Assembly (NCBI RefSeq): GCF_021730305.1
Contig: NZ_CP032674.1
Location: forward strand, 1,349,001-1,413,000
DNA length: 64,000 bases
Direction of reading: 5' to 3'
Source of the DNA: Xanthobacter sp. YC-JY1
Lineage (GTDB): Bacteria > Pseudomonadota > Alphaproteobacteria > Rhizobiales > Xanthobacteraceae
In this document: positions 1-64,000 of the stretch, one piece after another
How positions within the stretch are numbered: position 1 is the stretch's first letter
Layout of the letters: every line of letters begins with the position of its first letter
The notes under the pieces: model-generated
Databases searched by the model: none
What the model was told of the DNA's origin: nothing
Seen by the model: only the letters and a program-made list of their open reading frames with translations
Made by a program: the position numbers and the translations under genes

Positions 1-288
1 GAGGTGGAGGTGCTGGTGGAGCGGCCACGCTCCCCCGGCGACCGGGTCTATTTCCACGTCAGCATCGATGATGACGGCCCCGGCCTGGATCCCGCCCGGC
101 GGGTGGATGTGGGCCGGCGCGGGCGGCGGCTGGACGAATCCAAGCCCGGCTCCGGCCTCGGCCTGTCCATCGTCCACGAGCTGGCCCTGCTCTATGGCGG
201 GCGATTCGAGCTAAGCTCGGCTCCCATCGGCGGCCTTCGGACCGAACTCGTGCTGCCCGCCGCCGCCGCGCCGCCTCCGCCCACCTGA
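1..288 (+). CDS. Sensor histidine kinase, C-terminal fragment
   Basis: This is the end of a gene that begins before the window; the reading frame is open from base 1. The visible 95 residues are the last part of a GHKL ATPase domain: a DDGPGLDP G1-type box followed by a GSGLGLSIV G2-type box, the usual layout of the ATP-binding pocket of membrane sensor kinases. It would phosphorylate its own histidine and pass the phosphate to a response regulator. The stimulus cannot be read here because the sensor domain is missing. The tail after the G2 box ends in an alanine/proline-rich stretch. The family call is firm; the pathway is unknown. Confidence 0.85.
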   Translation, partial: EVEVLVERPRSPGDRVYFHVSIDDDGPGLDPARRVDVGRRGRRLDESKPGSGLGLSIVHELALLYGGRFELSSAPIGGLRTELVLPAAAAPPPPT

Positions 289-498
289 CGTTTCCGGAGG
301 ATGCGGGTCGGGGGTGACACCGTGGCGCCACAGGCTGCGGCAAACCGTCTTCACAGTGAGGCTTGCGGCGCCTAAGAGAGGCCGTCAGCCTCTGTGTCGC
401 CCCAATCGGTGATCCGATTTGCTGGCTCGATCGTTGATGACGTGCGCAGGCGCTCTGTCCGCGCCCGTCATGTCCGCCGTTCTGTCTGAGGCCTGTTC

Positions 499-936
499 AT
501 GTTCGTCCGCGTGTTCCGCGTTGCTCCCGCGTCCGCAGCGGTCCTCGCCCTTGCGCTCGGCGGTTGCGCGACCGACACGACCGGCAACAAGGCCACGGCC
601 GCGCTTGCGGCCCTGCCCACGGCGCCGGTGATGTCGGGCACGGTCTCCGGCGGTCTCATCAGCGGCGGCATCGGCAACGGGCTCGACGATGCCGACCGGC
701 AGCGTGCCTATGACGCCGAGATTTCCGCGCTGGAGACGGGTGGCCCCGGCTATCCCATCGGCTGGAAGGGCGACGGCACTGCGCGCGGCACCGTCATCGC
801 CGGACCGCCCTACAATCGCGCCGGCTACCAGAGCTGCCGCGACTATTCCCACACCATCTATATCGACAATCGCCCCCAGATCGCCCGCGGCGCCGCCTGC
901 CGCACCGCCGAGGGCCGCTGGCAGCCGGTGAGCTGA
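499..936 (+). CDS. Small outer-membrane-type lipoprotein, RT0821/17-kDa antigen-like
   Basis: A 145-residue protein with an N-terminal hydrophobic signal ending in the lipobox LALGGC (Cys at residue 23), so it is predicted to be lipidated and anchored in the envelope. The middle is Gly/Ser rich (GGLISGGIGNGLDDADRQRAYDAE) in the style of 17-kDa surface-antigen/RT0821 lipoproteins. The C-terminal half carries a paired-cysteine segment (CRDYSHTIYID and ACRTAEGRW) typical of the same group. It stands alone between a kinase and a stress protein. Role unknown; a structural or envelope-stress function is the usual guess for the family. Confidence 0.7.
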   Translation: MFVRVFRVAPASAAVLALALGGCATDTTGNKATAALAALPTAPVMSGTVSGGLISGGIGNGLDDADRQRAYDAEISALETGGPGYPIGWKGDGTARGTVIAGPPYNRAGYQSCRDYSHTIYIDNRPQIARGAACRTAEGRWQPVS

Positions 937-1065
937 TCCTGGCGCCTGCGGGGCCCTCCGCCTGAGGCGGATGGGGCACGAAGCGGGGACGTGACTTCGA
1001 AACGTCGTGATCTGGGCAAGGCACGCGAGGCGGCCTGAGGCGCGTCGCGTTCGGTCCGGCGGACC

Positions 1066-1905
1066 TCAGTAGGACATGAACAGGGGGACCTTGCAGTCCT
1101 CCAGCAGCGACTCGGTGACCCCACCCAGCACCCATTCGCGGATGCGCGAGTGGTTGAAGGCGCCCATGACGATGAGATCGGCGCCGATCAGCCCCGCCTG
1201 CTCGCGCAGGGTCTCGGCGACGCCGTCCCGGCCCACCACCAGGTTCTTCACGTCCACATGGACGCCGTGGCGGGCGAGATGGGGCGCCAGCTCGGCGCCG
1301 GGCACTTCGTGCGCCAGTTCCTTCTCCGAGCCGATGGCGAGCACCTCCACCGCCGAAGCGGACTTCAGGATGCCCATGGCGTCGTTGACGGCCCGGGTCG
1401 CCCGTACGCTCGCGTCCCAGGCGATGAGAACGCGGTCGTGCTTGAAGGTGTCCACCCCCGGCGGCACCACGATCACCGGCCGGCCGCTCTCGAACAGCAG
1501 CGCCTCGATGAGCCCGCGGTCGGCATTGACGGTCGCGACCTCCGCGTCCAGCACCGAGATGTCGTGCACCCGCGCCTGGGCGACGAACAGCTCCACCAGC
1601 TGCCCATAGGCGAGCTGCGGCGTCTCCACCGAGGCGGCGACACCGGCGGCGGCGGCATCGCCCCGCGCCCGCTCCGCCACGTCCTGAGCGAGCTGCTTCA
1701 GACGGCGGTTGTGGGCGGCGACGAGGCCGGTGGCGATATTGCTGACGAAGGTGTTTCCCATCACCACCTTCAGCGAAGCCGCCTGGATGGTCGCGTGGGC
1801 GCCCGATTGCTGGGCCAGCGACAGGCCGTAGGCCAGCGCCGAGGACGGCTCGTCCACACCCTCTTCGGTCATGCCGATGAGTACGCTTTTTATGTTCTGC
1901 ACCAT
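1066..1905 (-). CDS. Tandem-domain universal stress protein (UspA family)
   Basis: A 279-residue protein with the length of a double Usp protein. The C-terminal half ends with DLIVMGAFNHSRIREWVLGG, the nucleotide-loop pattern of ATP-binding Usp domains, followed by the typical closing strand VPLFMSY. The N-terminal half (SVLIGMTEEGVDEPSSALAYGLSLAQQ) has the opening of a Usp fold but a less clear binding loop. The start at 1905 is preceded by AGGAGG. Cytoplasmic; family members aid survival under stress by unclear means. The gene is divergent from the downstream membrane protein gene (137 bp apart). Confidence 0.88.
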   Translation of the reverse strand: MVQNIKSVLIGMTEEGVDEPSSALAYGLSLAQQSGAHATIQAASLKVVMGNTFVSNIATGLVAAHNRRLKQLAQDVAERARGDAAAAGVAASVETPQLAYGQLVELFVAQARVHDISVLDAEVATVNADRGLIEALLFESGRPVIVVPPGVDTFKHDRVLIAWDASVRATRAVNDAMGILKSASAVEVLAIGSEKELAHEVPGAELAPHLARHGVHVDVKNLVVGRDGVAETLREQAGLIGADLIVMGAFNHSRIREWVLGGVTESLLEDCKVPLFMSY

Positions 1906-2042
1906 TTGGCGTTTCCTCCTGACACAAGATCAAGGTACCTGAAGGCTTCAGCTTGTCGTTGCGTCATGTCAAGGCTCGTGGTTGCCGACTGCCGGTTGCC
2001 AGCCCTTTCCCTTGAGGTAATAAGGGGCGCAAGGGAGCGCCC

Positions 2043-2678
2043 ATGATCGATGATCTGAACCTGTTCGCGAGCCAGCTGGTCACGCTCTGGGTCGTGCTGG
2101 AGCCGCTGAGCCATCTCAGCATGTTCCTCGCCACCACCTCCCACCTCGACCGGCAGGAGCGCCACAAGGTGGCGGCGATGGGCACCGCCTTCGCCTTCCT
2201 CATCCTGGTGGTGTTCACGCTCCTCGGCCGGATGCTGCTGGAGGCGATGGGCATCTCCATCCTCGCCTTCCAGATCTCCGGCGGCATCATCCTGTTCTAT
2301 TTCTCGATGACCATGATCTTCGGGGCGATGACGCAGCATGCCGTGACGGCCGATCCCGAGCGGCGGCTGGTCCACATCGCGGTCTATCCCATCGCGACGC
2401 CCATCGTGGCTGGGCCGGGCGCCATCCTCGCCATGGTGCTGTTCTCCGACAACAACCGTGGCGCCCCGCTCTCCCAGCACCTCATCACGGTGAGCGTGCT
2501 GGTGCTGATGTCGGTGGTGCTGTTCGTCATCTTCTGGCTGGGCGACTACATCGCCAAGGTGCTGGGGGAAGGCGGAGCGAGCCTGCTGCGGCGGATCATG
2601 GGCATCCTGCTCGCCGCCTTCTCGGTCAATCTGGTGCTCAACGCCTTCCAGAAATGGCTCAACCTGCCGCCGATCTGA
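2043..2678 (+). CDS. MarC-family integral membrane protein
   Basis: A 211-residue, very hydrophobic protein with about six membrane helices. The sequence ISGGIILFYFSMTMIFG and the later AGPGAILAMVLF match the conserved signatures of the MarC/UPF0056 family. Despite the name, family members have no proven role in antibiotic resistance and their transported substrate is unknown. The start ATG at 2043 overlaps the preceding GC-rich leader without a clear Shine-Dalgarno sequence. It converges with the N-demethylase gene, whose stop codon lies inside a 7-bp perfect hairpin at 2703-2719. Confidence 0.85.
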   Translation: MIDDLNLFASQLVTLWVVLEPLSHLSMFLATTSHLDRQERHKVAAMGTAFAFLILVVFTLLGRMLLEAMGISILAFQISGGIILFYFSMTMIFGAMTQHAVTADPERRLVHIAVYPIATPIVAGPGAILAMVLFSDNNRGAPLSQHLITVSVLVLMSVVLFVIFWLGDYIAKVLGEGGASLLRRIMGILLAAFSVNLVLNAFQKWLNLPPI

Positions 2679-2712
2679 GCGGCGGCAGGCTGGCTGTCAC
2701 GGGGCCTGAGGA

Positions 2713-3774
2713 TCAGGCCTCGATCTTCTCGATGTCCGGGGCAATGCCGGGCGAGGTGGCCGAGCCGTCATCCAGCGGCGCCAGATAGTCCACCACCATC
2801 TGCTGATAGCGGGGGATGCCCTTGTAGGTGGCGATGTCCGGATGCAGGTCTCGCAGCACCCGGTGCAGCCGCCGGCGCCACTTCGGCACCTTGGCGATGT
2901 CGGCGACGCTGGTGAGATAGCAGCGGATGCCGAACAGGATGGCGTTGGAGCGGGGCAGGCGATAGAGCGTCTGCAGCTCCACGCGCAGGTGCACCTTCTC
3001 CGCCACGTTCTCGGGTGTGACCGACGCCTTGTCCGGCCCCCACACCGGGTAGTTCTCCGGCGAGGTGTCGAGGCGCGGGTTCACCGTCATGGTCCAGTTG
3101 AGGCGGCGCACCGGCTGGCCGTACTGGAGGCGCAGGAGATACTTCAGGGCGCGGTCGAACACGCCCTTCTCGTGCGCCAGCGGAACGGGGCCGTGCCACT
3201 CCTGGAAGCTCATGCCGATGTCGAACTCCAGCGACCAGTCGGCCTGGGTCGTCACCATGCCGCCGTCCACGAAGAGGTTGTCCTCGCGCTGGTCCTGAAG
3301 GGTGAAGTCGCCCTGCGCCTGCCGGGTGATGTACTCGAACGGCCCGCAGGGCAGCGTCTCGGCCTTGCCGAAGATGAAGCTCTGCTGGATGCCGAGCGGC
3401 CGGTTCACCCAGGTCCAGGCGTCTCCGTCCTTGGACAGGGTGAAGTGCTCGGGATAATCGGCCGCGAGATTCTCCATGATCATCTCGAGGCTGTCCCACT
3501 CCGCCGTCAGCATGTGCGGCAGGACCTGGCAGCGCTTGGGGTCCTCGGCGAGCACGCGGGCGCGCTCCTTGCACTCGGCGATGTAGTGCTCGTCGACGTC
3601 GAACTGCGCCTGGAAGGCGGCCGTGGGGCCACCGCGCACGTGCGGCTCGATGTTCACCGAATACATGTAGCTGTCTTCGGGGAACGGGAAGGGAAAGCGC
3701 AGGAGGTCCTCGGGCGACTTCTTGTAGGTGAAGGTGTCGCGGAAGGTCTCGGCGGGCTTGAACTGAACGGTCAT
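2713..3774 (-). CDS. Heme-dependent oxidative N-demethylase (DUF3445), catalytic subunit
   Basis: A 353-residue protein of the DUF3445 family, which includes the heme-dependent oxidative N-demethylase of pseudomonads and the catalytic subunit of bacterial dimethylamine monooxygenase. The known reaction is oxidative removal of a methyl group from a secondary amine, giving methylamine and formaldehyde. Recognisable family segments are the FPFPEDSYMYSVNIEP opening, VNRPLGIQQSF in the middle and RLPRSNAILFGIRCYL near the C-terminus. It is the last gene of a permease/zinc-ribbon/reductase/demethylase operon, 16 bp after the reductase, with the Shine-Dalgarno GGGAGG. Dimethylamine is the default substrate; another N-methyl compound is possible. 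Confidence 0.85.
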   Translation of the reverse strand: MTVQFKPAETFRDTFTYKKSPEDLLRFPFPFPEDSYMYSVNIEPHVRGGPTAAFQAQFDVDEHYIAECKERARVLAEDPKRCQVLPHMLTAEWDSLEMIMENLAADYPEHFTLSKDGDAWTWVNRPLGIQQSFIFGKAETLPCGPFEYITRQAQGDFTLQDQREDNLFVDGGMVTTQADWSLEFDIGMSFQEWHGPVPLAHEKGVFDRALKYLLRLQYGQPVRRLNWTMTVNPRLDTSPENYPVWGPDKASVTPENVAEKVHLRVELQTLYRLPRSNAILFGIRCYLTSVADIAKVPKWRRRLHRVLRDLHPDIATYKGIPRYQQMVVDYLAPLDDGSATSPGIAPDIEKIEA

Positions 3775-3790
3775 GTGAGGCCTCCCGGGA

Positions 3791-4747
3791 TCACAGGTCG
3801 ATGACGATGCGTGGGCCGCGGGCGCGCGACACGCAGGTCATGATGAGGGTGCCGGCCGCCTTCTCCTCCGCGGAGAGGAAGTCGTCGCGGTGTTCCGCCT
3901 CGCCCTCGACGAGGGGCGTGGCGCACTGGCCGCAGGCCCCGCCGCGGCACAGGCACGGGGCGTCCACGCCGGCCGCCTCGATGGCTTCGAGCAGGCTCTG
4001 GCTCTCGCCCACCTCCACCTCGATGCCGGACTTGCGGAGCACGGCGCGGAAGGGCAGGCCGGTGACGTCGCCGCCGAAGCTCTCCTTGTGCACCTTGGTC
4101 TTGGGCCAGCCGAGCGCGGCGGCGGTGGAGGCCACCGCATCCATCAGGCTGTGCGGCCCGCAGACATAGACATGGGTGCCCAGCGGCTGGCGCGAAAGCA
4201 GGCCGGCGAGATCGAAGGCGGCGCGGCCGCCGCCATGCACGCGGATTTCCTCACCCGCCGCATAGGGCGCGAGCAGGCGCTCGAACACCGGCACTTCCTC
4301 CAGCGTGGCGAGCTGGTGCAGCTCGAAGCGGGCCCCGCGCGCCTTCAGCTCCGGCAGGAAGGAGAGCATGGGCGTGATGCCGATGCCGCCGCCAATGAGC
4401 AGGTGCTTCTTCGCGGTGGAGATGAGGGAGAACAGGCTCACCGGATTGGCCATCTCCAGCACGTCGCCCGGCGCGACCCGGCGGTGGAGATAGGAGGAGC
4501 CGCCGCGCGACTGGGCGACGAGGCGCACGATGATGTCGTAGCGCGCCCGCTCGGACGGCGGGGAGACGAGGGAATAGGCGTTCTTCATCACCCGGGCGCC
4601 GTCGCGTAGGGTGAGGAGGACGTGCCCTCCCGCCGGCGGGGTGGGGAACACGCCGCCATGGACGGGCTCGAAGGAGAAGCGCTTGAGGCTCGGCGCGAGC
4701 TCGACGATTTCGCGCACGCGCACGCTGAAGGGCTGGGCGGCGGTCAT
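3791..4747 (-). CDS. PDR/VanB-type ferredoxin reductase with C-terminal 2Fe-2S domain
   Basis: A 318-residue oxidoreductase. It has a flavin-binding barrel with the KNAYSL motif around residues 54-60, an NAD(P)H-binding domain with GGGIGITPMLS, and a plant-type 2Fe-2S domain at the C-terminus with Cys267-x4-Cys272-x2-Cys275 and Cys305. This order is that of phthalate dioxygenase reductase. It should pass electrons from NAD(P)H to the heme of the adjacent N-demethylase, as the dimethylamine monooxygenase reductase subunit does. Its ATG overlaps the stop of the upstream zinc-ribbon gene (ATGA), so the two are translationally coupled. Confidence 0.88.
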   Translation of the reverse strand: MTAAQPFSVRVREIVELAPSLKRFSFEPVHGGVFPTPPAGGHVLLTLRDGARVMKNAYSLVSPPSERARYDIIVRLVAQSRGGSSYLHRRVAPGDVLEMANPVSLFSLISTAKKHLLIGGGIGITPMLSFLPELKARGARFELHQLATLEEVPVFERLLAPYAAGEEIRVHGGGRAAFDLAGLLSRQPLGTHVYVCGPHSLMDAVASTAAALGWPKTKVHKESFGGDVTGLPFRAVLRKSGIEVEVGESQSLLEAIEAAGVDAPCLCRGGACGQCATPLVEGEAEHRDDFLSAEEKAAGTLIMTCVSRARGPRIVIDL

Positions 4748-5331
4748 GCGTAGAGCTCCTCGGCGTCAGGCACCTCACCCGGCACCTCGGCGTCCACCTG
4801 GACGGCCATGAAGGCGGCGAGCCGCCGTGAGAAATGATCGCGTACGAACAAGGATGCGCCGCAGCCCGGGCAGGTGAAGATGGAGGTGGTGATACCTTCG
4901 CTCATCGTTCGGCAGTGGACGCAGTAGACGCGCCGGGCCTTCGGGCCGGCCTCGGCGAAGGCCGTCTCCTGGCGGCTGAGGCCGGCCTTCTGGGCACGCC
5001 CCCACACATCCCACAGGAACGGCTCGGCGCCCGCCGCATAGAGGCGGAGCCCCATGGTCTCGCGGGCGAGCCGCTCCTCCAGCGCGGAGAAGAGGTGCGT
5101 CACGGACCGGAAGGTGGCGACGCTGCCCGGCGCCTCCTCCATGGCCGGCACGGAGGGCACGGCGCTGCGCCGGGCCACCGTCCAGACCTCGAAGGCGGAG
5201 GGGGAAATCCCCTCCGCCAGCGCCTCAGCCGGAACCTCGGCCGCCTCGACCACCAGCAGGTGGTGCCGTCCGGATGGATCCGGGGCCAGCGGGGCGTACG
5301 TCGGGCGGCTCTTGATACCCTGGTCGCTCAT
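4744..5331 (-). CDS. DmmA-family small subunit with zinc-ribbon/rubredoxin-like motif
   Basis: A 195-residue protein matching the small subunit found with dimethylamine monooxygenase. The C-terminal part has two CxxC pairs (Cys137/140 and Cys154/157, CVHC and CPGC) that would bind zinc or a rubredoxin-type iron. The N-terminal two thirds has no recognisable catalytic motif. Its place between the permease (stop 11 bp upstream) and the reductase (4-nt overlap) argues for a subunit of the same enzyme complex. Exact role is not established; electron relay or assembly are both plausible. Confidence 0.75.
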   Translation of the reverse strand: MSDQGIKSRPTYAPLAPDPSGRHHLLVVEAAEVPAEALAEGISPSAFEVWTVARRSAVPSVPAMEEAPGSVATFRSVTHLFSALEERLARETMGLRLYAAGAEPFLWDVWGRAQKAGLSRQETAFAEAGPKARRVYCVHCRTMSEGITTSIFTCPGCGASLFVRDHFSRRLAAFMAVQVDAEVPGEVPDAEELYA

Positions 5332-5342
5332 TTCGTCTCCGT

Positions 5343-7025
5343 TCAATAGACCGCAATGCTGCGGGCCACGATGATGACAACGGCGCCAAGCACGAGGGCG
5401 AGGTAGGGCAGCATCCCCGCTCGCGTGCCGGCCCCGGGTTCGGCCTTGAGGTGCATGTCCTCCATCATCGCCGCCGGGAACTGGCCCTTGTCCGTCACAT
5501 AGTGCCGGAAGAGGAACACCGGGATGATGGCGGCCGATACGATGAGCCCGGTGACCAGCGTGCCCGCGCCCCAGATGTCGGCACCCATGCCGAGCAGGAA
5601 CAGGTTCACGTAGGCCAGCACCGTACCCATGCCGATGAGCCACACGGGGGCCTTGAAGGGGCGATCCCAGGCGGGACGGTCGATGCGGTGCATCCAGGCG
5701 GAATTCAGGTTCAGGAAGTTGAACAGGATGTAGCAGACGTTGGAGATGGCGAGAATGAACACGTAGTCCGACATCATCAGCAGGATGAGGTTGAAGCCGA
5801 GGTCGGTCCACATGGCGCGGGTGGGCGCGCCGTTCTCGTTCACGTGGCTGAGATACTTGGGCAGCCAGCCGTCCACCGACGCCTGATAGAGCGTGCGGGA
5901 GGAGCCGGCCATGGAGGTGATGATGGCCAGCATGAGCGCGAGGATCAGCATCACCACGATCACGGTGTGGACGATGGGTCCGCCCTTGATCATGTCCGCC
6001 ATGGCGCTCGCGACACCCATGCCGGAATAGATGTCAGCAGAGAGGATGCCCGAATAGACCGCCGGCGTCGTCACGGTGCCGGAGGCATCCACCACCGCCG
6101 GGGTCACGAGCTGGCCGAGGCCGAGCACACCCTGGAAGGAGATGGGCACGATGGTGAACACGAAGATGCACAGCAGGCCCGAATAGAGGATGGCCTTGAA
6201 GGTATCCGTCTTCGGGTCGCGGAACTCACGCGTGTAGCAGACCGCGGTCTCGAAGCCGTAGGTGGACCAGGCGGCGATGAACAGGCCGCCGGCCATCAAG
6301 GTGAGGCCCGCCATGTTCCATTCGCCGGCGATTACCTTGCCGGCCTCGTCCTTGGCCAGCGGGGCGAACGGCCCGAGATTGGCGGCGAGCACGTCGCCGG
6401 TGAACAGCGGCACGAGGCCGATGAGGATCAGCGGCAGCAGGGCGACCACGCCGAGGATGACCTGCACCTTGGCGGTCTGGCTGATGCCGCGATGCTGGAT
6501 GGCGAAGGCCACGAGCAGCAGCACCGCGCCGAGGACGAAGGTGGCGTTGATGCGCAGCGCGAGGCCCGCCTTCAGCCAGCCGAGATCCACCAGCGTGAGC
6601 TGCCAGGTGTTGATGGCCGCGTCCGGCGCGAACAGGATGGAGAGCACATAGCCCGCCGCGAGGCCCGAGCCGATGGACAGGACTGGCGACCAGGCCAGCC
6701 AGTTGCACCACACCGAGAACGGCGCGAGCAGCTTGCCGTAGCGCACCCAGGCAATGGCGCCGTAGACCGAGGCACCGCCCGACTTGTGCGGGAACAGGCC
6801 GGCGATCTCGGCATAGGAAAAGGCCTGGATGAAGCCGAAGACGATGGACAGGATCCATACGAACCAGGCCGGCGCGCCCACCGTGGCGCCGATGGCACCG
6901 ATGGAGAAGAGCACGAGGGCGGGCACGCCGCTCGCGATCCAGAAGGCGCCGGTCCAGCTGATCTTGCGTTGAAGCGAGCCGGCCTCAGGCGCGGCGACCG
7001 CCTCGTTGGTTGCTGCGATACTCAT
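5343..7025 (-). CDS. APC-superfamily amino acid/amine permease
   Basis: A 560-residue inner-membrane protein with roughly 12 hydrophobic segments. The N-terminal GAIGATVGAPAWFVW and the QAFSYAEIAGLFPHKSGGAS stretch are typical of amino acid-polyamine-organocation permeases. First gene of the N-demethylase operon, so it likely imports the amine substrate or a larger N-methylated precursor. The start at 7025 has a good AGGGGA Shine-Dalgarno sequence. The conserved cluster promoter motif ends only 26 nt upstream of this start codon. Substrate is inferred from context alone. Confidence 0.85.
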   Translation of the reverse strand: MSIAATNEAVAAPEAGSLQRKISWTGAFWIASGVPALVLFSIGAIGATVGAPAWFVWILSIVFGFIQAFSYAEIAGLFPHKSGGASVYGAIAWVRYGKLLAPFSVWCNWLAWSPVLSIGSGLAAGYVLSILFAPDAAINTWQLTLVDLGWLKAGLALRINATFVLGAVLLLVAFAIQHRGISQTAKVQVILGVVALLPLILIGLVPLFTGDVLAANLGPFAPLAKDEAGKVIAGEWNMAGLTLMAGGLFIAAWSTYGFETAVCYTREFRDPKTDTFKAILYSGLLCIFVFTIVPISFQGVLGLGQLVTPAVVDASGTVTTPAVYSGILSADIYSGMGVASAMADMIKGGPIVHTVIVVMLILALMLAIITSMAGSSRTLYQASVDGWLPKYLSHVNENGAPTRAMWTDLGFNLILLMMSDYVFILAISNVCYILFNFLNLNSAWMHRIDRPAWDRPFKAPVWLIGMGTVLAYVNLFLLGMGADIWGAGTLVTGLIVSAAIIPVFLFRHYVTDKGQFPAAMMEDMHLKAEPGAGTRAGMLPYLALVLGAVVIIVARSIAVY

Positions 7026-7051
7026 GTTTTTCCCCTCGGATTATGAGGGGA

Positions 7052-7075
7052 GTTTCCGGAGAAGAAACTTTTTTG
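7052..7075 (-). promoter_or_regulatory. Cluster promoter motif, copy A
   Basis: On the minus strand this 24-bp site reads CAAAAAAGTTTC, then TTCTCC, then GGAAAC. It lies 26 nt upstream of the permease start codon. Copies B (11670-11693) and C (11834-11857) lie upstream of the other two transcription units of the same island, in the same orientation relative to the gene. It sits in an AT-rich patch within the 227-bp gap 7026-7252, which otherwise holds nothing recognisable. A TTGAC directly before it could be part of a -35 element. Regulator unknown. Confidence 0.55.
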
Positions 7076-7252
7076 TCAACGTATAAATTGGCCGGTTGGA
7101 CGGTGAAAGCGGCTCAATTTGCAATCATCGTCCGCTTAATGCATGGGCATACTGTCGTTAGGGAAACAAATGCCTGCGGCCCCGCGTGGGCAATGCGCGG
7201 GGCCGGGCGGGTTCTACAAGGACTCAGGCGTCACCGCGCGGGCGATGACAGG

Positions 7253-9547
7253 TCAGGATCTCACCCTCGTCTTCTGCGGATCGAAATGGGGGAAGGGCGC
7301 GATCTGCGCGCCGATGCGCTTCCTGTGCCCGTCCAGCTTGCCGATCTCGATGGCCGTGCCGGTCGCGGCATGGGCGACATCGATGCGGGCCAGGGCGATC
7401 TGGGCCTTGAGGATGGGCGAGCGCGTGGCGCTGGTGACGACGCCCACCTGCGCTCGGCCGATGAAGAGCGGGTCGCCATGGCCTACCGCGTCGTTGCCCT
7501 CGATCACGAGCCCCACGAGCTTCCTCGCCGGGTTCGCCTTGCGCCGCGCCAGCGCCGCCTTCCCCACGAAATCCTCGTCCTTTTCGGCGACTGCGAAGCC
7601 GATGCCGGCCTCATACGGGTCGGTCTGGTCGCAGAAGTCGTATCCGGCGAAGACCAGCCCCGCCTCGATGCGCAGCATGTCCAGCGCGGAGAGGCCGAGC
7701 GGCTTCATGCCCTTCGGCGCGCCGGCAGCCCACACCGCATCGAACAGCGCCTTCCCATCCTTGGGATGGCACCAGATTTCAAAGCCGAGTTCGCCCGTAT
7801 AGCCCGTGCGCGAGACCACGAGCGCCGGCCCGGTCGGCCCGCCGAGACGGGCGACGGCGAAGCGGAACCACTTCAGCTCGGTGATGGCGGGCTGGGTCGG
7901 CCCGGTCCAGATGACCTCGGACAGGATGTCCCGCGACAGCGGCCCCTGCACGGCGATGTTGTGCAACTGGTCCGTGGACGAGCGCACATGGACGTTGAGG
8001 CCCCACTCCGCCGCCTTGGTGCGCAGCCAGGCGCCGGTAAATTCCTCGCCGCACACCACCCGGAAATTGGTCGGCGACAGGCGGAAGACGGTGGCGTCGT
8101 CGATCATGCCGCCGTGGTCGTAGCAGAGCGCCGTATAGACCACCTGGCCCACGGCCAGCTTGCGCATGTCGCGCGTCACCGTGCGCTGGAGCAGGATCTC
8201 GGCGTCCGGCCCCGTCACCTCGAACTTGCGCAGGGGTGAGAGGTCCATCACCGCGGCCTTCTCGCGGCAGGCCCAGTATTCGGCGATCGGCCCCTCGCCG
8301 GTGAAGCAGGTGGGCAGCCAGAAGCCGCGATACTCCACGAAGTTGCGCGTATGGGCGGCAAGGCTCTGGTGGAAGGCGCTCTCGCGCGTCAGGCGCGGCT
8401 CGGCGTCGGCACTCATGCGGAACGCGATCCCCTTGGAGAAGTTTTCGGCGCCGTCATAGACGCGCACATGGATGTCGGTGGGCTCCCAGCCATTGGCGGG
8501 GTCGATGTCGTCGGCGCAGGAGGAAGTGGCGCACACGAGGTCGGTGAGCGCTCGCAGCAGCACATAGTCGCCGGGCCGCGACCATGGCTCGTCCATGGTG
8601 ATCGCGTTGGTGTGGTCCACGGCGGTATTGTAGAAGAAATTGATGGCTGGCCAGCCGGCCCGCTCGCGGATGCCCAGCGGCGCCAGCACGGCGTTGAAAT
8701 TGTCCGTGCAGTTGGCGTGGCCGGGATAGCCCATGTCCTCGTAATACTTCGCCGAGCAGGCGAGGGCGAAGGTGTCGTGGCGGCCGACCGTGTCGCGGAT
8801 CACCTCCACCAGCGGTAGCTGGCGCTCGTCGTAATATTTGGAATAGAGCCCCGGCCCCGGATAGGCGGCGCCCATGAGGGTGCGGGTGGTGGTGGCGTCG
8901 AGGCCGAACTCCTCTCCCTTTTCCAGTGCGGCGGCATCGAAGGCGAGGAAGTCGGCGCACTGGCGGCCGTCCACGTCGATGATCTGGATGTAGTCGCCGG
9001 CCTTCACCGTGTAGGCCCGGGCTTCGGCAGCCGGCACGCGCACATCGAGCTTCGCCGGCGCGAGCGGGGCGGGGAGGGGCCGGCCGCGGCCCCGGGTACG
9101 GGTCACGGTCACGATGAGGTCGGTGGGCGCATCCTGCGCGTCCGGCGACATGGGGCCGCCGGGGGCGGCGACCACTACGAGCACGTCGGCCCGCGCGGCG
9201 ACGTCCGCCGTCGCGCCCGCGCCGCCATCTCGCGAAAGCAGCGCCCGTCCCGCCAGCGACGCCGGCGCGAAGCCGTTTTCCGCCAGCAGTCGGGCGACCT
9301 CCACGCTGCCCTCTCCCCCCTGGTCCGGAAGCGCCGGCAGCGTCTCGACGCCGGCGCCCTCCCAATCCTCCACCGCATCTGTATCGGTGACGAAGAGCAG
9401 CGCCGGCTGGAGCCCTTCGGGGTCCAGCACGGTCAGGCGGTCTCCTGCGCCGAGCGTGACGGCGGCCATGCCGCCACCGCGCACCACCACCCGCTCGCGC
9501 GGGGGGGCTGTCGGGGAAGGACCGGGCGGAAGCAGGGAGGCGTCCAT
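7253..9547 (-). CDS. DUF1989-aminomethyltransferase (GcvT) fusion protein
   Basis: A 764-residue fusion. Residues about 385-760 are a folate-binding aminomethyltransferase domain (LQRTVTRDMRKL, YTGELGFEIW, KPLGLSALDMLRIEAG). Residues about 165-375 are a DUF1989 domain (DVDGRQCADFLAFD, GHANCTDNFN). Residues 18-150 look like a degenerate second DUF1989 copy (compare GAGDRLTVLDPEGLQPALL with KAGDYIQIIDVDGRQCADF). GcvT-type proteins transfer one-carbon units to tetrahydrofolate. DUF1989 includes carboxyguanidine deiminase subunits. The ATG follows the flavin reductase stop codon directly. It probably captures C1 units released in this island. Any deiminase-like activity is speculation. Confidence 0.85.
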   Translation of the reverse strand: MDASLLPPGPSPTAPPRERVVVRGGGMAAVTLGAGDRLTVLDPEGLQPALLFVTDTDAVEDWEGAGVETLPALPDQGGEGSVEVARLLAENGFAPASLAGRALLSRDGGAGATADVAARADVLVVVAAPGGPMSPDAQDAPTDLIVTVTRTRGRGRPLPAPLAPAKLDVRVPAAEARAYTVKAGDYIQIIDVDGRQCADFLAFDAAALEKGEEFGLDATTTRTLMGAAYPGPGLYSKYYDERQLPLVEVIRDTVGRHDTFALACSAKYYEDMGYPGHANCTDNFNAVLAPLGIRERAGWPAINFFYNTAVDHTNAITMDEPWSRPGDYVLLRALTDLVCATSSCADDIDPANGWEPTDIHVRVYDGAENFSKGIAFRMSADAEPRLTRESAFHQSLAAHTRNFVEYRGFWLPTCFTGEGPIAEYWACREKAAVMDLSPLRKFEVTGPDAEILLQRTVTRDMRKLAVGQVVYTALCYDHGGMIDDATVFRLSPTNFRVVCGEEFTGAWLRTKAAEWGLNVHVRSSTDQLHNIAVQGPLSRDILSEVIWTGPTQPAITELKWFRFAVARLGGPTGPALVVSRTGYTGELGFEIWCHPKDGKALFDAVWAAGAPKGMKPLGLSALDMLRIEAGLVFAGYDFCDQTDPYEAGIGFAVAEKDEDFVGKAALARRKANPARKLVGLVIEGNDAVGHGDPLFIGRAQVGVVTSATRSPILKAQIALARIDVAHAATGTAIEIGKLDGHRKRIGAQIAPFPHFDPQKTRVRS

Positions 9548-10060
9548 TCACCCCTCTTGAGCGATGGCCGCGAGCAGCCGGTAGCTGCCGCGGTAATAAA
9601 GCAGCGGATCGCCCTCGCCCTCGGCGTGCAGATGCACCACGCGGCCGACGAAGATCACATGGTCGCCGCCGTCATAATGGGCGTAGGGCACGCATTCGAA
9701 GATGGCGTGGGCGGGCACGAGGCGCGGCGCGCCGGAAGGGCCGATCTCCCAGGGGGTGGCGGAGAACTTGTCCTCGCCGGCGCGGGCGAAACGGTTTGAA
9801 ATCTCCTGCTGGTTCTCCAGAAGGATGTTCACCGAATAGGCCTTGGCCTTCTCCAGCCGCGCCAGCGAGTGCAGCGAGCGGGCCATGGAGAAGAGAATCA
9901 GCGGCGGGTCCAGCGAGACGGAGGAGAAGGAATTCACCGTCACCCCGATGGGGCCTTCCTCGTCCTGCGCCATCACCACGGCGATCCCGGTGGCGAAGCG
10001 GCCGAGGGCGTTGCGCAGTTCGCGCGGATCAAAACGGGCGTCGAGATCAATGGTCGTCAT
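9548..10060 (-). CDS. Flavin reductase (DIM6/NTAB type), partner of a two-component monooxygenase
   Basis: A 170-residue flavin reductase of the FMN-binding split-barrel family. It opens with DPRELRNALGRFATGIAVV, then GVTVNSFSSVSLDPPLILFS (the flavin-contacting loop), NILLENQQEISNRFA, and HVIFVGRVVHLH near the end. Family members reduce free FMN/FAD with NAD(P)H and hand it to a separate oxygenase. The gene lies between the acyl-CoA-dehydrogenase-like protein and the GcvT fusion, so the first is its likely partner. An alternative start 12 codons upstream (10096, preceded by AAGGGG) is also possible; 10060 fits the usual family N-terminus. Confidence 0.87.
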   Translation of the reverse strand: MTTIDLDARFDPRELRNALGRFATGIAVVMAQDEEGPIGVTVNSFSSVSLDPPLILFSMARSLHSLARLEKAKAYSVNILLENQQEISNRFARAGEDKFSATPWEIGPSGAPRLVPAHAIFECVPYAHYDGGDHVIFVGRVVHLHAEGEGDPLLYYRGSYRLLAAIAQEG

Positions 10061-10186
10061 GGCAAGGTACTTCCTGAAATGCGACAGCCCGTCCATGATA
10101 ATCCCCTTCGATGGCGGGCGCGCGGGCCTTCGCCCCTCTCCTGAGCGACGAAGAGGGACGAAGGCTCCGCGTGGTGGCGTCCCGCT

Positions 10187-11590
10187 TCACGCCACCTTGG
10201 CCGGCTGAAGCTCGGCCAGCAGCTTTTCGGCGAAGGCGCGCTTCTCCGCCTCGTCCATCTTCTTGATCTCGTTGTTGAGCACGCGCTCGTTGATCGACTT
10301 GTTCCAGTAGTCCAGCGAGCCGAAGCCGAGCAGCGCGGCCTTGCCGACGAACTGACGCAGCACCTCGTTGGTGGGGCCCATGACCCAGCCGGCCTTGCCG
10401 TCGCGCAGATAGCGCTCGATCTGCAGCGCCGGGCGGAAGCCGGTGCCGCCGGTGGCGTGGAGCATCTTGTCCACCACATGGGCGACGTTCTTGGCCGCCT
10501 CGAACTTCACCTGCCACAGCCAGTGGAGGAGGGAGGAGCGGGGCAAGGCGTCGATGTCCTTGTGGATCGACCAGTCGCAATTGTTGGTCACCGAATCCAG
10601 CGCCTGCGCCATCTGGTAGTCGAAGGCGCGGCAGGAATTGGTGTCCATGATCGCCTCGCCCACATAGTCCTGGATGGTGGGGTAATCGGCGACGCGCATG
10701 CCCACGTCATTGTGGGTCTTGCGGGTGGTGTGGCGCTTGGCGATGTCGATGACCGCGAGCGAGATGCCGTTCCAGCAGGCCGACGAGCAGGTGAGGAAGA
10801 AGGGGTCCACCACCTCGTCGTTGGACTTGGCGCCGTCGCCGATGGGGCCGACGAGGGCCTCCTTCGGCAGCACCGCATTCTCCACCACGATGGGGCCGGA
10901 CTGGTTGCCGCGCAGGCCGAGGCCGTCCCACTCGGAAGGGTTGGCCTTCACCTCGTCCTTGGTGACGAGGAAGCAGGAGAGGTCGGAATAATCGCCGGAG
11001 AAGCCGGGGCTGGTGGTCTGGACGATGTACCAGTCGGCGAAGCCGCCGGAGGTGGTCCAGGAGGCCTTTTTCGTCACCTTCCAGCCGTCGCCATGGGCCT
11101 CGGCCTTGGAGGAGATCGGGTACCAGAAGTGCGAGCCGGTCTCGGGATCAGAATAGGAGAGCGTGCCGATGAGCACGTCCTTGTCCAGCCGCTTCAGGAT
11201 GTCGGTGAGCAGCGGGTTTTCGTGGTGGCGCAGCAGCGCAGCGGCCACGGCGCCGAGGTGCATGGTGTAGCACATGGCGGTGGAGGGGCAGCCGTAGCGG
11301 GCGATGGTCTCAACCACCATGGCGGCGCAGACATGGTTCTGGCCGAGGCCGCCGAGCTCCTTCGGCACGTTCAGCGAGAGCAGGCCGAGGGTGGCCAGGG
11401 CCTCGAAATTCTTGCGGGGATAGATGTAGTTGGCGTCGCTCTCCACGGCGTTCGCGCGCAGCGTGGTCTCGCACAAAGCGATGAGCTTCGCCTGCAGGTC
11501 CTTCTGCTCGGCGCTCAGCAGCCACTGGGGGTCCCACTCGAAGCCGAGCCCCCAGAACTCTTCCTTGCCCCACATCTTTGTCTCGGACAT
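10187..11590 (-). CDS. Acyl-CoA-dehydrogenase-like flavoprotein, probable monooxygenase component
   Basis: A 467-residue protein with the acyl-CoA dehydrogenase fold: N-terminal helices (LGLLSLNVPKELGGLG), a middle barrel (VTKKASWTTSGGFADWYIVQTT) and a C-terminal helical domain (HATGGTGFRPALQIERYLRD). Where medium-chain dehydrogenases have the catalytic Glu in a YEGT motif, this protein appears to have VMGPTNE, so the base seems absent. That pattern, and the flavin reductase next door, fits the monooxygenase branch of the family (DszC, isobutylamine N-hydroxylase). It is the first gene of its operon. Substrate unknown; an amine or other N-methyl compound is suggested by context. Confidence 0.75.
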   Translation of the reverse strand: MSETKMWGKEEFWGLGFEWDPQWLLSAEQKDLQAKLIALCETTLRANAVESDANYIYPRKNFEALATLGLLSLNVPKELGGLGQNHVCAAMVVETIARYGCPSTAMCYTMHLGAVAAALLRHHENPLLTDILKRLDKDVLIGTLSYSDPETGSHFWYPISSKAEAHGDGWKVTKKASWTTSGGFADWYIVQTTSPGFSGDYSDLSCFLVTKDEVKANPSEWDGLGLRGNQSGPIVVENAVLPKEALVGPIGDGAKSNDEVVDPFFLTCSSACWNGISLAVIDIAKRHTTRKTHNDVGMRVADYPTIQDYVGEAIMDTNSCRAFDYQMAQALDSVTNNCDWSIHKDIDALPRSSLLHWLWQVKFEAAKNVAHVVDKMLHATGGTGFRPALQIERYLRDGKAGWVMGPTNEVLRQFVGKAALLGFGSLDYWNKSINERVLNNEIKKMDEAEKRAFAEKLLAELQPAKVA

Positions 11591-11669
11591 ATCTCAAGCT
11601 CCGCCCGGGCCGGCGCGCGGGCAGTCCCCGCGGCCGTCCCTGCCAATTGCGATCACGCTGTGGCGCGCC

Positions 11670-11693
11670 TGTTCCCCTCAGTGAACTTTTTTG
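11670..11693 (-). promoter_or_regulatory. Cluster promoter motif, copy B
   Basis: Minus-strand site sharing CAAAAAAGTT exactly with copy A, followed by 8 less conserved bases and GGAA at the same spacing. It lies 79 nt upstream of the start of the acyl-CoA-dehydrogenase-like gene. It is the weakest of the three copies in its middle part (CACTGAGG instead of TCTTCTCC). Confidence 0.45.
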
Positions 11694-11833
11694 ACGCGGT
11701 AGAAACGAGAGTGCCACGGGCCATTTTTGGTGCAAGCCCATTAGTTGTGCGGTTTTGGCCCGCTGGGTGATCGCGATCTGGGCGACGCATGGGGTTTCCT
11801 CGGTTTTCTTTGCCGCCTTTTGCGCCATGCTAC

Positions 11834-11857
11834 CAAAGAAATTTCTTCTGAGGAAAA
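11834..11857 (+). promoter_or_regulatory. Cluster promoter motif, copy C
   Basis: Plus-strand site CAAAGAAATTTC then TTCTGA then GGAAAA, matching copy A at 19 of 24 positions. It includes a perfect 12-bp palindrome AAGAAATTTCTT (11836-11847). It lies 135 nt upstream of the second aminomethyltransferase gene. TTGACA follows at 11862-11867 without a convincing -10 box. The 402-bp divergent gap 11591-11992 holds copies B and C and no other recognisable feature. Confidence 0.55.
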
Positions 11858-11992
11858 GTAATTGACAAGAACGTTGGCCCGCCATCAGGATGCGGTCGTC
11901 GCGGCGCGCATGGCTGGCCTTGAGGCCGCCTGAGCCCGCCCGCCTTAACGACGGGCCCGGCATACGGGCCGGCATCCTTCAAGAGAGGGCAC

Positions 11993-13123
11993 ATGACCAG
12001 CGCGACCATCTGGCGCCAATCGATCCTCAACGACCGCCACCGGGAACTCGGCTCCAAGCTGGAGGAATCCTGGAACGACATGGCGATCCCCCAGCACTAC
12101 GCGACCGATCCCTATGTGGAGACGGAGGCGGTGCGCACCCGGGCCGGCCTCTTCGATGTGTCGGCGCTGAAAATCATCGACCTCTCGGGGCCGGACTCCC
12201 TCGCCTTCCTCAACAAGCTGCTCACCGCCGACATCGCCAAGATCCCGGCCGGCCGCTCCATGATCTCGTCCATCGTCGATGACGAAGGCGGGCTGATCGA
12301 TGACGTGCTCGTCTATGTGGACGGGGACGGCACGTTCCGCCTCTCCCACGGCGGCGGCGCGCTGGAAGACGCGCTTCCGGTGGTGGCGCAGGGCTTCGAC
12401 GTCACCTTCTCCCGTGACAACGACGTCCACATCCTCTCGCTGCAGGGCCCGCTCGCCCTCGATATCCTCTCCCCCCACACCCCCATGGTGCTGAAGGACC
12501 TGCCCTATTTCGGGCACGGCAAGACCACCCTGTTCGGCATCCCCGTCTCGCTCGCCCGCGGCGGCTACTCGGCCGAGCGCGGCTACGAAGTATTCTGCGC
12601 GGCGAAGGATGCGGTCTTCCTCTGGGACAAGATCCTCGAGGTGGGCAAGCCGTTCGGCGCCATGCCTGTGTCGTGGGACTGCTTGGACATCGTGCGGGTG
12701 GAAGGCGCGCTGCTTTTCTTCCCCTTCGACATGCCGCACAAGGACACCACGCCCTTCGAAGTGCTGATGGACTGGTCCGTGGACCTCTCCAAGCCGGACT
12801 TCCGCGGCAAGGCCGCGCTCCTCGCCCGCAAGGGCACGGAACGGACCCATCAGGCCGGCCTCGAGGTGCTCGCCGGGAAGGCGATCACGCCCGGCGCGAA
12901 GATCTTCAAGGATGGCGCCGAGGTGGGCGTGGTGAATTCCACCACCTACAGCCGCCACCTCATGAAATCCCTGGCGCTGGTCTCGCTGCGACCCGACGTC
13001 ACCGCGCTCGGTACCGCGCTCACCGTGGTGGACGGGGACGAGAGCTTCGAGGCCAACGTGGTGCGCACCCCCTTCTACGACCCCATGCGGCTGCGCACGC
13101 ATCCGCTGGAAGAGCGGGCCTGA
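11993..13123 (+). CDS. Folate-dependent aminomethyltransferase-family demethylase (GcvT-like)
   Basis: A 376-residue protein of the GcvT/DMSP-demethylase-like group. The order of family segments is intact: RTRAGLFDVSALKIIDLSGPD near residue 45, LNKLLTADIAKIPAGR, the central ARGGYSAERGYEVF, and DCLDIVRVEGALLFFPFDMP. It should transfer a methyl or methylene group from a substrate to tetrahydrofolate. A single gene transcribed divergently from the monooxygenase operon and preceded by the same promoter motif, so it probably serves the same pathway. It is followed by a strong terminator. The methyl donor cannot be read from the sequence. Confidence 0.85.
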   Translation: MTSATIWRQSILNDRHRELGSKLEESWNDMAIPQHYATDPYVETEAVRTRAGLFDVSALKIIDLSGPDSLAFLNKLLTADIAKIPAGRSMISSIVDDEGGLIDDVLVYVDGDGTFRLSHGGGALEDALPVVAQGFDVTFSRDNDVHILSLQGPLALDILSPHTPMVLKDLPYFGHGKTTLFGIPVSLARGGYSAERGYEVFCAAKDAVFLWDKILEVGKPFGAMPVSWDCLDIVRVEGALLFFPFDMPHKDTTPFEVLMDWSVDLSKPDFRGKAALLARKGTERTHQAGLEVLAGKAITPGAKIFKDGAEVGVVNSTTYSRHLMKSLALVSLRPDVTALGTALTVVDGDESFEANVVRTPFYDPMRLRTHPLEERA

Positions 13124-13148
13124 CGCCTGCCTGAGGCGCAAACAAAAG

Positions 13149-13188
13149 GCCGGCCGGACGGGATTTCCCCGTCCGGCCGGCTTTTTTT
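13149..13188. terminator. Strong bidirectional rho-independent terminator
   Basis: A perfect 14-bp stem (GCCGGCCGGACGGG and its complement) with a 5-nt loop at most is followed by seven T residues on the plus strand and preceded by AAAA at 13144-13147, which gives a T-run for the minus strand. It lies between two convergent genes and can serve both. Confidence 0.9.
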
Positions 13189-13242
13189 GCGTTTGGAGCC
13201 GCCTTCGCTCAGGCGCCGCGCGGGCTGGCCAGCCCCTTCGCC

Positions 13243-14208
13243 TCAGAGGGGCTTCAGACCGGCCTCGATGGCGGCGCGGCGGCCTTCCAGGAAGGGCGGC
13301 AGGGCGAGGCGTTCGCCGAGGTGAGCTGCGTCTTCGTCGGCAGCAAATCCCGGCCCGTCGGTGGCCAGCTCGAACAGCACGCCGTTGGGCTCGCGGAAAT
13401 AGAGCGAGCGGAAGTAGAAGCGATCCACCATTCCGCTATTGGGAATGCGCAGCTCCTTCAGCCGCCGCGCCCACTCCTCGTATTGGTCGAAGGTGGTGAC
13501 GCGGAAGGCCACATGGTGCACCGCGCCGGCGCCCTGTCCGGCGGGCGAAAGGCCCGGCTCCACCTTCACATGCACTTCCGCGGCGGGGCCACCCGCGCCC
13601 ATCTCGAACACGTGGATGGCGCGTCCATCCTCGGCGGCATAGGTGCGCACCTCCTTCATGCCCATCACGTGGATGAGCACGGCGGCCGTGGGCGCAAGGT
13701 CCGGCACCGAGATCAGGATCGGCCCGAGGCCGCGGATCTGGTGCGCTTCCGGCACCGGGCTCTTCGTCCAAGGCACGCCCGGCCCCTTGCCGTCATCGAC
13801 GATCAAGGCGAGGCGCTGGCCCTCGCGGTCCTCGAACGGAAGCTGGTGGCGGTCGTCGCGGGTCTCGATGCCGGCATGGGAAACGCCGGCGTCCGTGAGG
13901 CGCGCGGCCCAGTATTCCAGCGCCGCCTCGTCGCGCACCCGCAGCGAGGTGCGCACGGCGGCATGGGTGCCCCGGTGCTCGCGCGGCACCGGCCAGTCGA
14001 AGAAGGTGAGGTCAGTGCCGGGGTTGGCTTCCCCATCGGCATAGAAGAGGTGGTAGGCGGAGACGTCATCCTGATTCACAGTCTTCTTCACGAGGCGCAT
14101 GCCGAGCGTCTGCGTGTAGAAGCGATGGTTGTAGGGCGCATCCGCCGTGATGGCCGTGACGTGGTGAAGACCGGTCAGCGGCCCGGTGGTCTCAGTGGTG
14201 TTCTGCAT
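13243..14208 (-). CDS. Ring-cleaving dioxygenase-like VOC/glyoxalase-family protein
   Basis: A 321-residue protein made of two vicinal-oxygen-chelate halves. Metal-ligand candidates lie in the usual strands: GLHHVTAIT in the first half, VHHVAFRV in the second, and [10 protein letters not shown] near the C-terminus. The length and the [20 protein letters not shown] segment match the MhqO/LinE-like ring-cleaving dioxygenase group, often linked to hydroquinone or quinone detoxification. The start at 14208 has GGAGGA just upstream; the frame stays open further but lacks family similarity. It converges with the aminomethyltransferase gene. Substrate not determined. Confidence 0.82.
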
Positions 14209-14547
14209 GGCGTCCTCCTCCGGCGCGCGGAGCCTCGTGTCTGTCTGGTGCCAGAGATAGGCGCGAAGCCGCCGCGGGACGAGAACCACGGGCGCAATCC
14301 GGATTTGCCGATTTGCAATCGCGCCCCCCGGAATGCTTCCGCCTTTCGCCTCTTCTGCAATGTTGCCGAATCGTGAGCGTCACCGGATGGCATTCCGCAA
14401 CCGGTGTTCAGCATTTCCGGCGAACGCCGTTCAAACGCCTCATTGTTTGTGCGATGAAGTCCGCTCTACGAGGGGGACGTGCAATTGCGAGCAGTGGACG
14501 AGCGGGGGACCGAGCGGGTCGATCAGCGCCGGGTGGGGTCGCGCTCC
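14209..14547. other. Divergent intergenic region without recognised features
   Basis: About 340 bp between the VOC protein gene and the DUF900 lipoprotein gene, somewhat richer in AT in its middle (14320-14460). It must hold both promoters. No clear operator, hairpin or small gene was seen. A GTG at 14479 preceded by AGGGGG is a possible alternative start of the downstream gene. Confidence 0.5.
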
Positions 14548-15693
14548 ATGGCGCTGCGCATCATGGCGGCCGCGACGGCCGTTCTGCTGATGGCCGGCTG
14601 CTCCGACCGCCCCGGCATCGATGCACTCGTCCCGGTTTCCGCTCCGCTGGCGGAAGGCGCGCGCGAGCAGGTGATCCTCGTTGCCTCGACCCGCGAGCGC
14701 GATCCGCGCCCCGGCGTCTTCTTTAATGGCGAACGCTCCGCCCAGCTCAATTTCGCGAAGATCGACCTGTCCGTCCCGCCGTCCCACCGGCCGGGGGAGA
14801 TCGAGTGGCCCAAGAACGGCCTCGGCAATCCCGCCACCGACATGGTGGTGCGCGAGGCCATCTACCGCGACACGCAAGGCGAGTTCCTGCGCGACCTGAA
14901 GAGCGAACTGGCCCGCCGGCCGGCCGGCAAGCGCAACGTTTTCATCTTCGTGCATGGCTACAACACCATGTTCTCCGAGGCGCTCTATCGCCTTGCGCAG
15001 ATGGCGACGGATTCCGATGCGCCGGCCGTGCCGGTCCTCTTCACCTGGGCCTCGCGGGCGACCACCGAGGGCTATGTCTACGACAACAACAGTGCCACCG
15101 CCGCCCGCGACCAGCTGGAGGAGACCATCCGCCTCGCCTTCAGCAGCGGCGCGGATCAGGTGAGCATCCTCGCCCATTCCATGGGCAACTGGCTGACGGT
15201 GGAGGCCCTGCGGCAGATCCGAATCTCCGGCAAGACGCTGCCGGCGAACAAGATCGGCAACATCATCCTCGCCGCGCCCGACATCGACGTGGACGTGTTC
15301 AAGACCCAGCTGCGCCGCTTCGGCAAGCCGCCGAAGCCGTTCGTCGTGGTCATCTCGCGGGATGACAAGGCGCTCGGCTTCTCCGACTTCCTCGCCGGCA
15401 AGAAGCCGCGGCTTGGCGAATATGCCAATGACACCGAGCTGGTGGAGCTGGGCGCCGTCGTGGTGGACATGACCGACGTGAAGGCCCTCGACAGCTTCAA
15501 CCACGGCAAGTTCGCGCAACTCGCGGAAATGGCGCCGCAGCTTCAGGGCACCATTGCCCGCGCCGGCGGAACGGCCACCTCCAACACCGTGCAGCTGCAG
15601 GGCGTGCGCATCACCGGCCTCGATCAGGCCCGTGCCGCCCAGCCGTCCGGCCCCGTCTTGCCGTCCGCCACCACCTCGGCCCCCGCGCAATAG
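14548..15693 (+). CDS. DUF900 alpha/beta-hydrolase lipoprotein
   Basis: A 381-residue protein starting with a lipoprotein signal (MALRIMAAATAVLLMAGC; lipobox LMAGC). The body is an alpha/beta hydrolase of the DUF900 type: NVFIFVHGYNTMFSEA is the oxyanion strand, ILAHSMGNW holds the nucleophile Ser in a GxSxG-like AHSMG elbow, ILAAPDIDVDVF carries the acid region, and His in DSFNHGKF may complete the triad. Predicted to sit in the envelope as an esterase or lipase. An upstream GTG at 14479 with AGGGGG would add 23 residues and bury the signal peptide, so 14548 is preferred. Confidence 0.8.
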   Translation: MALRIMAAATAVLLMAGCSDRPGIDALVPVSAPLAEGAREQVILVASTRERDPRPGVFFNGERSAQLNFAKIDLSVPPSHRPGEIEWPKNGLGNPATDMVVREAIYRDTQGEFLRDLKSELARRPAGKRNVFIFVHGYNTMFSEALYRLAQMATDSDAPAVPVLFTWASRATTEGYVYDNNSATAARDQLEETIRLAFSSGADQVSILAHSMGNWLTVEALRQIRISGKTLPANKIGNIILAAPDIDVDVFKTQLRRFGKPPKPFVVVISRDDKALGFSDFLAGKKPRLGEYANDTELVELGAVVVDMTDVKALDSFNHGKFAQLAEMAPQLQGTIARAGGTATSNTVQLQGVRITGLDQARAAQPSGPVLPSATTSAPAQ

Positions 15694-15769
15694 GACTCGG
15701 CATTCGCAGGCGACCTATGCCCGGCCGGCGCTTCCCTCGCGGGCGCGTTCGGTCTAAAGGCGTCGCCCC

Positions 15770-16405
15770 ATGGCCTATTCAGTCAAGGAAATGTTCCTCA
15801 CCCTTCAGGGGGAGGGGGCGCAGGCGGGGCGTGCTGCCGTCTTCTGCCGGTTCGCGGGGTGCAACCTGTGGTCCGGACGGGAGGAGGATCGCGCCGCCGC
15901 CCAATGCCGTTTCTGCGACACCGATTTCGTCGGCATGGATGGCGAGGGCGGCGGCCGCTTCACCGATGCCACCGCCTTGGCCGAGGCCATCGCCGCCGTA
16001 TGGGGAGAGGCCGGCACCGCGCGCCGCTTTGTCGTCTTCACCGGTGGCGAGCCCTTGCTTCAGCTTGATCCGGCGGCCATCGCGGCGGTGCATGCGCGCG
16101 GCTTCGAGATTGCGGTGGAGACCAACGGAACGGTTGCCGCTCCGGACGGGCTCGACTGGATCTGCGTCAGCCCCAAGGCCGGCACCGAGCTGAAGCAGCG
16201 CGCCGGCCAGGAGCTGAAGCTCGTCTTCCCGCAGGCCGGCCTCGACCCCGCCAGCGTCGCGGGCCTCGCCTTCACCCATTTCTTCCTGCAGCCCATGGAC
16301 GGGCCGGATCGCCGCGCGAACACCGAGGCGGCGGTGGCCTATTGCCTCGCCAACCCGCGCTGGCGCCTGTCCGTCCAGACCCACAAGATGATCGGAATTC
16401 CATGA
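15770..16405 (+). CDS. queE: 7-carboxy-7-deazaguanine synthase QueE
   Basis: A 211-residue radical-SAM enzyme that converts 6-carboxytetrahydropterin to 7-carboxy-7-deazaguanine in queuosine biosynthesis. The 4Fe-4S-binding cysteines are Cys31, Cys46 and Cys49, a CX14CX2C spacing instead of the classical CX3CX2C; the same variant is known from the Burkholderia multivorans enzyme. GEGAQAGRAAVFCRFAGC precedes it, TGGEPLLQLD is the SAM-binding GGEP motif, and VETNGT is also typical. Its stop overlaps the queD start (ATGA). QueC is not in the window. Confidence 0.93.
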   Translation: MAYSVKEMFLTLQGEGAQAGRAAVFCRFAGCNLWSGREEDRAAAQCRFCDTDFVGMDGEGGGRFTDATALAEAIAAVWGEAGTARRFVVFTGGEPLLQLDPAAIAAVHARGFEIAVETNGTVAAPDGLDWICVSPKAGTELKQRAGQELKLVFPQAGLDPASVAGLAFTHFFLQPMDGPDRRANTEAAVAYCLANPRWRLSVQTHKMIGIP

Positions 16406-16797
16406 CCACCCGTGACACCCCGGCGGCGCTGCCCGGCCGCGTGCGGATCACCCAGGGCTTCACGTTCGAGGCCGCGCATTTCCTGCCCAACGTGCCGGAA
16501 ACCCACCGCTGCCGGCGCATGCACGGCCATTCCTATCGCGTGGACCTCGCGCTGGAGGGCCCGGTGGACCCCGTCACCGGCTTCGTGGTGGACTTCTTCG
16601 ACGTCGAGAACGCCTTCGGCCCGCTGCTGAAGCAGCTGGACCATTATTGCCTCAACGACATCGCCGGGCTGGAAAACCCCACCGCCGAGATCATCGCGGC
16701 GTGGATCTGGACGCGCATGAAGCCGCTCCTGCCCACGCTCGCCTCGGTGCGGGTCTATGAGACGCCCATGTCCTATGCGGAATACAGCGAGGGCTGA
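16402..16797 (+). CDS. queD: 6-carboxytetrahydropterin synthase QueD
   Basis: A 131-residue enzyme that makes 6-carboxytetrahydropterin from dihydroneopterin triphosphate, the step before QueE. Zinc ligands are visible as His in FEAAHFLP and the pair in MHGHSYRV; VVDFFDVENAF and LDHYCLND are the conserved core, and NPTAEIIAAWIW and VYETPMSYAEY complete the family signature. The ATG at 16402 overlaps the queE stop by 4 nt, which fixes the start and argues for coupled translation. Confidence 0.92.
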   Translation: MTTRDTPAALPGRVRITQGFTFEAAHFLPNVPETHRCRRMHGHSYRVDLALEGPVDPVTGFVVDFFDVENAFGPLLKQLDHYCLNDIAGLENPTAEIIAAWIWTRMKPLLPTLASVRVYETPMSYAEYSEG

Positions 16798-16804
16798 GCG
16801 GGCC

Positions 16805-17371
16805 TCAGGCCGCTGCATCCCCTGCCTGCGCCTTCTTCACGAAGGTGGCGAAGGCGGCGAGCTGCTTCTTCACGAAGTCCAGCGTGCCCGGATCGGTGAC
16901 GATGCCGTCGGCGATCTTGGTGTGGGCCTGGGCGACCATCACCTCCGGCACGTTCATGACGTGGGCGTTGAGCGCCACCAGCACCTGCCGCAGGTGATAT
17001 TGGGAGCGCCCACCCCCCATGGTGCTGGGCGAGGCGGACATGATGAGGGTGGGCTTGCCGGAGAGCGGCTGCGGCTTCAGGCGCGAGAGCCAGTCGATCG
17101 CGTTCTTGAGGCCGCCCGGAACCGAGTAGTTGTATTCCGGTGTTACGATGACGAGCGCATCCGCCGCCGCGACCTTGGCGCCCATGGCCGTCACCGGGGC
17201 CGGGAAGCCTTCCGCCTCGATGTCCCCATCATAGATGGGGAATTCGGCGATGGAGGGCAGGATTTCCAGCGTCGTCCCCTCCGGTGCGATGCCCGCCAGC
17301 GCGCGGGCCAGCGCGGCATTGAGGGATCCCTTGCGAACGCTGCCGACCAGCACGACCCAGTTCATCGCCAT
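16805..17371 (-). CDS. NADPH-dependent FMN reductase (ChrR-like)
   Basis: A 188-residue flavodoxin-like quinone/chromate reductase. GSVRKGSLNAALARAL is the phosphate loop that binds FMN, TPEYNYSVPGGLKNAIDWLSR is the family hallmark, and MSASPSTMGGGRSQYHLRQVL follows at the usual distance. Family members reduce quinones, azo compounds or metals with two electrons and protect against oxidative stress. It converges with queD (7 bp apart) and appears to be a single-gene unit. An internal ATG two codons in (MNWVV) is an equally good start. Confidence 0.88.
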   Translation of the reverse strand: MAMNWVVLVGSVRKGSLNAALARALAGIAPEGTTLEILPSIAEFPIYDGDIEAEGFPAPVTAMGAKVAAADALVIVTPEYNYSVPGGLKNAIDWLSRLKPQPLSGKPTLIMSASPSTMGGGRSQYHLRQVLVALNAHVMNVPEVMVAQAHTKIADGIVTDPGTLDFVKKQLAAFATFVKKAQAGDAAA

Positions 17372-17451
17372 TCTCCGTCAGGCTCCTTCTGCGCGAGCCT
17401 AACCGTATTAATGGCGCAGAACCGAAACGGTTGCGTGAGCTTGGCAGAAAA

Positions 17452-18597
17452 TCAGCCGATGCGGACCATGTGGTTGTCGTATCGCGGCCCGCCGGTGCGC
17501 CGCGCGGTGATGGCGACGCCCTCGGGCGCGGCCTTGACCACGATCACTTCCCCATAACCCGAGGCGGCGACGAACGTGCCCGCCTCCGCTCCCGCCGCAA
17601 GGCCACAGCCATCGGTGAGGGGCACGGCGCCGATATAGCGTCCGTCCGCCTGCCAGACGGCGACCTGGTTGCCGCGCGGGGTGGCGCAGGCGACGAAGCG
17701 GCCGGAGGGATCATAGGCCACCGACCCCACATAACCGCGCAGCGCCCGCCAGGCGTCGTCCGGCGCATCGAAGGGGGTGAGCGCGCCATCGGCGGCGATG
17801 CGGAAGAGGAGGGGGCGGGCCTCGCCGTCCTTCAAGAGGTCCTGCGCTGCCACCACCGTGCCGCCATGGCCGTCGCGGGCGAGGTGGCGGAGCGACAGGC
17901 TGGCGAGGTCCGGAGAAAGCCGCCCCTCGCCGCGCACGGCGCCGGTGGCGGGGTCCACGAGGGTGATGCCGGAGCCCGTCACCTCGGCGTCGCGCGCCTC
18001 CGGCGTGTTGGGCTCAATGCCGCCATTGGCGATGACCAGGGCGGCGCCCGAGCGCATCAGATCGTGCGGGCCATCGCCGCCGCTCCCCCATTCGTCACGG
18101 ATGGCGAAGCCGCCGTCCACCGCCCGCACGGCCACGACGCCCCGGCCCATGACGCGCACGCCATCGGCGGGGCGTTCGATCTCGTTGGTCAGGAACAGCC
18201 GGCCGTCCGCGGTGAAGCGGCCATGGCCGGAGAAGACGCGGCCCTCTCCCGGTCCAAAGCTTGCAACCACGCCGCCCTTACGCCGGTCGAACACCAAAGC
18301 GATCCGCCCCGGCCGCCGCCCCACCGCCACCGCGAGCGGCCCCACGGGGCTCGCCTCGATGCCGTGCAGGCGGGCCTCGGAGGGGGCCTCCGGTGTGGCC
18401 GCGAAGCTGGTGTCGATTCCGACGGCGGCAAACCCTTCGCCCACGCCCGCCGTCGCCAGCCAGCCCTCATCCAGCTCGGCGGCGCGCAGGCCGCCCGGCA
18501 AGGCGGCGGCGGCGAGGAGCGCGGCGCCGCCAAGGAGTAGGCCGCGCCGGCCGATGAGCGGAGCGTGGTCGAGGCGCGCGCGCATGTCAGTCGCCAT
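17452..18597 (-). CDS. DUF1513 protein, exported beta-propeller-like component of the iron operon
   Basis: A 381-residue protein with a twin-arginine-like signal (GRRGLLLGGAALLAAAALPGG). The body has the repeated strand patterns of a propeller-like fold (DRKGGVVASF-type blades, VWQADGRYIGAVPLTDGCG). DUF1513 proteins are found almost only at the end of imelysin/DUF1111 iron-regulated operons, which is the case here. Function is not established; a periplasmic role in iron handling is inferred from context. Start choice is uncertain among ATGs at 18612, 18597 and 18585; 18597 lies 4 bp after the stop of the upstream gene. Confidence 0.8.
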   Translation of the reverse strand: MATDMRARLDHAPLIGRRGLLLGGAALLAAAALPGGLRAAELDEGWLATAGVGEGFAAVGIDTSFAATPEAPSEARLHGIEASPVGPLAVAVGRRPGRIALVFDRRKGGVVASFGPGEGRVFSGHGRFTADGRLFLTNEIERPADGVRVMGRGVVAVRAVDGGFAIRDEWGSGGDGPHDLMRSGAALVIANGGIEPNTPEARDAEVTGSGITLVDPATGAVRGEGRLSPDLASLSLRHLARDGHGGTVVAAQDLLKDGEARPLLFRIAADGALTPFDAPDDAWRALRGYVGSVAYDPSGRFVACATPRGNQVAVWQADGRYIGAVPLTDGCGLAAGAEAGTFVAASGYGEVIVVKAAPEGVAITARRTGGPRYDNHMVRIG

Positions 18598-18601
18598 CGC
18601 C

Positions 18602-19693
18602 TCAGTCGCCATCGAGGGCGTTGAAGCCCAGCGAGATGCCGAAATAGGAGGCGATGGGTTTGTAGACAGCGAGTTGTGCCGCCTTGAAGGTCTTGATGGT
18701 GGCCTGAATGCCCTGAGCGCCCGACGCGGTGGAGGCCGCCGCGCCGATGTCGGCGGGTAGCTTGTCGGCGGCGGCATCGGCGGCGGTGGCGGCCTTGGTG
18801 ACCACATATTGCGGCCGGCTCGGCATCTGCGCCCCCACGGCGACGAGGAGCGCGTCGGCGCTGCGGATCATGTTGGCGGCGACGCGGCCGGAGCGGCCGG
18901 AGCGCCAGCTGTCGGCGACCATCGGCTTGGCATCGGCGGGGCTGGCGCCGAGCACGGGCAGCAGCTTGGTGTCGGTCACGCGCTGGTAAGCGCCGGAGAG
19001 GTCGGTGAGGATCATGCCGGGCAGGGCGCCCACATCCGGGAACAGGGCCGGATCGCCCTTGCCGGAGACGATGGCGCCGAGCACGCCGGAGGACTTGTCG
19101 CCCCAGGAGGTGCGGATTTCCCCCGTGATGGTGGCGAGGTTGTTGGCGATGGCGGTGCCGAGTGCGCAGCGCCGCGCGGCCTCGGGGCCGGCGACCAGCG
19201 CCTCGGCCGCGCCCTCCTCATAGAGCAGCCGCTCCAGCGCCGGCAGGCCCTGCACCGCCGCGCTCGACTGGGCAAAGCGCTCGGGCGCGAGGCGGGTAGG
19301 ATCGCTGTCGGCGATGATCTCGGACAGCCCACGGCTGATGCCGTTGCGCCGGTCCGGGAAGAAGGAGATGCGGTCGGCCCGGAGCGATAGGGTGATGGGG
19401 CCGAAGGTGACGAACTCCACCGCGTTCCACGCATCCGCGGCCTTGCCGTAGGCCTCCTTGAGCGGCGCGACGCCGGCAGCCGAGGGGGCGGGGCAGAAGG
19501 TGGCCCAGGCCTTCGCTTGCGCGGTGGTGGCGGCGGCCAGCGCGTCGTAGCGCGGCAGCAGCCAGCCCTCGATGAGCGGCACGGGATCGAGCTTCGGATC
19601 AGCCGCGGCGGCGGGGCCTGTCCCAAAGGCGAGCGCGGCGGCGAGGGCCGCGCCGGCAAGGCGGAAGGAAGAACGGCGCGTGGCTTCGATCAT
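18602..19693 (-). CDS. Imelysin-family periplasmic protein (second copy)
   Basis: A 363-residue protein with a cleavable signal (SSFRLAGAALAAALAFGTGPAAAAD). The mature part is helical and carries the imelysin/peptidase M75 pattern: an N-terminal half with AWNAVEFVTFGPI and a GLPALERLLYEE segment at the position of the family GxHxxE motif, where His is replaced by Pro-Ala. EfeO and imelysins bind iron or act in iron uptake. It lies between the di-heme protein and DUF1513 genes. The start at 19693 gives a clean signal peptide; an ATG 9 codons upstream does not. Confidence 0.82.
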   Translation of the reverse strand: MIEATRRSSFRLAGAALAAALAFGTGPAAAADPKLDPVPLIEGWLLPRYDALAAATTAQAKAWATFCPAPSAAGVAPLKEAYGKAADAWNAVEFVTFGPITLSLRADRISFFPDRRNGISRGLSEIIADSDPTRLAPERFAQSSAAVQGLPALERLLYEEGAAEALVAGPEAARRCALGTAIANNLATITGEIRTSWGDKSSGVLGAIVSGKGDPALFPDVGALPGMILTDLSGAYQRVTDTKLLPVLGASPADAKPMVADSWRSGRSGRVAANMIRSADALLVAVGAQMPSRPQYVVTKAATAADAAADKLPADIGAAASTASGAQGIQATIKTFKAAQLAVYKPIASYFGISLGFNALDGD

Positions 19694-19741
19694 GACGTCG
19701 ATCCGCAATATCAGGTCCACACCGGCAGGAGCCGGCCAAAA

Positions 19742-20995
19742 TCACAAGGAAGAAACGTACCGCACCAGCGCCGCCCTGTCCTTGGGCGGGAGCGCGCCGA
19801 AGCGCCGCTGCGCCGTCGCCGCCTCGCCGCCATGCCAGGCAATCGCCTCCTCCACCGTGCGTGCGCGGCCATCGTGCAGCAGGCCGGTGTTCGCCGCGAG
19901 CGCATCGGAGAGGCCGGCAAGCGGCGCGGTGCGCCATTGCGAGGCGCCGACGCCCGGCTCCGGCATGGTATCGCCGAGGTCCGGCCCCATCTCGTGCAGC
20001 AGCAAATCGGTATACATGCGCGCCGCTCCGCCGCCCGCGGTGGGCAGAGACGGCCGGTGGCATTGCGCGCAGCCGGTGGAGGTAAACAGCGCCGCTCCGC
20101 GCTTGGCCTCGGCCTTGGGCAGGTCTTCCGGCTCGGGCTGGGGCAGGGAGGCCACATAGGCGACCACCCGGTCGAGGACCGCCGAGCCGATTTCCAGTTC
20201 GTCGTCCGCATCCCCGGAGGTGGCGTTGGCATTGCCGTGGAGGGCCTGCCGGCAGGCGGTCTGGGTGGGGGTGCAATCGCCCCACGGCTCGGGATGGAAG
20301 CGGTTGGAGAGGCCGAGATCGAGGAAGAAGGCTTCCGCCGACTGCCGCGCCAGATCGGGCTGCGACGCCTTCCAGCCGAAGCGGCCGATGGCGGTGCTGC
20401 CATCGGCGAGGGTGATGCGCCGCGCCATGCCATTCACGCCGTCGGTGCCCTTCGCCTGCTCCCGCTCCACCGCGAGGATGGCGGCATCGGGCACGGCGGA
20501 CAGCGCGCCGCGGCCCTTGAGGTCCGGCCCCACGCGCAGGGATAGGCCGCTCGCGGGATCGAGCGGGCCATAGCCCAGCGCCTCCGGGTGCGGCTTGCGG
20601 GCGATGCGCCCGTCCGGCAGCGGCGTGTCGGTGACGCCGATCATGCCCTCGCCCGGAATGCCGGGGACCGCATCGATCTGGAAGCGCCGGCCATAGACGG
20701 GATCGCCGGTGCCGTCCGGCCGTCCGATCATCAGCACGAAGCCGCGCTCCGCCGTGCCGTTCTCCAGACGCGCCGGGGCGCGGCGGTCGGCGGGATGGCA
20801 GGTGGCGCAGGATCTGGCATCGAACAGCGGGCCGAGGCCGTCATCGCCCCGGGTGGAGGCGGGGGCGGGCACCCAGGGGCGCTTGAACAGTGCCTTGCCG
20901 ATGGCGAGGTCCAGCTTGTCCAGGGTTTCGGCGGCGGCGGGCGCCGCGGAGAGGGCGGCGAGCAGCGCGAGGAGAAGACGCACGCGCACGCTCAC
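19742..20995 (-). CDS. Di-heme c-type cytochrome, DUF1111 family
   Basis: A 417-residue exported protein with signal peptide and two heme c sites: Cys63-x2-Cys66-His67 (CATCH) and Cys309-x2-Cys312-His313 (CAQCH). It belongs to the DUF1111/di-heme oxidoreductase family, distantly like cytochrome c peroxidases, and regularly sits beside imelysins in iron-regulated operons. It may accept or donate electrons during iron oxidation or reduction in the periplasm. Its GTG start overlaps the multicopper oxidase stop (GTGA), so their synthesis is coupled. Confidence 0.87.
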   Translation of the reverse strand: MSVRVRLLLALLAALSAAPAAAETLDKLDLAIGKALFKRPWVPAPASTRGDDGLGPLFDARSCATCHPADRRAPARLENGTAERGFVLMIGRPDGTGDPVYGRRFQIDAVPGIPGEGMIGVTDTPLPDGRIARKPHPEALGYGPLDPASGLSLRVGPDLKGRGALSAVPDAAILAVEREQAKGTDGVNGMARRITLADGSTAIGRFGWKASQPDLARQSAEAFFLDLGLSNRFHPEPWGDCTPTQTACRQALHGNANATSGDADDELEIGSAVLDRVVAYVASLPQPEPEDLPKAEAKRGAALFTSTGCAQCHRPSLPTAGGGAARMYTDLLLHEMGPDLGDTMPEPGVGASQWRTAPLAGLSDALAANTGLLHDGRARTVEEAIAWHGGEAATAQRRFGALPPKDRAALVRYVSSL

Positions 20996-22479
20996 ACCAC
21001 CCTGATCCAGCCCATGAGGCCGGAATCCATGTGCTCCAGGATGTGGCAGTGGAACACCCAGTCGCCGCTGGCGGCGCGGAAGGCGATCTCCACCGTCTCG
21101 TTGGGCTCGGTCATGACCGTATCGGCGAGATAGGGCGGGATGTCCTTCTTCTTGGAGGAGGACAGCACGCGGAACACATGCCCGTGCAGGTGCATGGGGT
21201 GGACGTGCTTGGTGACGTTGGTGATGGAGACGACGTAGCTCGCCCCGTCCTTCAGCGTCGCCAGCGGCGGCGGCAGGCGCAGGTCCGCGCCGGCGCCCCA
21301 GGAATTGCGGTTGATGGCCCAGAAGGTCTTGCTGCCGACGCAGGCGGAGGCGATGAGGGCCTTGGCCAGCGGATCCTCAGGCGGCAGAGGGTCGCCGCTC
21401 ACGATGGGGCCGGCGGCGGTCTGCACGAGATAGTCGATGCGGCTTGCGCGCTTCAGGTCCGGCAGCGGCACCCTGGCGGGGGGCAGCGCCTTGGGGCGGA
21501 AGGCGGTCTTCTTGCGGCCCGGCTTGTTCCCAGGAGCGTCGACGCCGACCAGCGTGGTAAGCAGATAGGGCTCTGCGGTGCGGTAATCGTAGACCTTCAC
21601 CTCTTCGCCGGGGCCGGGCATGCGCACATGCACGTCGATCCGCATGGCCGGACCCATGCGCCAGATCTCGTTCGGCAGCTTGGAGAGCGGCAGCGGTGTC
21701 AGGGCCTGCCCGTCGATGGCGATGATAGCCGCGTCTTCCGTCTCGCAGCCGAAATCGATGGTGCGGGTGGAATCGGCGACGATCACCCGCAGCCGCACGT
21801 CGCCATAGGCCGGCGCCTCGACGCGGGGCGGCACGATGGAGCCGTTGGTGGCGCGCACCGTGCCGAAGGTGCCGGCGGTGGAGGCGCCCTCATCGGTGAA
21901 CATCTCCAGCCAGCGGCCGTCCTTCTCGTCGAGCCGCCAGTCCTTCACCACGATGAAGTGCTCGGCGTCGAAGCCCAGCTTCGCCTCGGCGGGATCATCC
22001 ACCACGAGCAGGCCGACGAGGCCACGGCCCACCTGGCCCGTCTCGTCGCAATGGGGATGGAAGAAATAGAAGCCCGGATCGGGCAAGGGCACGTTGTAGG
22101 TGAAGGTGCTGCCCGCCGGGATCGGCGCCTGGGTGAGGGGCGAGACGCCATCCGAGAGATAGGGCACGCGCACGCCGTGCCAGTGGACGGTGGTGAGATC
22201 CGGCAGGCGGTTCTCGAAATCCACCATCAGCCGCGTGCCCACCGGCGCGCGCAGGGTGAGGAAGGGCGTGCCATTATAGGCGCAGAAGCCCTTCGTCACC
22301 GGCTTGCCCGGCCCGAGCAGCGGCATTTCCATTTCCGCCGCCGAGAGGGCGAGCCGGCGCACCGGCGCGCTCTTGGGCAGGGTGTCCACGGAGGCCGGCA
22401 CGCGGCCGAGGGCGGAGGGGGCGAACCCCACCGCCCCCGCAGCCGCTGCGCCGGCCAGCAGCGCCCGACGCGAGATCAT
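20992..22479 (-). CDS. Periplasmic multicopper oxidase, candidate ferroxidase
   Basis: A 495-residue three-domain multicopper oxidase with a Tat-type signal (MISRRALLAGAAAAGAVGFA). Copper ligands are visible as His99-Trp-His101-Gly, His141-Pro-His143, HVHPMHLHGH near the C-terminus, and HCHILEHMDSGLM at the end, with the Cys of HCH as type-1 ligand. Residues 50-75 lack the extended Met-rich insert of CueO. In this operon, opposite an Ftr1 permease gene, oxidation of Fe(II) before transport is the most likely role, as in the fungal Fet3/Ftr1 pair. Laccase or copper-detoxification activity cannot be excluded. Confidence 0.88.
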   Translation of the reverse strand: MISRRALLAGAAAAGAVGFAPSALGRVPASVDTLPKSAPVRRLALSAAEMEMPLLGPGKPVTKGFCAYNGTPFLTLRAPVGTRLMVDFENRLPDLTTVHWHGVRVPYLSDGVSPLTQAPIPAGSTFTYNVPLPDPGFYFFHPHCDETGQVGRGLVGLLVVDDPAEAKLGFDAEHFIVVKDWRLDEKDGRWLEMFTDEGASTAGTFGTVRATNGSIVPPRVEAPAYGDVRLRVIVADSTRTIDFGCETEDAAIIAIDGQALTPLPLSKLPNEIWRMGPAMRIDVHVRMPGPGEEVKVYDYRTAEPYLLTTLVGVDAPGNKPGRKKTAFRPKALPPARVPLPDLKRASRIDYLVQTAAGPIVSGDPLPPEDPLAKALIASACVGSKTFWAINRNSWGAGADLRLPPPLATLKDGASYVVSITNVTKHVHPMHLHGHVFRVLSSSKKKDIPPYLADTVMTEPNETVEIAFRAASGDWVFHCHILEHMDSGLMGWIRVV

Positions 22480-22503
22480 CGCGTCCGTCCCATCGTCATG
22501 GTC

Positions 22504-23778
22504 TCACTTCTTCTTCACGGTCTTCGGGTCGTCGAGGCTCTTGGAGCCTTCCATCTTGATCTGGAGCTTGAGGGCCGCGACGCCGCGCTCGATGGCGTGG
22601 GCCTGGGCCACGAGGGCGTCCACGCCGTCCTGGATCAGCTTGGCGCCCTTGGTGTTCCCCTCTTCCAGCATCTTGTCGTAGGTGATCTCGCCGGAATCCG
22701 CCACGTCCTTCAGGGCCTTCAGGGCGGCCAGCGCGGCGTCGGACTTGGCGTCGATCTCGTCGGCGATCTTCGGGTCGACGGCGCGGATGAGGTCGGCGAC
22801 CGAGGGGCCGGTGATCTTGGAGCCGTCCGGCTTCACGAAGGTGCCGTAATAGACGTCGCGGATGCCCACTTCGTCGTAATAGTGCGCGTTCTGGGTGTTG
22901 TTGGAGAAGCAGTCGTGCGCCTCCTCCGGATCATGGAGGATGAGGCCGAGCTTCATGCGCTCGCCGGCAAGCTCGCCGTAGGAGAGGGAGCCGAGGCCGG
23001 TGAAGATGGTGGCAAGGCCGGCCTTGTCGTTCTTCTTGATGAGCGCGGCGCGGGCCTTGCCCTTGGCGCCCCACAGGCCGGTCATCTCGTCGAGATCGGC
23101 CACCAGCGTCTGGGTAGCGACCTTGAGATATTCGCCGCGGCGGTCGCAATTGCCGTTGGTGCAGTTCTTCAGGTCATAGTCGGTGTAGGGGCGCTGGCCC
23201 TGGCTGGGCGTCGCATTGTGGAGGTTCTGGCCCCACAGCAGGAATTCGATGGCGTGCCAGCCGGAGCCCACGTTCGCCTCGACGCCGCCGGCCGAATTCA
23301 GCTCGTGCAGCAGCTTGGGGGTGATCTTGGTGACGTCCACCGTCTTCTTGCCGATGCGGATGGACTTCGAGGCGATCACGTTGGCGGTGTAGAGCGGGTT
23401 CTCGTCCGACTTCTCGCCGTAGCTCTTCTTGTCCACGTAATCGATGAGGCCTTCGTCGAGCGGCCAGGCGTTCACATTGCCTTCCCACTCGTCGACGATC
23501 TTGTTGCCGAAGCGGAAGGCCTCGGTCTGCTGGTAATAGACGCGGGCCGCCTTCCAGGCATCGCGCGCCTTGCCGAGGCTGTCGGCGCTGGGGGCGGCGA
23601 GGAAGGCGTCGATGGCCTTCTGCATGTCCTTGGCCGTGGCGGCGGACGTGCCGTACATCACCTCGGCGAGGTCGGCATAGTGGACGATCACATCACGCGG
23701 CTTCGGCGCGTCCGCGAGCACGGGGCTCGCGAAGGCTGCGACTGACGCGATGACTGCGCCGAGAAAATGCGCGCGCAT
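22504..23778 (-). CDS. Imelysin-family iron-regulated protein (IrpA-like)
   Basis: A 424-residue protein with a signal peptide (MRAHFLGAVIASVAAFASPVLADA). The imelysin GxHxxE motif is intact as GWHAIEFLLWG, and NGNCDRRGEYL and AHDCFSNNTQNAHYYDEVGIRDVYYG are IrpA-type segments. IrpA-like proteins are periplasmic and iron-regulated. First gene of the five-gene iron operon, with an Irr-like box about 140 bp upstream. The chosen ATG at 23778 has a GAGAGAAGG leader; upstream codons in frame are not signal-like. Confidence 0.9.
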   Translation of the reverse strand: MRAHFLGAVIASVAAFASPVLADAPKPRDVIVHYADLAEVMYGTSAATAKDMQKAIDAFLAAPSADSLGKARDAWKAARVYYQQTEAFRFGNKIVDEWEGNVNAWPLDEGLIDYVDKKSYGEKSDENPLYTANVIASKSIRIGKKTVDVTKITPKLLHELNSAGGVEANVGSGWHAIEFLLWGQNLHNATPSQGQRPYTDYDLKNCTNGNCDRRGEYLKVATQTLVADLDEMTGLWGAKGKARAALIKKNDKAGLATIFTGLGSLSYGELAGERMKLGLILHDPEEAHDCFSNNTQNAHYYDEVGIRDVYYGTFVKPDGSKITGPSVADLIRAVDPKIADEIDAKSDAALAALKALKDVADSGEITYDKMLEEGNTKGAKLIQDGVDALVAQAHAIERGVAALKLQIKMEGSKSLDDPKTVKKK

Positions 23779-23915
23779 CGACCTTCTCTCCTCGAAATTC
23801 GCAAATGGAAGCCGGCGCCCGACAGCCGGGGCCGGGACAACCGGAACCGGGGCCTTTGCCCCGTCGCCGCGGAGAGTATGAGGCGGGCTGGTGGCGGGCA
23901 AGCGCTTGGGAAAAT

Positions 23916-23932
23916 AATGGAATTGTTCCATG
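23916..23932. promoter_or_regulatory. Irr/ICE-like iron box, imelysin side
   Basis: AATGGAATTGTTCCATG is a near-perfect inverted repeat (TGGAA-TTG-TTCCA with an outer A/T pair mismatch). It fits the iron control element bound by Irr in alphaproteobacteria (TTTAGAANNNTTCTAAA-like) in its GAANNNTTC core. It lies 138 bp upstream of the imelysin start and shares GGAATTGTTC with the second box of the same gap (24137-24153). The 549-bp gap 23779-24327 shows no gene. Confidence 0.6.
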
Positions 23933-24136
23933 TCCAGACTGCGGGGCCTCGACTTGTCGCCCCCAAGTCAAAGCGACGCACTCCTTAGTAGAAGACGTAA
24001 CGTCACTTGTATCCGCGGCGCCCCGGGTCTTTTCGTCGCGCGTGGCTGCAAACGCTGAACGTGCGCCGTTTTCGGCCGAGCGCGGGCGCCCTTCAACTAT
24101 AGTCTGATCGGCTTGGATACGGGCCCTCAGCTTTTC

Positions 24137-24153
24137 ATTTGAACAATTCCAAA
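24137..24153. promoter_or_regulatory. Irr/ICE-like iron box, Ftr1 side
   Basis: Read on the minus strand this is TTTGGAATTGTTCAAAT, an inverted repeat around TTG. It matches the Irr iron control element at TTT, GAA, TTC and AA positions. It lies 175 bp upstream of the Ftr1 start codon. Its GGAATTGTTC core is identical to that of the box on the imelysin side. Confidence 0.6.
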
Positions 24154-24327
24154 CCTCTGCCGTTGCGGTGACAGGGCCGGCCCGCGGGTGATAGGGTTTC
24201 GTCATATTCAATTGGTTTTCGTCCCTTCGGCGATCATCACGCCACGGGGCGATGGCCCTGAGGGCAGTGTTTGTGCCCGCTCGTGCGTGCCGGCAGCGGC
24301 CGTCGGGGACAAGAAGGACAGGTCGCG

Positions 24328-25194
24328 ATGATTGCCGCGCTTCTGATCGTGTTCCGTGAAGTCCTCGAGGCCGGCATCGTCACCGGCGTGGTGCTCGCCG
24401 CCTCCGAGGGCATCCGCCATCGCGGCCTGTGGATCAGCCTCGGCATTCTCGGCGGCATCGCCGGCTCGGCCGTCCTCGCGCTCTTCGCCGACACCATCGC
24501 CTCCACCTTCGACGGCTCCGGGCAGGACATCCTGAATGCCGCCATCCTTTCCGTGGCCGTGGTCATGCTGGTGTGGACGGTCGTCTGGATGGCGAGCCAC
24601 GGCAAGCACATGGTCATGGAGATGCGGGAGGTCGGCCGCGACGTGAAGGAAGGCCGCAAGCCGCTCGCCGCGCTCGCCATCGTCGTCGGCATGGCCGTGC
24701 TGCGCGAGGGCGTGGAGATCGTGCTCTTCCTCTATGGCATCGCCAGCACCGGCGCGGATACGCCCGCCCAGGTGGCCCTCGGCGGCCTTGCGGGCCTTGC
24801 CGGCGGCGCCGCCCTGTCGCTGCTGCTGTATCGCGGTCTCGTGGCCATCCCGCTCAAGCATCTGTTCAAGGTCACGTCCGTCCTCATCACGCTGCTGGCT
24901 GCCGGCCTTGCGGCGCAGGTGGTGGGCATCCTGCAGGATGCCGGCTTCATCCAGTCGCTGGCCGACCCGGTGTGGAATTCCAGCTGGCTGCTGGCGGATG
25001 ATAGTGCGCTGGGCCGTGTGCTGCGCACGTTGATCGGCTACCGCGCCGAGCCCACGGGCATGCAGGTGATCGCCTATGTGGCGACGGTGGTGGTCATCCT
25101 CGGCCTCTCCGCCATCGTCAACGGACGGCTTTCCGCCGCCCCGCGCCGTCAGGGCGCCGGTCACTCGGCCGGCGGCCACGTTTCCCGCGCCTGA
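24328..25194 (+). CDS. Ftr1/EfeU-family iron permease
   Basis: A 288-residue inner-membrane protein with about seven membrane segments. Both REGLE-type iron-translocation motifs of the oxidase-dependent iron transporter family are present: Arg10-Glu11-x2-Glu14 (FREVLEAG) and Arg126-Glu127-x2-Glu130 (LREGVEIV). These glutamates bind Fe(III) in Ftr1 and EfeU. It is divergent from the imelysin/multicopper oxidase operon, which fits an oxidation-coupled uptake system. The start at 24328 follows AGGACAGG; an earlier in-frame start would add a non-hydrophobic leader. Confidence 0.9.
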   Translation: MIAALLIVFREVLEAGIVTGVVLAASEGIRHRGLWISLGILGGIAGSAVLALFADTIASTFDGSGQDILNAAILSVAVVMLVWTVVWMASHGKHMVMEMREVGRDVKEGRKPLAALAIVVGMAVLREGVEIVLFLYGIASTGADTPAQVALGGLAGLAGGAALSLLLYRGLVAIPLKHLFKVTSVLITLLAAGLAAQVVGILQDAGFIQSLADPVWNSSWLLADDSALGRVLRTLIGYRAEPTGMQVIAYVATVVVILGLSAIVNGRLSAAPRRQGAGHSAGGHVSRA

Positions 25195-25325
25195 TCTTCC
25201 GGGCGCCTCCATTCCGCTGGGGCGTTTCCGCGGCCTGCGGCTTCCGGTATGCTGACGCGCGATGTTCCGGGCTCTGGGACACGCGGCGCAGGAGGCGCGC
25301 CGGGCGGCATCCGAGGAGAAGCACC

Positions 25326-25814
25326 ATGGGCGGCGGAACGGGCGGCAGTGGCCGCAGCAAGGAAAGCCGCGGCAAGGAAGGGCAGGGCCGGGACGCAACC
25401 CGCCTGTTCCTGCGCGTGGACTTCGCCGACGGCCGGCGCCTCGGACCGGGCAAGATCAAGCTCTTGGAAGCGATCCGCGAACACCGCTCCATCCTCGCCG
25501 CCGCCAAGGCCATCGGCATGAGCTATCGCCGCGCCTGGCTGCTGGTGGACGAGCTGGACCGCATGTTCGAGCAGCGCGTGATCGTCACCTTCCCCGGCCG
25601 ACGCGGCGCGGGCACCGAGGTAACGGCCTTCGGCGAGCGGGTGATCGCGCTCTATCGCGCCATGGAGCGGCAGGCGGCCAAGGCCACCAGCGGGGCACTG
25701 GACGAGCTTACGTCTGCCCTTTCGGCGGACTACCACCCGAAATCACACGCAGAGCCGGGGGATCCTGAGGCGGATGCGCCGCTGGCCGGGCCGGTCGCGA
25801 AGCAGGCGGGCTGA
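25326..25814 (+). CDS. modE: ModE-type molybdate regulator, DNA-binding domain only
   Basis: A 162-residue protein with a winged helix-turn-helix of the ModE/LysR type: KIKLLEAIREHRSILAAAKAIGMSYRRAWLLVDELDRMF, then the wing TFPGRRGAGTEVTAFGERVI. E. coli ModE senses molybdate through two C-terminal TOBE domains; these are missing, so this form probably needs another signal or acts as a constitutive binder. The N-terminal 28 residues are Gly/Ser/Arg rich. Its last 107 bp overlap, tail to tail, the end of modC on the other strand. The start at 25326 follows GAGGAGAAGCACC. Confidence 0.85.
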   Translation: MGGGTGGSGRSKESRGKEGQGRDATRLFLRVDFADGRRLGPGKIKLLEAIREHRSILAAAKAIGMSYRRAWLLVDELDRMFEQRVIVTFPGRRGAGTEVTAFGERVIALYRAMERQAAKATSGALDELTSALSADYHPKSHAEPGDPEADAPLAGPVAKQAG

Positions 25815-26922
25815 CGAATTCCGCGCCGGGCGAGTGGAAGCCCGCCGGGCGGCTGTCCACAGTCACCGCCTTGATCATCGCCCATACCTGCATGCCGGGT
25901 TCGAGGCCGAGGCGCAGCACGCTTTCCTGCGTCACCAGCGAGCTGAGGCGCCCGGCGGAGAGGGCAAGCTCCACCTCCGAGAACGGGCCTTCCGCTCGGG
26001 TGATGGCGGAGATGGTGCCGGAAATGCGGTTCGTCACAGACACGTCCATGGGCCGCGACAGGGACAGTGACACGTCGCGCGAGCGGATGCGCGCCCGCGC
26101 CGGCGCGCCCACCGGGCGGCCCACGAGCGGCACGCGCAATTCGCCGTCCGCAAACGAAACGGTGGAGAGGCCAAGGTCGGGATCGTGCGCCGTGACCGTG
26201 CAATCGAGGATGGTGCCGATGTCGAAGCGGCCGATCACCGGCAGCAGCTCGGGCCGCGACAGCACGTCGGACAGCGGCCCGCAGGCGATGACCTTGCCGT
26301 CCGAAAGCGCCGCCACCGCATCCGCGAGGCGCAGCACCTCCTCGATGGAGTGGCTGACATAGAGGATGGGCAGGTTCAGCTCATCCCGCAGCCGTTCCAG
26401 ATAAGGCAGGATCTCGCCCTTGCGCATCTCGTCCAGGGAGGCGAGGGGCTCGTCCATCAGCAGCAGGCGCGGCTGGGAGAGCAGCGCCCGGCCGATGGCG
26501 ATGCGCTGCTTCTCGCCGCCGGACAGGGTGTGCGGCCGGCGCTTCAGCAGGTGGCCGACGCCCAGCATCTCCACCACGGCATCGAACTGGATGGTACGCG
26601 GCCGCCTGGTGCGGCGCTCGCCGTAGCGCAGGTTGTTCTCGATGGTCATGTGCGGGAACAGCCGCGCGTCCTGGAACACGTAGCCGACCGCGCGCTGCTC
26701 CATGGGCAGATTGATGCCCGCCTGCCGGTCGTAGAACACCGTGTCGCCGACGCGGATGTGCCCGCTGTCCGGCGTCAGCGAGCCGGCGACCAGCTGGATC
26801 ACCGTGGTCTTGCCGCAGCCGGAGCGGCCGAACAGGGCCGTCACGCCCGTCTCGGGCGCCCGGAGATTCGCCTTCAGGTGAAAACCGGTGGACCGGGCGA
26901 GGGAAACGTCGATCTCGATCAT
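25708..26922 (-). CDS. modC: Molybdate ABC transporter ATPase ModC
   Basis: A 404-residue ABC ATPase: Walker A GRSGCGKTT near residue 33, signature LSGGEKQRIAIGRALL, Walker B LLLMDEPLASLD and an H-loop in YVSHSIEEV. A TOBE/Mop domain follows (SVTNRISGTISAITRAEGPFSEVEL). The last 40 or so residues (PASRPARPAAHPPQDPP) exceed the normal ModC length and are encoded where the gene overlaps modE by 107 bp. The ATG at 26922 overlaps the modB stop (ATGA). It powers molybdate import with ModB and ModA. Confidence 0.92.
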   Translation of the reverse strand: MIEIDVSLARSTGFHLKANLRAPETGVTALFGRSGCGKTTVIQLVAGSLTPDSGHIRVGDTVFYDRQAGINLPMEQRAVGYVFQDARLFPHMTIENNLRYGERRTRRPRTIQFDAVVEMLGVGHLLKRRPHTLSGGEKQRIAIGRALLSQPRLLLMDEPLASLDEMRKGEILPYLERLRDELNLPILYVSHSIEEVLRLADAVAALSDGKVIACGPLSDVLSRPELLPVIGRFDIGTILDCTVTAHDPDLGLSTVSFADGELRVPLVGRPVGAPARARIRSRDVSLSLSRPMDVSVTNRISGTISAITRAEGPFSEVELALSAGRLSSLVTQESVLRLGLEPGMQVWAMIKAVTVDSRPAGFHSPGAEFVSPPASRPARPAAHPPQDPPALRVISGGSPPKGQT

Positions 26923-27620
26923 ATCTGGCCCAGAGCCACGCGGATGCGCTTGTCCGCCATTTCCGCCAGCATGAGGGAGCCAAGGGCGAGCACCACCGAG
27001 ACCACGGTCAGGCGCAGCGCCATGGCGTCGCCGTCGGGCATGTGGGTGGCGCTGTAGATGGCGAGCGGGATGGTCCGCGTCTGGCCTTCGACGTTCGAGA
27101 CGAAGGTGATGGTGGCGCCGAACTCGCCCAGCGCCGAGGCGAGCGAGATGAGGCAGCCGGAGAGCACCCCGGGCATCATCAGCGGCAGGGTCACGGAGAA
27201 GAAGGCGTCGAGCTTGCTGGCGCCCAGCGTGCGCGCCGCCGTCTCGATGCCCTTGTCGATGCCGCCGATGGCGAGGCGGATGGCGTTGACCGTGAGCGGG
27301 AAGCTCACCACCGCCGCCGCCACCGTGGCGCCGGCAGTGGAGAAGATCAGCGAGATGCCGAACCACTCGTGGAGATACTGGCCGAGATAGCCCCGGTTGC
27401 CGAGGACGATGAGCAGCAGATAGCCCACCACCACCTTGGGCAGAACGAGGGGCAGGTGGACGATGCCGTCGAAGATGCCCTTGCCGGGGAATTCGAACCG
27501 GGCGAGCACCCAGCCAATGAGAATGGCCGGCGGCAGGCTCCACAGGGTGGCCCAAAAAGCCACCTGGAGGCTCAGCCGCACGGCCGTCCATTCTTCGGGA
27601 GTGAGCAACATCTCGAACAA
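26919..27620 (-). CDS. modB: Molybdate ABC transporter permease ModB
   Basis: A 233-residue permease with about five membrane helices. The EAA loop is visible in GIETAARTLGASKLDAFFSVTLPLMMPGVLSG, and LPLVLPKVVVGYLLL and ALGEFGATITFVSN are typical of molybdate permeases. Its stop overlaps modC by 4 nt. It lies about 100 bp downstream of modA. A second ATG at residue 4 is a possible start. Confidence 0.92.
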   Translation of the reverse strand: MFEMLLTPEEWTAVRLSLQVAFWATLWSLPPAILIGWVLARFEFPGKGIFDGIVHLPLVLPKVVVGYLLLIVLGNRGYLGQYLHEWFGISLIFSTAGATVAAAVVSFPLTVNAIRLAIGGIDKGIETAARTLGASKLDAFFSVTLPLMMPGVLSGCLISLASALGEFGATITFVSNVEGQTRTIPLAIYSATHMPDGDAMALRLTVVSVVLALGSLMLAEMADKRIRVALGQI

Positions 27621-27722
27621 ATCCGCCTGCGAAAAGGCCTCGCCTCGCTCCTGATCAGGCTCGGTCTTTTGCCCCCAATTAGCAATTCCCGTTCGGCTCC
27701 CCGCGCCCCGGTGACGGGCGGC

Positions 27723-28508
27723 TCAGTTCACCGAGAAGCCGTACTTCTTGAAGATGGCCTTGGCCTCGGGGCTCTGGACGAAGGCGAAGAAGGCCTTGGC
27801 GGCGGGGGTGTCCTGGCCCTTCACGAGGGCGAAGGGGTAATCCACCGGCGGGTAGCTGTCGGCCGGGAAGGTCGCGACCACTTTCACATTCTTGGCGATG
27901 GCGGCATCGGTGGCATAGACGACGCCGTAAGGCACCTCGCCCCGCTCCACCAGCGCCAGCGCCGCGCGGACGCTCTCGGCGCCGACGATGCGGGGGGCGA
28001 TCTTGTCCCACAGGCCGAGATTGGTGAAGGCCTGCTTCGTGTAGACGCCGACGGGCACGCTGTCGGTGAGGCCGGTGGCGATGCGGCCGTTGGGGCCGAG
28101 CAGGGCGTCCACGTCGAGGCTCTTGGAGATGGTCACGGGCTTTGCCTTGTCGGCGGGGGCGACCAGAACCAGCTCGTTGCCGAGCAGCTTCACGCGGGTG
28201 GCGGGCAGGGTCAGGCCCTTGCCGTCGGTATAGTCCATCCACTTCAGGTCGGCGGAGGCGAAGATGTTGGCGGGCGCGCCGGCCTCCATCTGCTTGGCTA
28301 GCGCCGAGGAGGCGGCAAAGGAGAACTTGATGCTGTCCTTATTCCCCTTGGCCTCATAGGCCTTGGCGATGTCCTGCAATGCGTTGGTGAGGCTCGCGGC
28401 GGCGAATACGGTCACGGTCTCCTGCGCGGCCGCGGGGAGCGGCGCGGCGGCAAACGCCGAGAAGACGAGACCGAGGATCAGGCGACGGGAGGCAATAAAT
28501 CCGGACAT
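27723..28508 (-). CDS. modA: Molybdate-binding protein ModA
   Basis: A 261-residue periplasmic binding protein with a signal peptide ending near AAAQETV. The mature start ETVTVFAAASLTNALQDIAKAYE and FSFAASSALAKQMEAGAPANIFASAD are the oxyanion-binding segments of ModA, and VPYGVVYATDAAIAKNVKVVATFP is the conserved second-lobe part. First gene of modABC, with a palindromic candidate Mo-box 24 bp upstream. The start at 28508 is preferred to one 13 codons upstream, which would overlap that box. Confidence 0.93.
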   Translation of the reverse strand: MSGFIASRRLILGLVFSAFAAAPLPAAAQETVTVFAAASLTNALQDIAKAYEAKGNKDSIKFSFAASSALAKQMEAGAPANIFASADLKWMDYTDGKGLTLPATRVKLLGNELVLVAPADKAKPVTISKSLDVDALLGPNGRIATGLTDSVPVGVYTKQAFTNLGLWDKIAPRIVGAESVRAALALVERGEVPYGVVYATDAAIAKNVKVVATFPADSYPPVDYPFALVKGQDTPAAKAFFAFVQSPEAKAIFKKYGFSVN

Positions 28509-28531
28509 GGCAATGGCACCTCGGCAATGGG

Positions 28532-28558
28532 CCTGTGATATGTCCATCGATATACAGG
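28532..28558. promoter_or_regulatory. Candidate Mo-box (ModE operator)
   Basis: A 27-bp imperfect palindrome: left arm CCTGTGATAT, right arm ATATACAGG, separated by GTCCATCG. The arms match after allowing one extra base on the left. The CGATATACA half resembles ModE half sites (CGNTATATA-like). It lies 24 bp upstream of modA, where a repressor would block transcription at high molybdate. Confidence 0.5.
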
Positions 28559-28699
28559 ATGCCCCAGCGAGACAATAGGCTTGCCCCTTCCGGAAGGGCA
28601 GCGTCGCGATAGCGTGGCTTCAGGATACCGCCAAAGCTCTGGCGTGCGGCGATCTTTGCTGCGGTGCGGCATGAAGCCGCGGAAAGGCCTTGAAGGCCG

Positions 28700-29224
28700 T
28701 CAGAACCCCATCAGCTTGAGCGCGGCCGCACCGGGCGCGAGCATGGCGAAGGCCCATAGGCCGGCGCTCGCGACGTTGGCCACCTGGAAGTGGGTCTGGC
28801 GCATGGCGAGCACGCCGGCGATCAGCGGCACCACGGCGCGCAGCGGGCCGAAGAAGCGGCCGATGGCGACGCCCCACACGCCGAAGCGCTGGAAGAAGTC
28901 CTCGGCGCGGGCCACGAGGTCCGGCCGGCGCGACAGCGGCCAGAAGTTCTTCGCGCGCTCCTTGTAGTGGAAGCCGAGCCAGTAGGAGATGGCATCGCCC
29001 AGCGCGGCACCGGCGGCGGCGGCGAGCCAGATCGGAAAGAAATGCAGCCCGGCCGCCTCGATCAGCGCGCCGATGGCGAGCAGGAGCACGGTGGCAGGAA
29101 TGAAGAAGGAGATCAGCGCCAGCGATTCCCCGAAGGCGAGCCCGAACACCACGGCCGGCGCGAGATAGTGGTGCTGCTCGACGAAGGCTGTGGTCGCGGC
29201 GACGATGGCGGACAGATCGAACAT
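28700..29224 (-). CDS. DedA-family membrane protein
   Basis: A 174-residue membrane protein of the DedA/SNARE-associated family. GLAFGESLALISFFIPATVLLL is the re-entrant first segment and FFQRFGVWGVAIGRFFGPLRAVVPLIAG holds the conserved F-x2-R-x3-G-R-x3-P pattern with essential arginines. DedA proteins move undecaprenyl phosphate or other lipids across the inner membrane. The start at 29224 is the ATG of MFDLSAIVAA; the open frame upstream of it is not family-like. The 190-bp gap to modA holds the Mo-box candidate and nothing else. Confidence 0.88.
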   Translation of the reverse strand: MFDLSAIVAATTAFVEQHHYLAPAVVFGLAFGESLALISFFIPATVLLLAIGALIEAAGLHFFPIWLAAAAGAALGDAISYWLGFHYKERAKNFWPLSRRPDLVARAEDFFQRFGVWGVAIGRFFGPLRAVVPLIAGVLAMRQTHFQVANVASAGLWAFAMLAPGAAALKLMGF

Positions 29225-29598
29225 GTCTTCTCCTGCCGCAAGGATTTGTGTCGCGGCCCCCGGGGCGCAAAGCCCGGCCGCATGATACTTCCGCGGCGAC
29301 TGCTGCTTCCTTACCTTGTGGACGCACATTCGGGCAAAATGGCGCCGCGCGGTGCATCCGGACGGCGACAAAGCACGGCCTGCCCAACCATTCGCCTTGA
29401 AATCGTCACGCGTCTCGTCCATATGCGGTCCATCGCGCAGATGGAGGCAGTTGCTTTCCTCCCCTTGGCGCGCTCGGGCCGCGTAGCGGAGACCGCTGGA
29501 GCTTCGATCTGGACGACGCCGTGACTGGGCGTTTCGTCGGAGAGGCATCGCAAGCGGCTTTGCCCGATATCATCTTTTGCCCTGGACACCCCTGGCCA
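29225..29598. other. Divergent intergenic region, dedA to helicase
   Basis: About 370 bp before the RNA helicase start. It must hold the dedA promoter and the helicase promoter with a long leader, as is common for cold-inducible helicases. No small gene or recognised riboswitch was seen. In-frame alternative helicase starts exist from 29521 (GTG). Confidence 0.4.
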
Positions 29599-29620
29599 CG
29601 CGGGATGTCGAAATCCCGCG
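29599..29620 (+). promoter_or_regulatory. Hairpin enclosing the helicase start codon
   Basis: CGCGGGAT-GTCGAA-ATCCCGCG is a perfect 8-bp stem with a 6-nt loop. The helicase ATG (29605-29607) lies at the top of its left arm. In mRNA this would hide the start codon and could make translation temperature- or helicase-dependent. Confidence 0.5.
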
Positions 29621-31317
29621 AGCCGCGCCGCGCCCAAAAGGCTGCGCCGGTGCCGCTCGCATATGAAAGTCAGAGCTTGACCTCTTTTTCGAGCCTCGGC
29701 CTTGCCGAGCCCATCGTTCGCGCCCTCACCGAAGCGAATCACGTCACTCCCACCCCCATTCAGGCTGAAGCCATCCCGCAGGTCCTCGCCGGCCGCGACC
29801 TCATCGGCATCGCCCAGACCGGCACCGGCAAGACCGCTGCCTTCGCCCTCCCCATCCTCGATCGCCTCGTGCGCCATCCCCGCCGTCCGGACCCCAAGTC
29901 CGTCCGCGCTTTGGTGCTGTCGCCCACCCGCGAATTGTCCGGCCAGATCGTGGACAATTTCGAGAAGTTCGGTCGCCATGCCCGCATCTCGGTGACGCTC
30001 GCCATTGGCGGCGTGCCGATGGGCCGGCAGATCCGGGCGCTTGCCCGCGGCGTCGACGTGCTCGTCGCCACCCCCGGCCGGCTCATGGACCTCGTGGAAA
30101 ACCACGCGGTGAAGCTGGACCAGGTCGAGGTCCTCGTCCTGGACGAGGCCGACCAGATGCTGGACATGGGCTTCGTCCACGCCATCCGCGCCATCGTGCG
30201 CCGGCTGCCGCACAAGCGGCACTCGCTGTTCTTCTCCGCCACCATGCCGCCGGCCATCGCCGAGCTGGCGGGCGGCATGCTGCATGATCCGGTGCGCGTC
30301 GCCGTCACCCCGGTGGCCAAGACCGCCGACCGGGTGGAGCAGCGCGTCATCCACGTGGACAAGCCCAACAAGGGCCAGCTCCTCGCCGAGGTGCTCTCCA
30401 CCGAGGAGATCGACCGCGCCCTCGTCTTCGCCCGCACCAAGCACGGCGCGGACAAGGTGGTGCGCGTGCTCGCCAAGTGCGGCATTGCCGCCGAGGCGAT
30501 CCACGGCAACAAGTCGCAGAACCAGCGCGACCGCGTGCTCCTCGCCTTCCGCGAAGGCAAGATCCGCACCCTGATCGCCACCGACATCGCCGCCCGCGGC
30601 ATCGATGTGACCGGCGTCAGCCACGTCATCAATTACGACCTGCCCAACGTGCCCGAGAGCTACGTGCACCGCATCGGCCGCACCGCGCGCGCCGGCCGCG
30701 AGGGCATCGCCATCTCCTTCTGCGATCACGAGGAGAGGGCGTATCTCAAGTCCATCGAGCGGCTCATCAAGCTGCAGATCCCGGCCACCGACCGTCGCGG
30801 CGCAGGCATGCGCTTCGCCATCCCGGATGCGCCGCCGATCGAACTCGAGGAGCGTGACGAGACCGCCGAGCGCAACGATTTCATCGGTGGTCGCGGCGGC
30901 CGTCCCGGCCAGCGTGGCCCGCAGCGTTCGCGTGGCCCGCGTCCCGAAGGCCGTGAAGGCGGGCGTGGCCAGGGCCAGCGCGCCGAAGGCCGCGAGCAGC
31001 GTGAGCCGCGTGGTGAGCGTCCCGCCGGCGAGGGCCGTCCGGCCCGTGCCGCCCAGCCGCGTCCCGAGCGGGCTCCTGAGGGTCATCGCAACGCCCAGGG
31101 TGCCGGCAACGGCGCTGGCCGTCGTGACGGCCAGAATCGTAGCGGCGAAGGTCGTGGCGCGCGTCCCCAGGGCGAAGGCCGTGGCGGTGAGCGCGGTGGC
31201 GAGCGTGGCGCCCGTCCCGGCAACGATCTCGGCGGCCTCGGCTTCATGAAGGCCGTGTCCAACCGGAGCGAGCGTCCCGCGGGCCGCCCGGCCGGTGCCA
31301 AGCGGCCTGTGAATTGA
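29605..31317 (+). CDS. rhlE: RhlE-type DEAD-box RNA helicase
   Basis: A 570-residue ATP-dependent RNA helicase. Ordered motifs are the Q motif (TPTPIQAEAIP), Walker A AQTGTGKT, PTREL, DEAD, SATMP, and the C-terminal HRIGRTARAGR. The tail from about residue 440 is a long low-complexity Arg/Gly/Gln/Glu-rich region (repeats such as RGGRPGQRGPQRSRGPRP), typical of RhlE-like helicases and useful for RNA binding or condensation. It is followed by an IF-1 variant gene. Likely role: ribosome assembly or mRNA unwinding under cold stress. Start is the ATG inside the hairpin at 29599; an upstream GTG at 29521 remains possible. Confidence 0.9.
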   Translation: MSKSREPRRAQKAAPVPLAYESQSLTSFSSLGLAEPIVRALTEANHVTPTPIQAEAIPQVLAGRDLIGIAQTGTGKTAAFALPILDRLVRHPRRPDPKSVRALVLSPTRELSGQIVDNFEKFGRHARISVTLAIGGVPMGRQIRALARGVDVLVATPGRLMDLVENHAVKLDQVEVLVLDEADQMLDMGFVHAIRAIVRRLPHKRHSLFFSATMPPAIAELAGGMLHDPVRVAVTPVAKTADRVEQRVIHVDKPNKGQLLAEVLSTEEIDRALVFARTKHGADKVVRVLAKCGIAAEAIHGNKSQNQRDRVLLAFREGKIRTLIATDIAARGIDVTGVSHVINYDLPNVPESYVHRIGRTARAGREGIAISFCDHEERAYLKSIERLIKLQIPATDRRGAGMRFAIPDAPPIELEERDETAERNDFIGGRGGRPGQRGPQRSRGPRPEGREGGRGQGQRAEGREQREPRGERPAGEGRPARAAQPRPERAPEGHRNAQGAGNGAGRRDGQNRSGEGRGARPQGEGRGGERGGERGARPGNDLGGLGFMKAVSNRSERPAGRPAGAKRPVN

Positions 31318-31349
31318 GCCTCCGCTCGCGCGTCACACTGCGTTGAACA

Positions 31350-31385
31350 GGTCACGCCGGGCCTTTTTCCCGGGCCGGCGTGACC
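31350..31385. other. Long hairpin between the helicase and infA
   Basis: GGTCACGCCGG (31350-31360) pairs perfectly with CCGGCGTGACC (31375-31385) around a 14-nt centre that contains five Ts. No T-run follows the stem, so it is a weak terminator at best. It may be part of the infA leader, whose ATG lies 80 nt downstream. Confidence 0.45.
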
Positions 31386-31465
31386 CACCTATGGGAAATC
31401 GGGCGATTTTGTGAGATAAGCCCGCCAAATTCGTCCCGCGCAGCGGGACCGCTGGAGACGACTAT

Positions 31466-31741
31466 ATGGCGAAGGAAGAACTGCTGGAGTTCGAGGGGAC
31501 TGTGACCGAAGTGCTCCCGGACGGCAATTTCCGGGTGCGTCTCGACAACGACCACCAGATTCTGGCCTATGCGGCCGGCAAGATGAAGAAGAACCGCATC
31601 CGCACCATCGAGGGTGACCGCGTGGTGGTGGAGATGTCCCCCTACGATCTCGATCGCGGCCGGATCAACTTCCGCCACAAGGCCGAGGGCAACGCCCCGC
31701 CGCCCGGCGCACGCCGCCAGCAGAATTTCCGCCGCCGCTGA
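31466..31741 (+). CDS. infA: Translation initiation factor IF-1 variant with basic C-terminal tail
   Basis: A 91-residue S1/OB-fold protein. The core [46 protein letters not shown] and GRINFRHK match bacterial IF-1, which normally ends here at about 72 residues. An extra 19-residue tail ([18 protein letters not shown]) follows. The tail and several substitutions against the usual alphaproteobacterial sequence suggest a second IF-1 copy, not the housekeeping one. Placed right after an RNA helicase, it may act in cold-stress translation. Followed by a clear terminator. Confidence 0.88.
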
Positions 31742-31771
31742 TCCTTCGGGATCGCGGACAGGGCGTTCGGC

Positions 31772-31802
31772 GCCGGCCGGGGAAATCCCCGCGCCGGCTT
31801 TT
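31772..31802 (+). terminator. Rho-independent terminator after infA
   Basis: GCCGGC plus GGGG on the left arm pairs with CCCC plus GCCGGC on the right arm around an AAAT loop, with a small internal bulge, and is followed by TTTT. Confidence 0.8.
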
Positions 31803-31864
31803 GGCGTTTGGAGATGAGTGAAGAAGCAGCGTTCGAGAAATCACGCCCGTGCCGTTTCCCTTCC

Positions 31865-31973
31865 GTCATCGCCCGCCTCGTGCGGGCGATCCACCAAGCC
31901 GCCGGAGGGGTGCCCGGCGGTCTGGGTGCTGAATGGCCCGCCGGTGGATCCCCCGGACGAGCCGGGGCATGAC
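31865..31973. repeat. Dispersed palindromic element R2, copy 1
   Basis: A 109-bp element with inverted terminal arms (31865-31894 and 31944-31973), each beginning with GTCAT and ending with ATCCAC when read inward. The same architecture and end sequences occur at 46179-46287 and 58658-58765. The arms of this copy differ more from each other (about 80% match). It occupies most of the 250-bp gap between infA and the GMC oxidoreductase gene. Confidence 0.7.
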
Positions 31974-31994
31974 GCCGCTTTGCAGGCGGTCGCC

Positions 31995-33599
31995 TCAGCC
32001 CCGGGCGTCCGCCCTGATCAGGTCCGCCGCCTTCTCCGCCACCATCATCACCGCCGCCGCCGTGTTGGCGGAGACCAGCGTCGGCATCACCGAAGCGTCC
32101 ACCACGCGCAGGCCGGAAAGGCCGACGACACGCAGATGCGGGTCCACCACCGCCTGCGGCCCGGTGCCCATGCTGCAGGTGCCAACCGGGTGATAGATGG
32201 TCTGCCCCGTGCGGCGGGCGAATTCCACGAAGTCGTCGTCGCTCCGGCAATCCGGCCCGGGGTTCATCTCGAAGGCGCGGTAGGGGTCCATGGCCTTCTG
32301 CCCGACGATGTCGCGCGCGATCCGCATGCCGGCGGCGAGGCAGACGCGGTCCTCCTCCACGGCGAGGAAGTTCGGCCGGATGGCCGGCGGGGTCAGCGGG
32401 TCGGCGCTCTTCGCATGGATCGAGCCCACCGAGTGGGGCCGCAACTGGGTGACGCCGATGGTCATGCCCGGCAGATGGTCCAGCGACCGGTCGGCGGCGT
32501 TGGCGTAGCTCGCGTGCATGAAGAAATACTGCACGTCCGGCCCGGCGAGCCCCGGCCGCGTCTTCACGAAACCATGGGCGAGGCCGGTGCCCAGCGTGAG
32601 GATGCCCTTACGGGTGAGGAAATACTGCGCCACCGCCTTCGCCAGCGCGATGCCGCGCGTCTGCTCGTTGAGGGTGATGGGCTCCTTCACCCGCCAGTTC
32701 ATGCGGGTGGCGAAATGGTCCTGATAATTGTTGCCGACGCCGGGCAGGGCATGAACGACAGGAATGCCCGCGGCCTTCAGCACCTCCGGATGGCCGATGC
32801 CGGAGAGTTCCATCAGATGGGGTGACTGAACCGCGCCGGCGGTGAGCAGCACCTCGCCGGAGGCGATGGCGGTCTCTTCCTTCCCATCCCGCCGGAATAT
32901 CACCCCCGTCACCCGCCGGCCGTCGAGCACGAGGCGCAGCGCCTGCGCGTGGGTCACCACCTTGAGGTTGGGACGCGAGAGGGCAGGGCGCAGATAGCCG
33001 TCCACCACGGTCCAGCGCCGGCCGCCGCGCTGGTTCACCTGATAATAGCCGAAGCCCTCCTGGTCCTTGCCGTTGTAGTCGGGATTGCGGCGGAAGCCGG
33101 CCTCTTCCGCCGCCGAGAGGAAGGCCTCGGAGAGCACTGGCCGCTCCGCCACGCGCACGATGCTGATGGGCCCATCCGTGCCGCGCACCGAGGGGTCCGC
33201 ATCCGGCTCGTCGAAGCGCTCGAACTTCTTGAAGTAGGGCAGGACGTCGTCGTAGCCCCAGCCGGTGGCGCCGCGCTGGGCCCAGCCGTCGAAGTCCTGC
33301 TTCTGCCCGCGCACGAAGATCATGCCGTTGATGAGCGTCGAGCCGCCGAGGCCCTTGCCGCGCGGCACCACGATGGGGCGGTCGTAGGTGTTGGGCTCGG
33401 GCTCGGTGTTGAAGCGCCAGTTGAAGGCGCTGCCCGACAGGAGCTTGGAGAAGCCGGCGGGGATGGGCACCCAGAAGCCCTTGTCCGTGCCGCCCGCCTC
33501 CAGCAGCAGCACGCGCCGCCGCGGATCTTCCGAGAGCCGGGCGGCGAGGATGCACCCTGCGGTGCCGCCGCCCACAACGATGTAGTCGAAGCTGTCCAT
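31995..33599 (-). CDS. GMC-family FAD oxidoreductase (choline/alcohol dehydrogenase-like)
   Basis: A 534-residue flavoprotein. The N-terminal dinucleotide fold has VVGGGTAGCILAARLSEDP; the GMC signatures are GKGLGGSTLINGMIFVRG and GAVQSPHLMELSGIG. The catalytic pair is the His in IYHPVGTCSMG and the Asn in LVSANTAAAVMMVAE. It oxidises an alcohol to an aldehyde or ketone, passing electrons to the respiratory chain or oxygen. Last gene of the long minus-strand catabolic run, 19 bp after the E1 gene. No betaine genes flank it, so a choline role is unlikely. Confidence 0.9.
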   Translation of the reverse strand: MDSFDYIVVGGGTAGCILAARLSEDPRRRVLLLEAGGTDKGFWVPIPAGFSKLLSGSAFNWRFNTEPEPNTYDRPIVVPRGKGLGGSTLINGMIFVRGQKQDFDGWAQRGATGWGYDDVLPYFKKFERFDEPDADPSVRGTDGPISIVRVAERPVLSEAFLSAAEEAGFRRNPDYNGKDQEGFGYYQVNQRGGRRWTVVDGYLRPALSRPNLKVVTHAQALRLVLDGRRVTGVIFRRDGKEETAIASGEVLLTAGAVQSPHLMELSGIGHPEVLKAAGIPVVHALPGVGNNYQDHFATRMNWRVKEPITLNEQTRGIALAKAVAQYFLTRKGILTLGTGLAHGFVKTRPGLAGPDVQYFFMHASYANAADRSLDHLPGMTIGVTQLRPHSVGSIHAKSADPLTPPAIRPNFLAVEEDRVCLAAGMRIARDIVGQKAMDPYRAFEMNPGPDCRSDDDFVEFARRTGQTIYHPVGTCSMGTGPQAVVDPHLRVVGLSGLRVVDASVMPTLVSANTAAAVMMVAEKAADLIRADARG

Positions 33600-33618
33600 G
33601 GTCCTGAACCCGAACGGA

Positions 33619-35820
33619 TTAGCGGGCGGCGCCGGGCAGGCCCGGCAGCGGCATGCCCTTCGCAGCCATGGTGACGGCGAGGCCCGCGATCACCTCCTCC
33701 TTGCCGGCGAAGGCGGCGCGCTCCAGCACCTTGGAGATGGTGGGCGAGGCGATCTTGCCGGTCACGCGCTGGATCGGCTGGTCCAGCCAGTCGAGATAGC
33801 GGCGCTGGATCTCGTCGGCGAGGAAGCCGCCATAGGAGGTGGAGAGGGAGCCCTGCTCCACGATGAGCACGTTGTTGGTCTTGCGGATGCTCTCACCAAT
33901 GGTGTCCCAGTCGAGCCCGGCGCGGTCGAGGGACCTGAGGTCGATGATCTCGGCGTCGAGCCCCAGTTCCTCCACCGCCTCGCGGCTGCGATGGACCATG
34001 GCGGAATAGGTGAGGATGGTGAGTTCGCCGCCCGGCCGTACCACCTTCGCCTTGCCGAAGGGGATGATGTAGTCGAGGTCGCCCTCGGGGATGGCACCGG
34101 AGGTCTGGTAGAGGTCCACATGCTCGATCACGAGCACCGGGTCCTCGCAGGCCAGCGCGGCATTCATCAGGCCGATGTAATCGAACGGGGTGGAGGGCGC
34201 GACGATCCGCCAGCCGGGGGAGGTGGCGAACACGCCCGCCGGGTCCAGCGAATGCTGGGAGCCGTAGCCCGTGCCCATAGCGATCTTGGTGCGCAGCACG
34301 AGGGGCACTGGCACATCCGCCCCGAACATGTGCCGCGCCTTGCCGATCTGGTTGAACACCGGGTCGGCGGCGACCCACATGAAGTCGGGATACATGAACT
34401 CGATGATGGGCCGGTAGCGGCGGTCCATGGCGATGCCGCCGGCGAGTCCCGCGAACGCGCCTTCGGAGATGGGCGTGCCGAGGCACCGGTCCGGGAAGGC
34501 GGTGGCGAGGCCGCGCGTGGCGCCGTTGGTGCCGCCCTTCAGCTTGTGGATGTCCTCGCCCATGATGACGAAGCGCTCGTCCGTCTCGAAGCGGCGGTGG
34601 AGCACGTCGGCGATGGCGTCCACGAACTTGCGCTCGGAAAGGCCGCCACGATAGGTCGCCTCCTCCTCGGCGCGCTTGTCCGAAAGCTCGGAGAGATCGC
34701 CGCGGATGCCCTCGTCCACGAAGGATACGTTGGGCCACATCTCCGGCTTCACCCGGCGCTTGTTGCCCACCGGCTCCACCAGCCGCGCGGCGGCATCCGC
34801 CATGGCGGCCTGGGCGCGCTCGGAGAGGGCGTCGAGATCATCCGCGCTGAGGATGCCGCGCGCGACCAGCACCGCGCCCGTGCGCTTGATGGGATCGCGG
34901 GCGCGCCAGTGGGCCTCCTCCTCCTTGGTGCGATAGCCGAAGGCGGAACCGGGCAGGGGGCCGTTCTGGTGGAAATATCGGTAGACGTCCGCCTCGATCA
35001 CCGCCGGGCCGTGACCTGAGCGCATGATCTTCAGCGCCTCCTGCGTGGCGAGATGGACCGCCAATGGGTCCATGCCGTCCACCTTGAAGGAGGGGATGCC
35101 GAAGCCGGTGCCGCGGCCGGAGAGGCGCGTCTCGCGGGTCGCCTCCTCCACGGTGGTGGCCACCGCATAGCCGTTGTTCTCGATGAAGAAGAGCAGCGGT
35201 AGGTCCCACGCGGCGGCGAGATTCATGGTCTCCAGAACCGCGCCGATATTCACCGCGCCGTCGCCGAAATAGGAGATGGCCACGTCCCCCGTGCCCGCCC
35301 GCTTGTGGGCGAAGGCCGCGCCCGCCGCCAGCGGCACGCCGCCGCCGACGATGGCATTGGTGCCGATGGCGCCCGCCTCACCCCAGCGCAGATGCATCGA
35401 GCCGCCGCGCCCGTGGCCGAAGCCGGGCTCGAGGCCGAGGATTTCGGCGAGCGAGCGGTGGAGCAGCGCGTGGGTGTCGTCGCTCAGCGGCGCGGTGGGG
35501 TCGAGCCCGGGCGCCACATAGGCCAGTGCCTTGGCGAGGAACTGGTGATGGCCGCGATGGGAGCCGTTGACCTGATCGGTGGGGCGCAGGCCCACGATGG
35601 AGCCGGCCGCGCCGCCCTCCTGGCCGATGGAGGAATGGGCGGGGCCGTGCACGAGGCCTTCGCCGGCCAGCTCCAGCACCTTCTCCTCGAAGGCGCGGAT
35701 GAGCGCCATCTGCGCCAGAAGCTCCTTGAGCAAAGCCGGGTCGGCGGCGGCCCAGTCGGCCTCCGTGGACTTCAGTTCGACCCAGGGCGCAGCAGGATGA
35801 AGGGCAATGGTCTCGGGCAT
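33619..35820 (-). CDS. Fused E1 alpha/beta subunit of a TPP-dependent 2-oxoacid/acetoin-type dehydrogenase
   Basis: A 733-residue fusion. The N-terminal half is E1-alpha: SSIGQEGGAAGSIVGL, GRGGSMHL, and the TPP motif GDGAVNIGAVLETMNLAAAW ending in NNGYAV. From about residue 395 comes E1-beta: RFVIMGEDIHKLKGGTNGATRGL, EGAFAGLAGGIAMDRRYRPIIEFMYPDF and NVLIVEQGSLSTSYGGFLADEI. Such enzymes cleave a 2-oxoacid or acetoin and pass the acyl group to a lipoyl E2. No E2 or E3 gene is nearby. Start at 35820 gives the normal length; the frame upstream is the hairpin repeat. Confidence 0.9.
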   Translation of the reverse strand: MPETIALHPAAPWVELKSTEADWAAADPALLKELLAQMALIRAFEEKVLELAGEGLVHGPAHSSIGQEGGAAGSIVGLRPTDQVNGSHRGHHQFLAKALAYVAPGLDPTAPLSDDTHALLHRSLAEILGLEPGFGHGRGGSMHLRWGEAGAIGTNAIVGGGVPLAAGAAFAHKRAGTGDVAISYFGDGAVNIGAVLETMNLAAAWDLPLLFFIENNGYAVATTVEEATRETRLSGRGTGFGIPSFKVDGMDPLAVHLATQEALKIMRSGHGPAVIEADVYRYFHQNGPLPGSAFGYRTKEEEAHWRARDPIKRTGAVLVARGILSADDLDALSERAQAAMADAAARLVEPVGNKRRVKPEMWPNVSFVDEGIRGDLSELSDKRAEEEATYRGGLSERKFVDAIADVLHRRFETDERFVIMGEDIHKLKGGTNGATRGLATAFPDRCLGTPISEGAFAGLAGGIAMDRRYRPIIEFMYPDFMWVAADPVFNQIGKARHMFGADVPVPLVLRTKIAMGTGYGSQHSLDPAGVFATSPGWRIVAPSTPFDYIGLMNAALACEDPVLVIEHVDLYQTSGAIPEGDLDYIIPFGKAKVVRPGGELTILTYSAMVHRSREAVEELGLDAEIIDLRSLDRAGLDWDTIGESIRKTNNVLIVEQGSLSTSYGGFLADEIQRRYLDWLDQPIQRVTGKIASPTISKVLERAAFAGKEEVIAGLAVTMAAKGMPLPGLPGAAR

Positions 35821-35897
35821 CTCTTGGATCTCCGTGCCGCGGCGTCCTCCTGCGCTCGGAGTGGCGTCGGGACCGTCAATTAAAACGTTTCGTTCCA

Positions 35898-35963
35898 GTG
35901 CTTCCGGCACCTGCCGGAAGCTGTGTTCAGTCGCCTGCGGCACCCGCCGCAAGCCGTGTTCAG
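35898..35963. repeat. Tandem 33-bp hairpin repeat between SDR and E1 genes
   Basis: Two adjacent 33-bp units, each with a stem-loop and ending in GTGTTCAG. Unit 1 holds CTTCCGGC-ACCT-GCCGGAAG; unit 2 holds TGCGGC-ACCC-GCCGCA. They straddle the SDR stop codon (35960-35962). On the minus strand they are followed by GAAACGTTTTAATTG, so they may attenuate transcription into the E1 gene. Confidence 0.6.
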
Positions 35964-36712
35964 AGGTAGCCGTAGGCGGTCCAGCCGCCATCGACGGCCA
36001 TGACCTGGCCGGTCACGGCGCTCGCCTGGTCGGAGGCGAGGAAGACCGCCATGCGCGCCACCTCCTCGGTCTCGATCAGCCGGCCCATGGGGGTGCGGGC
36101 GCGGAGCCTGTCGAGGTCGAGGCGGCCGCGCTGGGCGAGGTCGTCGAGGAAGGGGGTGCGCACGTAGCCGGGGGCGAGGGCATTCACCCGCACGCCCTCG
36201 CGCGCCCATTCGCAGGAGAGCGCCTTCGCCATCATGGCGACGCCGGCCTTGGAGGCGCAGTAGCCGATGCGTTCCGGCGCGGCGACGATGCCGTACATGG
36301 AGGCCATGAGCAGCAGGGAGCCGCCGCCCTGGGCGATCATCCGCCGGCCGGCTTCCTGCGCGGTGAGGAACACGCCGGTGAGGTTGATGGAGATGACGCG
36401 CTCCCACTCCTCCTCGCTCACGTCGAGGGTGGGGGCGTTCTGCGAGACGCCGGCATTGGCGAGGCAGATGTCCACCGGCCCGAACCGCGCCTCGGCGGCA
36501 TCGAAGGCGGCCACGATGTCCGCCTTGCGCGTCACCGAGCCCTTGATGGCGAGGGTCTCGCCCAGCTCCTCCGCAATGGACGCGGCGGCGGGATCGAGGT
36601 CCAGCAGCACGAGGGAGGCACCCTCCGCCCGGAAGGCCCGCGCCACGGCAAGTCCGATGCCCGAGGCGCCGCCCGTGATGAGGGCGCAGCGGCCCGCCAG
36701 CGCGCCGGTCAC
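35960..36712 (-). CDS. Short-chain dehydrogenase/reductase
   Basis: A 250-residue SDR. TGGASGIG near residue 12 binds the cofactor, Asp in LLDLD suggests NAD preference, NAG lies in CLANAGVS, and the catalytic YxxxK is YCASK with the Ser in LLLMASMYG upstream. It would oxidise or reduce an alcohol/ketone in the same pathway as its neighbours. The GTG start at 36712 overlaps the AroE-like stop (GTGA), which decides the start. Confidence 0.9.
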   Translation of the reverse strand: MTGALAGRCALITGGASGIGLAVARAFRAEGASLVLLDLDPAAASIAEELGETLAIKGSVTRKADIVAAFDAAEARFGPVDICLANAGVSQNAPTLDVSEEEWERVISINLTGVFLTAQEAGRRMIAQGGGSLLLMASMYGIVAAPERIGYCASKAGVAMMAKALSCEWAREGVRVNALAPGYVRTPFLDDLAQRGRLDLDRLRARTPMGRLIETEEVARMAVFLASDQASAVTGQVMAVDGGWTAYGYL

Positions 36713-37548
36713 GAGGCGGCTCCCAGGGAACGCATGCCGAGGAAGTCGGCCATCAGGTCGAGCTGGCACACCAGCATGGGCTTGCCGGGATGGGTGCGGC
36801 AGCCCTTCGCCTTGGCGGCGGCGAGGATGGCGGTTTCCTCCGGCTGCATGATGACCTCGGCGACGATCTGGTCGCTCGTCAGCCGTGACGCATCGAGGGG
36901 CAGGGCATCGCCCGCCTTCAGTCCCAGCGAGGTGGCGTTGGCGACGATGTCGTGGCCCGAGGGGTCGGCGGTGCCGATCTGAACCGGCGCGCCCGGGAAG
37001 GCATCGGCGAGGCGGGCGGCGAGGTCTTCCGCCTTGGCTCGCGTGCGGTTGGCGATGGTGAGGCGCGCGACACCGGCTTCCACGAAGGCGAACGCAATGG
37101 CATTGGCCGCGCCGCCCGCGCCCGCGAGATAGACGCTCTTGCCCTTCGGATCGATACCGGCCGCCTTGAGCCCGCCGACGAAGCCCTTGCCGTCCAGCAT
37201 GTCGCCGATGAGCCGCCCGTCCTCTTCCCGGCGCACCACGTTGCAGGCGCCGATGCGGCGCGCGCTGTCGGACACCTCGTCCAGAAGGTCCACGATGGCG
37301 GTCTTGTGCGGCACCGTCACCACGAAACCGCCGAGGCTCTTCATGGCCTTGAGGCCGTCCACGAGGCGCGGCAGCTCTTGCGACGAAACGTGGAAGGGCA
37401 CCATCACCCCGTCGCGGCCCTCGCGCGCCATGAGCGCGTTGAGCATCTGCGGCGTCTTCACGTGATGGATGGGGTCCGCGAGGATGCCGTAGACCTTCGT
37501 GAGGCCGGAAATCTCGCGGGAGGCAGGGGCCGTGGTCGGCGCGGTCAT
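36709..37548 (-). CDS. Shikimate/quinate-dehydrogenase-like protein (AroE family)
   Basis: A 279-residue NAD(P)-dependent dehydrogenase of the AroE family. The catalytic Lys is in VTVPHKTAI, and the Asp partner in GDMLDGKGFVGGL; LAGAGGAANAIAFAFVEAG binds the cofactor and NRTRAKAEDLA suggests NADP preference. The substrate loop HHVKTPQMLN replaces the usual HSxSPxxHN, so the substrate is probably not shikimate itself. Its place in a catabolic transporter operon supports a degradative role for a cyclic polyol acid or similar. Overlaps the SDR start; 16 bp after livF. Confidence 0.87.
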   Translation of the reverse strand: MTAPTTAPASREISGLTKVYGILADPIHHVKTPQMLNALMAREGRDGVMVPFHVSSQELPRLVDGLKAMKSLGGFVVTVPHKTAIVDLLDEVSDSARRIGACNVVRREEDGRLIGDMLDGKGFVGGLKAAGIDPKGKSVYLAGAGGAANAIAFAFVEAGVARLTIANRTRAKAEDLAARLADAFPGAPVQIGTADPSGHDIVANATSLGLKAGDALPLDASRLTSDQIVAEVIMQPEETAILAAAKAKGCRTHPGKPMLVCQLDLMADFLGMRSLGAAS

Positions 37549-37564
37549 GGGCTTTGGTCCGGTC

Positions 37565-38252
37565 TCAGATGCCGAGATAGGCGGTCTTGATGTGCGGGTC
37601 GGCGAGCAGGCCCGCGCCGGTGTTCTCGATGGCGATGGTGCCGTTCTCGATCACATAGGCGCGGTCGGCGATCTTCAGCGCGTGGAACGCCTTCTGCTCC
37701 ACGAGAAGAACCGTGGTGCCGCTCTTGCAGATGCGGTCGATGACATCGAACATCTGCCCGACGATGATGGGCGCGAGGCCGAGCGACGGCTCGTCCAGCA
37801 TCAAGAGCTTCGGCTTCGCCATCAGCCCGCGGGCGATGGCCACCATCTGCTGCTCGCCGCCGGAGAGGGAGCCGGCGAGCTGGGAGAGGCGCTCGCGGAC
37901 GCGGGGGAAGATGTCCAGCACTTCCTCGAAGCGCTCCATCATCCCGGCGCGGACGCTCGGGTGGTAGCCGCCCATCAGCACGTTGTCGCGCACGGTCATC
38001 ACCGGGAAGAGCTGGCGCGCCTCCGGGACCATGATGAGGCCGGAGCCGACGATCTCGTCCGGGCTCATGCGGTCGATGCGCTTGCCGTCGAACTCGATGG
38101 AACCGGAAGTTGGCTTCACGAGGCCGGAGATGGCGCGCAGGAGCGTCGTCTTGCCGGCGCCGTTGGAGCCGATGATGGTGACGACCTCGCCCCGCCCCAC
38201 GTTCAGCGAGAGGCCCTGGAGGATGACGGTCCGGCCGTAGCCGGCGGTCACG

Positions 38253-38269
<17 letters not shown>
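37565..38269 (-). CDS. livF: Branched-chain-amino-acid-type ABC transporter ATPase (LivF)
   Basis: A 234-residue ABC ATPase: Walker A GSNGAGKTT, signature LSGGEQQMVAIARGLM, Walker B LLMLDEPSLGLAP. The GLAP after Walker B and the final EQKAFHALKIADRAYVIENG are LivF hallmarks. Its start overlaps the end of the LivM-LivG fusion by 17 nt. Energises import with the fusion subunit and LivH. The transported compound is unknown; the family also carries aromatic acids, amides and urea. Confidence 0.9.
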
Positions 38270-40097
<1,828 letters not shown>

Positions 40098-40101
40098 CGG
40101 A

Positions 40102-40974
40102 TCACTCCGTGCCGCGGCCGAGGCCGAACAGGCCGGTGGGCTTGAAGATGAGAATGGCGAGGAAGATCGCGAAGTAGACGACTTCCTTCAGGTCGGGGGC
40201 GATGTAGTAGCCGGAGAGGCTGTCCACGAGGCCGATGATCATGGCGCCGAAGAAGGCGCCGTACATGGATCGCATGCCGCCCAGCACCACCACCACGAAG
40301 GCGGTGAGGACGAAGTAGGTGCCAATGGTGGGCGTCACCGGATAGAGCGGCATCACCAGCGCCGAGGCGAGACCGACGCAGGCCGCGCCGATGCCGAAGG
40401 CGATGACGTAGATCTGGTCCACCTTCACGCCCATGAGCAGCGCCGCAGTGCGGTTCTGCGCGGTGGCGCGGATGGCGCGGCCGAGCGCGGTGGACTGCAT
40501 GAAGAGGTGCAGCCCGGCGACCAGCGCGAGGGCGCAGACGAACATCACCAGCTGCCCCTTCACCAGGGAGAAGCCGCCCACCATCACCGTGCCCTGCGCG
40601 GCGGAGGGGGGGATGGAATAGAGGTCGGCGCCGAACACCAGCAGCGCAAGATTCACGAGCGCGGTGGAGAGGCCGACGGTGGCGAAGATCTGGATGTGCT
40701 CCTCGGCGCCCAGCAGCGGCTGGATGAGGAAGCGCTGCACCGCCGCGCCGATGGCGAACAGCAGGATCACGATGGGCACGGCGGCGGCGTAGGGATGCAG
40801 GCCGAACTTCGCGGCCAGCAGATAGGCCGCATACATACCCACCATGAGGAACTCGCCGTGGGCGAAGTTCACCACCCGCACGATGCCGAAGATGAGGGTG
40901 AGGCCGACGCTGATGATGGCATACATGCTGCCGAGCAATATGCCGTTGAGCACCAGCTGGATAAGAACGTCCAT
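40102..40974 (-). CDS. livH: Branched-chain-amino-acid-type ABC transporter permease (LivH)
   Basis: A 290-residue permease with about eight membrane helices. QLVLNGILLGSMYAIISVGLTLIFGIVRVVNFAHGEFLMVGMY is the LivH opening, RAIRATAQNRTAALLMGV is the ATPase-contact loop, and VVLGGMRSMYGAFFGAMIIGL is conserved near the end. The ATG at 40974 gives the normal length; the open frame continues upstream without similarity. Confidence 0.9.
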   Translation of the reverse strand: MDVLIQLVLNGILLGSMYAIISVGLTLIFGIVRVVNFAHGEFLMVGMYAAYLLAAKFGLHPYAAAVPIVILLFAIGAAVQRFLIQPLLGAEEHIQIFATVGLSTALVNLALLVFGADLYSIPPSAAQGTVMVGGFSLVKGQLVMFVCALALVAGLHLFMQSTALGRAIRATAQNRTAALLMGVKVDQIYVIAFGIGAACVGLASALVMPLYPVTPTIGTYFVLTAFVVVVLGGMRSMYGAFFGAMIIGLVDSLSGYYIAPDLKEVVYFAIFLAILIFKPTGLFGLGRGTE

Positions 40975-41102
40975 CGCGCTTGGCTCCAGTGCGCAGGTGG
41001 GTGAGGCGTGCTGTCGGGCGCATCGGTCCGGCGCCGCGCCGGGGCAGGGGCGCGACTTCGGCCGAAGACGCGGCGGGCTGCGCCGGTCCGGTATCGAGAG
41101 GT

Positions 41103-41156
41103 CCCCGCCCGGAGCCAGACCCGGGCGGGGTGCGGCGGCGCGGGAGGTGCGCCGCC
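41103..41156 (-). promoter_or_regulatory. Two strong hairpins between binding-protein and permease genes
   Basis: CCCCGCCCGG pairs with CCGGGCGGGG (41103-41130) and GGCGGCGC pairs with GCGCCGCC (41134-41156); both stems are perfect. They follow the binding-protein stop by 12 bp on the minus strand and lack T-runs. Such structures commonly stabilise the upstream mRNA so that the binding protein is made in excess over the membrane parts. Confidence 0.6.
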
Positions 41157-41168
41157 TGAGTCTGAGGC

Positions 41169-42398
41169 TCAGTTGGCGCCGATGCCGGTCTTCATCTTGG
41201 CGACCGCGGCGTCCACCGGGAACACGGTGACGAGGTTGCCGCCCTGCCACTGCATCAGGAAGGGCACGGCGCGGGTGTTCTGGCCCTGCTCGGAGAACTT
41301 GGCGCCCCAGCCGGTCGCGGTCTGGCCGACGGGGATGTCCACCGCGAGGACGGCGGCGCGCACCTTGTCGGCGTCCGTGCTCTTGGCGCTGGCGATGGCG
41401 TCGAAGAACACCTTGGCGCCCATGTAGTTGGCGAGCGAGTGGCCGGAGCGCGGCTCGATGCCGTACTTGGCCTTGTACTTCGCCGCGAACTCGGTGATGC
41501 CCGGCGCCGCCTTGGGGTTGGTGTTGTACTGGGTGAAGTCGACGTCGAGGGCGCCTTCCATGTTTTCCGCGCCCACGGCCTGCATGGTGTCGCGGGTGGA
41601 ATAGCCGCCGCCGGCGCCCATCACCGCCTTGGGCTTGTAGCCTTGGTCCTTCATCTGGCGGAAGAACAGCACGGTGTCGTTCTGGTAGGAGGTCTGGAGC
41701 ACCACGTCGGCGCCCGCGGACTTCAGGCGCAGGATGACCGGGGTGAGGTCAACCGACTTCGCCGAATAGGGCAGCACCTCGACCACGTTGAGGCCCTTCT
41801 CCTTGGCGCGGCTCTTCTGATAGCCGGAGACGGTCTGCCCGTAGAGGCTGTCCTCGTGGATGATGCCGATCTTGAGATCGCCGGGCTTGGCGTTCAGCGC
41901 CGGGGCGATGGCCTCGATGATCGAATCGACCATGCGGTTGGCGAAGTCGCGCGCCGTGGCGTTGGTGCGGAACACATACTTGAAGCCGCGCTCGGTGATC
42001 GGATCGGAGATCGCGCCCAGCTCGAAATAGGGGACGTTGGCCAGCTCCGTCACCTGCGTCGCGGCCAGCGACAAAGACGAGGAATAGGTGCCGAAAATGG
42101 CCGAGACCTTGTCCACCGAGGTGAGGCGCCGGGCCTCGCCGACCGCCTGGTTGGGATCGACCGCATCGCCCTTGATGAACTCGATCTTCTGGCCGTTGAG
42201 GCCGCCGGCCGCGTTGCGCTCTTCCACCGCCAGCTCGAAGCCGCGGAAGCTCTCGTCGCCGAGCAGCGCGAGGGTGCCGGAGAAGGGATAGAGAGCACCG
42301 AACTTCACGGTGCCCTGCGCCGCTGCGGGCTGGGCTACGGCCAGCGGAACGGCAGCAAGCATAGCGGCGGCGAGCGCCGCGCGCGCAAACATCTTCAT
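41169..42398 (-). CDS. ABC transporter substrate-binding protein (Leu/Ile/Val-binding type)
   Basis: A 409-residue periplasmic binding protein with a signal peptide (ARAALAAAMLAAVPLAVAQPAAAQ). The mature part opens with VKFGALYPFSGTLALLGDESFRGFELAVEERNAAGG and continues with IEFIKGDAVDPNQAVGEARRL and AIFGTYSSSLSLAATQV, all typical of the type-I fold used by Liv-like systems. First gene of the minus-strand run. The ATG at 42398 follows GGAGGGAGGAAACC. The pocket residues do not identify the ligand. Confidence 0.9.
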   Translation of the reverse strand: MKMFARAALAAAMLAAVPLAVAQPAAAQGTVKFGALYPFSGTLALLGDESFRGFELAVEERNAAGGLNGQKIEFIKGDAVDPNQAVGEARRLTSVDKVSAIFGTYSSSLSLAATQVTELANVPYFELGAISDPITERGFKYVFRTNATARDFANRMVDSIIEAIAPALNAKPGDLKIGIIHEDSLYGQTVSGYQKSRAKEKGLNVVEVLPYSAKSVDLTPVILRLKSAGADVVLQTSYQNDTVLFFRQMKDQGYKPKAVMGAGGGYSTRDTMQAVGAENMEGALDVDFTQYNTNPKAAPGITEFAAKYKAKYGIEPRSGHSLANYMGAKVFFDAIASAKSTDADKVRAAVLAVDIPVGQTATGWGAKFSEQGQNTRAVPFLMQWQGGNLVTVFPVDAAVAKMKTGIGAN

Positions 42399-42534
42399 GG
42401 TTTCCTCCCTCCGCCGACCCCGGTTCGGGCCGGGCGATTCAAACCGTTGCTCGGGCACGGTTTTCGTGCCCTTCGGCTGCGGTCCGGCATGGCGGCCGGC
42501 CCGTCTGGCGAGGCGGATAATGCAGATAACCAAG

Positions 42535-42545
42535 TTGCCTGACAA
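42535..42545. promoter_or_regulatory. Candidate GntR/FCD operator in the divergent promoter
   Basis: TTGCCTGACAA has TTG/CAA half sites 5 bp apart, the general look of FadR/FCD-family operators. It lies in the 279-bp gap 42399-42677 between the transporter and quinone oxidoreductase genes, in its AT-richer part. The regulator at 45269-46009 is the obvious candidate to bind it. Confidence 0.3.
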
Positions 42546-42677
42546 GTACGACCTATGTATTTTCCTCGCCGACCAGAACGCGCCGTGATGAGGGCGCCGC
42601 CGGTGCCGGGCGCGCCCTCAAGGGACGCCGCCTAAAGGTGCCGGAAAGCCTCGCAGAAGGCGCAAGGGAGGAAGCCG

Positions 42678-43697
42678 GTGGCAGAGATTTCCAAGACGAC
42701 TCTTCCGGAGACGATGCGCCAGGTCCGCTTTGCGGGCGCGGGCGGTCCCGAGGTGGTGACGGTCGAGACGGCGGATGTCCCGCGTCCCGGCCCCGGTCAG
42801 GTGCTGGTGGAAGTGGTGGCGGCGGGCGTGAACCGGCCGGACTGCCTCCAGCGCGCCGGCAATTATCCCCCGCCTCCCGGCGCCACGGATGTGCCCGGCC
42901 TGGAGATCGCCGGCCGCGTGGTCGCGCTGGGCGAGGGCGTCACCTCTCCGAAGATCGGCGACGAGATCTGCGCGCTGGTGATCTCCGGCGGCTATGCGGA
43001 ATACTGCATCGCCGAGGCGCCGCTCTGCCTGCCCATCCCCAAGCCGCTGTCCCTGCTGGAAGCCGCCGGACTGCCGGAGAACTACTACACGGTCTACGAC
43101 AACGTCTTCACCCGCGGCGGGCTGAAGGCGGGCGAGACCATCCTCATTCATGGCGGGTCGAGCGGCATCGGCTCCACCGCCATCCAGCTCGCCCACCATG
43201 CCGGCGCGCGCGTCATCGCCACGGCGGGCTCGAAGGAAAAGTGCGACTTCTGCCTGTCGCTGGGCGCGGACGCGGCCATCAATTATCGCGACACGGATTT
43301 CGTCGCCGAGGTGAAGGCGCTGACCGACGGCAAGGGCGTCGAGGAAATCCTCGACATGGTGGGCGGCCCCTATGTGGCCCGCAACCTCCAGGCCCTCGCG
43401 GTGGAGGGGCGCCTCGTGCAGATCGCTTTCCTCCAGCCGAGCGAGGTCACCATCGACCTCATGCCGGTGATGCTGAAGCGCCTGACCTTCACCGGCTCCA
43501 CGCTCCGCGCCCGCCCGGTACCGCTGAAGAAGGCCATCGCGGACGCCCTCATGCGGGACGTGTGGCCGCTGCTCGACGCCGGCAAGGTGAAGCCCTTCAT
43601 CCACGCCACCTTCCCGCTGGAACAGGCACGGGAAGCCCATGCGCTGATGGAATCGAGCGCCCATCTCGGCAAGATCATGCTGGAGACCGGCCGGTGA
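42678..43697 (+). CDS. Quinone oxidoreductase-type medium-chain dehydrogenase
   Basis: A 339-residue zinc-free medium-chain dehydrogenase of the PIG3/quinone oxidoreductase group: AAGVNRPDCLQRAGNYPPPPGATDVPGLEIAG, GGYAEYCIAEA, then the NADPH fold ILIHGGSSGIGSTAIQLAHHAGARVIATAGS. It reduces quinones or enoyl-type substrates. First gene of the plus-strand half of the catabolic locus; it overlaps the following SDR by 4 nt (GTGA). Confidence 0.9.
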   Translation: MAEISKTTLPETMRQVRFAGAGGPEVVTVETADVPRPGPGQVLVEVVAAGVNRPDCLQRAGNYPPPPGATDVPGLEIAGRVVALGEGVTSPKIGDEICALVISGGYAEYCIAEAPLCLPIPKPLSLLEAAGLPENYYTVYDNVFTRGGLKAGETILIHGGSSGIGSTAIQLAHHAGARVIATAGSKEKCDFCLSLGADAAINYRDTDFVAEVKALTDGKGVEEILDMVGGPYVARNLQALAVEGRLVQIAFLQPSEVTIDLMPVMLKRLTFTGSTLRARPVPLKKAIADALMRDVWPLLDAGKVKPFIHATFPLEQAREAHALMESSAHLGKIMLETGR

Positions 43698-44455
43698 GCG
43701 CGCGCGTTGCCTTTGTCACGGGCGCCGGTCGCGGCATCGGCCGCGCCCAGGCGGACGCCCTCGCCGATGCGGGCCTCGCCGTCGCCTATGTGGACCACGA
43801 CGCGGCCCTTGCCAACGAGGCCGCGGAAGCCGCCATCGCCCGCGGCGTCGCCGCCATCGGCCTCGCCGCCGACGTCTCCGACTATGCCGCCGTGGCGGCC
43901 GCAGCACAGGCTGCGGCCGCGGCCCTGGGGCCGGTGGAGGTGCTGGTGAACAATGCCGGCATCTCGCCCAAGAGCGGGGCGGATGGCCGCCGCGCGGAAG
44001 CCTGGGAGATGCCGCCGGAGGAATGGCGCCGCGTCATCGACGTGAACCTCACCGGCGCCTTCAACTGCGTGCGGGCGCTCTCGCCCGGCATGAAGGCACA
44101 GGGGAAGGGACGCATCGTCAACATCGCCTCGGTGGCGGGGCGCACCTATTGCGACATCGTGGGCGTCCACTATGCCGCTTCCAAGGCCGCGCTCATCGGC
44201 TTCACCAAGCATCTGGCCGGCGAGCTCGGCCCCTACGGCATCACGGTGAACGCCATCGCCCCCGGCCGCATCGACACGCCCATGATGCGTGGCACCGCCT
44301 CCACCGCCAACGAGGCGGTGCGGCTCTCCACCCCGCTGCGCCGCCTCGGCCAGCCGGAGGAAGTGGCGGCCACCTGCGTGTTCCTCACCTCGGATGCCTC
44401 GGCCTTCGTCACTGGACAGGTGGTGGACGTGGCCGGCGGCTGGCTGATGACCTGA
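43694..44455 (+). CDS. Short-chain dehydrogenase/reductase
   Basis: A 253-residue SDR: TGAGRGIG cofactor loop, Asp in YVDHDA for NAD, NNAGISPKSG, catalytic Ser in IVNIASVAG and YAASK, and the C-terminal ITVNAIAPGRIDTPMM and VVDVAGGWLMT. The GTG start overlaps the quinone oxidoreductase stop. One of three SDRs of this locus; they probably act on successive or alternative hydroxyl groups of the same compound. Confidence 0.9.
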   Translation: MSARVAFVTGAGRGIGRAQADALADAGLAVAYVDHDAALANEAAEAAIARGVAAIGLAADVSDYAAVAAAAQAAAAALGPVEVLVNNAGISPKSGADGRRAEAWEMPPEEWRRVIDVNLTGAFNCVRALSPGMKAQGKGRIVNIASVAGRTYCDIVGVHYAASKAALIGFTKHLAGELGPYGITVNAIAPGRIDTPMMRGTASTANEAVRLSTPLRRLGQPEEVAATCVFLTSDASAFVTGQVVDVAGGWLMT

Positions 44456-44463
44456 GGCGTGCC

Positions 44464-45204
44464 ATGATCGACTTTACGGGCAAGACCCTGCTGATGACCG
44501 GCGCGAACGGCGGCATCTCCCGCGCCATCGCGCGGGTGTTCTTCGACCTCGGCGCCAATTGCGTGCTCACCGATCTCGACCTTGAGGGCGTCTCCGCCTT
44601 CGCGGCGGAGCTGGACCCCACCGGCGCCCGCGCGCTCCCGCTCCGGCAGGACGCGGCGAAGCCGGATGAGGCCGACGCCGCCCTGAAGGCGCTCGCGGAA
44701 CGATTCGGCGCGCTGGACGTGCTCGTCACCTCCGCCGGCCTCTATCGCGAGCGGCGCGTGGCGGAGATGAGCGACGACTATTGGCGCACCGGCATCGCGG
44801 TGAATCTCGACGGGGTATTCTACACCTGCCGCGCCGCCATCCCGCATTTCGCGGAGGGGGCGTCCATCGTGAACGTCGCCTCCATGGCCGGACATCGCGG
44901 CAGCGTCACCCATGCGGACTATGCGGCGGCCAAGGGAGCGGTGCTCACCTTCTCGCGCACGCTCGCCCAGGAGCTGGCGCCGAAGGTGCGGGTGAATGCC
45001 GTGTCTCCCGGCCTCATCGACACGCCCATGGTTCGCCCGCTGATGGCGGCCAACGGCGGGGCGCTCCTCGCCAATACGCCGCTGAAGCGGCTCGGCACGG
45101 CGGAGGAGGTGGCGCGGGTCGTCGCCTTCCTCGCCTCCGACTGGGCGAGTTTCGTCACCGGCGAGACAGTGCATGTGAATGGTGGTCTCTATATTGCGAG
45201 CTGA
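44464..45204 (+). CDS. Short-chain dehydrogenase/reductase
   Basis: A 246-residue SDR starting 8 bp after the previous one. The cofactor loop is TGANGGIS, with Ser in place of the last Gly, TDLDLEG follows, then TSAGLYRERRVAEM in place of the usual NNAG, and Ser in IVNVASMAG with YAAAK as catalytic residues. The altered NNAG motif is unusual but does not by itself abolish function. It precedes the regulator gene by 64 bp. Confidence 0.88.
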   Translation: MIDFTGKTLLMTGANGGISRAIARVFFDLGANCVLTDLDLEGVSAFAAELDPTGARALPLRQDAAKPDEADAALKALAERFGALDVLVTSAGLYRERRVAEMSDDYWRTGIAVNLDGVFYTCRAAIPHFAEGASIVNVASMAGHRGSVTHADYAAAKGAVLTFSRTLAQELAPKVRVNAVSPGLIDTPMVRPLMAANGGALLANTPLKRLGTAEEVARVVAFLASDWASFVTGETVHVNGGLYIAS

Positions 45205-45268
45205 GCCGAAGGGCGCCGTACCAGCACGGCGCCTTTCGCAAATGGCCGGCGGAGGTGAGGAAACAAGG

Positions 45269-46009
45269 ATGGCGGAACCCCGCGAAACGCCCCGCGCGTT
45301 GCCCCGCGATATTCTCGGCCGCGCGCCCTCGCTCGCCGACACGCTGGCCCAGCGCCTGCGCGAGGAAATCGCCTCCGGTCGCCTCCAGCCCGGCGAGAAG
45401 CTGCCCACCGAGCACCAGATGTCGGAGACCTACGGCGTCAGCCGCCCCATCGTCCGCGAGGCGGTGGGCCGGCTGAAGCATGATGGCCTCGTGACCAGCC
45501 GCCAGGGTGCGGGGGCCTTCGTCGCCGATCCCGGCGCCGCCTCCTCCTTCCGGCTGGAAATCGCCGATCTCAGCGACCGCGCGGAAATGAGCGCCATCGT
45601 GGAGCTGCTGATGGCCGTGGAGGCGAACGCCACCGCCCATGCCGCCGTGCGGCGCTCCGCGGACGATCTCGGCCGCATCCATGACCAGCTCGAGGCCATG
45701 CAGGCAGCGGTGTTTCGCGGCGAGCCGGGGGTGGACGAGGACATGGCCTTCCACCGCGCCATCGTCGAGGCCACGGGCAATCCCTATTTCCGCGACCTCT
45801 CCCAGTTTCTCGACCACCGGGTGCGCCATTTCATCCGCACCGCCCGCGCCAACACCGCCCGCCTCGGCGGCCTCGCCCAGGCGGTGCAGGACGAGCACGT
45901 GGCCATCTTCTCCGCCATCGAGCGGCAGGACGCCACCGCCGCCCGCGCCGCCGCCGAGGAGCATCTGCGCAACGCCGCCACGCGGCTCGCGCTCTATCTG
46001 AAGCCGTGA
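45269..46009 (+). CDS. GntR-family regulator, FadR/FCD subfamily
   Basis: A 246-residue regulator. The N-terminal winged helix contains LRPGEKLP-like text (LQPGEKLPTEHQMSETYGVSR) and PIVREAVGRLKHDGLVTSRQGAGAFV. The C-terminal FCD domain is all-helical with metal-ligand type positions (DEDMAFHRAIVEATGN, DHRVRHF, DEHVAIFSAIERQD, AEEHL). Ligands are usually organic acids. The ATG at 45269 follows GGAGGTGAGG. It probably represses the divergent transporter and dehydrogenase operons of the same locus. Confidence 0.9.
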   Translation: MAEPRETPRALPRDILGRAPSLADTLAQRLREEIASGRLQPGEKLPTEHQMSETYGVSRPIVREAVGRLKHDGLVTSRQGAGAFVADPGAASSFRLEIADLSDRAEMSAIVELLMAVEANATAHAAVRRSADDLGRIHDQLEAMQAAVFRGEPGVDEDMAFHRAIVEATGNPYFRDLSQFLDHRVRHFIRTARANTARLGGLAQAVQDEHVAIFSAIERQDATAARAAAEEHLRNAATRLALYLKP

Positions 46010-46011
46010 GC

Positions 46012-46114
46012 CTGTCCCGGAACGGGACAGTGGTTTGGGCCGGGCGGGGACGCAGCGGGAACAGGCCGTGACCGAATCAGGCGGCGGCCGGTTTTCGGGA
46101 TTTGTTCGCACCCC
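46012..46114. repeat. Direct repeat, left copy
   Basis: About 103 bp starting with CTGTCCCGGAACGGGACAG and containing CGTGACCGAATCAGGCGG and TTTTCGGG. It recurs in the same orientation at 46318-46418. The two copies flank a dispersed R2 element. It directly follows the regulator stop codon. Confidence 0.65.
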
Positions 46115-46178
46115 AGCGCTTTTCACGGCACGGCGACTGGTGCTGGTAGAGGTCGCTCTGGCGCCGTACCTCACCGGC

Positions 46179-46287
46179 GTCATGCCCGGGCTTGTCCCGG
46201 ACATCCACGTGGAGGGGCTGGGGGATAATCATCGGACGATTGCCCTGTCGGCCCGACGTGGATGGCCGGGACAAGCCCGGCCATGAC
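46179..46287. repeat. Dispersed palindromic element R2, copy 2
   Basis: A 109-bp element with 32-bp inverted arms (46179-46210 and 46256-46287) that match at 30 of 32 positions. The arms contain GGGCTTGTCCCGG and ATCCACGT. The 45-bp centre differs from that of the other copies. Nothing in the element codes for protein. Confidence 0.85.
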
Positions 46288-46317
46288 GGGGGGGATAGGC
46301 GGCAGGCGAGCAGTCTT

Positions 46318-46418
46318 CTGTCCCGAAATGGCACAGGGGCTCGGCCGCCGCGCGCACGCACCGGGAACGGGGCGTGACCGAATCAGGCGGATGCCTGTTT
46401 TCGGGCTTTGTTCGCCCC
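46318..46418. repeat. Direct repeat, right copy
   Basis: Second copy of the unit at 46012-46114, with CGTGACCGAATCAGGCGG identical and TTTTCGGG followed by a near-identical tail. It abuts the stop codon of the aspartyl protease gene on the other strand. Confidence 0.65.
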
Positions 46419-47464
46419 TATCGCCCGCCCACCGCCCGGAACCCGGCCTCCCCGGCATCGGCATCGAAGAGATAGTCGAAGGCGTTCAGCGCCCGCACGG
46501 TGGTGTTGACGAAGGGCGGCCGGTCGCCGCGTCCGACCAGGATGACGCGCTGCGGCGTCACCGGATTGCTGCGGTCGCCCACGGTGAAGCCATAGGCCGG
46601 CGCCGGCTGGCCCTCGCCCGGCGAGATGGCGAGGCTGGCGCCGTCCGCCACCACGCGCCCGCCGCGCAGGCCGGGCACGGCCAGGCCGTCCGTCTGTGCC
46701 GGCGGCAGGGTCAGGTACATGACGGACACGCCGGTATCGAGCAGCAGCGTGCCGCAGGCGGCGGGCGTGCGGGCGTTGAGCGCGAGGCAGACGGGGACGG
46801 GTTGCCAGTCGCCGGTGGCGGGGTCGGCTGCGAGCTTCACCTTGCTGAACTTCGCGCCGGTATCCTTCGCCAGCCCCACCTGCACGCCGCGCCGCGTCAC
46901 CACGTAGCCGCGTCCCAAGGCGGGCGTGCCCATGCCAGCGACGTTGAGGAAGGGATTGCGGCCCGGCCCGGCGCCCGGCTGGCGGTCCTTGGCCCGGGCG
47001 AAGCCGATGCCGAGCATGGAGACCCGGCGCGGCGCATCCATGGGGCGGCAGCTGCGGGCATTGCGCAGGCAGTCGATGCGCGTCACCGCCAGCACCGGGA
47101 TGGGCTGGGTGGTGACGCTGGTGCCATCCGCCCCGGCCACCGTCACCGGCACCATCACGTTCACCCCGCGCATGATGCGGCCGGAGGACGTGTAGGTGAG
47201 TTCGCCCGGCCCCAGCGGCGTCAGTTGGTCGAAGCCGGGGATGGCGCTGGCCGAGACGACCACGCCGGTGGAGCCGGTATCCATGATCGCGCGGCGCGCC
47301 GGCCCGCCATTGATGGAGAGCGAGAGCGTCGGCGGGCGCAGGATGGGTGCGCCCCCGGCCGGCGCGTTGAGATAGGGCAGGAAGGCCGGCTGCTGCGCGA
47401 GAGCGGGGAGCGCCACGAAGGGCGTGGCGAGAAGCGCGAGGAGCGGGAGCGTGGCGGCGCGCAT
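46418..47464 (-). CDS. Exported pepsin-like bilobal aspartyl protease
   Basis: A 348-residue protein with a signal peptide (PLLALLATPFVALPALAQQ). Two aspartyl protease motifs are visible, Asp62-Thr-Gly-Ser-Thr-Gly and Asp243-Thr-Gly-Val-Ser, spaced as the two lobes of a pepsin-like enzyme and each preceded by hydrophobic strands (RRAIMDTG, GTLLLDTG). Four cysteines could form disulfides. Such proteins are rare in bacteria outside Proteobacteria and their targets are unknown. Single gene; divergent from the AIM24-type gene. Confidence 0.75.
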   Translation of the reverse strand: MRAATLPLLALLATPFVALPALAQQPAFLPYLNAPAGGAPILRPPTLSLSINGGPARRAIMDTGSTGVVVSASAIPGFDQLTPLGPGELTYTSSGRIMRGVNVMVPVTVAGADGTSVTTQPIPVLAVTRIDCLRNARSCRPMDAPRRVSMLGIGFARAKDRQPGAGPGRNPFLNVAGMGTPALGRGYVVTRRGVQVGLAKDTGAKFSKVKLAADPATGDWQPVPVCLALNARTPAACGTLLLDTGVSVMYLTLPPAQTDGLAVPGLRGGRVVADGASLAISPGEGQPAPAYGFTVGDRSNPVTPQRVILVGRGDRPPFVNTTVRALNAFDYLFDADAGEAGFRAVGGR

Positions 47465-47562
47465 GGGCTTTTCCTCAGCTGTTGCAGGCTTGGCCGGAAG
47501 CGGCCGCTTGCGTGCGGTTTTCCTCACCCTAATGTCGGTGCGGCCTTACCGGGAGAGAAAAC

Positions 47563-48261
47563 ATGCGCCACGAGATTTCCGGAACGACGCTGCCCGTGCT
47601 CACCTTCACGCTGGCGCCGGGCGAGACCGTGCTGGCCGAGACGGACCGCCTCTCCTGGATGACATCCAACGTCGCCATGCGCACCACCACGGCCACCGGC
47701 GGCTCGACCGGCTTCTTCGGCGCCATCGGCCGCGCGCTGGGCGGCGGCGGATTGTTCATGACCGAGTTCACCGCCGAGGGCGGGGAGGCGCTGGTGGCGT
47801 TCGCCGCCACGGTGCCCGGCAGCATCTTCGAGATGCAGGTGGCGCCGGGGCGCGGCTATCTCATCCACCGCCACGGCTTCCTTGCCGGGGCGCCGACGCT
47901 TTCCATCGGCGTCGGGGTGCAGCAATCGCTGGGGGCCGGCGTGTTCGGCGGAGACGGCTTCATCCTGCAGCACCTCACGGGCGAGGGTTCGGCCTTCATC
48001 GAGCTGGGCGGCGAGATCGTCAGCTATACGCTGCAGCCGGGGCAGGATCTTCTGGTCCATCCCGGCCATGTGGGCATGTTCGAGGACAGCGTCGCCTTCG
48101 AGATCACCACCGTGCGGGGTGTGAAGAACATGCTGTTCGGTGGCGACGGTCTGTTCCTCGCCCGCCTCGCCGGGCCCGGCACGGTGTGGCTCCAGTCGCT
48201 CACCCCGTCCAAGCTCGCCCACGCGCTCCAGCCCTATCTGCCGGCCGGCGAGCGGCGGTGA
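47563..48261 (+). CDS. TIGR00266/AIM24-family protein
   Basis: A 232-residue beta-rich protein of the AIM24/TIGR00266 family. Typical segments are LAPGETVLAETDRLSWMTSNVAM, FEMQVAPGRGYLIHRHGFLAG, GEGSAFIELGGEIVSYTL and PGHVGMFEDSVAFEITTVRGVKNMLFGGDGLFLARLAGPGTVWLQ. No catalytic residues are known; members form helical barrels and may support membrane or mitochondrial organisation. It converges with phnN, 15 bp apart. Confidence 0.88.
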   Translation: MRHEISGTTLPVLTFTLAPGETVLAETDRLSWMTSNVAMRTTTATGGSTGFFGAIGRALGGGGLFMTEFTAEGGEALVAFAATVPGSIFEMQVAPGRGYLIHRHGFLAGAPTLSIGVGVQQSLGAGVFGGDGFILQHLTGEGSAFIELGGEIVSYTLQPGQDLLVHPGHVGMFEDSVAFEITTVRGVKNMLFGGDGLFLARLAGPGTVWLQSLTPSKLAHALQPYLPAGERR

Positions 48262-48276
48262 GGAAGTCGGCCGCGG

Positions 48277-48870
48277 TCAGGCGACCGTGGCCAGTTCCTC
48301 CGCGATGAAGGCCACGAGGCGCGTGCCGCCTTCGGTGGGGGTGCCCACATTGTCGATGGTGAGGTCCGGGGCCACGTCCAGCTCCGGCGCACGGGCGAGG
48401 CGTTCGGCGATGTCGTCGGCGCTCTCGCGGCCGCGCATGGCGAGGCGGGCGGCGCGCACCGGCACCGGCGCCGTCACATGCACCACCCTGACCCGCGCGA
48501 AGCGGCGGCGGGCCTCCGGCAACGTGGCACGGGAGCCGTTGGCCACCACGACGCCGCCCTGGGCGATCACCTCGGCAACCTCCGGTCCAAGGGCGTAGCT
48601 GAGCCCATGGGCGCGCCAGGAGAGGGGAAAGCGTCCCTCGGCCAGCAGCGCGTCGAACTCGGCTTCCGACAACGTGCCATGCGCCTCGCCCGTGCCTGAG
48701 GGCCGGGTGACGAGGCGGCGGGCGAACAGCACCCGCGCGTCGCCGGCAAAGCGCGCGCGGGCGATGTCGATGAGGGTGTCCTTGCCGGCGCCGGAGGGAC
48801 CGACCACGAGGAGCAGGGTGCCGGGGCCGAACCTGTCGCCTTCCCTTGCGCCGGCCGCAGTGTTCGTCAT
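48277..48870 (-). CDS. phnN: Ribose 1,5-bisphosphate phosphokinase PhnN
   Basis: A 197-residue P-loop kinase similar to guanylate kinase. Walker A is GPSGAGKDTLI; FARRLVTRPSGTGEAHGTLSEAEFDALL is the substrate-binding part and HGLSYALG the PhnN-specific loop. It makes phosphoribosyl diphosphate from ribose 1,5-bisphosphate, the last step of C-P lyase carbon recycling. The ATG overlaps the phnM stop (ATGA). Confidence 0.92.
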   Translation of the reverse strand: MTNTAAGAREGDRFGPGTLLLVVGPSGAGKDTLIDIARARFAGDARVLFARRLVTRPSGTGEAHGTLSEAEFDALLAEGRFPLSWRAHGLSYALGPEVAEVIAQGGVVVANGSRATLPEARRRFARVRVVHVTAPVPVRAARLAMRGRESADDIAERLARAPELDVAPDLTIDNVGTPTEGGTRLVAFIAEELATVA

Positions 48871-50003
48871 GCCACGCGCCGTCCTTCCCGCCACACGCCC
48901 TTCGCCACCGGCATATCGCCGGCCAGCGCCACCCGCACGAGGTCCGCGCGGCGGCCGGGCGCGATCTCGCCGCGATCGGCAAGGCCCGCCACCTCGGCCG
49001 GGGTCTTGGTGATCATCCGCACCGCTTCGGGCAAGGCGATGGAGGGCACCCGGCGGGTGAGGTCGAACGCCGCCCAGAGCAGGGAGGAGGGCACATAGTC
49101 CGACGAGAGGATATCCAGCCTGCCGCCGCGCGCCAGCGATTCCGCGGAGACGTTGCCGGTGTGGGAGCCGCCGCGGACAAGGTTCGGTGCGCCCATCAGC
49201 ACGCGGATGCCGGCCTCGTGGGAGAGGCGGGCCGCCTCCTCGGTGGTGGGGAATTCGGCGATGGCGACGCCGTCGCCGATGGCCTCGGCCACATGCTCGG
49301 GGGTGCCGTCGTCGTGGCTGGCGACCACGCAGCGGTGGGCGTGGGCGAGCGCCACCAGCCCCGCGCGGTTCTCGCGGGCGTAGCGCTCGTGGAAGTCGAG
49401 CCGCGAGGTGACGATCACGTCCATCTCCTCGGCGCTGATGCCGCTCTTTTTCATGTAATAGGAGCGGAACTGGTCGATGGTCGCAAACTGCCGCTGGCCG
49501 GGCGTGTGGTCCATGAGCGAGATCAGGTGGACTGACGTCTTCTTCAGGATCGCCTCGGCGTCCTGAACCACCGTGTCGGTGGGCACCTCGCACCTGAGGT
49601 GGATGAAGTGGTCGGCGCGCAGCGCATCGGCGGCGCGGGCCGCCTCCAGAGCGGCGATGAGGAGCGGCGCGTCGCCGTCCATGCCCACCGCCTTCTTGTC
49701 CGGCCACACCCGCAGCGAGTCGAACACGGTGGTGATGCCCGAGGCGGCGATCTGCGCATCGTGGGCCAGCATGGCGGCGAGGGGGTTCCAGCGCACCTTG
49801 GGGCGGGGGGCGAGGTGGCCCTCCACATGGTCCGTGTGCAGCTCCACGAGGCCGGGCAGGAGGTAGTCGCCCTCCAGGTCCTCGGCGCCCGCAGGCACCA
49901 CGCCGGTGCCGATGGCGGAGATGACGCCGTCCGTCACGCTCACATGGCCGGACACGATCTCGTCGGCGAGAACGAGGCGGGCATTGGCGAAAACCTGTCT
50001 CAT
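48867..50003 (-). CDS. phnM: RPnTP hydrolase PhnM
   Basis: A 378-residue amidohydrolase that removes pyrophosphate from ribose-1-phosphonate triphosphate. Metal ligands lie in PGLVELHTDHVEGH, HFIHLRCEVP, and SHDDGTPEHV; SSDYVPSSLL near the C-terminus is conserved in PhnM. It is separated from phnL by a 90-bp spacer with a perfect hairpin, the only sizable gap in the phnG-N run, and overlaps phnN by 4 nt. Confidence 0.93.
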   Translation of the reverse strand: MRQVFANARLVLADEIVSGHVSVTDGVISAIGTGVVPAGAEDLEGDYLLPGLVELHTDHVEGHLAPRPKVRWNPLAAMLAHDAQIAASGITTVFDSLRVWPDKKAVGMDGDAPLLIAALEAARAADALRADHFIHLRCEVPTDTVVQDAEAILKKTSVHLISLMDHTPGQRQFATIDQFRSYYMKKSGISAEEMDVIVTSRLDFHERYARENRAGLVALAHAHRCVVASHDDGTPEHVAEAIGDGVAIAEFPTTEEAARLSHEAGIRVLMGAPNLVRGGSHTGNVSAESLARGGRLDILSSDYVPSSLLWAAFDLTRRVPSIALPEAVRMITKTPAEVAGLADRGEIAPGRRADLVRVALAGDMPVAKGVWREGRRVA

Positions 50004-50063
50004 GAAAGGGGCTCCGGGATCAGTCCAGCGGCCCCGGTCTTCGACCGGTGCCGAGGGGGCTCG

Positions 50064-50086
50064 ACCCGCGAGCCGGGCTCGCGGGT
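50064..50086. promoter_or_regulatory. Perfect hairpin between phnL and phnM
   Basis: ACCCGCGAGCC and GGCTCGCGGGT, 11 bp each, separated by one G. It lies in the 90-bp gap between the two genes. No T-run follows, so an RNA processing or stability role is more likely than termination. Confidence 0.6.
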
Positions 50087-50093
50087 GTGGGGA

Positions 50094-50981
50094 TCAGGCT
50101 TCGAAACGGGTGACGTCCACCACCCGGTCGGCGACGGCCTCGCGGGTCTCGGCATCGTGGAAGATGCCGAGCAGCCCCGCGCCCGCCGCCTTCTTCTCGC
50201 GGATGAGGTCGATGACCACCTGCCGGTTGGCGGCGTCCAGCGAGGCGGTGGGCTCGTCCAGCAGCAGGAGCGGCTGGGAGCCGATGAAGCCGCGCGCCAC
50301 GTTCACGCGCTGCTGCTCGCCGCCGGAGAAGGTGGCGGGCGGCAGCGACCACAGGCGCTCCGGCAGGTTGAGCCGGGCGAGCAGGGCGCCGGCGCGCGCC
50401 TTGGCGGTCTCCTCGTCCACGCCTTCGGCCCGCAGCGGCGCGGCCACCACGTCGAGGGTGGAGACGCGCGGTATCACCCGCAGGAACTGGCTGACATAGC
50501 CGACGCGGGTGCGCCGCAGCGCCAGCATCTGACGCGGCTCGGCGCCCGCCACCTCGGCGAACGCTTCGCCATCGGCGATGCGCACGGAGCCGGCGTCGAT
50601 GCGGTAATTGCCGTAGACCATCTTGAGGATGGAGCTTTTCCCCGCCCCTGATGGCCCGCCCAGCGCCACGCACTCTCCCGCCACCACGTCGAAGGTGACG
50701 CCCGACACCACCGGAAGGGTGAGCCCGTCGCGCAGGTGCAGGGTGAAGCTCTTGGCGAGGTTTTCGACTGACAGGAGGAGGTCCTGCGTGTCCCGGACCA
50801 GCGACGGCGCAGCCGGAGCGCCGAGCCGGGACCCAGCGCAGGATTCCTGCGCAGCAGGCAAAGCTTGAGCGGTGTTCGGCATGGAAGCGCCTTCGGCGGA
50901 ATGTTGCGCTGGGTCCCGGCTCGCGTTCCGCGCCACATGTGGCGCTGCACTTGGCCGGGACACGAAAGTCTCGATCATCAT
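50094..50981 (-). CDS. phnL: C-P lyase accessory ABC-type protein PhnL, with N-terminal extension
   Basis: A 295-residue ABC-type ATPase: Walker A GPSGAGKSS, VGYVSQFLRVIPRV, signature FSGGEQQRVNVARGF and LLLLDEPTASLDAANR. PhnL binds the C-P lyase core. Known PhnL proteins begin close to the strand LLLSVENLAKSF, which here is near residue 63. The extra N-terminus is encoded largely by an inverted-repeat element (50823-50922). The start at 50981 overlaps the phnK stop (ATGA), which supports the long form; an internal ATG at residue 34 (MPNTAQ) would drop part of it. Confidence 0.88.
   Translation of the reverse strand: MMIETFVSRPSAAPHVARNASRDPAQHSAEGASMPNTAQALPAAQESCAGSRLGAPAAPSLVRDTQDLLLSVENLAKSFTLHLRDGLTLPVVSGVTFDVVAGECVALGGPSGAGKSSILKMVYGNYRIDAGSVRIADGEAFAEVAGAEPRQMLALRRTRVGYVSQFLRVIPRVSTLDVVAAPLRAEGVDEETAKARAGALLARLNLPERLWSLPPATFSGGEQQRVNVARGFIGSQPLLLLDEPTASLDAANRQVVIDLIREKKAAGAGLLGIFHDAETREAVADRVVDVTRFEA
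50823..50922. repeat. Inverted-repeat element inside phnL
   Basis: Perfect 18-bp inverted arms, GAGCCGGGACCCAGCGCA (50823-50840) and its complement (50905-50922), flank a 64-bp centre with its own palindrome CGCAGGATTCCTGCG (50837-50851). It lies in the N-terminal coding part of phnL, codons about 20-53, without breaking the frame. Confidence 0.75.
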
Positions 50982-51757
50982 GCCGCAAGCACCGAGGAGA
51001 CGAGGAGCTGGGTGTAGGGCTCGCGCGGGTCGTCGAGCACCTGATCGGTGAGGCCCTGTTCGATCACGCGTCCGGATTTCATCACCATGATGCGGTGGGA
51101 GAGCAGCCGCGCCACCGCGAGGTCGTGGGTGACGATGACCACGGCGAGGCCGAACTCCTCCACCAGCTGGCGGATGAGATCGAGCAGGCGCGCCTGCACC
51201 GACACGTCGAGGCCCGAGGTCGGCTCGTCCATGAAGACGAGGCGGGGGCGGGTGACGAGGTTGCGGGCGATCTGCAGGCGCTGGCGCATGCCGCCGGAAA
51301 AGGTGCGCGGGTCGTCGTCGATCCGCTCGGCGGCGATCTCCACGCGGGAGAGCCAGTCGGTGGCCTCGCTGCGGATGTCGCCATAGTGGCGCCAGCCCAC
51401 GGCCATGAGCCGCTCGCCCACGTTGCCGCCGGCCGAGACCGCCATGCGCAGGCCCTGCTCGGCATGCTGGCGCACGAAGCCCCAGTCGGTGCGCAGCAGC
51501 AGCCGGCGCTCGGCTTCCGAGAGGCTCGCGAGGTCGCGCGTCTCGCCGTCCCGCATGCGGTAGGCGACTCGCCCGGCGGTGGGGGCAAGCTCGGTGGAGA
51601 GAAGGCCGAGCAAAGTGGACTTGCCGGAGCCGCTTTCCCCGACGATGGCGAGCACCTCGCCCTCGTGCAGGGTCAGGTCGACGTCGCGGCAGCCGAGGCG
51701 GTGGCCGTAATATTTGGCGAGGCCCTGGGCGGTGAGGAGGGGGGTGTCGGTCGTCAT
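50978..51757 (-). CDS. phnK: C-P lyase accessory ABC-type protein PhnK
   Basis: A 259-residue ABC-type ATPase: Walker A GESGSGKST, signature FSGGMRQRLQIARNLV, Walker B LVFMDEPTSGLDVSVQ, H-loop in IVTHDLAV. In E. coli PhnK docks on PhnJ at the C-P lyase core and its ATPase activity is needed in vivo. It overlaps phnJ and phnL by 4 nt at both ends. Confidence 0.93.
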   Translation of the reverse strand: MTTDTPLLTAQGLAKYYGHRLGCRDVDLTLHEGEVLAIVGESGSGKSTLLGLLSTELAPTAGRVAYRMRDGETRDLASLSEAERRLLLRTDWGFVRQHAEQGLRMAVSAGGNVGERLMAVGWRHYGDIRSEATDWLSRVEIAAERIDDDPRTFSGGMRQRLQIARNLVTRPRLVFMDEPTSGLDVSVQARLLDLIRQLVEEFGLAVVIVTHDLAVARLLSHRIMVMKSGRVIEQGLTDQVLDDPREPYTQLLVSSVLAA

Positions 51758-52809
51758 CGCGCCTCTCCGCTTTCGCCTGTGGCGAACCCCTCACCCGTCT
51801 CGCGGCTGGGCCGCGATCCACCCTCTCCCACAAGGGGAGAGGGAATGCCGGTAGGGTTGCCCCCCTCTCCCCTCGCGGGAGAGGGGCTGGGGGTGAGGGG
51901 GCCCGGCTGCGCTGCATAAGGCGCGCTCATGGTGCCCGTATGCCCCTCCGCCTGTCGGGTGGCGCAATGGTCGGTGTCGGAGCAGACGAACATGCGCCCG
52001 CCCTTGTCGTCGAGGATCACCTCGTCGAGATAGACGCCGGTCGCTCCGCACAGGGCGCAGGGCTCCTTGAAGGCCTGCACCTTGAAGGGGTGGTCCTCGA
52101 AATCCAGCGACACCACCTGCGTGTAGGGCGGGATGGCATAGATGCGCTTCTCGCGTCCGGCGCCGAACAGCTGGAGCGCCGGGCTGTCGTTCATCTTGGG
52201 ATTGTCGAACTTCGGGATGGGCGAGGGGTCCATCACGTAGCGGTCCTCCACCTTCACCGGATAGGCATAGGTGGTGGCGATGTGGCCGTGGCGGGCGATG
52301 TCCTCGTAGAGCTTCACCTGCATCAGTCCGTAATCGGCGAGGCCGTGCAGGCGGCGCGTCTCCGTCTCGCGCGGTTCGAGGAAGCGCAGCGGCTCGGGGA
52401 TGGGCACCTGGAAGACGATGGTCTGCCCCGCCTTCAGCTCCGCCTCCGGGATGCGGTGGCGGGTCTGGATGATGGTGGCGTCCTGCGTGCGCGTGGTGGT
52501 GGCGACGCCGGCCGTGGTCTCGAAGAAGGTGCGGATGGCCACCGCATTGGTGGTGTCGTCCGAGCCCTGGTCGATCACCTTGAGCACGTCGTCGGCGCCG
52601 AGAATGGCCGCCGTCACCTGCACGCCACCGGTGCCCCAGCCGTAGGGCATGGGCATCTCGCGCGAGGCGAAGGGCACCTGATAGCCGGGAATGGCGATGG
52701 CCTTCAGGATGGCCCGGCGGATCATCCGCTTCGTCTGTTCGTCCAGATAGGCGAAATTGTAGGTGATGGCCGGCATGGAAGAGGCCGGCGCGGTGGCGGG
52801 CGCGTTCAT
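51754..52809 (-). CDS. phnJ: C-P lyase radical-SAM subunit PhnJ, with repeat-encoded C-terminal tail
   Basis: A 351-residue protein that cleaves the carbon-phosphorus bond of ribose-1-phosphonate cyclic... precursor using a 4Fe-4S cluster and SAM. Cluster cysteines are Cys251, Cys254 and Cys276, and Cys282 is the radical-relay residue; spacing equals that of E. coli PhnJ (241/244/266/272). The normal protein ends near GTMSAPYAAQPG; residues about 304-341 are encoded by a dispersed repeat and are Pro/Gly/Ser rich. ATGA overlaps with phnI and phnK fix both ends of the operon order. Confidence 0.93.
   Translation of the reverse strand: MNAPATAPASSMPAITYNFAYLDEQTKRMIRRAILKAIAIPGYQVPFASREMPMPYGWGTGGVQVTAAILGADDVLKVIDQGSDDTTNAVAIRTFFETTAGVATTTRTQDATIIQTRHRIPEAELKAGQTIVFQVPIPEPLRFLEPRETETRRLHGLADYGLMQVKLYEDIARHGHIATTYAYPVKVEDRYVMDPSPIPKFDNPKMNDSPALQLFGAGREKRIYAIPPYTQVVSLDFEDHPFKVQAFKEPCALCGATGVYLDEVILDDKGGRMFVCSDTDHCATRQAEGHTGTMSAPYAAQPGPLTPSPSPARGEGGNPTGIPSPLVGEGGSRPSRETGEGFATGESGEAR
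51787..51900. repeat. Dispersed hairpin element R1 inside the 3' end of phnJ
   Basis: A 114-bp composite. Outer arms CCCCTCACCC and GGGTGAGGGG enclose two hairpins, CCCTCTCCC/GGGGAGAGGG (51821-51843) and CCCTCTCCC/GGGAGAGGG (51862-51886). The same 40-bp unit occurs twice in phnI (53463-53584), at 62772-62812 and, degenerate, at 58570-58608. Here it encodes the last part of PhnJ. Confidence 0.85.
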
Positions 52810-54002
52810 TCGGCGGCCTCCTTCATGTCCTCGGTGCCGGGGGCTGTCTCGGCCTCCGCGCGCATGCGGCGGATGAGGTCGAGTTCGGCCTGGAAGTCCA
52901 CGTAGTGGGGCAGCTTCAGGTGCTCCACGAAGCCGGTGGCCTGCACGTTGTCGCAATGGGAGAGGACGAATTCCTCGTCCTGCGCCGGGGCGCTCTTTTC
53001 CTCGCCCAGTTCCTTGAAGCGCAGCGCGCGGTCCACCAGCGCCATGGACATGGCCTTGCGCTCGGATTGGCCGAAGACGAGGCCATAGCCGCGGGTGAAC
53101 TGGGGTGGCTCGGTGGCCGAGCCCTTGAACTGGTTCACGCTCTGGCACTCGGTGACGGAGATGTCGCCGAGCGGCACGGCAAAGCCCAGCTCTTCCACAG
53201 GAAGGCTCACCTCCACCGTGCCGAAGCGGATTTCGCCCACGAAGGGATGGGTGCGGGCATAGCCGCGCTGGGTGGAATAGCCGAGCGCCAGCAAAAAGCC
53301 CTCGTCGCCCCGCGCTAGCGCCTGCAGGCGCAGCGGCCGGTCGGCGGGGAAGGAGAGGGGCTCGCGGGTGAGGTCGCGCGGCGGCGTGCCGTCATCGGCC
53401 GGGGAGGGCTCGATGAGACCCTCGCCGCCGAGGAGATCGGTGACCCGGGGCATGGGGGTTTCCCCCCTCTCCCCTTGCGGGAGAGGGGCCGGGGGTGAGG
53501 GGTGTGATCCATCCGTGGGAACAGCGCCAAACTCCCGGCCCTCCTCCCCCTCACCCCAGCCCTCTCCCGCAAGGGGAGAGGGGGCGCCTTCGGCCTTGGT
53601 CGCCAGCCGCTCGTCCATCAGGCGGTGCGTGTAGTCGAAGGTGGGACCGAGCACCTGCCCGCCAGGCAGGTCCTTGAAGGTGGCGGAGATGCGCCGTTCG
53701 ATGCGCATGGCCCCCGTATCCACCGGCACCGAGGCGCCGAAGCGGGGCAAGGTGGTGCGGAAGGCGCGGGCGAGGAAGATCGCCTCGATCAGGTCGCCCC
53801 GCGCCTGCTTGATGGCGAGGGCCGCCAGCTCCCGGTCATAGAGCGAGCCCTCGGCCATCACCCGGTCCACGGCGAGGGAGAGCTGGCCGGCGATCTGGTC
53901 GAGCCCGATCTCCGGCACGCTTTCCTCGCCGCGCCGCTTCTTGGCGAGCAGCGCGTGGGCATTGCGGATGGCGGCCTCGCCGCCCTTCACGGCCACGTAC
54001 AT
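52806..54002 (-). CDS. phnI: C-P lyase core subunit PhnI, with internal repeat-encoded insertion
   Basis: A 398-residue protein, longer than the usual 355-370. PhnI, with PhnG/H/J, forms the core that joins the phosphonate to ATP ribose with loss of adenine. Family segments are RRGEESVPEIGLDQIAGQLSLAVDRVM, FLARAFRTTLPRFG, MPRVTDLLGGEGLIEP and LGDISVTECQSVNQF. Between TFDYTHRLMDERLA and MPRVTDLL, residues about 138-181 are Pro/Gly/Glu-rich and encoded by an R1 repeat. The insertion lies in a natural linker and keeps the frame. Overlaps phnJ by 4 nt. Confidence 0.93.
   Translation of the reverse strand: MYVAVKGGEAAIRNAHALLAKKRRGEESVPEIGLDQIAGQLSLAVDRVMAEGSLYDRELAALAIKQARGDLIEAIFLARAFRTTLPRFGASVPVDTGAMRIERRISATFKDLPGGQVLGPTFDYTHRLMDERLATKAEGAPSPLAGEGWGEGEEGREFGAVPTDGSHPSPPAPLPQGERGETPMPRVTDLLGGEGLIEPSPADDGTPPRDLTREPLSFPADRPLRLQALARGDEGFLLALGYSTQRGYARTHPFVGEIRFGTVEVSLPVEELGFAVPLGDISVTECQSVNQFKGSATEPPQFTRGYGLVFGQSERKAMSMALVDRALRFKELGEEKSAPAQDEEFVLSHCDNVQATGFVEHLKLPHYVDFQAELDLIRRMRAEAETAPGTEDMKEAAE
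53463..53584. repeat. Dispersed hairpin element R1 inside phnI
   Basis: A 122-bp element made of two R1 units in inverted orientation (53463-53502 and 53547-53584) around a 44-bp centre. Each unit holds a CTCTCCC/GGGAGAG hairpin and a GGGGTGAGGGG-type arm. The element is read through in the phnI frame. Confidence 0.88.
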
Positions 54003-54005
54003 GGA

Positions 54006-54632
54006 TCAGTCCTCCATCACGGGCTTCACCGAGCGCGGCAGGCCCATCACGGCCCCAAGTCCGTCAGGCCCTTGCGCGGTGAGGATGAGGTCGATACCGA
54101 GCGGATAGAGCGCGCGGTTCGCGGCGAGCCGGGCGGGCAGGTCGGCGGGCAGCGGCGCGGCGGAGAAGCCGCGATGGCCCTTGATGCCGGGGCCTGCGAG
54201 GACGAGGGCACCGGCGCCCAGCTCCTGAACCTGCACGATCAGCGTCGCCGAGCGGTCCGGATAGTCCGGCTCGCCCTGCGCGAAGGCGCCGAAGTCGGGC
54301 AGCGCCGCGCCATCCGCGATCAGCGCGAAGCGGGCGGCGGCGGGGTCGTCCACCACCGGCGCGCCGGTGTGGAAGCGCAGGAAGGCGGCCACCGCCGGCG
54401 CAGCGGAGAGTGCCGCGTCGAGGAACACCGGCGTTTCATAGTCCAGCAAGGCGAGAGCGCAGGCGGCGGCCTCGCGGGAGAGCGGCGCGGGCGGGTCGAG
54501 GTCGCTCGCCAGCGGCACGGCAAGGCCCGGCTCGGCCATGGCGCGCATCACCGCGGCAAAGCTGCGCTGGGCGTCGTGCACCGGATCGGCGAAGCCGGCG
54601 GCGAGGGGCGCCGCGAAAGCGGGGACGGCCAT
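54006..54632 (-). CDS. phnH: C-P lyase core subunit PhnH
   Basis: A 208-residue subunit of the PhnGHIJ core. GFADPVHDAQRSFAAVMRAMAEPGL is the conserved opening; ALLDYETPVFLD, YPDRSATLIVQV, LAGPGIKGHRGF and NRALYPLGIDLILT follow in family order. PhnH has a PLP-transferase-like fold without catalytic Lys. The start shares one base with the phnG stop (TGATG). Only 3 bp separate its stop from the phnI start. Confidence 0.92.
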   Translation of the reverse strand: MAVPAFAAPLAAGFADPVHDAQRSFAAVMRAMAEPGLAVPLASDLDPPAPLSREAAACALALLDYETPVFLDAALSAAPAVAAFLRFHTGAPVVDDPAAARFALIADGAALPDFGAFAQGEPDYPDRSATLIVQVQELGAGALVLAGPGIKGHRGFSAAPLPADLPARLAANRALYPLGIDLILTAQGPDGLGAVMGLPRSVKPVMED

Positions 54633-55129
54633 CAGTCCTCTCCCCGCGCCATGGTGAAGAAATTGACCTTGGTGGCCTCCGTCTCCTCCGCCGCGATCGC
54701 CGCTTCCACGGCGAGGCGCCGGCGCACGGGGGTGAGTGCGTCGGTGACGGCGAGGCGCAGCGCCGAGTCCTGCCAAAGTGCATCGAGGATGGCGGCGGCC
54801 TCCGCCTTCGCCGGGTCGCGGCCGAGCAGATAGGAGACCCCGGTGGCGCCGCCCGCGAGCTGCACGGCGGCGCGCGTCACGGTCGCCTCGCCCAGGTTGA
54901 ACGGGGCGCCGTCGCCGCCGGTGCGGCCCTGCACCATGATGAGGCCGGCCTCGGCCGGGCGCAGCTTCTTGAGCTGGGGCAGCGGCTGGAAGCGCTCCAC
55001 GGCGGCCTGAAGCTCGGCGCGGGTGGCGCGGGCATAAAGACCCATCATGACCTCCCGCGCCGTCTGCTCCGCGGCGGGGTCGGCAACGGCGGCGATTTGT
55101 GGCTCGGTGCGGGGCGGTTCGGACCTCAC
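54632..55129 (-). CDS. phnG: C-P lyase core subunit PhnG
   Basis: A 165-residue subunit of the C-P lyase core. Typical segments are PLPQLKKLRPAEAGLIMVQGRTGGDGAPFNLGEATVTRAAVQL and GVSYLLGRDPAKAEAAAILDALWQ. First gene of phnGHIJKLMN. The GTG at 55129 is chosen because GGAGG precedes it at the right distance; upstream in-frame codons run into the operator palindrome. Divergent from phnF. Confidence 0.9.
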   Translation of the reverse strand: MRSEPPRTEPQIAAVADPAAEQTAREVMMGLYARATRAELQAAVERFQPLPQLKKLRPAEAGLIMVQGRTGGDGAPFNLGEATVTRAAVQLAGGATGVSYLLGRDPAKAEAAAILDALWQDSALRLAVTDALTPVRRRLAVEAAIAAEETEATKVNFFTMARGED

Positions 55130-55191
55130 GGGCGGCCTCCAGATGTCCCTGACCCTGGCGCAAACGCTGCCGCGGGGCCTTGCTGGACATG

Positions 55192-55215
55192 ATTTGTATA
55201 ATAGTCTATACAAAT
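55192..55215. promoter_or_regulatory. Palindromic operator, probably for PhnF
   Basis: ATTTGTATA and TATACAAAT, perfect 9-bp arms separated by ATAGTC. The inner GTCTATAC resembles the GT-N-TA-N-AC core of HutC-type GntR operators. It lies between the divergent phnG and phnF genes, 63 bp from the phnG start and 60 bp from the phnF start, where it could control both. Confidence 0.7.
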
Positions 55216-55274
55216 GCGCAAGAAGGTATCTGCGCCCTTGGCGATTTCCCGGGGGCGGACGTGGGGAGGCAGGA

Positions 55275-56075
55275 ATGTCTGGTGCGCCGCGCAGTCTCGC
55301 CGCCGACGGTCACAGCCCGATGACGGAGGACGACATTGGCGCCGCACCCGCCGGCTCCGTCGCGCGGGGCAGCGGCGTCACCCTCTGGCGGCAGATCGCC
55401 GAGAAGCTCGAGGCCGAGATCCTCGCGGGCGCGCTCGCGCCTGGCGTGCGGCTGCCGGTGGAGGCGGACTTGGCCGAGCGGTTCGGCGTCAATCGCCACA
55501 CGTTGCGCCGCGCGCTCTCCCATCTCTCCGAGGCCGGGCTGATCGAGGCGACGGCGGGCCGGGGCACCTTCGTGAAGGAGCCGCCGCTGCGCTATCCCAT
55601 CGGCCCGCGCACCCGCTTCTCCGAGATCGTGGCGGCGGGCGGGCGCGAGCCCTCCGGCCGGTTCCGCGGCTCCACGGTGGAGGCGGCGGATGCGGACGTG
55701 GCGCGCGAGCTGCAGCTCGCCATCGGCACGCCGGTGCTGCGCATCGAGACCACCCACGAGGCGGACGGCGTGCCCATTTCCTGCGGCTCGGCCTGGTTTC
55801 CTGCCGCCCGCTGCCGCGACCTCGATCTCATCTATGAAGCCACCGGATCGCTGACGCGGGCGTTGGCGACGCTGGGCATCGAGGATTTCCGACGGCGCGA
55901 GACCCGCATCACCGCCCGCCCCGCCAATCCGCGCGAGATGGACATTCTCTCCCTCGCCCCCGGCCGCGCCGTGATGGTGCTGGAGCGCCTCGACGTGGAG
56001 GCCAACGGCACGCCCCTGCAATGGGGCCGCTCCTCCTTCGCGGCGGACCGGGTCCAGCTGGTTTTCAAGCCCTAG
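55275..56075 (+). CDS. phnF: Phosphonate operon regulator PhnF (GntR/HutC family)
   Basis: A 266-residue regulator. The winged helix is at about residues 35-105 (IAEKLEAEILAGALAPGVRLPVEADLAERFGVNRHTLRRALSHL, then GRGTFV) and a UTRA effector domain follows (RFSEIVAAGGREPSG, LRIETTHEADGVPIS, REMDILSLAPGRAVMVLERL). PhnF proteins repress phn genes. The ATG at 55275 follows GGGGAGGCAGGA; a later ATG (MTEDD, 55320) would shorten the N-terminus. Overall layout, divergent from phnG with a palindrome between, is the classic self-regulated arrangement. Confidence 0.9.
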   Translation: MSGAPRSLAADGHSPMTEDDIGAAPAGSVARGSGVTLWRQIAEKLEAEILAGALAPGVRLPVEADLAERFGVNRHTLRRALSHLSEAGLIEATAGRGTFVKEPPLRYPIGPRTRFSEIVAAGGREPSGRFRGSTVEAADADVARELQLAIGTPVLRIETTHEADGVPISCGSAWFPAARCRDLDLIYEATGSLTRALATLGIEDFRRRETRITARPANPREMDILSLAPGRAVMVLERLDVEANGTPLQWGRSSFAADRVQLVFKP

Positions 56076-56138
56076 GTGCTTGCGTCAGCCAAATCTTCTG
56101 CGCGAAAAATCAGGTAGCCCCGAAGGAGATACCGTTCC

Positions 56139-56780
56139 ATGGCCGTTGTCGCCGATGAAGCCGCCCTGCGTCGTCTCTATGGCTCCGCCGCGGGGCGCAG
56201 CGTCGCCAAGCAGCTGGACCGGCTGGACCATCACTGCCGGCACTTCATCTCGCTGAGCCCGTTCGTGCTCATCGCCACGGCCGATGCCTCCGGCGCCGCC
56301 GATGTCTCGCCGCGCGGCGATGTGCCCGGCTTCGTCGCGGCGCGCGAGCGGGAGCTGCTCATTCCCGACCGGCCCGGCAACAACCGGCTGGATTCCCTCA
56401 CCAACATCCTCACCACCGGGCAGGTGGGCCTGCTCTTCCTCATTCCCGGCGTCGACGAGACCCTGCGGGTGAACGGCAATGCCTTCATCCATGACGACGA
56501 GGAGCTGACGCGCCTCTTCACCGTCGCCGGCAAGGCGCCCCGCACGGTGTTGCGGGTGGAGGTGAAGGAGGCCTATCTGCACTGCGCCAAGGCCTTCATG
56601 CGCTCGCGCCTGTGGGAGCCGGAGGCGCAGGTGGAGCGGTCCGCCCTGCCCACCATGGGCGAGATGCTGCGCGACCAGATCGCAAGCAAGGACGAAGCCA
56701 GCGCCACCTTGTCCTTCGCCACCGAGGCGCCGGAGAGCCAGGAGCAGATGGTCGCGCGTTATCGGGAGATTCTGTACTGA
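56139..56780 (+). CDS. PPOX-type FMN-binding flavoprotein
   Basis: A 213-residue member of the pyridoxamine-phosphate-oxidase-like split barrel family, close to the MSMEG_1061/TIGR04025 group. SPFVLIATADASGAADVSPRGDVPGFV and LLIPDRPGNNRLDSLTNIL are the flavin-contacting strands; GLLFLIPGVDETLRVNG and KEAYLHCAKAFMRSRLW are family-specific. It would bind FMN or F420 and reduce an unknown substrate. It sits in the phn locus, 63 bp after phnF, and converges with phnE. Confidence 0.85.
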   Translation: MAVVADEAALRRLYGSAAGRSVAKQLDRLDHHCRHFISLSPFVLIATADASGAADVSPRGDVPGFVAARERELLIPDRPGNNRLDSLTNILTTGQVGLLFLIPGVDETLRVNGNAFIHDDEELTRLFTVAGKAPRTVLRVEVKEAYLHCAKAFMRSRLWEPEAQVERSALPTMGEMLRDQIASKDEASATLSFATEAPESQEQMVARYREILY

Positions 56781-56807
56781 GGGCGGCGCCCCTCACCCGA
56801 AGCGCGG

Positions 56808-57668
56808 TCACCCCATGCGGGATTTGCCGATGATGGCGAAGCGCAGGCGGGAGGAGATGAAGTCGATCACCGCCACCATGATGAGCATCATCAGGATGAG
56901 GAACGACACCTTCTGCCACTCCAGCACGCGGATCTGCTCGGCCAGGTGAAGGCCGAGGCCGCCCGCGCCCACGATGCCGACGATGGTGGACTGGCGGGCG
57001 TTCGATTCGAAGTAATAGAGCAGCTGGCTCGCCAGCACCGGCAGCACCTGCGGCAGCATGCCGAAGCGCACCGCCTCCAGGGGCGAGCCGCCGGTGGAGA
57101 CGACGCCCTCCACGGGCTTCCGGTCCAGCGCCTCTACGGCCTCCGAGAACAACTTGCCCAGCTCGGCGAAGCTCGCGGTGGCGATGGCGAGGATGCCGGC
57201 GAACGGGCCGAGGCCCACCACCGTCACATAGATCAGCGCCCAGATCAGCCGGTCCACGCCGCGCACGGTGTCCAGCACGCGGCGCACGGCAAAATGGGCG
57301 AAGATGTTGGGAATGACGTTCTTCGCCGCGAGGAAGCCGAAGGGGAAGGCGATGACGGCGCCGCCCAGCGTGCCCAGGAAGGCGATGGCCAGCGTCTCGC
57401 CCAAAGCGTGCATGTAGAGCGGCAACTGCGTGCCGGGATCGGGCGGCATCATCAGCGTGACGAAGTGCGCGAGCTGCGCGATGCCGGAGCCCAACCGGCT
57501 GAAGTTGAAACCGAGCTGCCAGAAGCCGAAGGCGGCGAGGCCGGCGAGCACCGCGATAACCGCGCCGGTGCGCACCCGCGTGCCGGCCGGCGGCGAGACG
57601 AGGTGCGGATGGGCGGCGGCAAGGCGCGCGCGCTCAGCGCCCGAGAGATGGATGCGGGCGCGGCTCAT
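56808..57668 (-). CDS. phnE: Phosphonate ABC transporter permease PhnE (second copy)
   Basis: A 286-residue permease with about six membrane helices. The EAA loop region is ELGKLFSEAVEALDRKPVEGVVSTGGSPLEAVRFGMLPQVLPV, and YYFESNARQSTIVGIVGAGGLGLHL is the PhnE signature. It probably pairs with the upstream permease as a heterodimer; the two overlap by 4 nt (ATGA). Confidence 0.92.
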   Translation of the reverse strand: MSRARIHLSGAERARLAAAHPHLVSPPAGTRVRTGAVIAVLAGLAAFGFWQLGFNFSRLGSGIAQLAHFVTLMMPPDPGTQLPLYMHALGETLAIAFLGTLGGAVIAFPFGFLAAKNVIPNIFAHFAVRRVLDTVRGVDRLIWALIYVTVVGLGPFAGILAIATASFAELGKLFSEAVEALDRKPVEGVVSTGGSPLEAVRFGMLPQVLPVLASQLLYYFESNARQSTIVGIVGAGGLGLHLAEQIRVLEWQKVSFLILMMLIMVAVIDFISSRLRFAIIGKSRMG

Positions 57669-58549
57669 CGCTGTGCTCCGAAGCCGAGCAGGCGGTGGCG
57701 CACCTTCTCGGTGACGAGATCGATGATCATCACCGCCGCGATGATGAGGAGGAGGATGGCGGAGACGTCGGAATAATAGAACTTGCGGATCGCCTCCACG
57801 AGGTCCTGCCCGATGCCGCCAGCGCCGACGAAGCCCATGATGGAAGCTTCGCGCACATTGATCTCGAAGCGCAGCAGGCCGTAGGAGGCGAAATTGGAGA
57901 GCACCTGCGGCACCACGGCGAAACGCACGGTGGTGAGCCAGGAGGCGCCGGAGGCGGTGGCGCCCTCCACCGGCTTCATGTCGATATTTTCTACCACCTC
58001 GGCGAACAATTTGCCGAGCGCGCCCATGGTGTGGATCGCCAGCGCCAGCACGCCCGGCAGCGGGCCGAGGCCGAAGGCGACCACGAAGAGCAGGGCGAAC
58101 ACCAGCTCCGGCACGGTGCGGCAGAATTCCAGGAAGCGCCGCGCGGCGAGGCGGATGAAGGGGCTCTTCACCAGATTGGCGCTGGCGAGGAAGCACAGGC
58201 AGAAGCCGCCGATGGCGCCGATGAGCGTGCCGAGATAGGCGATCATGATGGTATCGACCAGCAGCTTCAGCCAGTGGTCGAGATTCCAGTACCACTCGGA
58301 AAGATCAGCGCCGAGCGTGTCCCAGTGCAGGACCGGCGTGATGCTCCAGAAATAGTTGGGCAGCCGGTCGGCATGGGCGAAGAAGACGGAGGGCTTCACC
58401 TCGCCCATCCATGCGGCGAGGACGATGCACACGGCAATCACGCCGAACACGATCAGCGTATGCCGCCGCCGCGCCCGCACCGCCGCATCATAATGCGCGA
58501 TCAGCGGGGCGATCTGCTCGTCGGGTAGCCGGGTGATGGCGTGGGACAC
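57665..58549 (-). CDS. phnE: Phosphonate ABC transporter permease PhnE (first copy)
   Basis: A 294-residue permease. The charged N-terminus (MSHAITRLPDEQIAPLIAHYDAAVRARRRH) precedes about six membrane segments; ALGKLFAEVVENIDMKPVEGATASGASWLTTVRFAVVPQVLSNF is the EAA loop and LLRFEINVREASIMGFVGAGGIGQDLVEAIR the PhnE hallmark. It lies 245 bp after phnD, with a repeat cluster in between. Confidence 0.92.
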   Translation of the reverse strand: MSHAITRLPDEQIAPLIAHYDAAVRARRRHTLIVFGVIAVCIVLAAWMGEVKPSVFFAHADRLPNYFWSITPVLHWDTLGADLSEWYWNLDHWLKLLVDTIMIAYLGTLIGAIGGFCLCFLASANLVKSPFIRLAARRFLEFCRTVPELVFALLFVVAFGLGPLPGVLALAIHTMGALGKLFAEVVENIDMKPVEGATASGASWLTTVRFAVVPQVLSNFASYGLLRFEINVREASIMGFVGAGGIGQDLVEAIRKFYYSDVSAILLLIIAAVMIIDLVTEKVRHRLLGFGAQR

Positions 58550-58569
58550 GTGGGCTCTGCCTGTTCCTT

Positions 58570-58608
58570 CCCTCCGCCCTTGCGGGAGAGAGGCCGGGGT
58601 AAGGGGGG
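58570..58608. repeat. Degenerate R1 unit between phnE and phnD
   Basis: CCCTCCGCCC, TTGCGGGAGAG, and GGCCGGGGTAAGGGG resemble the 40-bp R1 unit found in phnI and phnJ, with several changes that weaken the hairpin. Confidence 0.5.
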
Positions 58609-58657
58609 CGTCTAGACGCAGGATGCGATGGGCGCCGTCCGCGCCTTAGGAGCCGCC

Positions 58658-58765
58658 GTCATGGCCGGGCTTGTCCCGGCCATCCACGTCCCGCGGCCGG
58701 GAAGCCACCGCGGAACATCGCGCATGCGGCTCGACGTGGATGCCCGGGACAAGCCCGGGCATGAC
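58658..58765. repeat. Dispersed palindromic element R2, copy 3
   Basis: A 108-bp element with 33-bp inverted arms (58658-58690 and 58733-58765) that match at about 31 of 33 positions and contain GGGCTTGTCCCGG and ATCCACGTC. It fills the phnD-phnE spacer and could reduce expression of the permeases relative to the binding protein. Confidence 0.85.
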
Positions 58766-58794
58766 GCGCATTTCTTCGCCGGGGGGCGTCAGTC

Positions 58795-59703
58795 TCAGTT
58801 CTTCTTCTTGCGCAGGTCGTCGACGAACTTGTTCAGCTCGATGATCTGCACATAGGCCTCGTTGTCGATGGGCTGCCAGGGCTGCTGCTTGCCTTCATAG
58901 ATCTTGTCGAAGGCTCCCTTGTCGTTCTGCTGGATCGAGAAGAAGGCGTCGCGGATCTTCGCCTTCAGGTCGGAGGGCATGTCCGAGAGATAGGCGTAGG
59001 GCGAGTTCACGATCAGGTCGGACTTGTAGATGATGCGGAAGTCGTCGTACTTCGCCATCCCCTTGCGCTCCATGCGCTTGAGGTTGGATTCCTGCTCGTC
59101 GTTCCACCAGTTGAAGGCGGCGTCGCAGGTGCCCTGCTGCACGGCGATGACGGCGTTCTCGTGCGAGCCGGCATAGACCACCTTGCCGAAAAACTCGTCG
59201 GGCTTGAGGCCCATCTTGTTCAGGGCGAAGCGCGGCACGTTGTTGCCGGAGGTGGAGTTGGGATCGACCAGGCAGAGGTTCTTGCCCTTCAGGTCCTCGA
59301 TGGACTTGTAGGGGCTGTCGGCCTTCACATAGAGCACCGAATGATAGCCCTTGGTGCCGTCGAGGTTCACCTCGATGGCGAAGGCATCGATCTTGGCGCC
59401 GGTCATCAGGGCGCGGGCGAAGGAGGAGGGGCCGTAGGAGGCGATGTGGATGTTGCCGGCGCGCTGGCCCTCGATCACCGCGGCATAGTCGTTGGCGATG
59501 CGGAGCGTCACCTTGGTGCCGAGCTGCTTGGACAGGTAGTCCATGAGCGGCTGGAAGCGCTCGGTCACGCCCGAGGCGTTCTCGGCCGGGATGATGGCGA
59601 ACACCAGCTCGGGATACTTCGCCTTCCAGTCCTGCGCGGCGGCAGCGCCGGCGGACATCACGAGCGCGGCGGCGGCCGCGATCAGGCTACGACGGTTCAG
59701 CAT
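58795..59703 (-). CDS. phnD: Phosphonate-binding protein PhnD
   Basis: A 302-residue periplasmic binding protein with signal peptide (RRSLIAAAAALVMSAGAAAAQD). Typical text: YPELVFAIIPAENASGVTERFQPLMDYLSKQLG, ASYGPSSFARAL, LCLVDPNSTSGNNVPRFAL (the phosphonate-binding STSG loop), YAGSHENAVIAVQQGTCDAAFNWW. It delivers phosphonates to PhnEE. ATG at 59703, 86 bp after phnC. Confidence 0.93.
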   Translation of the reverse strand: MLNRRSLIAAAAALVMSAGAAAAQDWKAKYPELVFAIIPAENASGVTERFQPLMDYLSKQLGTKVTLRIANDYAAVIEGQRAGNIHIASYGPSSFARALMTGAKIDAFAIEVNLDGTKGYHSVLYVKADSPYKSIEDLKGKNLCLVDPNSTSGNNVPRFALNKMGLKPDEFFGKVVYAGSHENAVIAVQQGTCDAAFNWWNDEQESNLKRMERKGMAKYDDFRIIYKSDLIVNSPYAYLSDMPSDLKAKIRDAFFSIQQNDKGAFDKIYEGKQQPWQPIDNEAYVQIIELNKFVDDLRKKKN

Positions 59704-59789
59704 GTCTCGTGCTCCTGTCGGACGAAATCGAAATTGGGCAAGCAAGGTCGGCCGGCCCGCGGTCGCGGGTCGGCGCGGAAGGCACGCGC

Positions 59790-60602
59790 TCAGGCGAGCG
59801 CGGCCGCTTCGGGGATGCCGTCGTTGGCGGCGACGGGACGCCGCGCGGGCATGTCCATCACCTCGCCGGCCTCCAGGCCGTAGAGATCGTGCGCCACCTG
59901 CTCGGTCAGCGCCGCGGGCGCGCCGTCGAACACCACGCGGCCCTGCGCCATGCCCACGAGGCGGTCGCAATAGGTGCGGGCGAGGTCGAGCGAGTGCAGG
60001 TTGCACAGCACGGTGATGCCGAAGTGCTTGTTGATGCGCAGCAGCGCATCCATCACGATCTTGGTGTTGCGGGGATCGAGCGAGGCGATGGGCTCGTCGG
60101 CGAGGATCAGCGCCGGCTCCTGCGCCAGTGCGCGGGCGATGGCGACGCGCTGCTGCTGGCCGCCGGAAAGGCTGTCGGCGCGCTGGGCGGCGAGGGGGGC
60201 GATGTCGAACTGGTCGAGGGCGGAGAGGGCGATGGCCCGGTCATCCGCGCTCCAGCTCTTGGTGAGCGCGCGCCAGGCGGGAACGGTGGCGAGGCGGCCC
60301 ATGAGCACGTTGGTCAGCACGTCCAGGCGGCCGACCAGATTGAACTGCTGAAAGATCATCGCCGCCTCGGCGCGCCACTGGCGCAGCGCTCGGCCCTTGA
60401 GGGCGGTGACGTCCCGCCCGTCGAAGGAGATGCGGCCGGAAGAGGGGTCCTGCAGGCGGTTGACCATGCGCAGCAGGGTGGACTTGCCGGCCCCGGATCG
60501 GCCGATCACGCCCACGAAGGCGCCCTGGCCGATGGCGAGGTTCACGTTGGATACGGCCTCCTTGTCGCCGAAGCGTCGGGTGAGGCCCTCGATCACCAGC
60601 AT
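59790..60602 (-). CDS. phnC: Phosphonate ABC transporter ATPase PhnC
   Basis: A 270-residue ATPase: Walker [41 protein letters not shown], signature [15 protein letters not shown], Walker [17 protein letters not shown], and [18 protein letters not shown]. First gene of phnCDEE. The ATG at 60602 is favoured over one 14 codons upstream. Its promoter must lie in the 365 bp between 60603 and the terminator at 60968; no clear operator was found there. Confidence 0.93.
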
Positions 60603-60967
60603 CCGGAGGCTCCCAGAGCACGCGCCGGCCCGCTTGCAGTGCAAGCCGGCCGGACAGCGCGGTCTCGATCACTGGCCGGCGGAGAATCGATCGGCCTGAG
60701 CCGAAACGATCCACACCAGCGCGTCGGCCTTTCGATAGCGCGGCTCCACAACACCCATGTGACGATCCCGCGCCGCGCTTCTGCGTTGGGTCGGGCGGCG
60801 CCGGCGGGGGTTGGGTCGATGGTCGCGGCATCGCCGTGTGACAGGCGGTTTGTGACGGCGATGGGCGTCCTGCGCCGTGCGGTGTCAACGCCCTGTCATG
60901 ATGGGCAGGCAAAAGACGGCGGTATCCGGAGGCGCGACTGCCCGTGTTGCCGGACTCAGAAACGAAC

Positions 60968-60996
60968 GGCGCCGGGGAGGTTGGCTCCCCGGCGCC
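60968..60996 (-). terminator. Perfect 12-bp stem-loop after the small membrane-peptide gene
   Basis: GGCGCCGGGGAG pairs with CTCCCCGGCGCC around a 5-nt loop. On the minus strand it is followed by GTTCGTTTCTGAG, a weak T-rich tract. It lies 67 bp after the stop of the 27-residue gene and before the phnC promoter. Confidence 0.6.
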
Positions 60997-61062
60997 TTCG
61001 ATCGACCGGACCCCGGTTATTGCTGTTCTCGGGTCCCAAGAGGGCGGTGGCGGGTCCTGACC

Positions 61063-61146
61063 TCAGACCAGACCGAGCAGCACAGCGCCAACGAAGCCGA
61101 AGGCCGCGCACGTCTCGATCACGGTGAGGAGATGGCCGAATGTCAC
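61063..61146 (-). CDS. Predicted 27-residue single-span membrane peptide
   Basis: A GTG-started frame of 27 codons preceded by GAGGCAAAAG at Shine-Dalgarno distance. The peptide opens MTFGHLLTVIETC and continues with a 14-residue hydrophobic stretch of Ala, Gly, Val, Leu and Phe, enough for one membrane helix. No ATG start is available in this frame. A strong stem-loop follows. The 741-bp gap 60603-61343 contains nothing else that looks coding. Family not recognised; function unknown. Similar tiny membrane proteins act as subunits or modulators of larger complexes. Confidence 0.5.
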   Translation of the reverse strand: MTFGHLLTVIETCAAFGFVGAVLLGLV

Positions 61147-61226
61147 CTTTTGCCTCGCAGGGTCGATCTTGAGAGAACCTTAACAAACTCTCAGACTGCG
61201 AAAAGAGGTAAGTTGTGCTGCATCGC

Positions 61227-61246
61227 CGCTGCAAAGTGTTGCAGCG
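61227..61246. promoter_or_regulatory. Inverted repeat, candidate operator
   Basis: CGCTGCAA-AGTG-TTGCAGCG, perfect 8-bp arms with a 4-nt spacer, about 80 bp upstream of the small membrane-peptide gene and about 100 bp after the amidase stop. Looks like a repressor site; the protein is unknown. Confidence 0.4.
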
Positions 61247-61343
61247 CATGACTTTATTCGGCAGGGCGGGGGCCAAGTCGAGCCCCCTTCTACGCTTTCC
61301 CTTCCGCTGCGGCGCACGGTCGGTCGCGGTGGAATACTGCATA

Positions 61344-62609
61344 TCAAGCGGTAATGGCGGCTTCCACGAGGTTGGCGACGGCCAGCGCCTGCCGATCGCG
61401 CCCGAAACGCCCCACCACCTGCACCCCCACGGGCATGCCGTTGGCGGCGGATAGGCCGGCCACGTTGATCGCCGGGCAGCCCATGAGCGTCCACAGCCGG
61501 TTGAAGATGGCCGAGCCGGTGGAGGCGAAGCCTTCCGGTGCGTGGCCGGGGGCGGAGAAGGTGAGGATGGCGTCCACCTCCGCGAACACATCCCCCAGCG
61601 CATGCCGCGCCCGCTTGGCGGTGCGTCGCGCGCCGTCATAGAGATCGGGCGGAATGGCGCGCGCGGCTTCAAGATGGCTGCGCAGCAGGGGCGAGAGGCG
61701 GTCGCCGTCATAGGTGAGCTCGTCGCCCAAGGCGAGCGCGGCCTCGAAATCCTGCACCGTGCCGTGGATGGCGTCGGCCGCCTCCAGCGCCTCGGGCAAT
61801 TCCAGATCGAAGATGCGGGCGCCCCTCGCCTCGGCGGCACGGGCGGCGGCGTCCAGCGCGGCGTGGGCGTCGGGAGAGGCGACGCTGGCACGGGCGGTGC
61901 GCACGATGGCGATGCGGGGCGCCTGAGCGGTCTCGTCCCCGATGTCGAGGCCGCGGCCGGCGATGGCATCGGCGGCGAAGGCCACGTCGCGCACCCGCGC
62001 GCCGAACAGGCCAACCGTGTCGAGATGCCAGGAGAAGGTCTTCATGCCCAACGTCGGCAGCAGGCGGAAGGTGGGCTTGTAGCCGGTGACGCCGCAGAAG
62101 GCGGCCGGGCGGATCACCGAGCCGCCGGTCTGGGTGCCGAGCGCCAGCGGCAGCATCCCTGCCGCCACCGCCGCCGCCGACCCCGCCGACGAGCCGCCGG
62201 GCGAGAAGGTGAGGCGGCGCGGATTGCGGGTGCGCGTGGGCTGGAGGAAAGCGAATTCGGTGGTCTCGGTCTTCCCCACGACAAGGCCGCCGGCCCGGCG
62301 GGTCATGGCCACAACCGGCGCGTCGGTGCGCGGGCGATAGCCGGCATAGATGGGGCTGCCGTAGGCGGTGGGCATGTCGCGGGTGTCGAGGATGTCCTTC
62401 ACCCCCACCGGCAGGCCGGCCAGCGGCGTCGCGGCGAGGCCGGGCGCGCGGGCGGCGGCGCGGGCCGAATCGAGATCGAGCGTCACGAAGGCCCCGACCG
62501 CGCCCTCGTGCTCGGCGATGGCGGCGGCGACCTGTTCGAGCACGGCTTCAGGCGTGGTGCGGCCGGAACGGATATCGGCGGCAAGATCTCGGGCGGAAAG
62601 CAGGCTCAT
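61344..62609 (-). CDS. Amidase-signature-family amidase
   Basis: A 421-residue enzyme. The catalytic Ser-cisSer-Lys triad is visible: Lys in PVGVKDILDT, the Gly/Ser-rich FSPGGSSAGSAAAVAAGMLPLALGTQTGGSVIRPAAFCGV holds both serines. The C-terminal NRLWTLMGCPAINVAGLSAANGMPVGVQVVG is typical. It hydrolyses an amide bond; the substrate cannot be told, and it is not GatA because GatB/C are absent and the substrate loops differ. Start at 62609 follows GAGTGAG; an ATG 6 codons upstream is possible. Confidence 0.9.
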   Translation of the reverse strand: MSLLSARDLAADIRSGRTTPEAVLEQVAAAIAEHEGAVGAFVTLDLDSARAAARAPGLAATPLAGLPVGVKDILDTRDMPTAYGSPIYAGYRPRTDAPVVAMTRRAGGLVVGKTETTEFAFLQPTRTRNPRRLTFSPGGSSAGSAAAVAAGMLPLALGTQTGGSVIRPAAFCGVTGYKPTFRLLPTLGMKTFSWHLDTVGLFGARVRDVAFAADAIAGRGLDIGDETAQAPRIAIVRTARASVASPDAHAALDAAARAAEARGARIFDLELPEALEAADAIHGTVQDFEAALALGDELTYDGDRLSPLLRSHLEAARAIPPDLYDGARRTAKRARHALGDVFAEVDAILTFSAPGHAPEGFASTGSAIFNRLWTLMGCPAINVAGLSAANGMPVGVQVVGRFGRDRQALAVANLVEAAITA

Positions 62610-62771
62610 GCGCTCACTCTGCGGCATCCATGGGCGGCCACCATGCGCAACCCCCGCCGCCGACGCAATGGCGGGGCGAGGGCGCTCCACGGCTGCTCCG
62701 TCTTCCTGTTCGGGAGGGCGGGGTGAGGGGGGCGCCGAAACGGGACGAGGCGGCGCTTCCGGAAAAGCCCG

Positions 62772-62812
62772 CCCCCCTCACCCCCGGCCCCTCTCCCGCA
62801 AGGGGAGAGGGG
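62772..62812. repeat. Dispersed hairpin unit R1, intergenic copy
   Basis: About 41 bp, CCCCCTCACCCCCGG then CCCCTCTCCCGCAAGGGG and AGAGGGG, the plus-strand orientation of the unit found in phnI and phnJ. It lies between the amidase start and the glyA stop. Confidence 0.8.
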
Positions 62813-62833
62813 AGGAGGGCGGTGCCTCGCTCC

Positions 62834-64000
62834 TCACATCCCCGCATACAGCGGGAAGCGGGTGCAGATGTCGCGCACGGTGGCGCGCGCCGCGACTTCG
62901 GCCTTGCCGTTGGCCTCGGCGCCGTTCGCCGCGAGGCCGGTGAGCACGTCGGCGATCAGGTCGGCCACCGTCTCGAACTCGGCGACACCGAAGCCGCGCG
63001 TGGTGGCGGCGGGGGTGCCGAGGCGGATGCCGGACGTCACGGCCGGCTTCTCGGGATCGAAGGGAATGCCGTTCTTGTTGCAGGTCAGGCCGGCCCGCTC
63101 CAGCGCGGCTTCCGCCGCCTTGCCGGTGACGCCGAAGGGACGCAGGTCCACCAGCACCATATGGCTGTCGGTGCCGCCGGAGACGATGGCCGCGCCGCGC
63201 CGCGACAGCCGACCCGCCAGCGCCCGGGCATTTGCGACCACCTGCGCGGCATAGGTGCGGAACTCCGGAGTCAGCGCCTCGCCGAACGCCACCGCCTTGG
63301 CGGCGATCACATGCATCAGCGGCCCGCCCTGCAGGCCGGGAAAGACAGCCGAATTGAGCTTCTTCGCGAGCGCCTCGTCATTGGTGAGGATCAGGCCGCC
63401 GCGCGGGCCGCGCAGGGTCTTGTGGGTGGTGGTGGTCACCACATGGGCGTGGGGGAAGGGGGAAGGGTAGGCCCCGGCGGCGATGAGCCCCGCATAGTGG
63501 GCGGCATCCACCATCAGCAGCGCGCCCACCTGATCGGCGATGGCGCGGAAGCGGGCGAAATCGATGATGCGCGGATAGGACGAGCCGCCGGCGATGATGA
63601 GCTTCGGCCGGTGCTCCAGCGCCAGGCGCTCTACCGCATCATAGTCGATCAAGGCGGTGTCCGGCGCGACGCCGTAGCCGATGGCGTTGAACCACTTGCC
63701 GGAGAGGGTGGGCGGCGCGCCGTGGGTGAGGTGGCCGCCGGCCGCCAGCGACATGCCGAGCAGGGTATCGCCGGGCTTGAGCGCCGCCATCAGCACGGCC
63801 GCATTGGCCTGCGCGCCCGAATGGGGCTGCACATTGGCAAAGCCCGCACCGAACAGCGCCTTGGCGCGGTCGATGGCGATCTCCTCCACCACGTCCACAT
63901 GCTCGCAGCCGCCATAGTAGCGCTTGCCCGGCAGGCCCTCGGCATACTTGTTGGTGAGCACCGAGCCCTGGGCTCTCAGCACCGCCTCGGACACGATGTT
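62834..64000 (-). CDS. glyA: Serine hydroxymethyltransferase GlyA, N-terminus outside the window
   Basis: The 5' end lies beyond base 64000; the frame is open to the edge. The visible 388 residues start in [22 protein letters not shown] and include [35 protein letters not shown] (His and Asp of the PLP site) and the PLP-lysine motif [16 protein letters not shown]. It interconverts serine and glycine with transfer of a C1 unit to tetrahydrofolate. Whether it is the only glyA of the genome is unknown; a folate-linked role with the GcvT proteins of this window is possible but they are 50 kb away. Confidence 0.93.

Follow-up and report, generated by a model that had tools for sequence, protein, structure and literature searches.

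In-frame palindromic hairpin repeats within the hinge of PhnI and the tail of PhnJ in Xanthobacter

How do copies of a hairpin repeat come to lie within two core genes of the C-P lyase of Xanthobacter sp. YC-JY1, and are they part of the proteins? In the stretch of 64,000 nucleotides that was analysed (the window), a search with the pattern CCCTCTCCC-N4-GGGGAGAGGG, allowing up to three mismatches, returned 11 matches at six places, compared with an average of 0.07 in 100 shuffled sequences. Four of these places are in phn genes, two in phnI and two in phnJ. The phnI copies are type A hairpins at 53465..53487 (reverse strand) and 53560..53582 (forward strand), the 3' and the 5' hairpin, respectively, in the sense of phnI. 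They form an inverted pair (53463..53584, reverse strand) that is in frame in PhnI. In phnJ, a hairpin at 51821..51843 (forward strand) and a type A hairpin at 51863..51885 (reverse strand) show the opposite arrangement with tails outward (51787..51900, reverse strand), and an extra small hairpin (51800-51816) lies between the former hairpin and its tail. A single intergenic copy of 39 nt at 62774..62812 (forward strand) is 100% complementary to 53464-53502, and its intact hairpin (62789-62811) is located between large open reading frames at 61344-62690 and 62834-63994. A degenerate copy at 58565..58608 (reverse strand), whose hairpin (58570-58592) has three mismatches to the pattern, is 82% complementary to 62773-62816. 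The initial annotation had described dispersed hairpin repeats in frame in PhnI and a 40-bp unit outside genes near 62772-62812; the pattern matches and their coordinates agree with the first, and the intact intergenic copy corresponds to the second.

PhnI and PhnJ are intact members of their families. The phnI gene (52806..54002, reverse strand; PF05861, E 9.4e-165) bears the repeat in a hinge at residues about 128-185, and in the profile search a single PF05861 match over residues 1-383 of 398 runs across it. In the alignment with the E. coli PhnI structure, query residue 139 corresponds to residue 139 and query residue 175 to residue 143. The insert therefore has no counterpart in E. coli PhnI, and since the alignment breaks at 139 and resumes at 175, the element is internal and lies in the hinge. 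It had been read as a 122-bp element coding for about 44 residues of a linker; the in-frame position in the linker stands (residues about 140-180), whereas the length is 41 residues. The phnJ gene (51754..52809, reverse strand; PF06007, E 2.5e-147) is matched by its profile at residues 16-287 of 351, and the alignment with E. coli PhnJ ends at query residue 286, which is residue 275 of 281 in E. coli. Its stop codon overlaps by 4 nt the start of the next gene, which encodes an ABC protein (50978..51757, reverse strand; PF00005) and is named phnK from its operon position. The 114-bp phnJ element does code for the last part of PhnJ (residues about 304-341 of 351), but it sits beyond the conserved part of the protein, where phnJ meets phnK, and so forms a C-terminal tail rather than an internal insertion. 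In E. coli, PhnK contacts the central insertion domain of PhnJ (residues 129-169) and not its C-terminus, in the description of the contact given in PMC9947105. This places the PhnJ tail away from the PhnK contact, and the earlier suggestion of an altered surface around PhnJ and PhnK is not supported. A structure model of PhnI built with 27 sequences was too poor to place the insert (mean pLDDT 48, pTM 0.27).

The hinge, measured from FDYTHR to RGDEGF, was compared among 14 Xanthobacter genomes (G000, the genome of the window, to G013) and the 80 best of 580 related loci, all from named genomes; one of these loci (L103) is X. oligotrophicus. The ten complete Xanthobacter PhnI proteins have hinges of 91, 92, 103, 108, 123, 133, 134, 142, 154 and 229 residues. 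G005 and G006, which are cut in the hinge, and G004, which begins behind it, were left out of this set; G013 has no PhnI match, yet the repeat is present. In the 79 other loci the hinge has 70-75 residues in 77 and 82 in two. Unrelated sequence of the same length in relatives, the refuting outcome named in the initial annotation, was not seen. Hairpins are found in the hinge of eight of the ten complete Xanthobacter proteins, and this recurrence could reflect more than tolerance. Relatives free of the insertion, for which the initial annotation had called, include the remaining two, G001 (91 residues) and G011 (108 residues), in which no hairpin was found, and 77 of the 79 other loci, in which the hinge gave no hairpin match; the Bradyrhizobium loci L112 and L121 have a weak hairpin-like match (up to three mismatches) without extra length. 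G001 and G011 are sister species (support 100/100 in a tree of the PhnI and PhnJ cores). Since their hairpin-free hinges also exceed those of other genera, the repeats are not the sole cause of hinge length. G002, the nearest relative of G000 (support 85/84), lacks the second PhnI hairpin, and no PhnJ tail hairpins were found in it; because the two genomes group together, these absences look like losses. The hinge of G012 contains a fourfold tandem expansion. An independent origin of its hairpins was considered from their different order and rejected, because one flank resembles that of other type B species and rearrangement is as likely. No empty site with clean borders and no target duplication were found among the sites compared, and insertion as such is therefore something that we infer.

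The same comparison bears on the possibility that the repeats are an annotation or assembly artefact and not part of the proteins. The contigs of G005 and G006 break off within the hinge, where the G006 contig finishes in adapter-like sequence, and G/C-rich hairpins seem to break assemblies; in addition, the first part of PhnJ and the part bearing the tail are in different frames in G008. However, the genome of the window is one contig (5,392,410 bases, 99.99% complete), the profile match in PhnI spans the repeat, and all ten complete orthologues stay open through hinges of ten different lengths. With each of these lengths (138-552 nt as counted to RVTDLLG) the second half stays in frame; this speaks for a single translated chain and leaves the artefact hardly credible.

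A longer hinge might instead have been selected to accommodate the wide opening of the C-P lyase core. In E. coli, the core is reported to open when ATP is hydrolysed (PMC9947105), and the hinge is longer in all ten complete Xanthobacter PhnI proteins, the hairpin-free G001 and G011 included. However, the lengths range widely (91-229), the hinge sequence is strongly divergent between species, and the same kind of insert occurs in UvrC and transporters of the genus, so that selection for length appears improbable.

The repeat is abundant in the chromosome. With up to two mismatches, 79 forward and 74 reverse hairpin matches were found in the genome of the window, against 1 and 2 in the backward control; because many places match on both strands, the two figures are not summed, and the repeat occupies at least 79 places. 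A stricter palindrome pattern gave 60 places and none in the control. Among 38 clusters, hairpins in the order reverse then forward and 70-130 nt apart were taken as inverted doublets. In the 25 doublets obtained in this way, the hairpins and their tails (mostly GGGGTGAGGGG and CCCCTCACCCC) are conserved while the middle varies in sequence, and 19 of them are 112-121 bp long (full range 103-141 bp). Four pairs in the same analysis have the opposite arrangement, as in phnJ. A REPIN unit consists of two inverted hairpins with a spacer, and the 25 doublets share this form, making the repeat REPIN-like by arrangement. Unlike REPINs, it is found in a genome in which a search for the Y1 transposase RAYT (PF01797) gave no match, while the same search was positive in 5 of 14 control genomes; mobility of the doublet as a unit is putative. 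Spread driven by a RAYT from within this genome, the one searched, was therefore rejected.

In its sequence, the hairpin is of TMECO type. TMECO has been reported as an intrastrand triplex with 3610 occurrences in 262 proteobacterial genomes, and its copies in E. coli MG1655 are described as intergenic without exception, with five occurrences as inverted pairs (Holder et al. 2015, PMC4666352). The TMECO pattern CCCTCNCCC-N3-6-GGGNGAGGG-N3-GGGNGAGGG is matched exactly by one phnI hairpin together with its tail. The other phnI hairpin and one of those in phnJ match when loop 2 is allowed 5 nt, and the remaining phnJ hairpin does not. In the loci read from the genome of the window, there are 21 exact matches and 26 with up to one mismatch, and in G003, a type B genome, 1 and 42, respectively. 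A triplex in the Xanthobacter hairpins is putative. The likeness extends to inverted pairs and to the occurrence of the reported element in many proteobacteria. However, the E. coli copies are all intergenic in that description, which is no part of the definition, whereas Xanthobacter copies are mostly outside genes and partly in frame in enzymes, and Xanthobacter has in addition the type B variant and a long form whose loop carries two further hairpins. An identity with a known RNA family was rejected: in eight loci with short and long forms, the window not among them, no Rfam match over the repeat reached the gathering score, the best being CC3513 over the long form in L187 (30.8 bits against a gathering score of 40, E 0.072).

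Two subtypes, A of 23 nt and B of 24 nt, divide the genomes. G000, G002, G008 and G009 are dominated by type A (46, 54, 61 and 60 exact A hairpins against 1, 2, 1 and 1 B), and G003, G006, G007, G010 and G012 by type B (77, 60, 15, 35 and 52 B against 1, 0, 0, 1 and 0 A). G005 is mixed (35 A, 42 B), G013 has 14 A and 21 B, G001 and G011 have 11 and 8 type B hairpins and zero type A, and G004 has neither type. In PhnI, inspection by eye assigns the hairpins to type A or an A-like form in the four genomes dominated by A, and to type B in G003, G007, G010, G012 and the mixed G005. We considered this concordance as proof of conversion and rejected it, as the gene tree, made from the PhnI and PhnJ cores with the PhnJ part of G008 missing and the place of G008 unsettled, needs just one or two switches. 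The concordance is therefore suggestive of conversion or replacement.

Unexpectedly, the PhnI genes of G009, G010, G003 and G005 carry a long form of the repeat: one of the hairpins has about 60 nt in its loop, and these include two more hairpins. A search for one of these inner hairpins in the 14 genomes gave 51 places in eight genomes. It lies between both TM arms, 63-71 nt apart, in 15 of the 16 kept instances, compared with 0 of 2402 at random; the sixteenth has the left arm and then the contig ends. Within the instances read, the two extra hairpins were found only inside the loop of this repeat. Pairing in the second inner hairpin is preserved in 111 of 112 cells over 14 aligned copies, with two-sided changes at three of eight pairs; the first is fixed by the search pattern and is uninformative on conservation of pairing. 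The module sits in the first PhnI hairpin in G009 and G010 and in the second in G003 and G005, suggesting that it arrived or moved more than once. The frame is kept across the long form in G009, G010 and G003, and G005 is cut. In a search of the open-access literature, 40 papers share a 10-letter sequence word with the long form; of the 12 listed, none contains the longer words and none is on repeats by title.

How often the repeat is read in frame was determined from clusters in three genomes, with genes called by a codon-usage score trained on the window genes and clusters within 600 bases of a locus end excluded. Reading frames hold 9 of the 131 clusters read: 2 of 41 in the genome of the window (phnI, internal, and phnJ, tail), 4 of 30 in G008 (three internal, one tail) and 3 of 60 in G003 (two internal and one labelled tail, the classifier having scored the phnI case of G003 as a tail). 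The count is a lower bound, as a decayed uvrC copy in the genome of the window is not among the clusters. Random 120-bp segments from the same loci are internal to genes in 559 of 1170, 391 of 810 and 719 of 1650 cases, respectively (44-48%), and the repeat is therefore strongly depleted in genes. Outside phn, the in-frame cases are UvrC and a CT_A_B/CT_C_D carboxylase in G008, and in G003 an ABC exporter and a double ABC protein. In the carboxylase and both ABC proteins, the hairpin is flanked by a domain match on either side. In UvrC it falls inside a UvrC_RNaseH_dom stretch in which 260 residues cover only 159 profile positions, which would place it in a loop. The type A consensus unit is free of stops in five of six frames and type B in all six. 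In the coding hairpins read by eye, which are few and related, stop-bearing frames and the most basic frames are not in use; a frame bias against basic peptides was rejected as a conclusion from so few and related cases.

The UvrC loop, readable in 12 of 14 genomes, carries hairpins in five of the 12 (G008, G002, G009, G013 and G000), that of G000 being decayed with two mismatches. None was found in the loops of G007, G010, G003, G001 and G011, and those of G006 and G004 gave only matches with four mismatches, which were taken as chance. The hairpins of G013 are of type B with tails inward, and those of G008, G002 and G009 are of type A with tails outward, so that this one loop probably acquired hairpins at least twice. 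In the UvrC tree, G013 falls outside the group of G000, G002 and G009 (99/99); the root is weak and the place of G008 is unsettled.

The PhnJ tail also carries repeats in other genera. Clear hairpins occur in three of the 12 readable Xanthobacter tails (G000, G008 and G009), the tail of G012 has a decayed type B hairpin, and a weak match in G001 was taken as chance. The G008 tail says little on translation because its two PhnJ parts differ in frame. Among the readable related loci, L103 included, the tail behind the last cysteine has 8-35 residues in 72 of 79 and 44-72 residues in seven. One of the seven long tails, that of Ancylobacter L105, has two TM-like hairpins, and its genome has five TM-pattern matches (control 0). 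In Mesorhizobium (L151 and L179) the tail hairpins differ in sequence and recur in the respective genomes as 6 and 3 exact copies (control 0), and a weak match in the tail of L175 was left out of the count. In three genera, Xanthobacter, Ancylobacter and Mesorhizobium, the junction thus gathers local repeats.

Such repeats at a gene junction might be kept for function, with mRNA hairpins tuning stability or translation in the phn operon and the coding of residues a side effect. The phnI element is predicted to fold as RNA at -104.7 kcal/mol (z -7.9) and the phnJ element at -95.5 kcal/mol (z -7.05), and none of 200 shuffled sequences was as stable in either case. The phnJ copy is located at the junction, as are the hairpin pairs of the Ancylobacter and Mesorhizobium tails, and a further inverted repeat (50822-50923) lies between phnK and the conserved part of phnL. 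Folds far more stable than those of shuffled sequences leave room for an RNA role, but inverted hairpin pairs fold strongly regardless of role, and the z-scores therefore do not separate function from origin. Against such a role, PhnI hairpins are missing in two of ten Xanthobacter proteins and 77 of 79 other loci, and most Xanthobacter PhnJ tails have no clear hairpin. We therefore consider retention for an RNA function unlikely, although less so than selection for hinge length.

We favor the reading, with a probability of about 0.75, that these are selfish structured repeats, mostly intergenic, that survive in frame solely in flexible hinges and tails. A TMECO-type hairpin repeat, often as a REPIN-like inverted doublet, would have multiplied in Xanthobacter chromosomes. 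Copies would arise in many places, and those in genes would be lost unless they landed where the protein is flexible, in a hinge or tail, and the frame stayed open. Both the hinge of PhnI and the tail of PhnJ would be tolerant in this sense, and the repeat would be read through as a stretch rich in Pro, Gly and Glu, probably disordered and with no needed role in catalysis. A more specific proposal is possible but doubtful: a two-storey hairpin element, multiplying without a RAYT, whose loop can be exchanged for the module of 63-71 nt. Hinges (PhnI), loops (UvrC) and tails (PhnJ) would then be sites of repeated landing or conversion, and the hinge sequence would follow the repeat subtype of its genome, a concerted evolution of repeat family and protein linker.

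That palindromic repeats can code within tolerant parts of proteins is already known, and the Xanthobacter case adds another example. Intragenic GTAG/CGTC REPs, described in other taxa, are likewise short palindromes that often occur as inverted dimers and are read in frame in a variety of proteins; the carriers named in PMC3733652 include excinuclease subunits and recB of two Xanthomonas at about the same site, and these copies are read there as neutral in flexible linkers or loops. The Xanthobacter hairpins belong to another sequence family, show neither GTAG nor CGTC as a conserved tag next to the stem in the 25 doublets (read by eye) and occur, in the genome of the window, without a RAYT. 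The likeness to Rickettsia palindromic elements drawn in the initial annotation is apt in behaviour, because palindromic repeats are in frame in unrelated conserved genes here as well (phnI, uvrC, the carboxylase and the two ABC proteins). However, nearly half of the Rickettsia elements are reported to be in open reading frames (Ogata 2000, as described in PMC10969869), compared with 9 of 131 Xanthobacter clusters. Literature searches with the repeat-coded peptides (SPLAGEG and five others) found nothing, and those on in-frame palindromic repeats in Xanthobacter, and on repeat insertions in PhnI or PhnJ, found nothing on the topic by title.

This locus adds to the repeats read in frame a family whose E. 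coli copies are described as intergenic, and across many species of a single genus the same PhnI hinge and the same UvrC loop carry repeats of this kind. The varied lengths of the PhnI hinge offer a natural experiment on the amount of repeat-made linker that an enzyme complex will tolerate. With the matched subtypes and the loop exchanges, it can be tested how a repeat may multiply in a genome without a RAYT. What most deserves to be followed is the pattern across the genus, together with the long form.

In the Xanthobacter genome G012 (locus L073), the PhnI hinge, the linker of PhnI that carries the triplex-type hairpin repeat, contained a unit of about 30 residues that was tandemly expanded fourfold. 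In G013, a genome of the same genus that is 98% complete, the repeat itself accounted for all of the matches to PhnI. The end of contig C145 of G006 (locus L067) fell within the phnI hinge, and its terminal sequence resembles a Nextera adapter. Because the contig breaks there with an adapter-like end, hinge sequences from draft genomes should be treated with caution.

The PhnJ of G008 (L069, 2782-3032) starts in one reading frame and continues in another; either the gene is genuinely interrupted or the assembly is at fault here. Outside Xanthobacter, hairpin-derived peptides also form the C-terminal end of PhnJ in Ancylobacter (L105:4985-5085) and in two Mesorhizobium loci (L151 and L179), and the Mesorhizobium tails derive from a different repeat sequence.

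A long form of the triplex-type hairpin, whose loop encloses two further hairpins, was found near position 1500 of loci L183-L198. Both arms of the triplex-type hairpin were present in 15 of the 16 instances, the remaining one being cut by a contig end, and the inner stem shows covariation. At L188, positions 125-176 matched the serC leader RNA (RF00517) with 66.8 bits against a gathering threshold of 35.

The phn operon of the window has a third repeat element, an inverted repeat in the stretch that separates phnK from the conserved portion of phnL (50822-50923; 33-nt arms, 85% complementary), and its sequence differs from those of the other two. Elsewhere in the window, a repeat comparison revealed pairs of palindromic repeats with CGTC ends (46174-46222 and 46233-46288; 58653-58701 and 58711-58766), which are distinct from the main hairpin and have the form CGTCATG..CCGGGCTTGTCCCGG..CATCCACG. 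In appearance they resemble the alphaproteobacterial REP super-family that bears the CGTC tag (PMC3733652).
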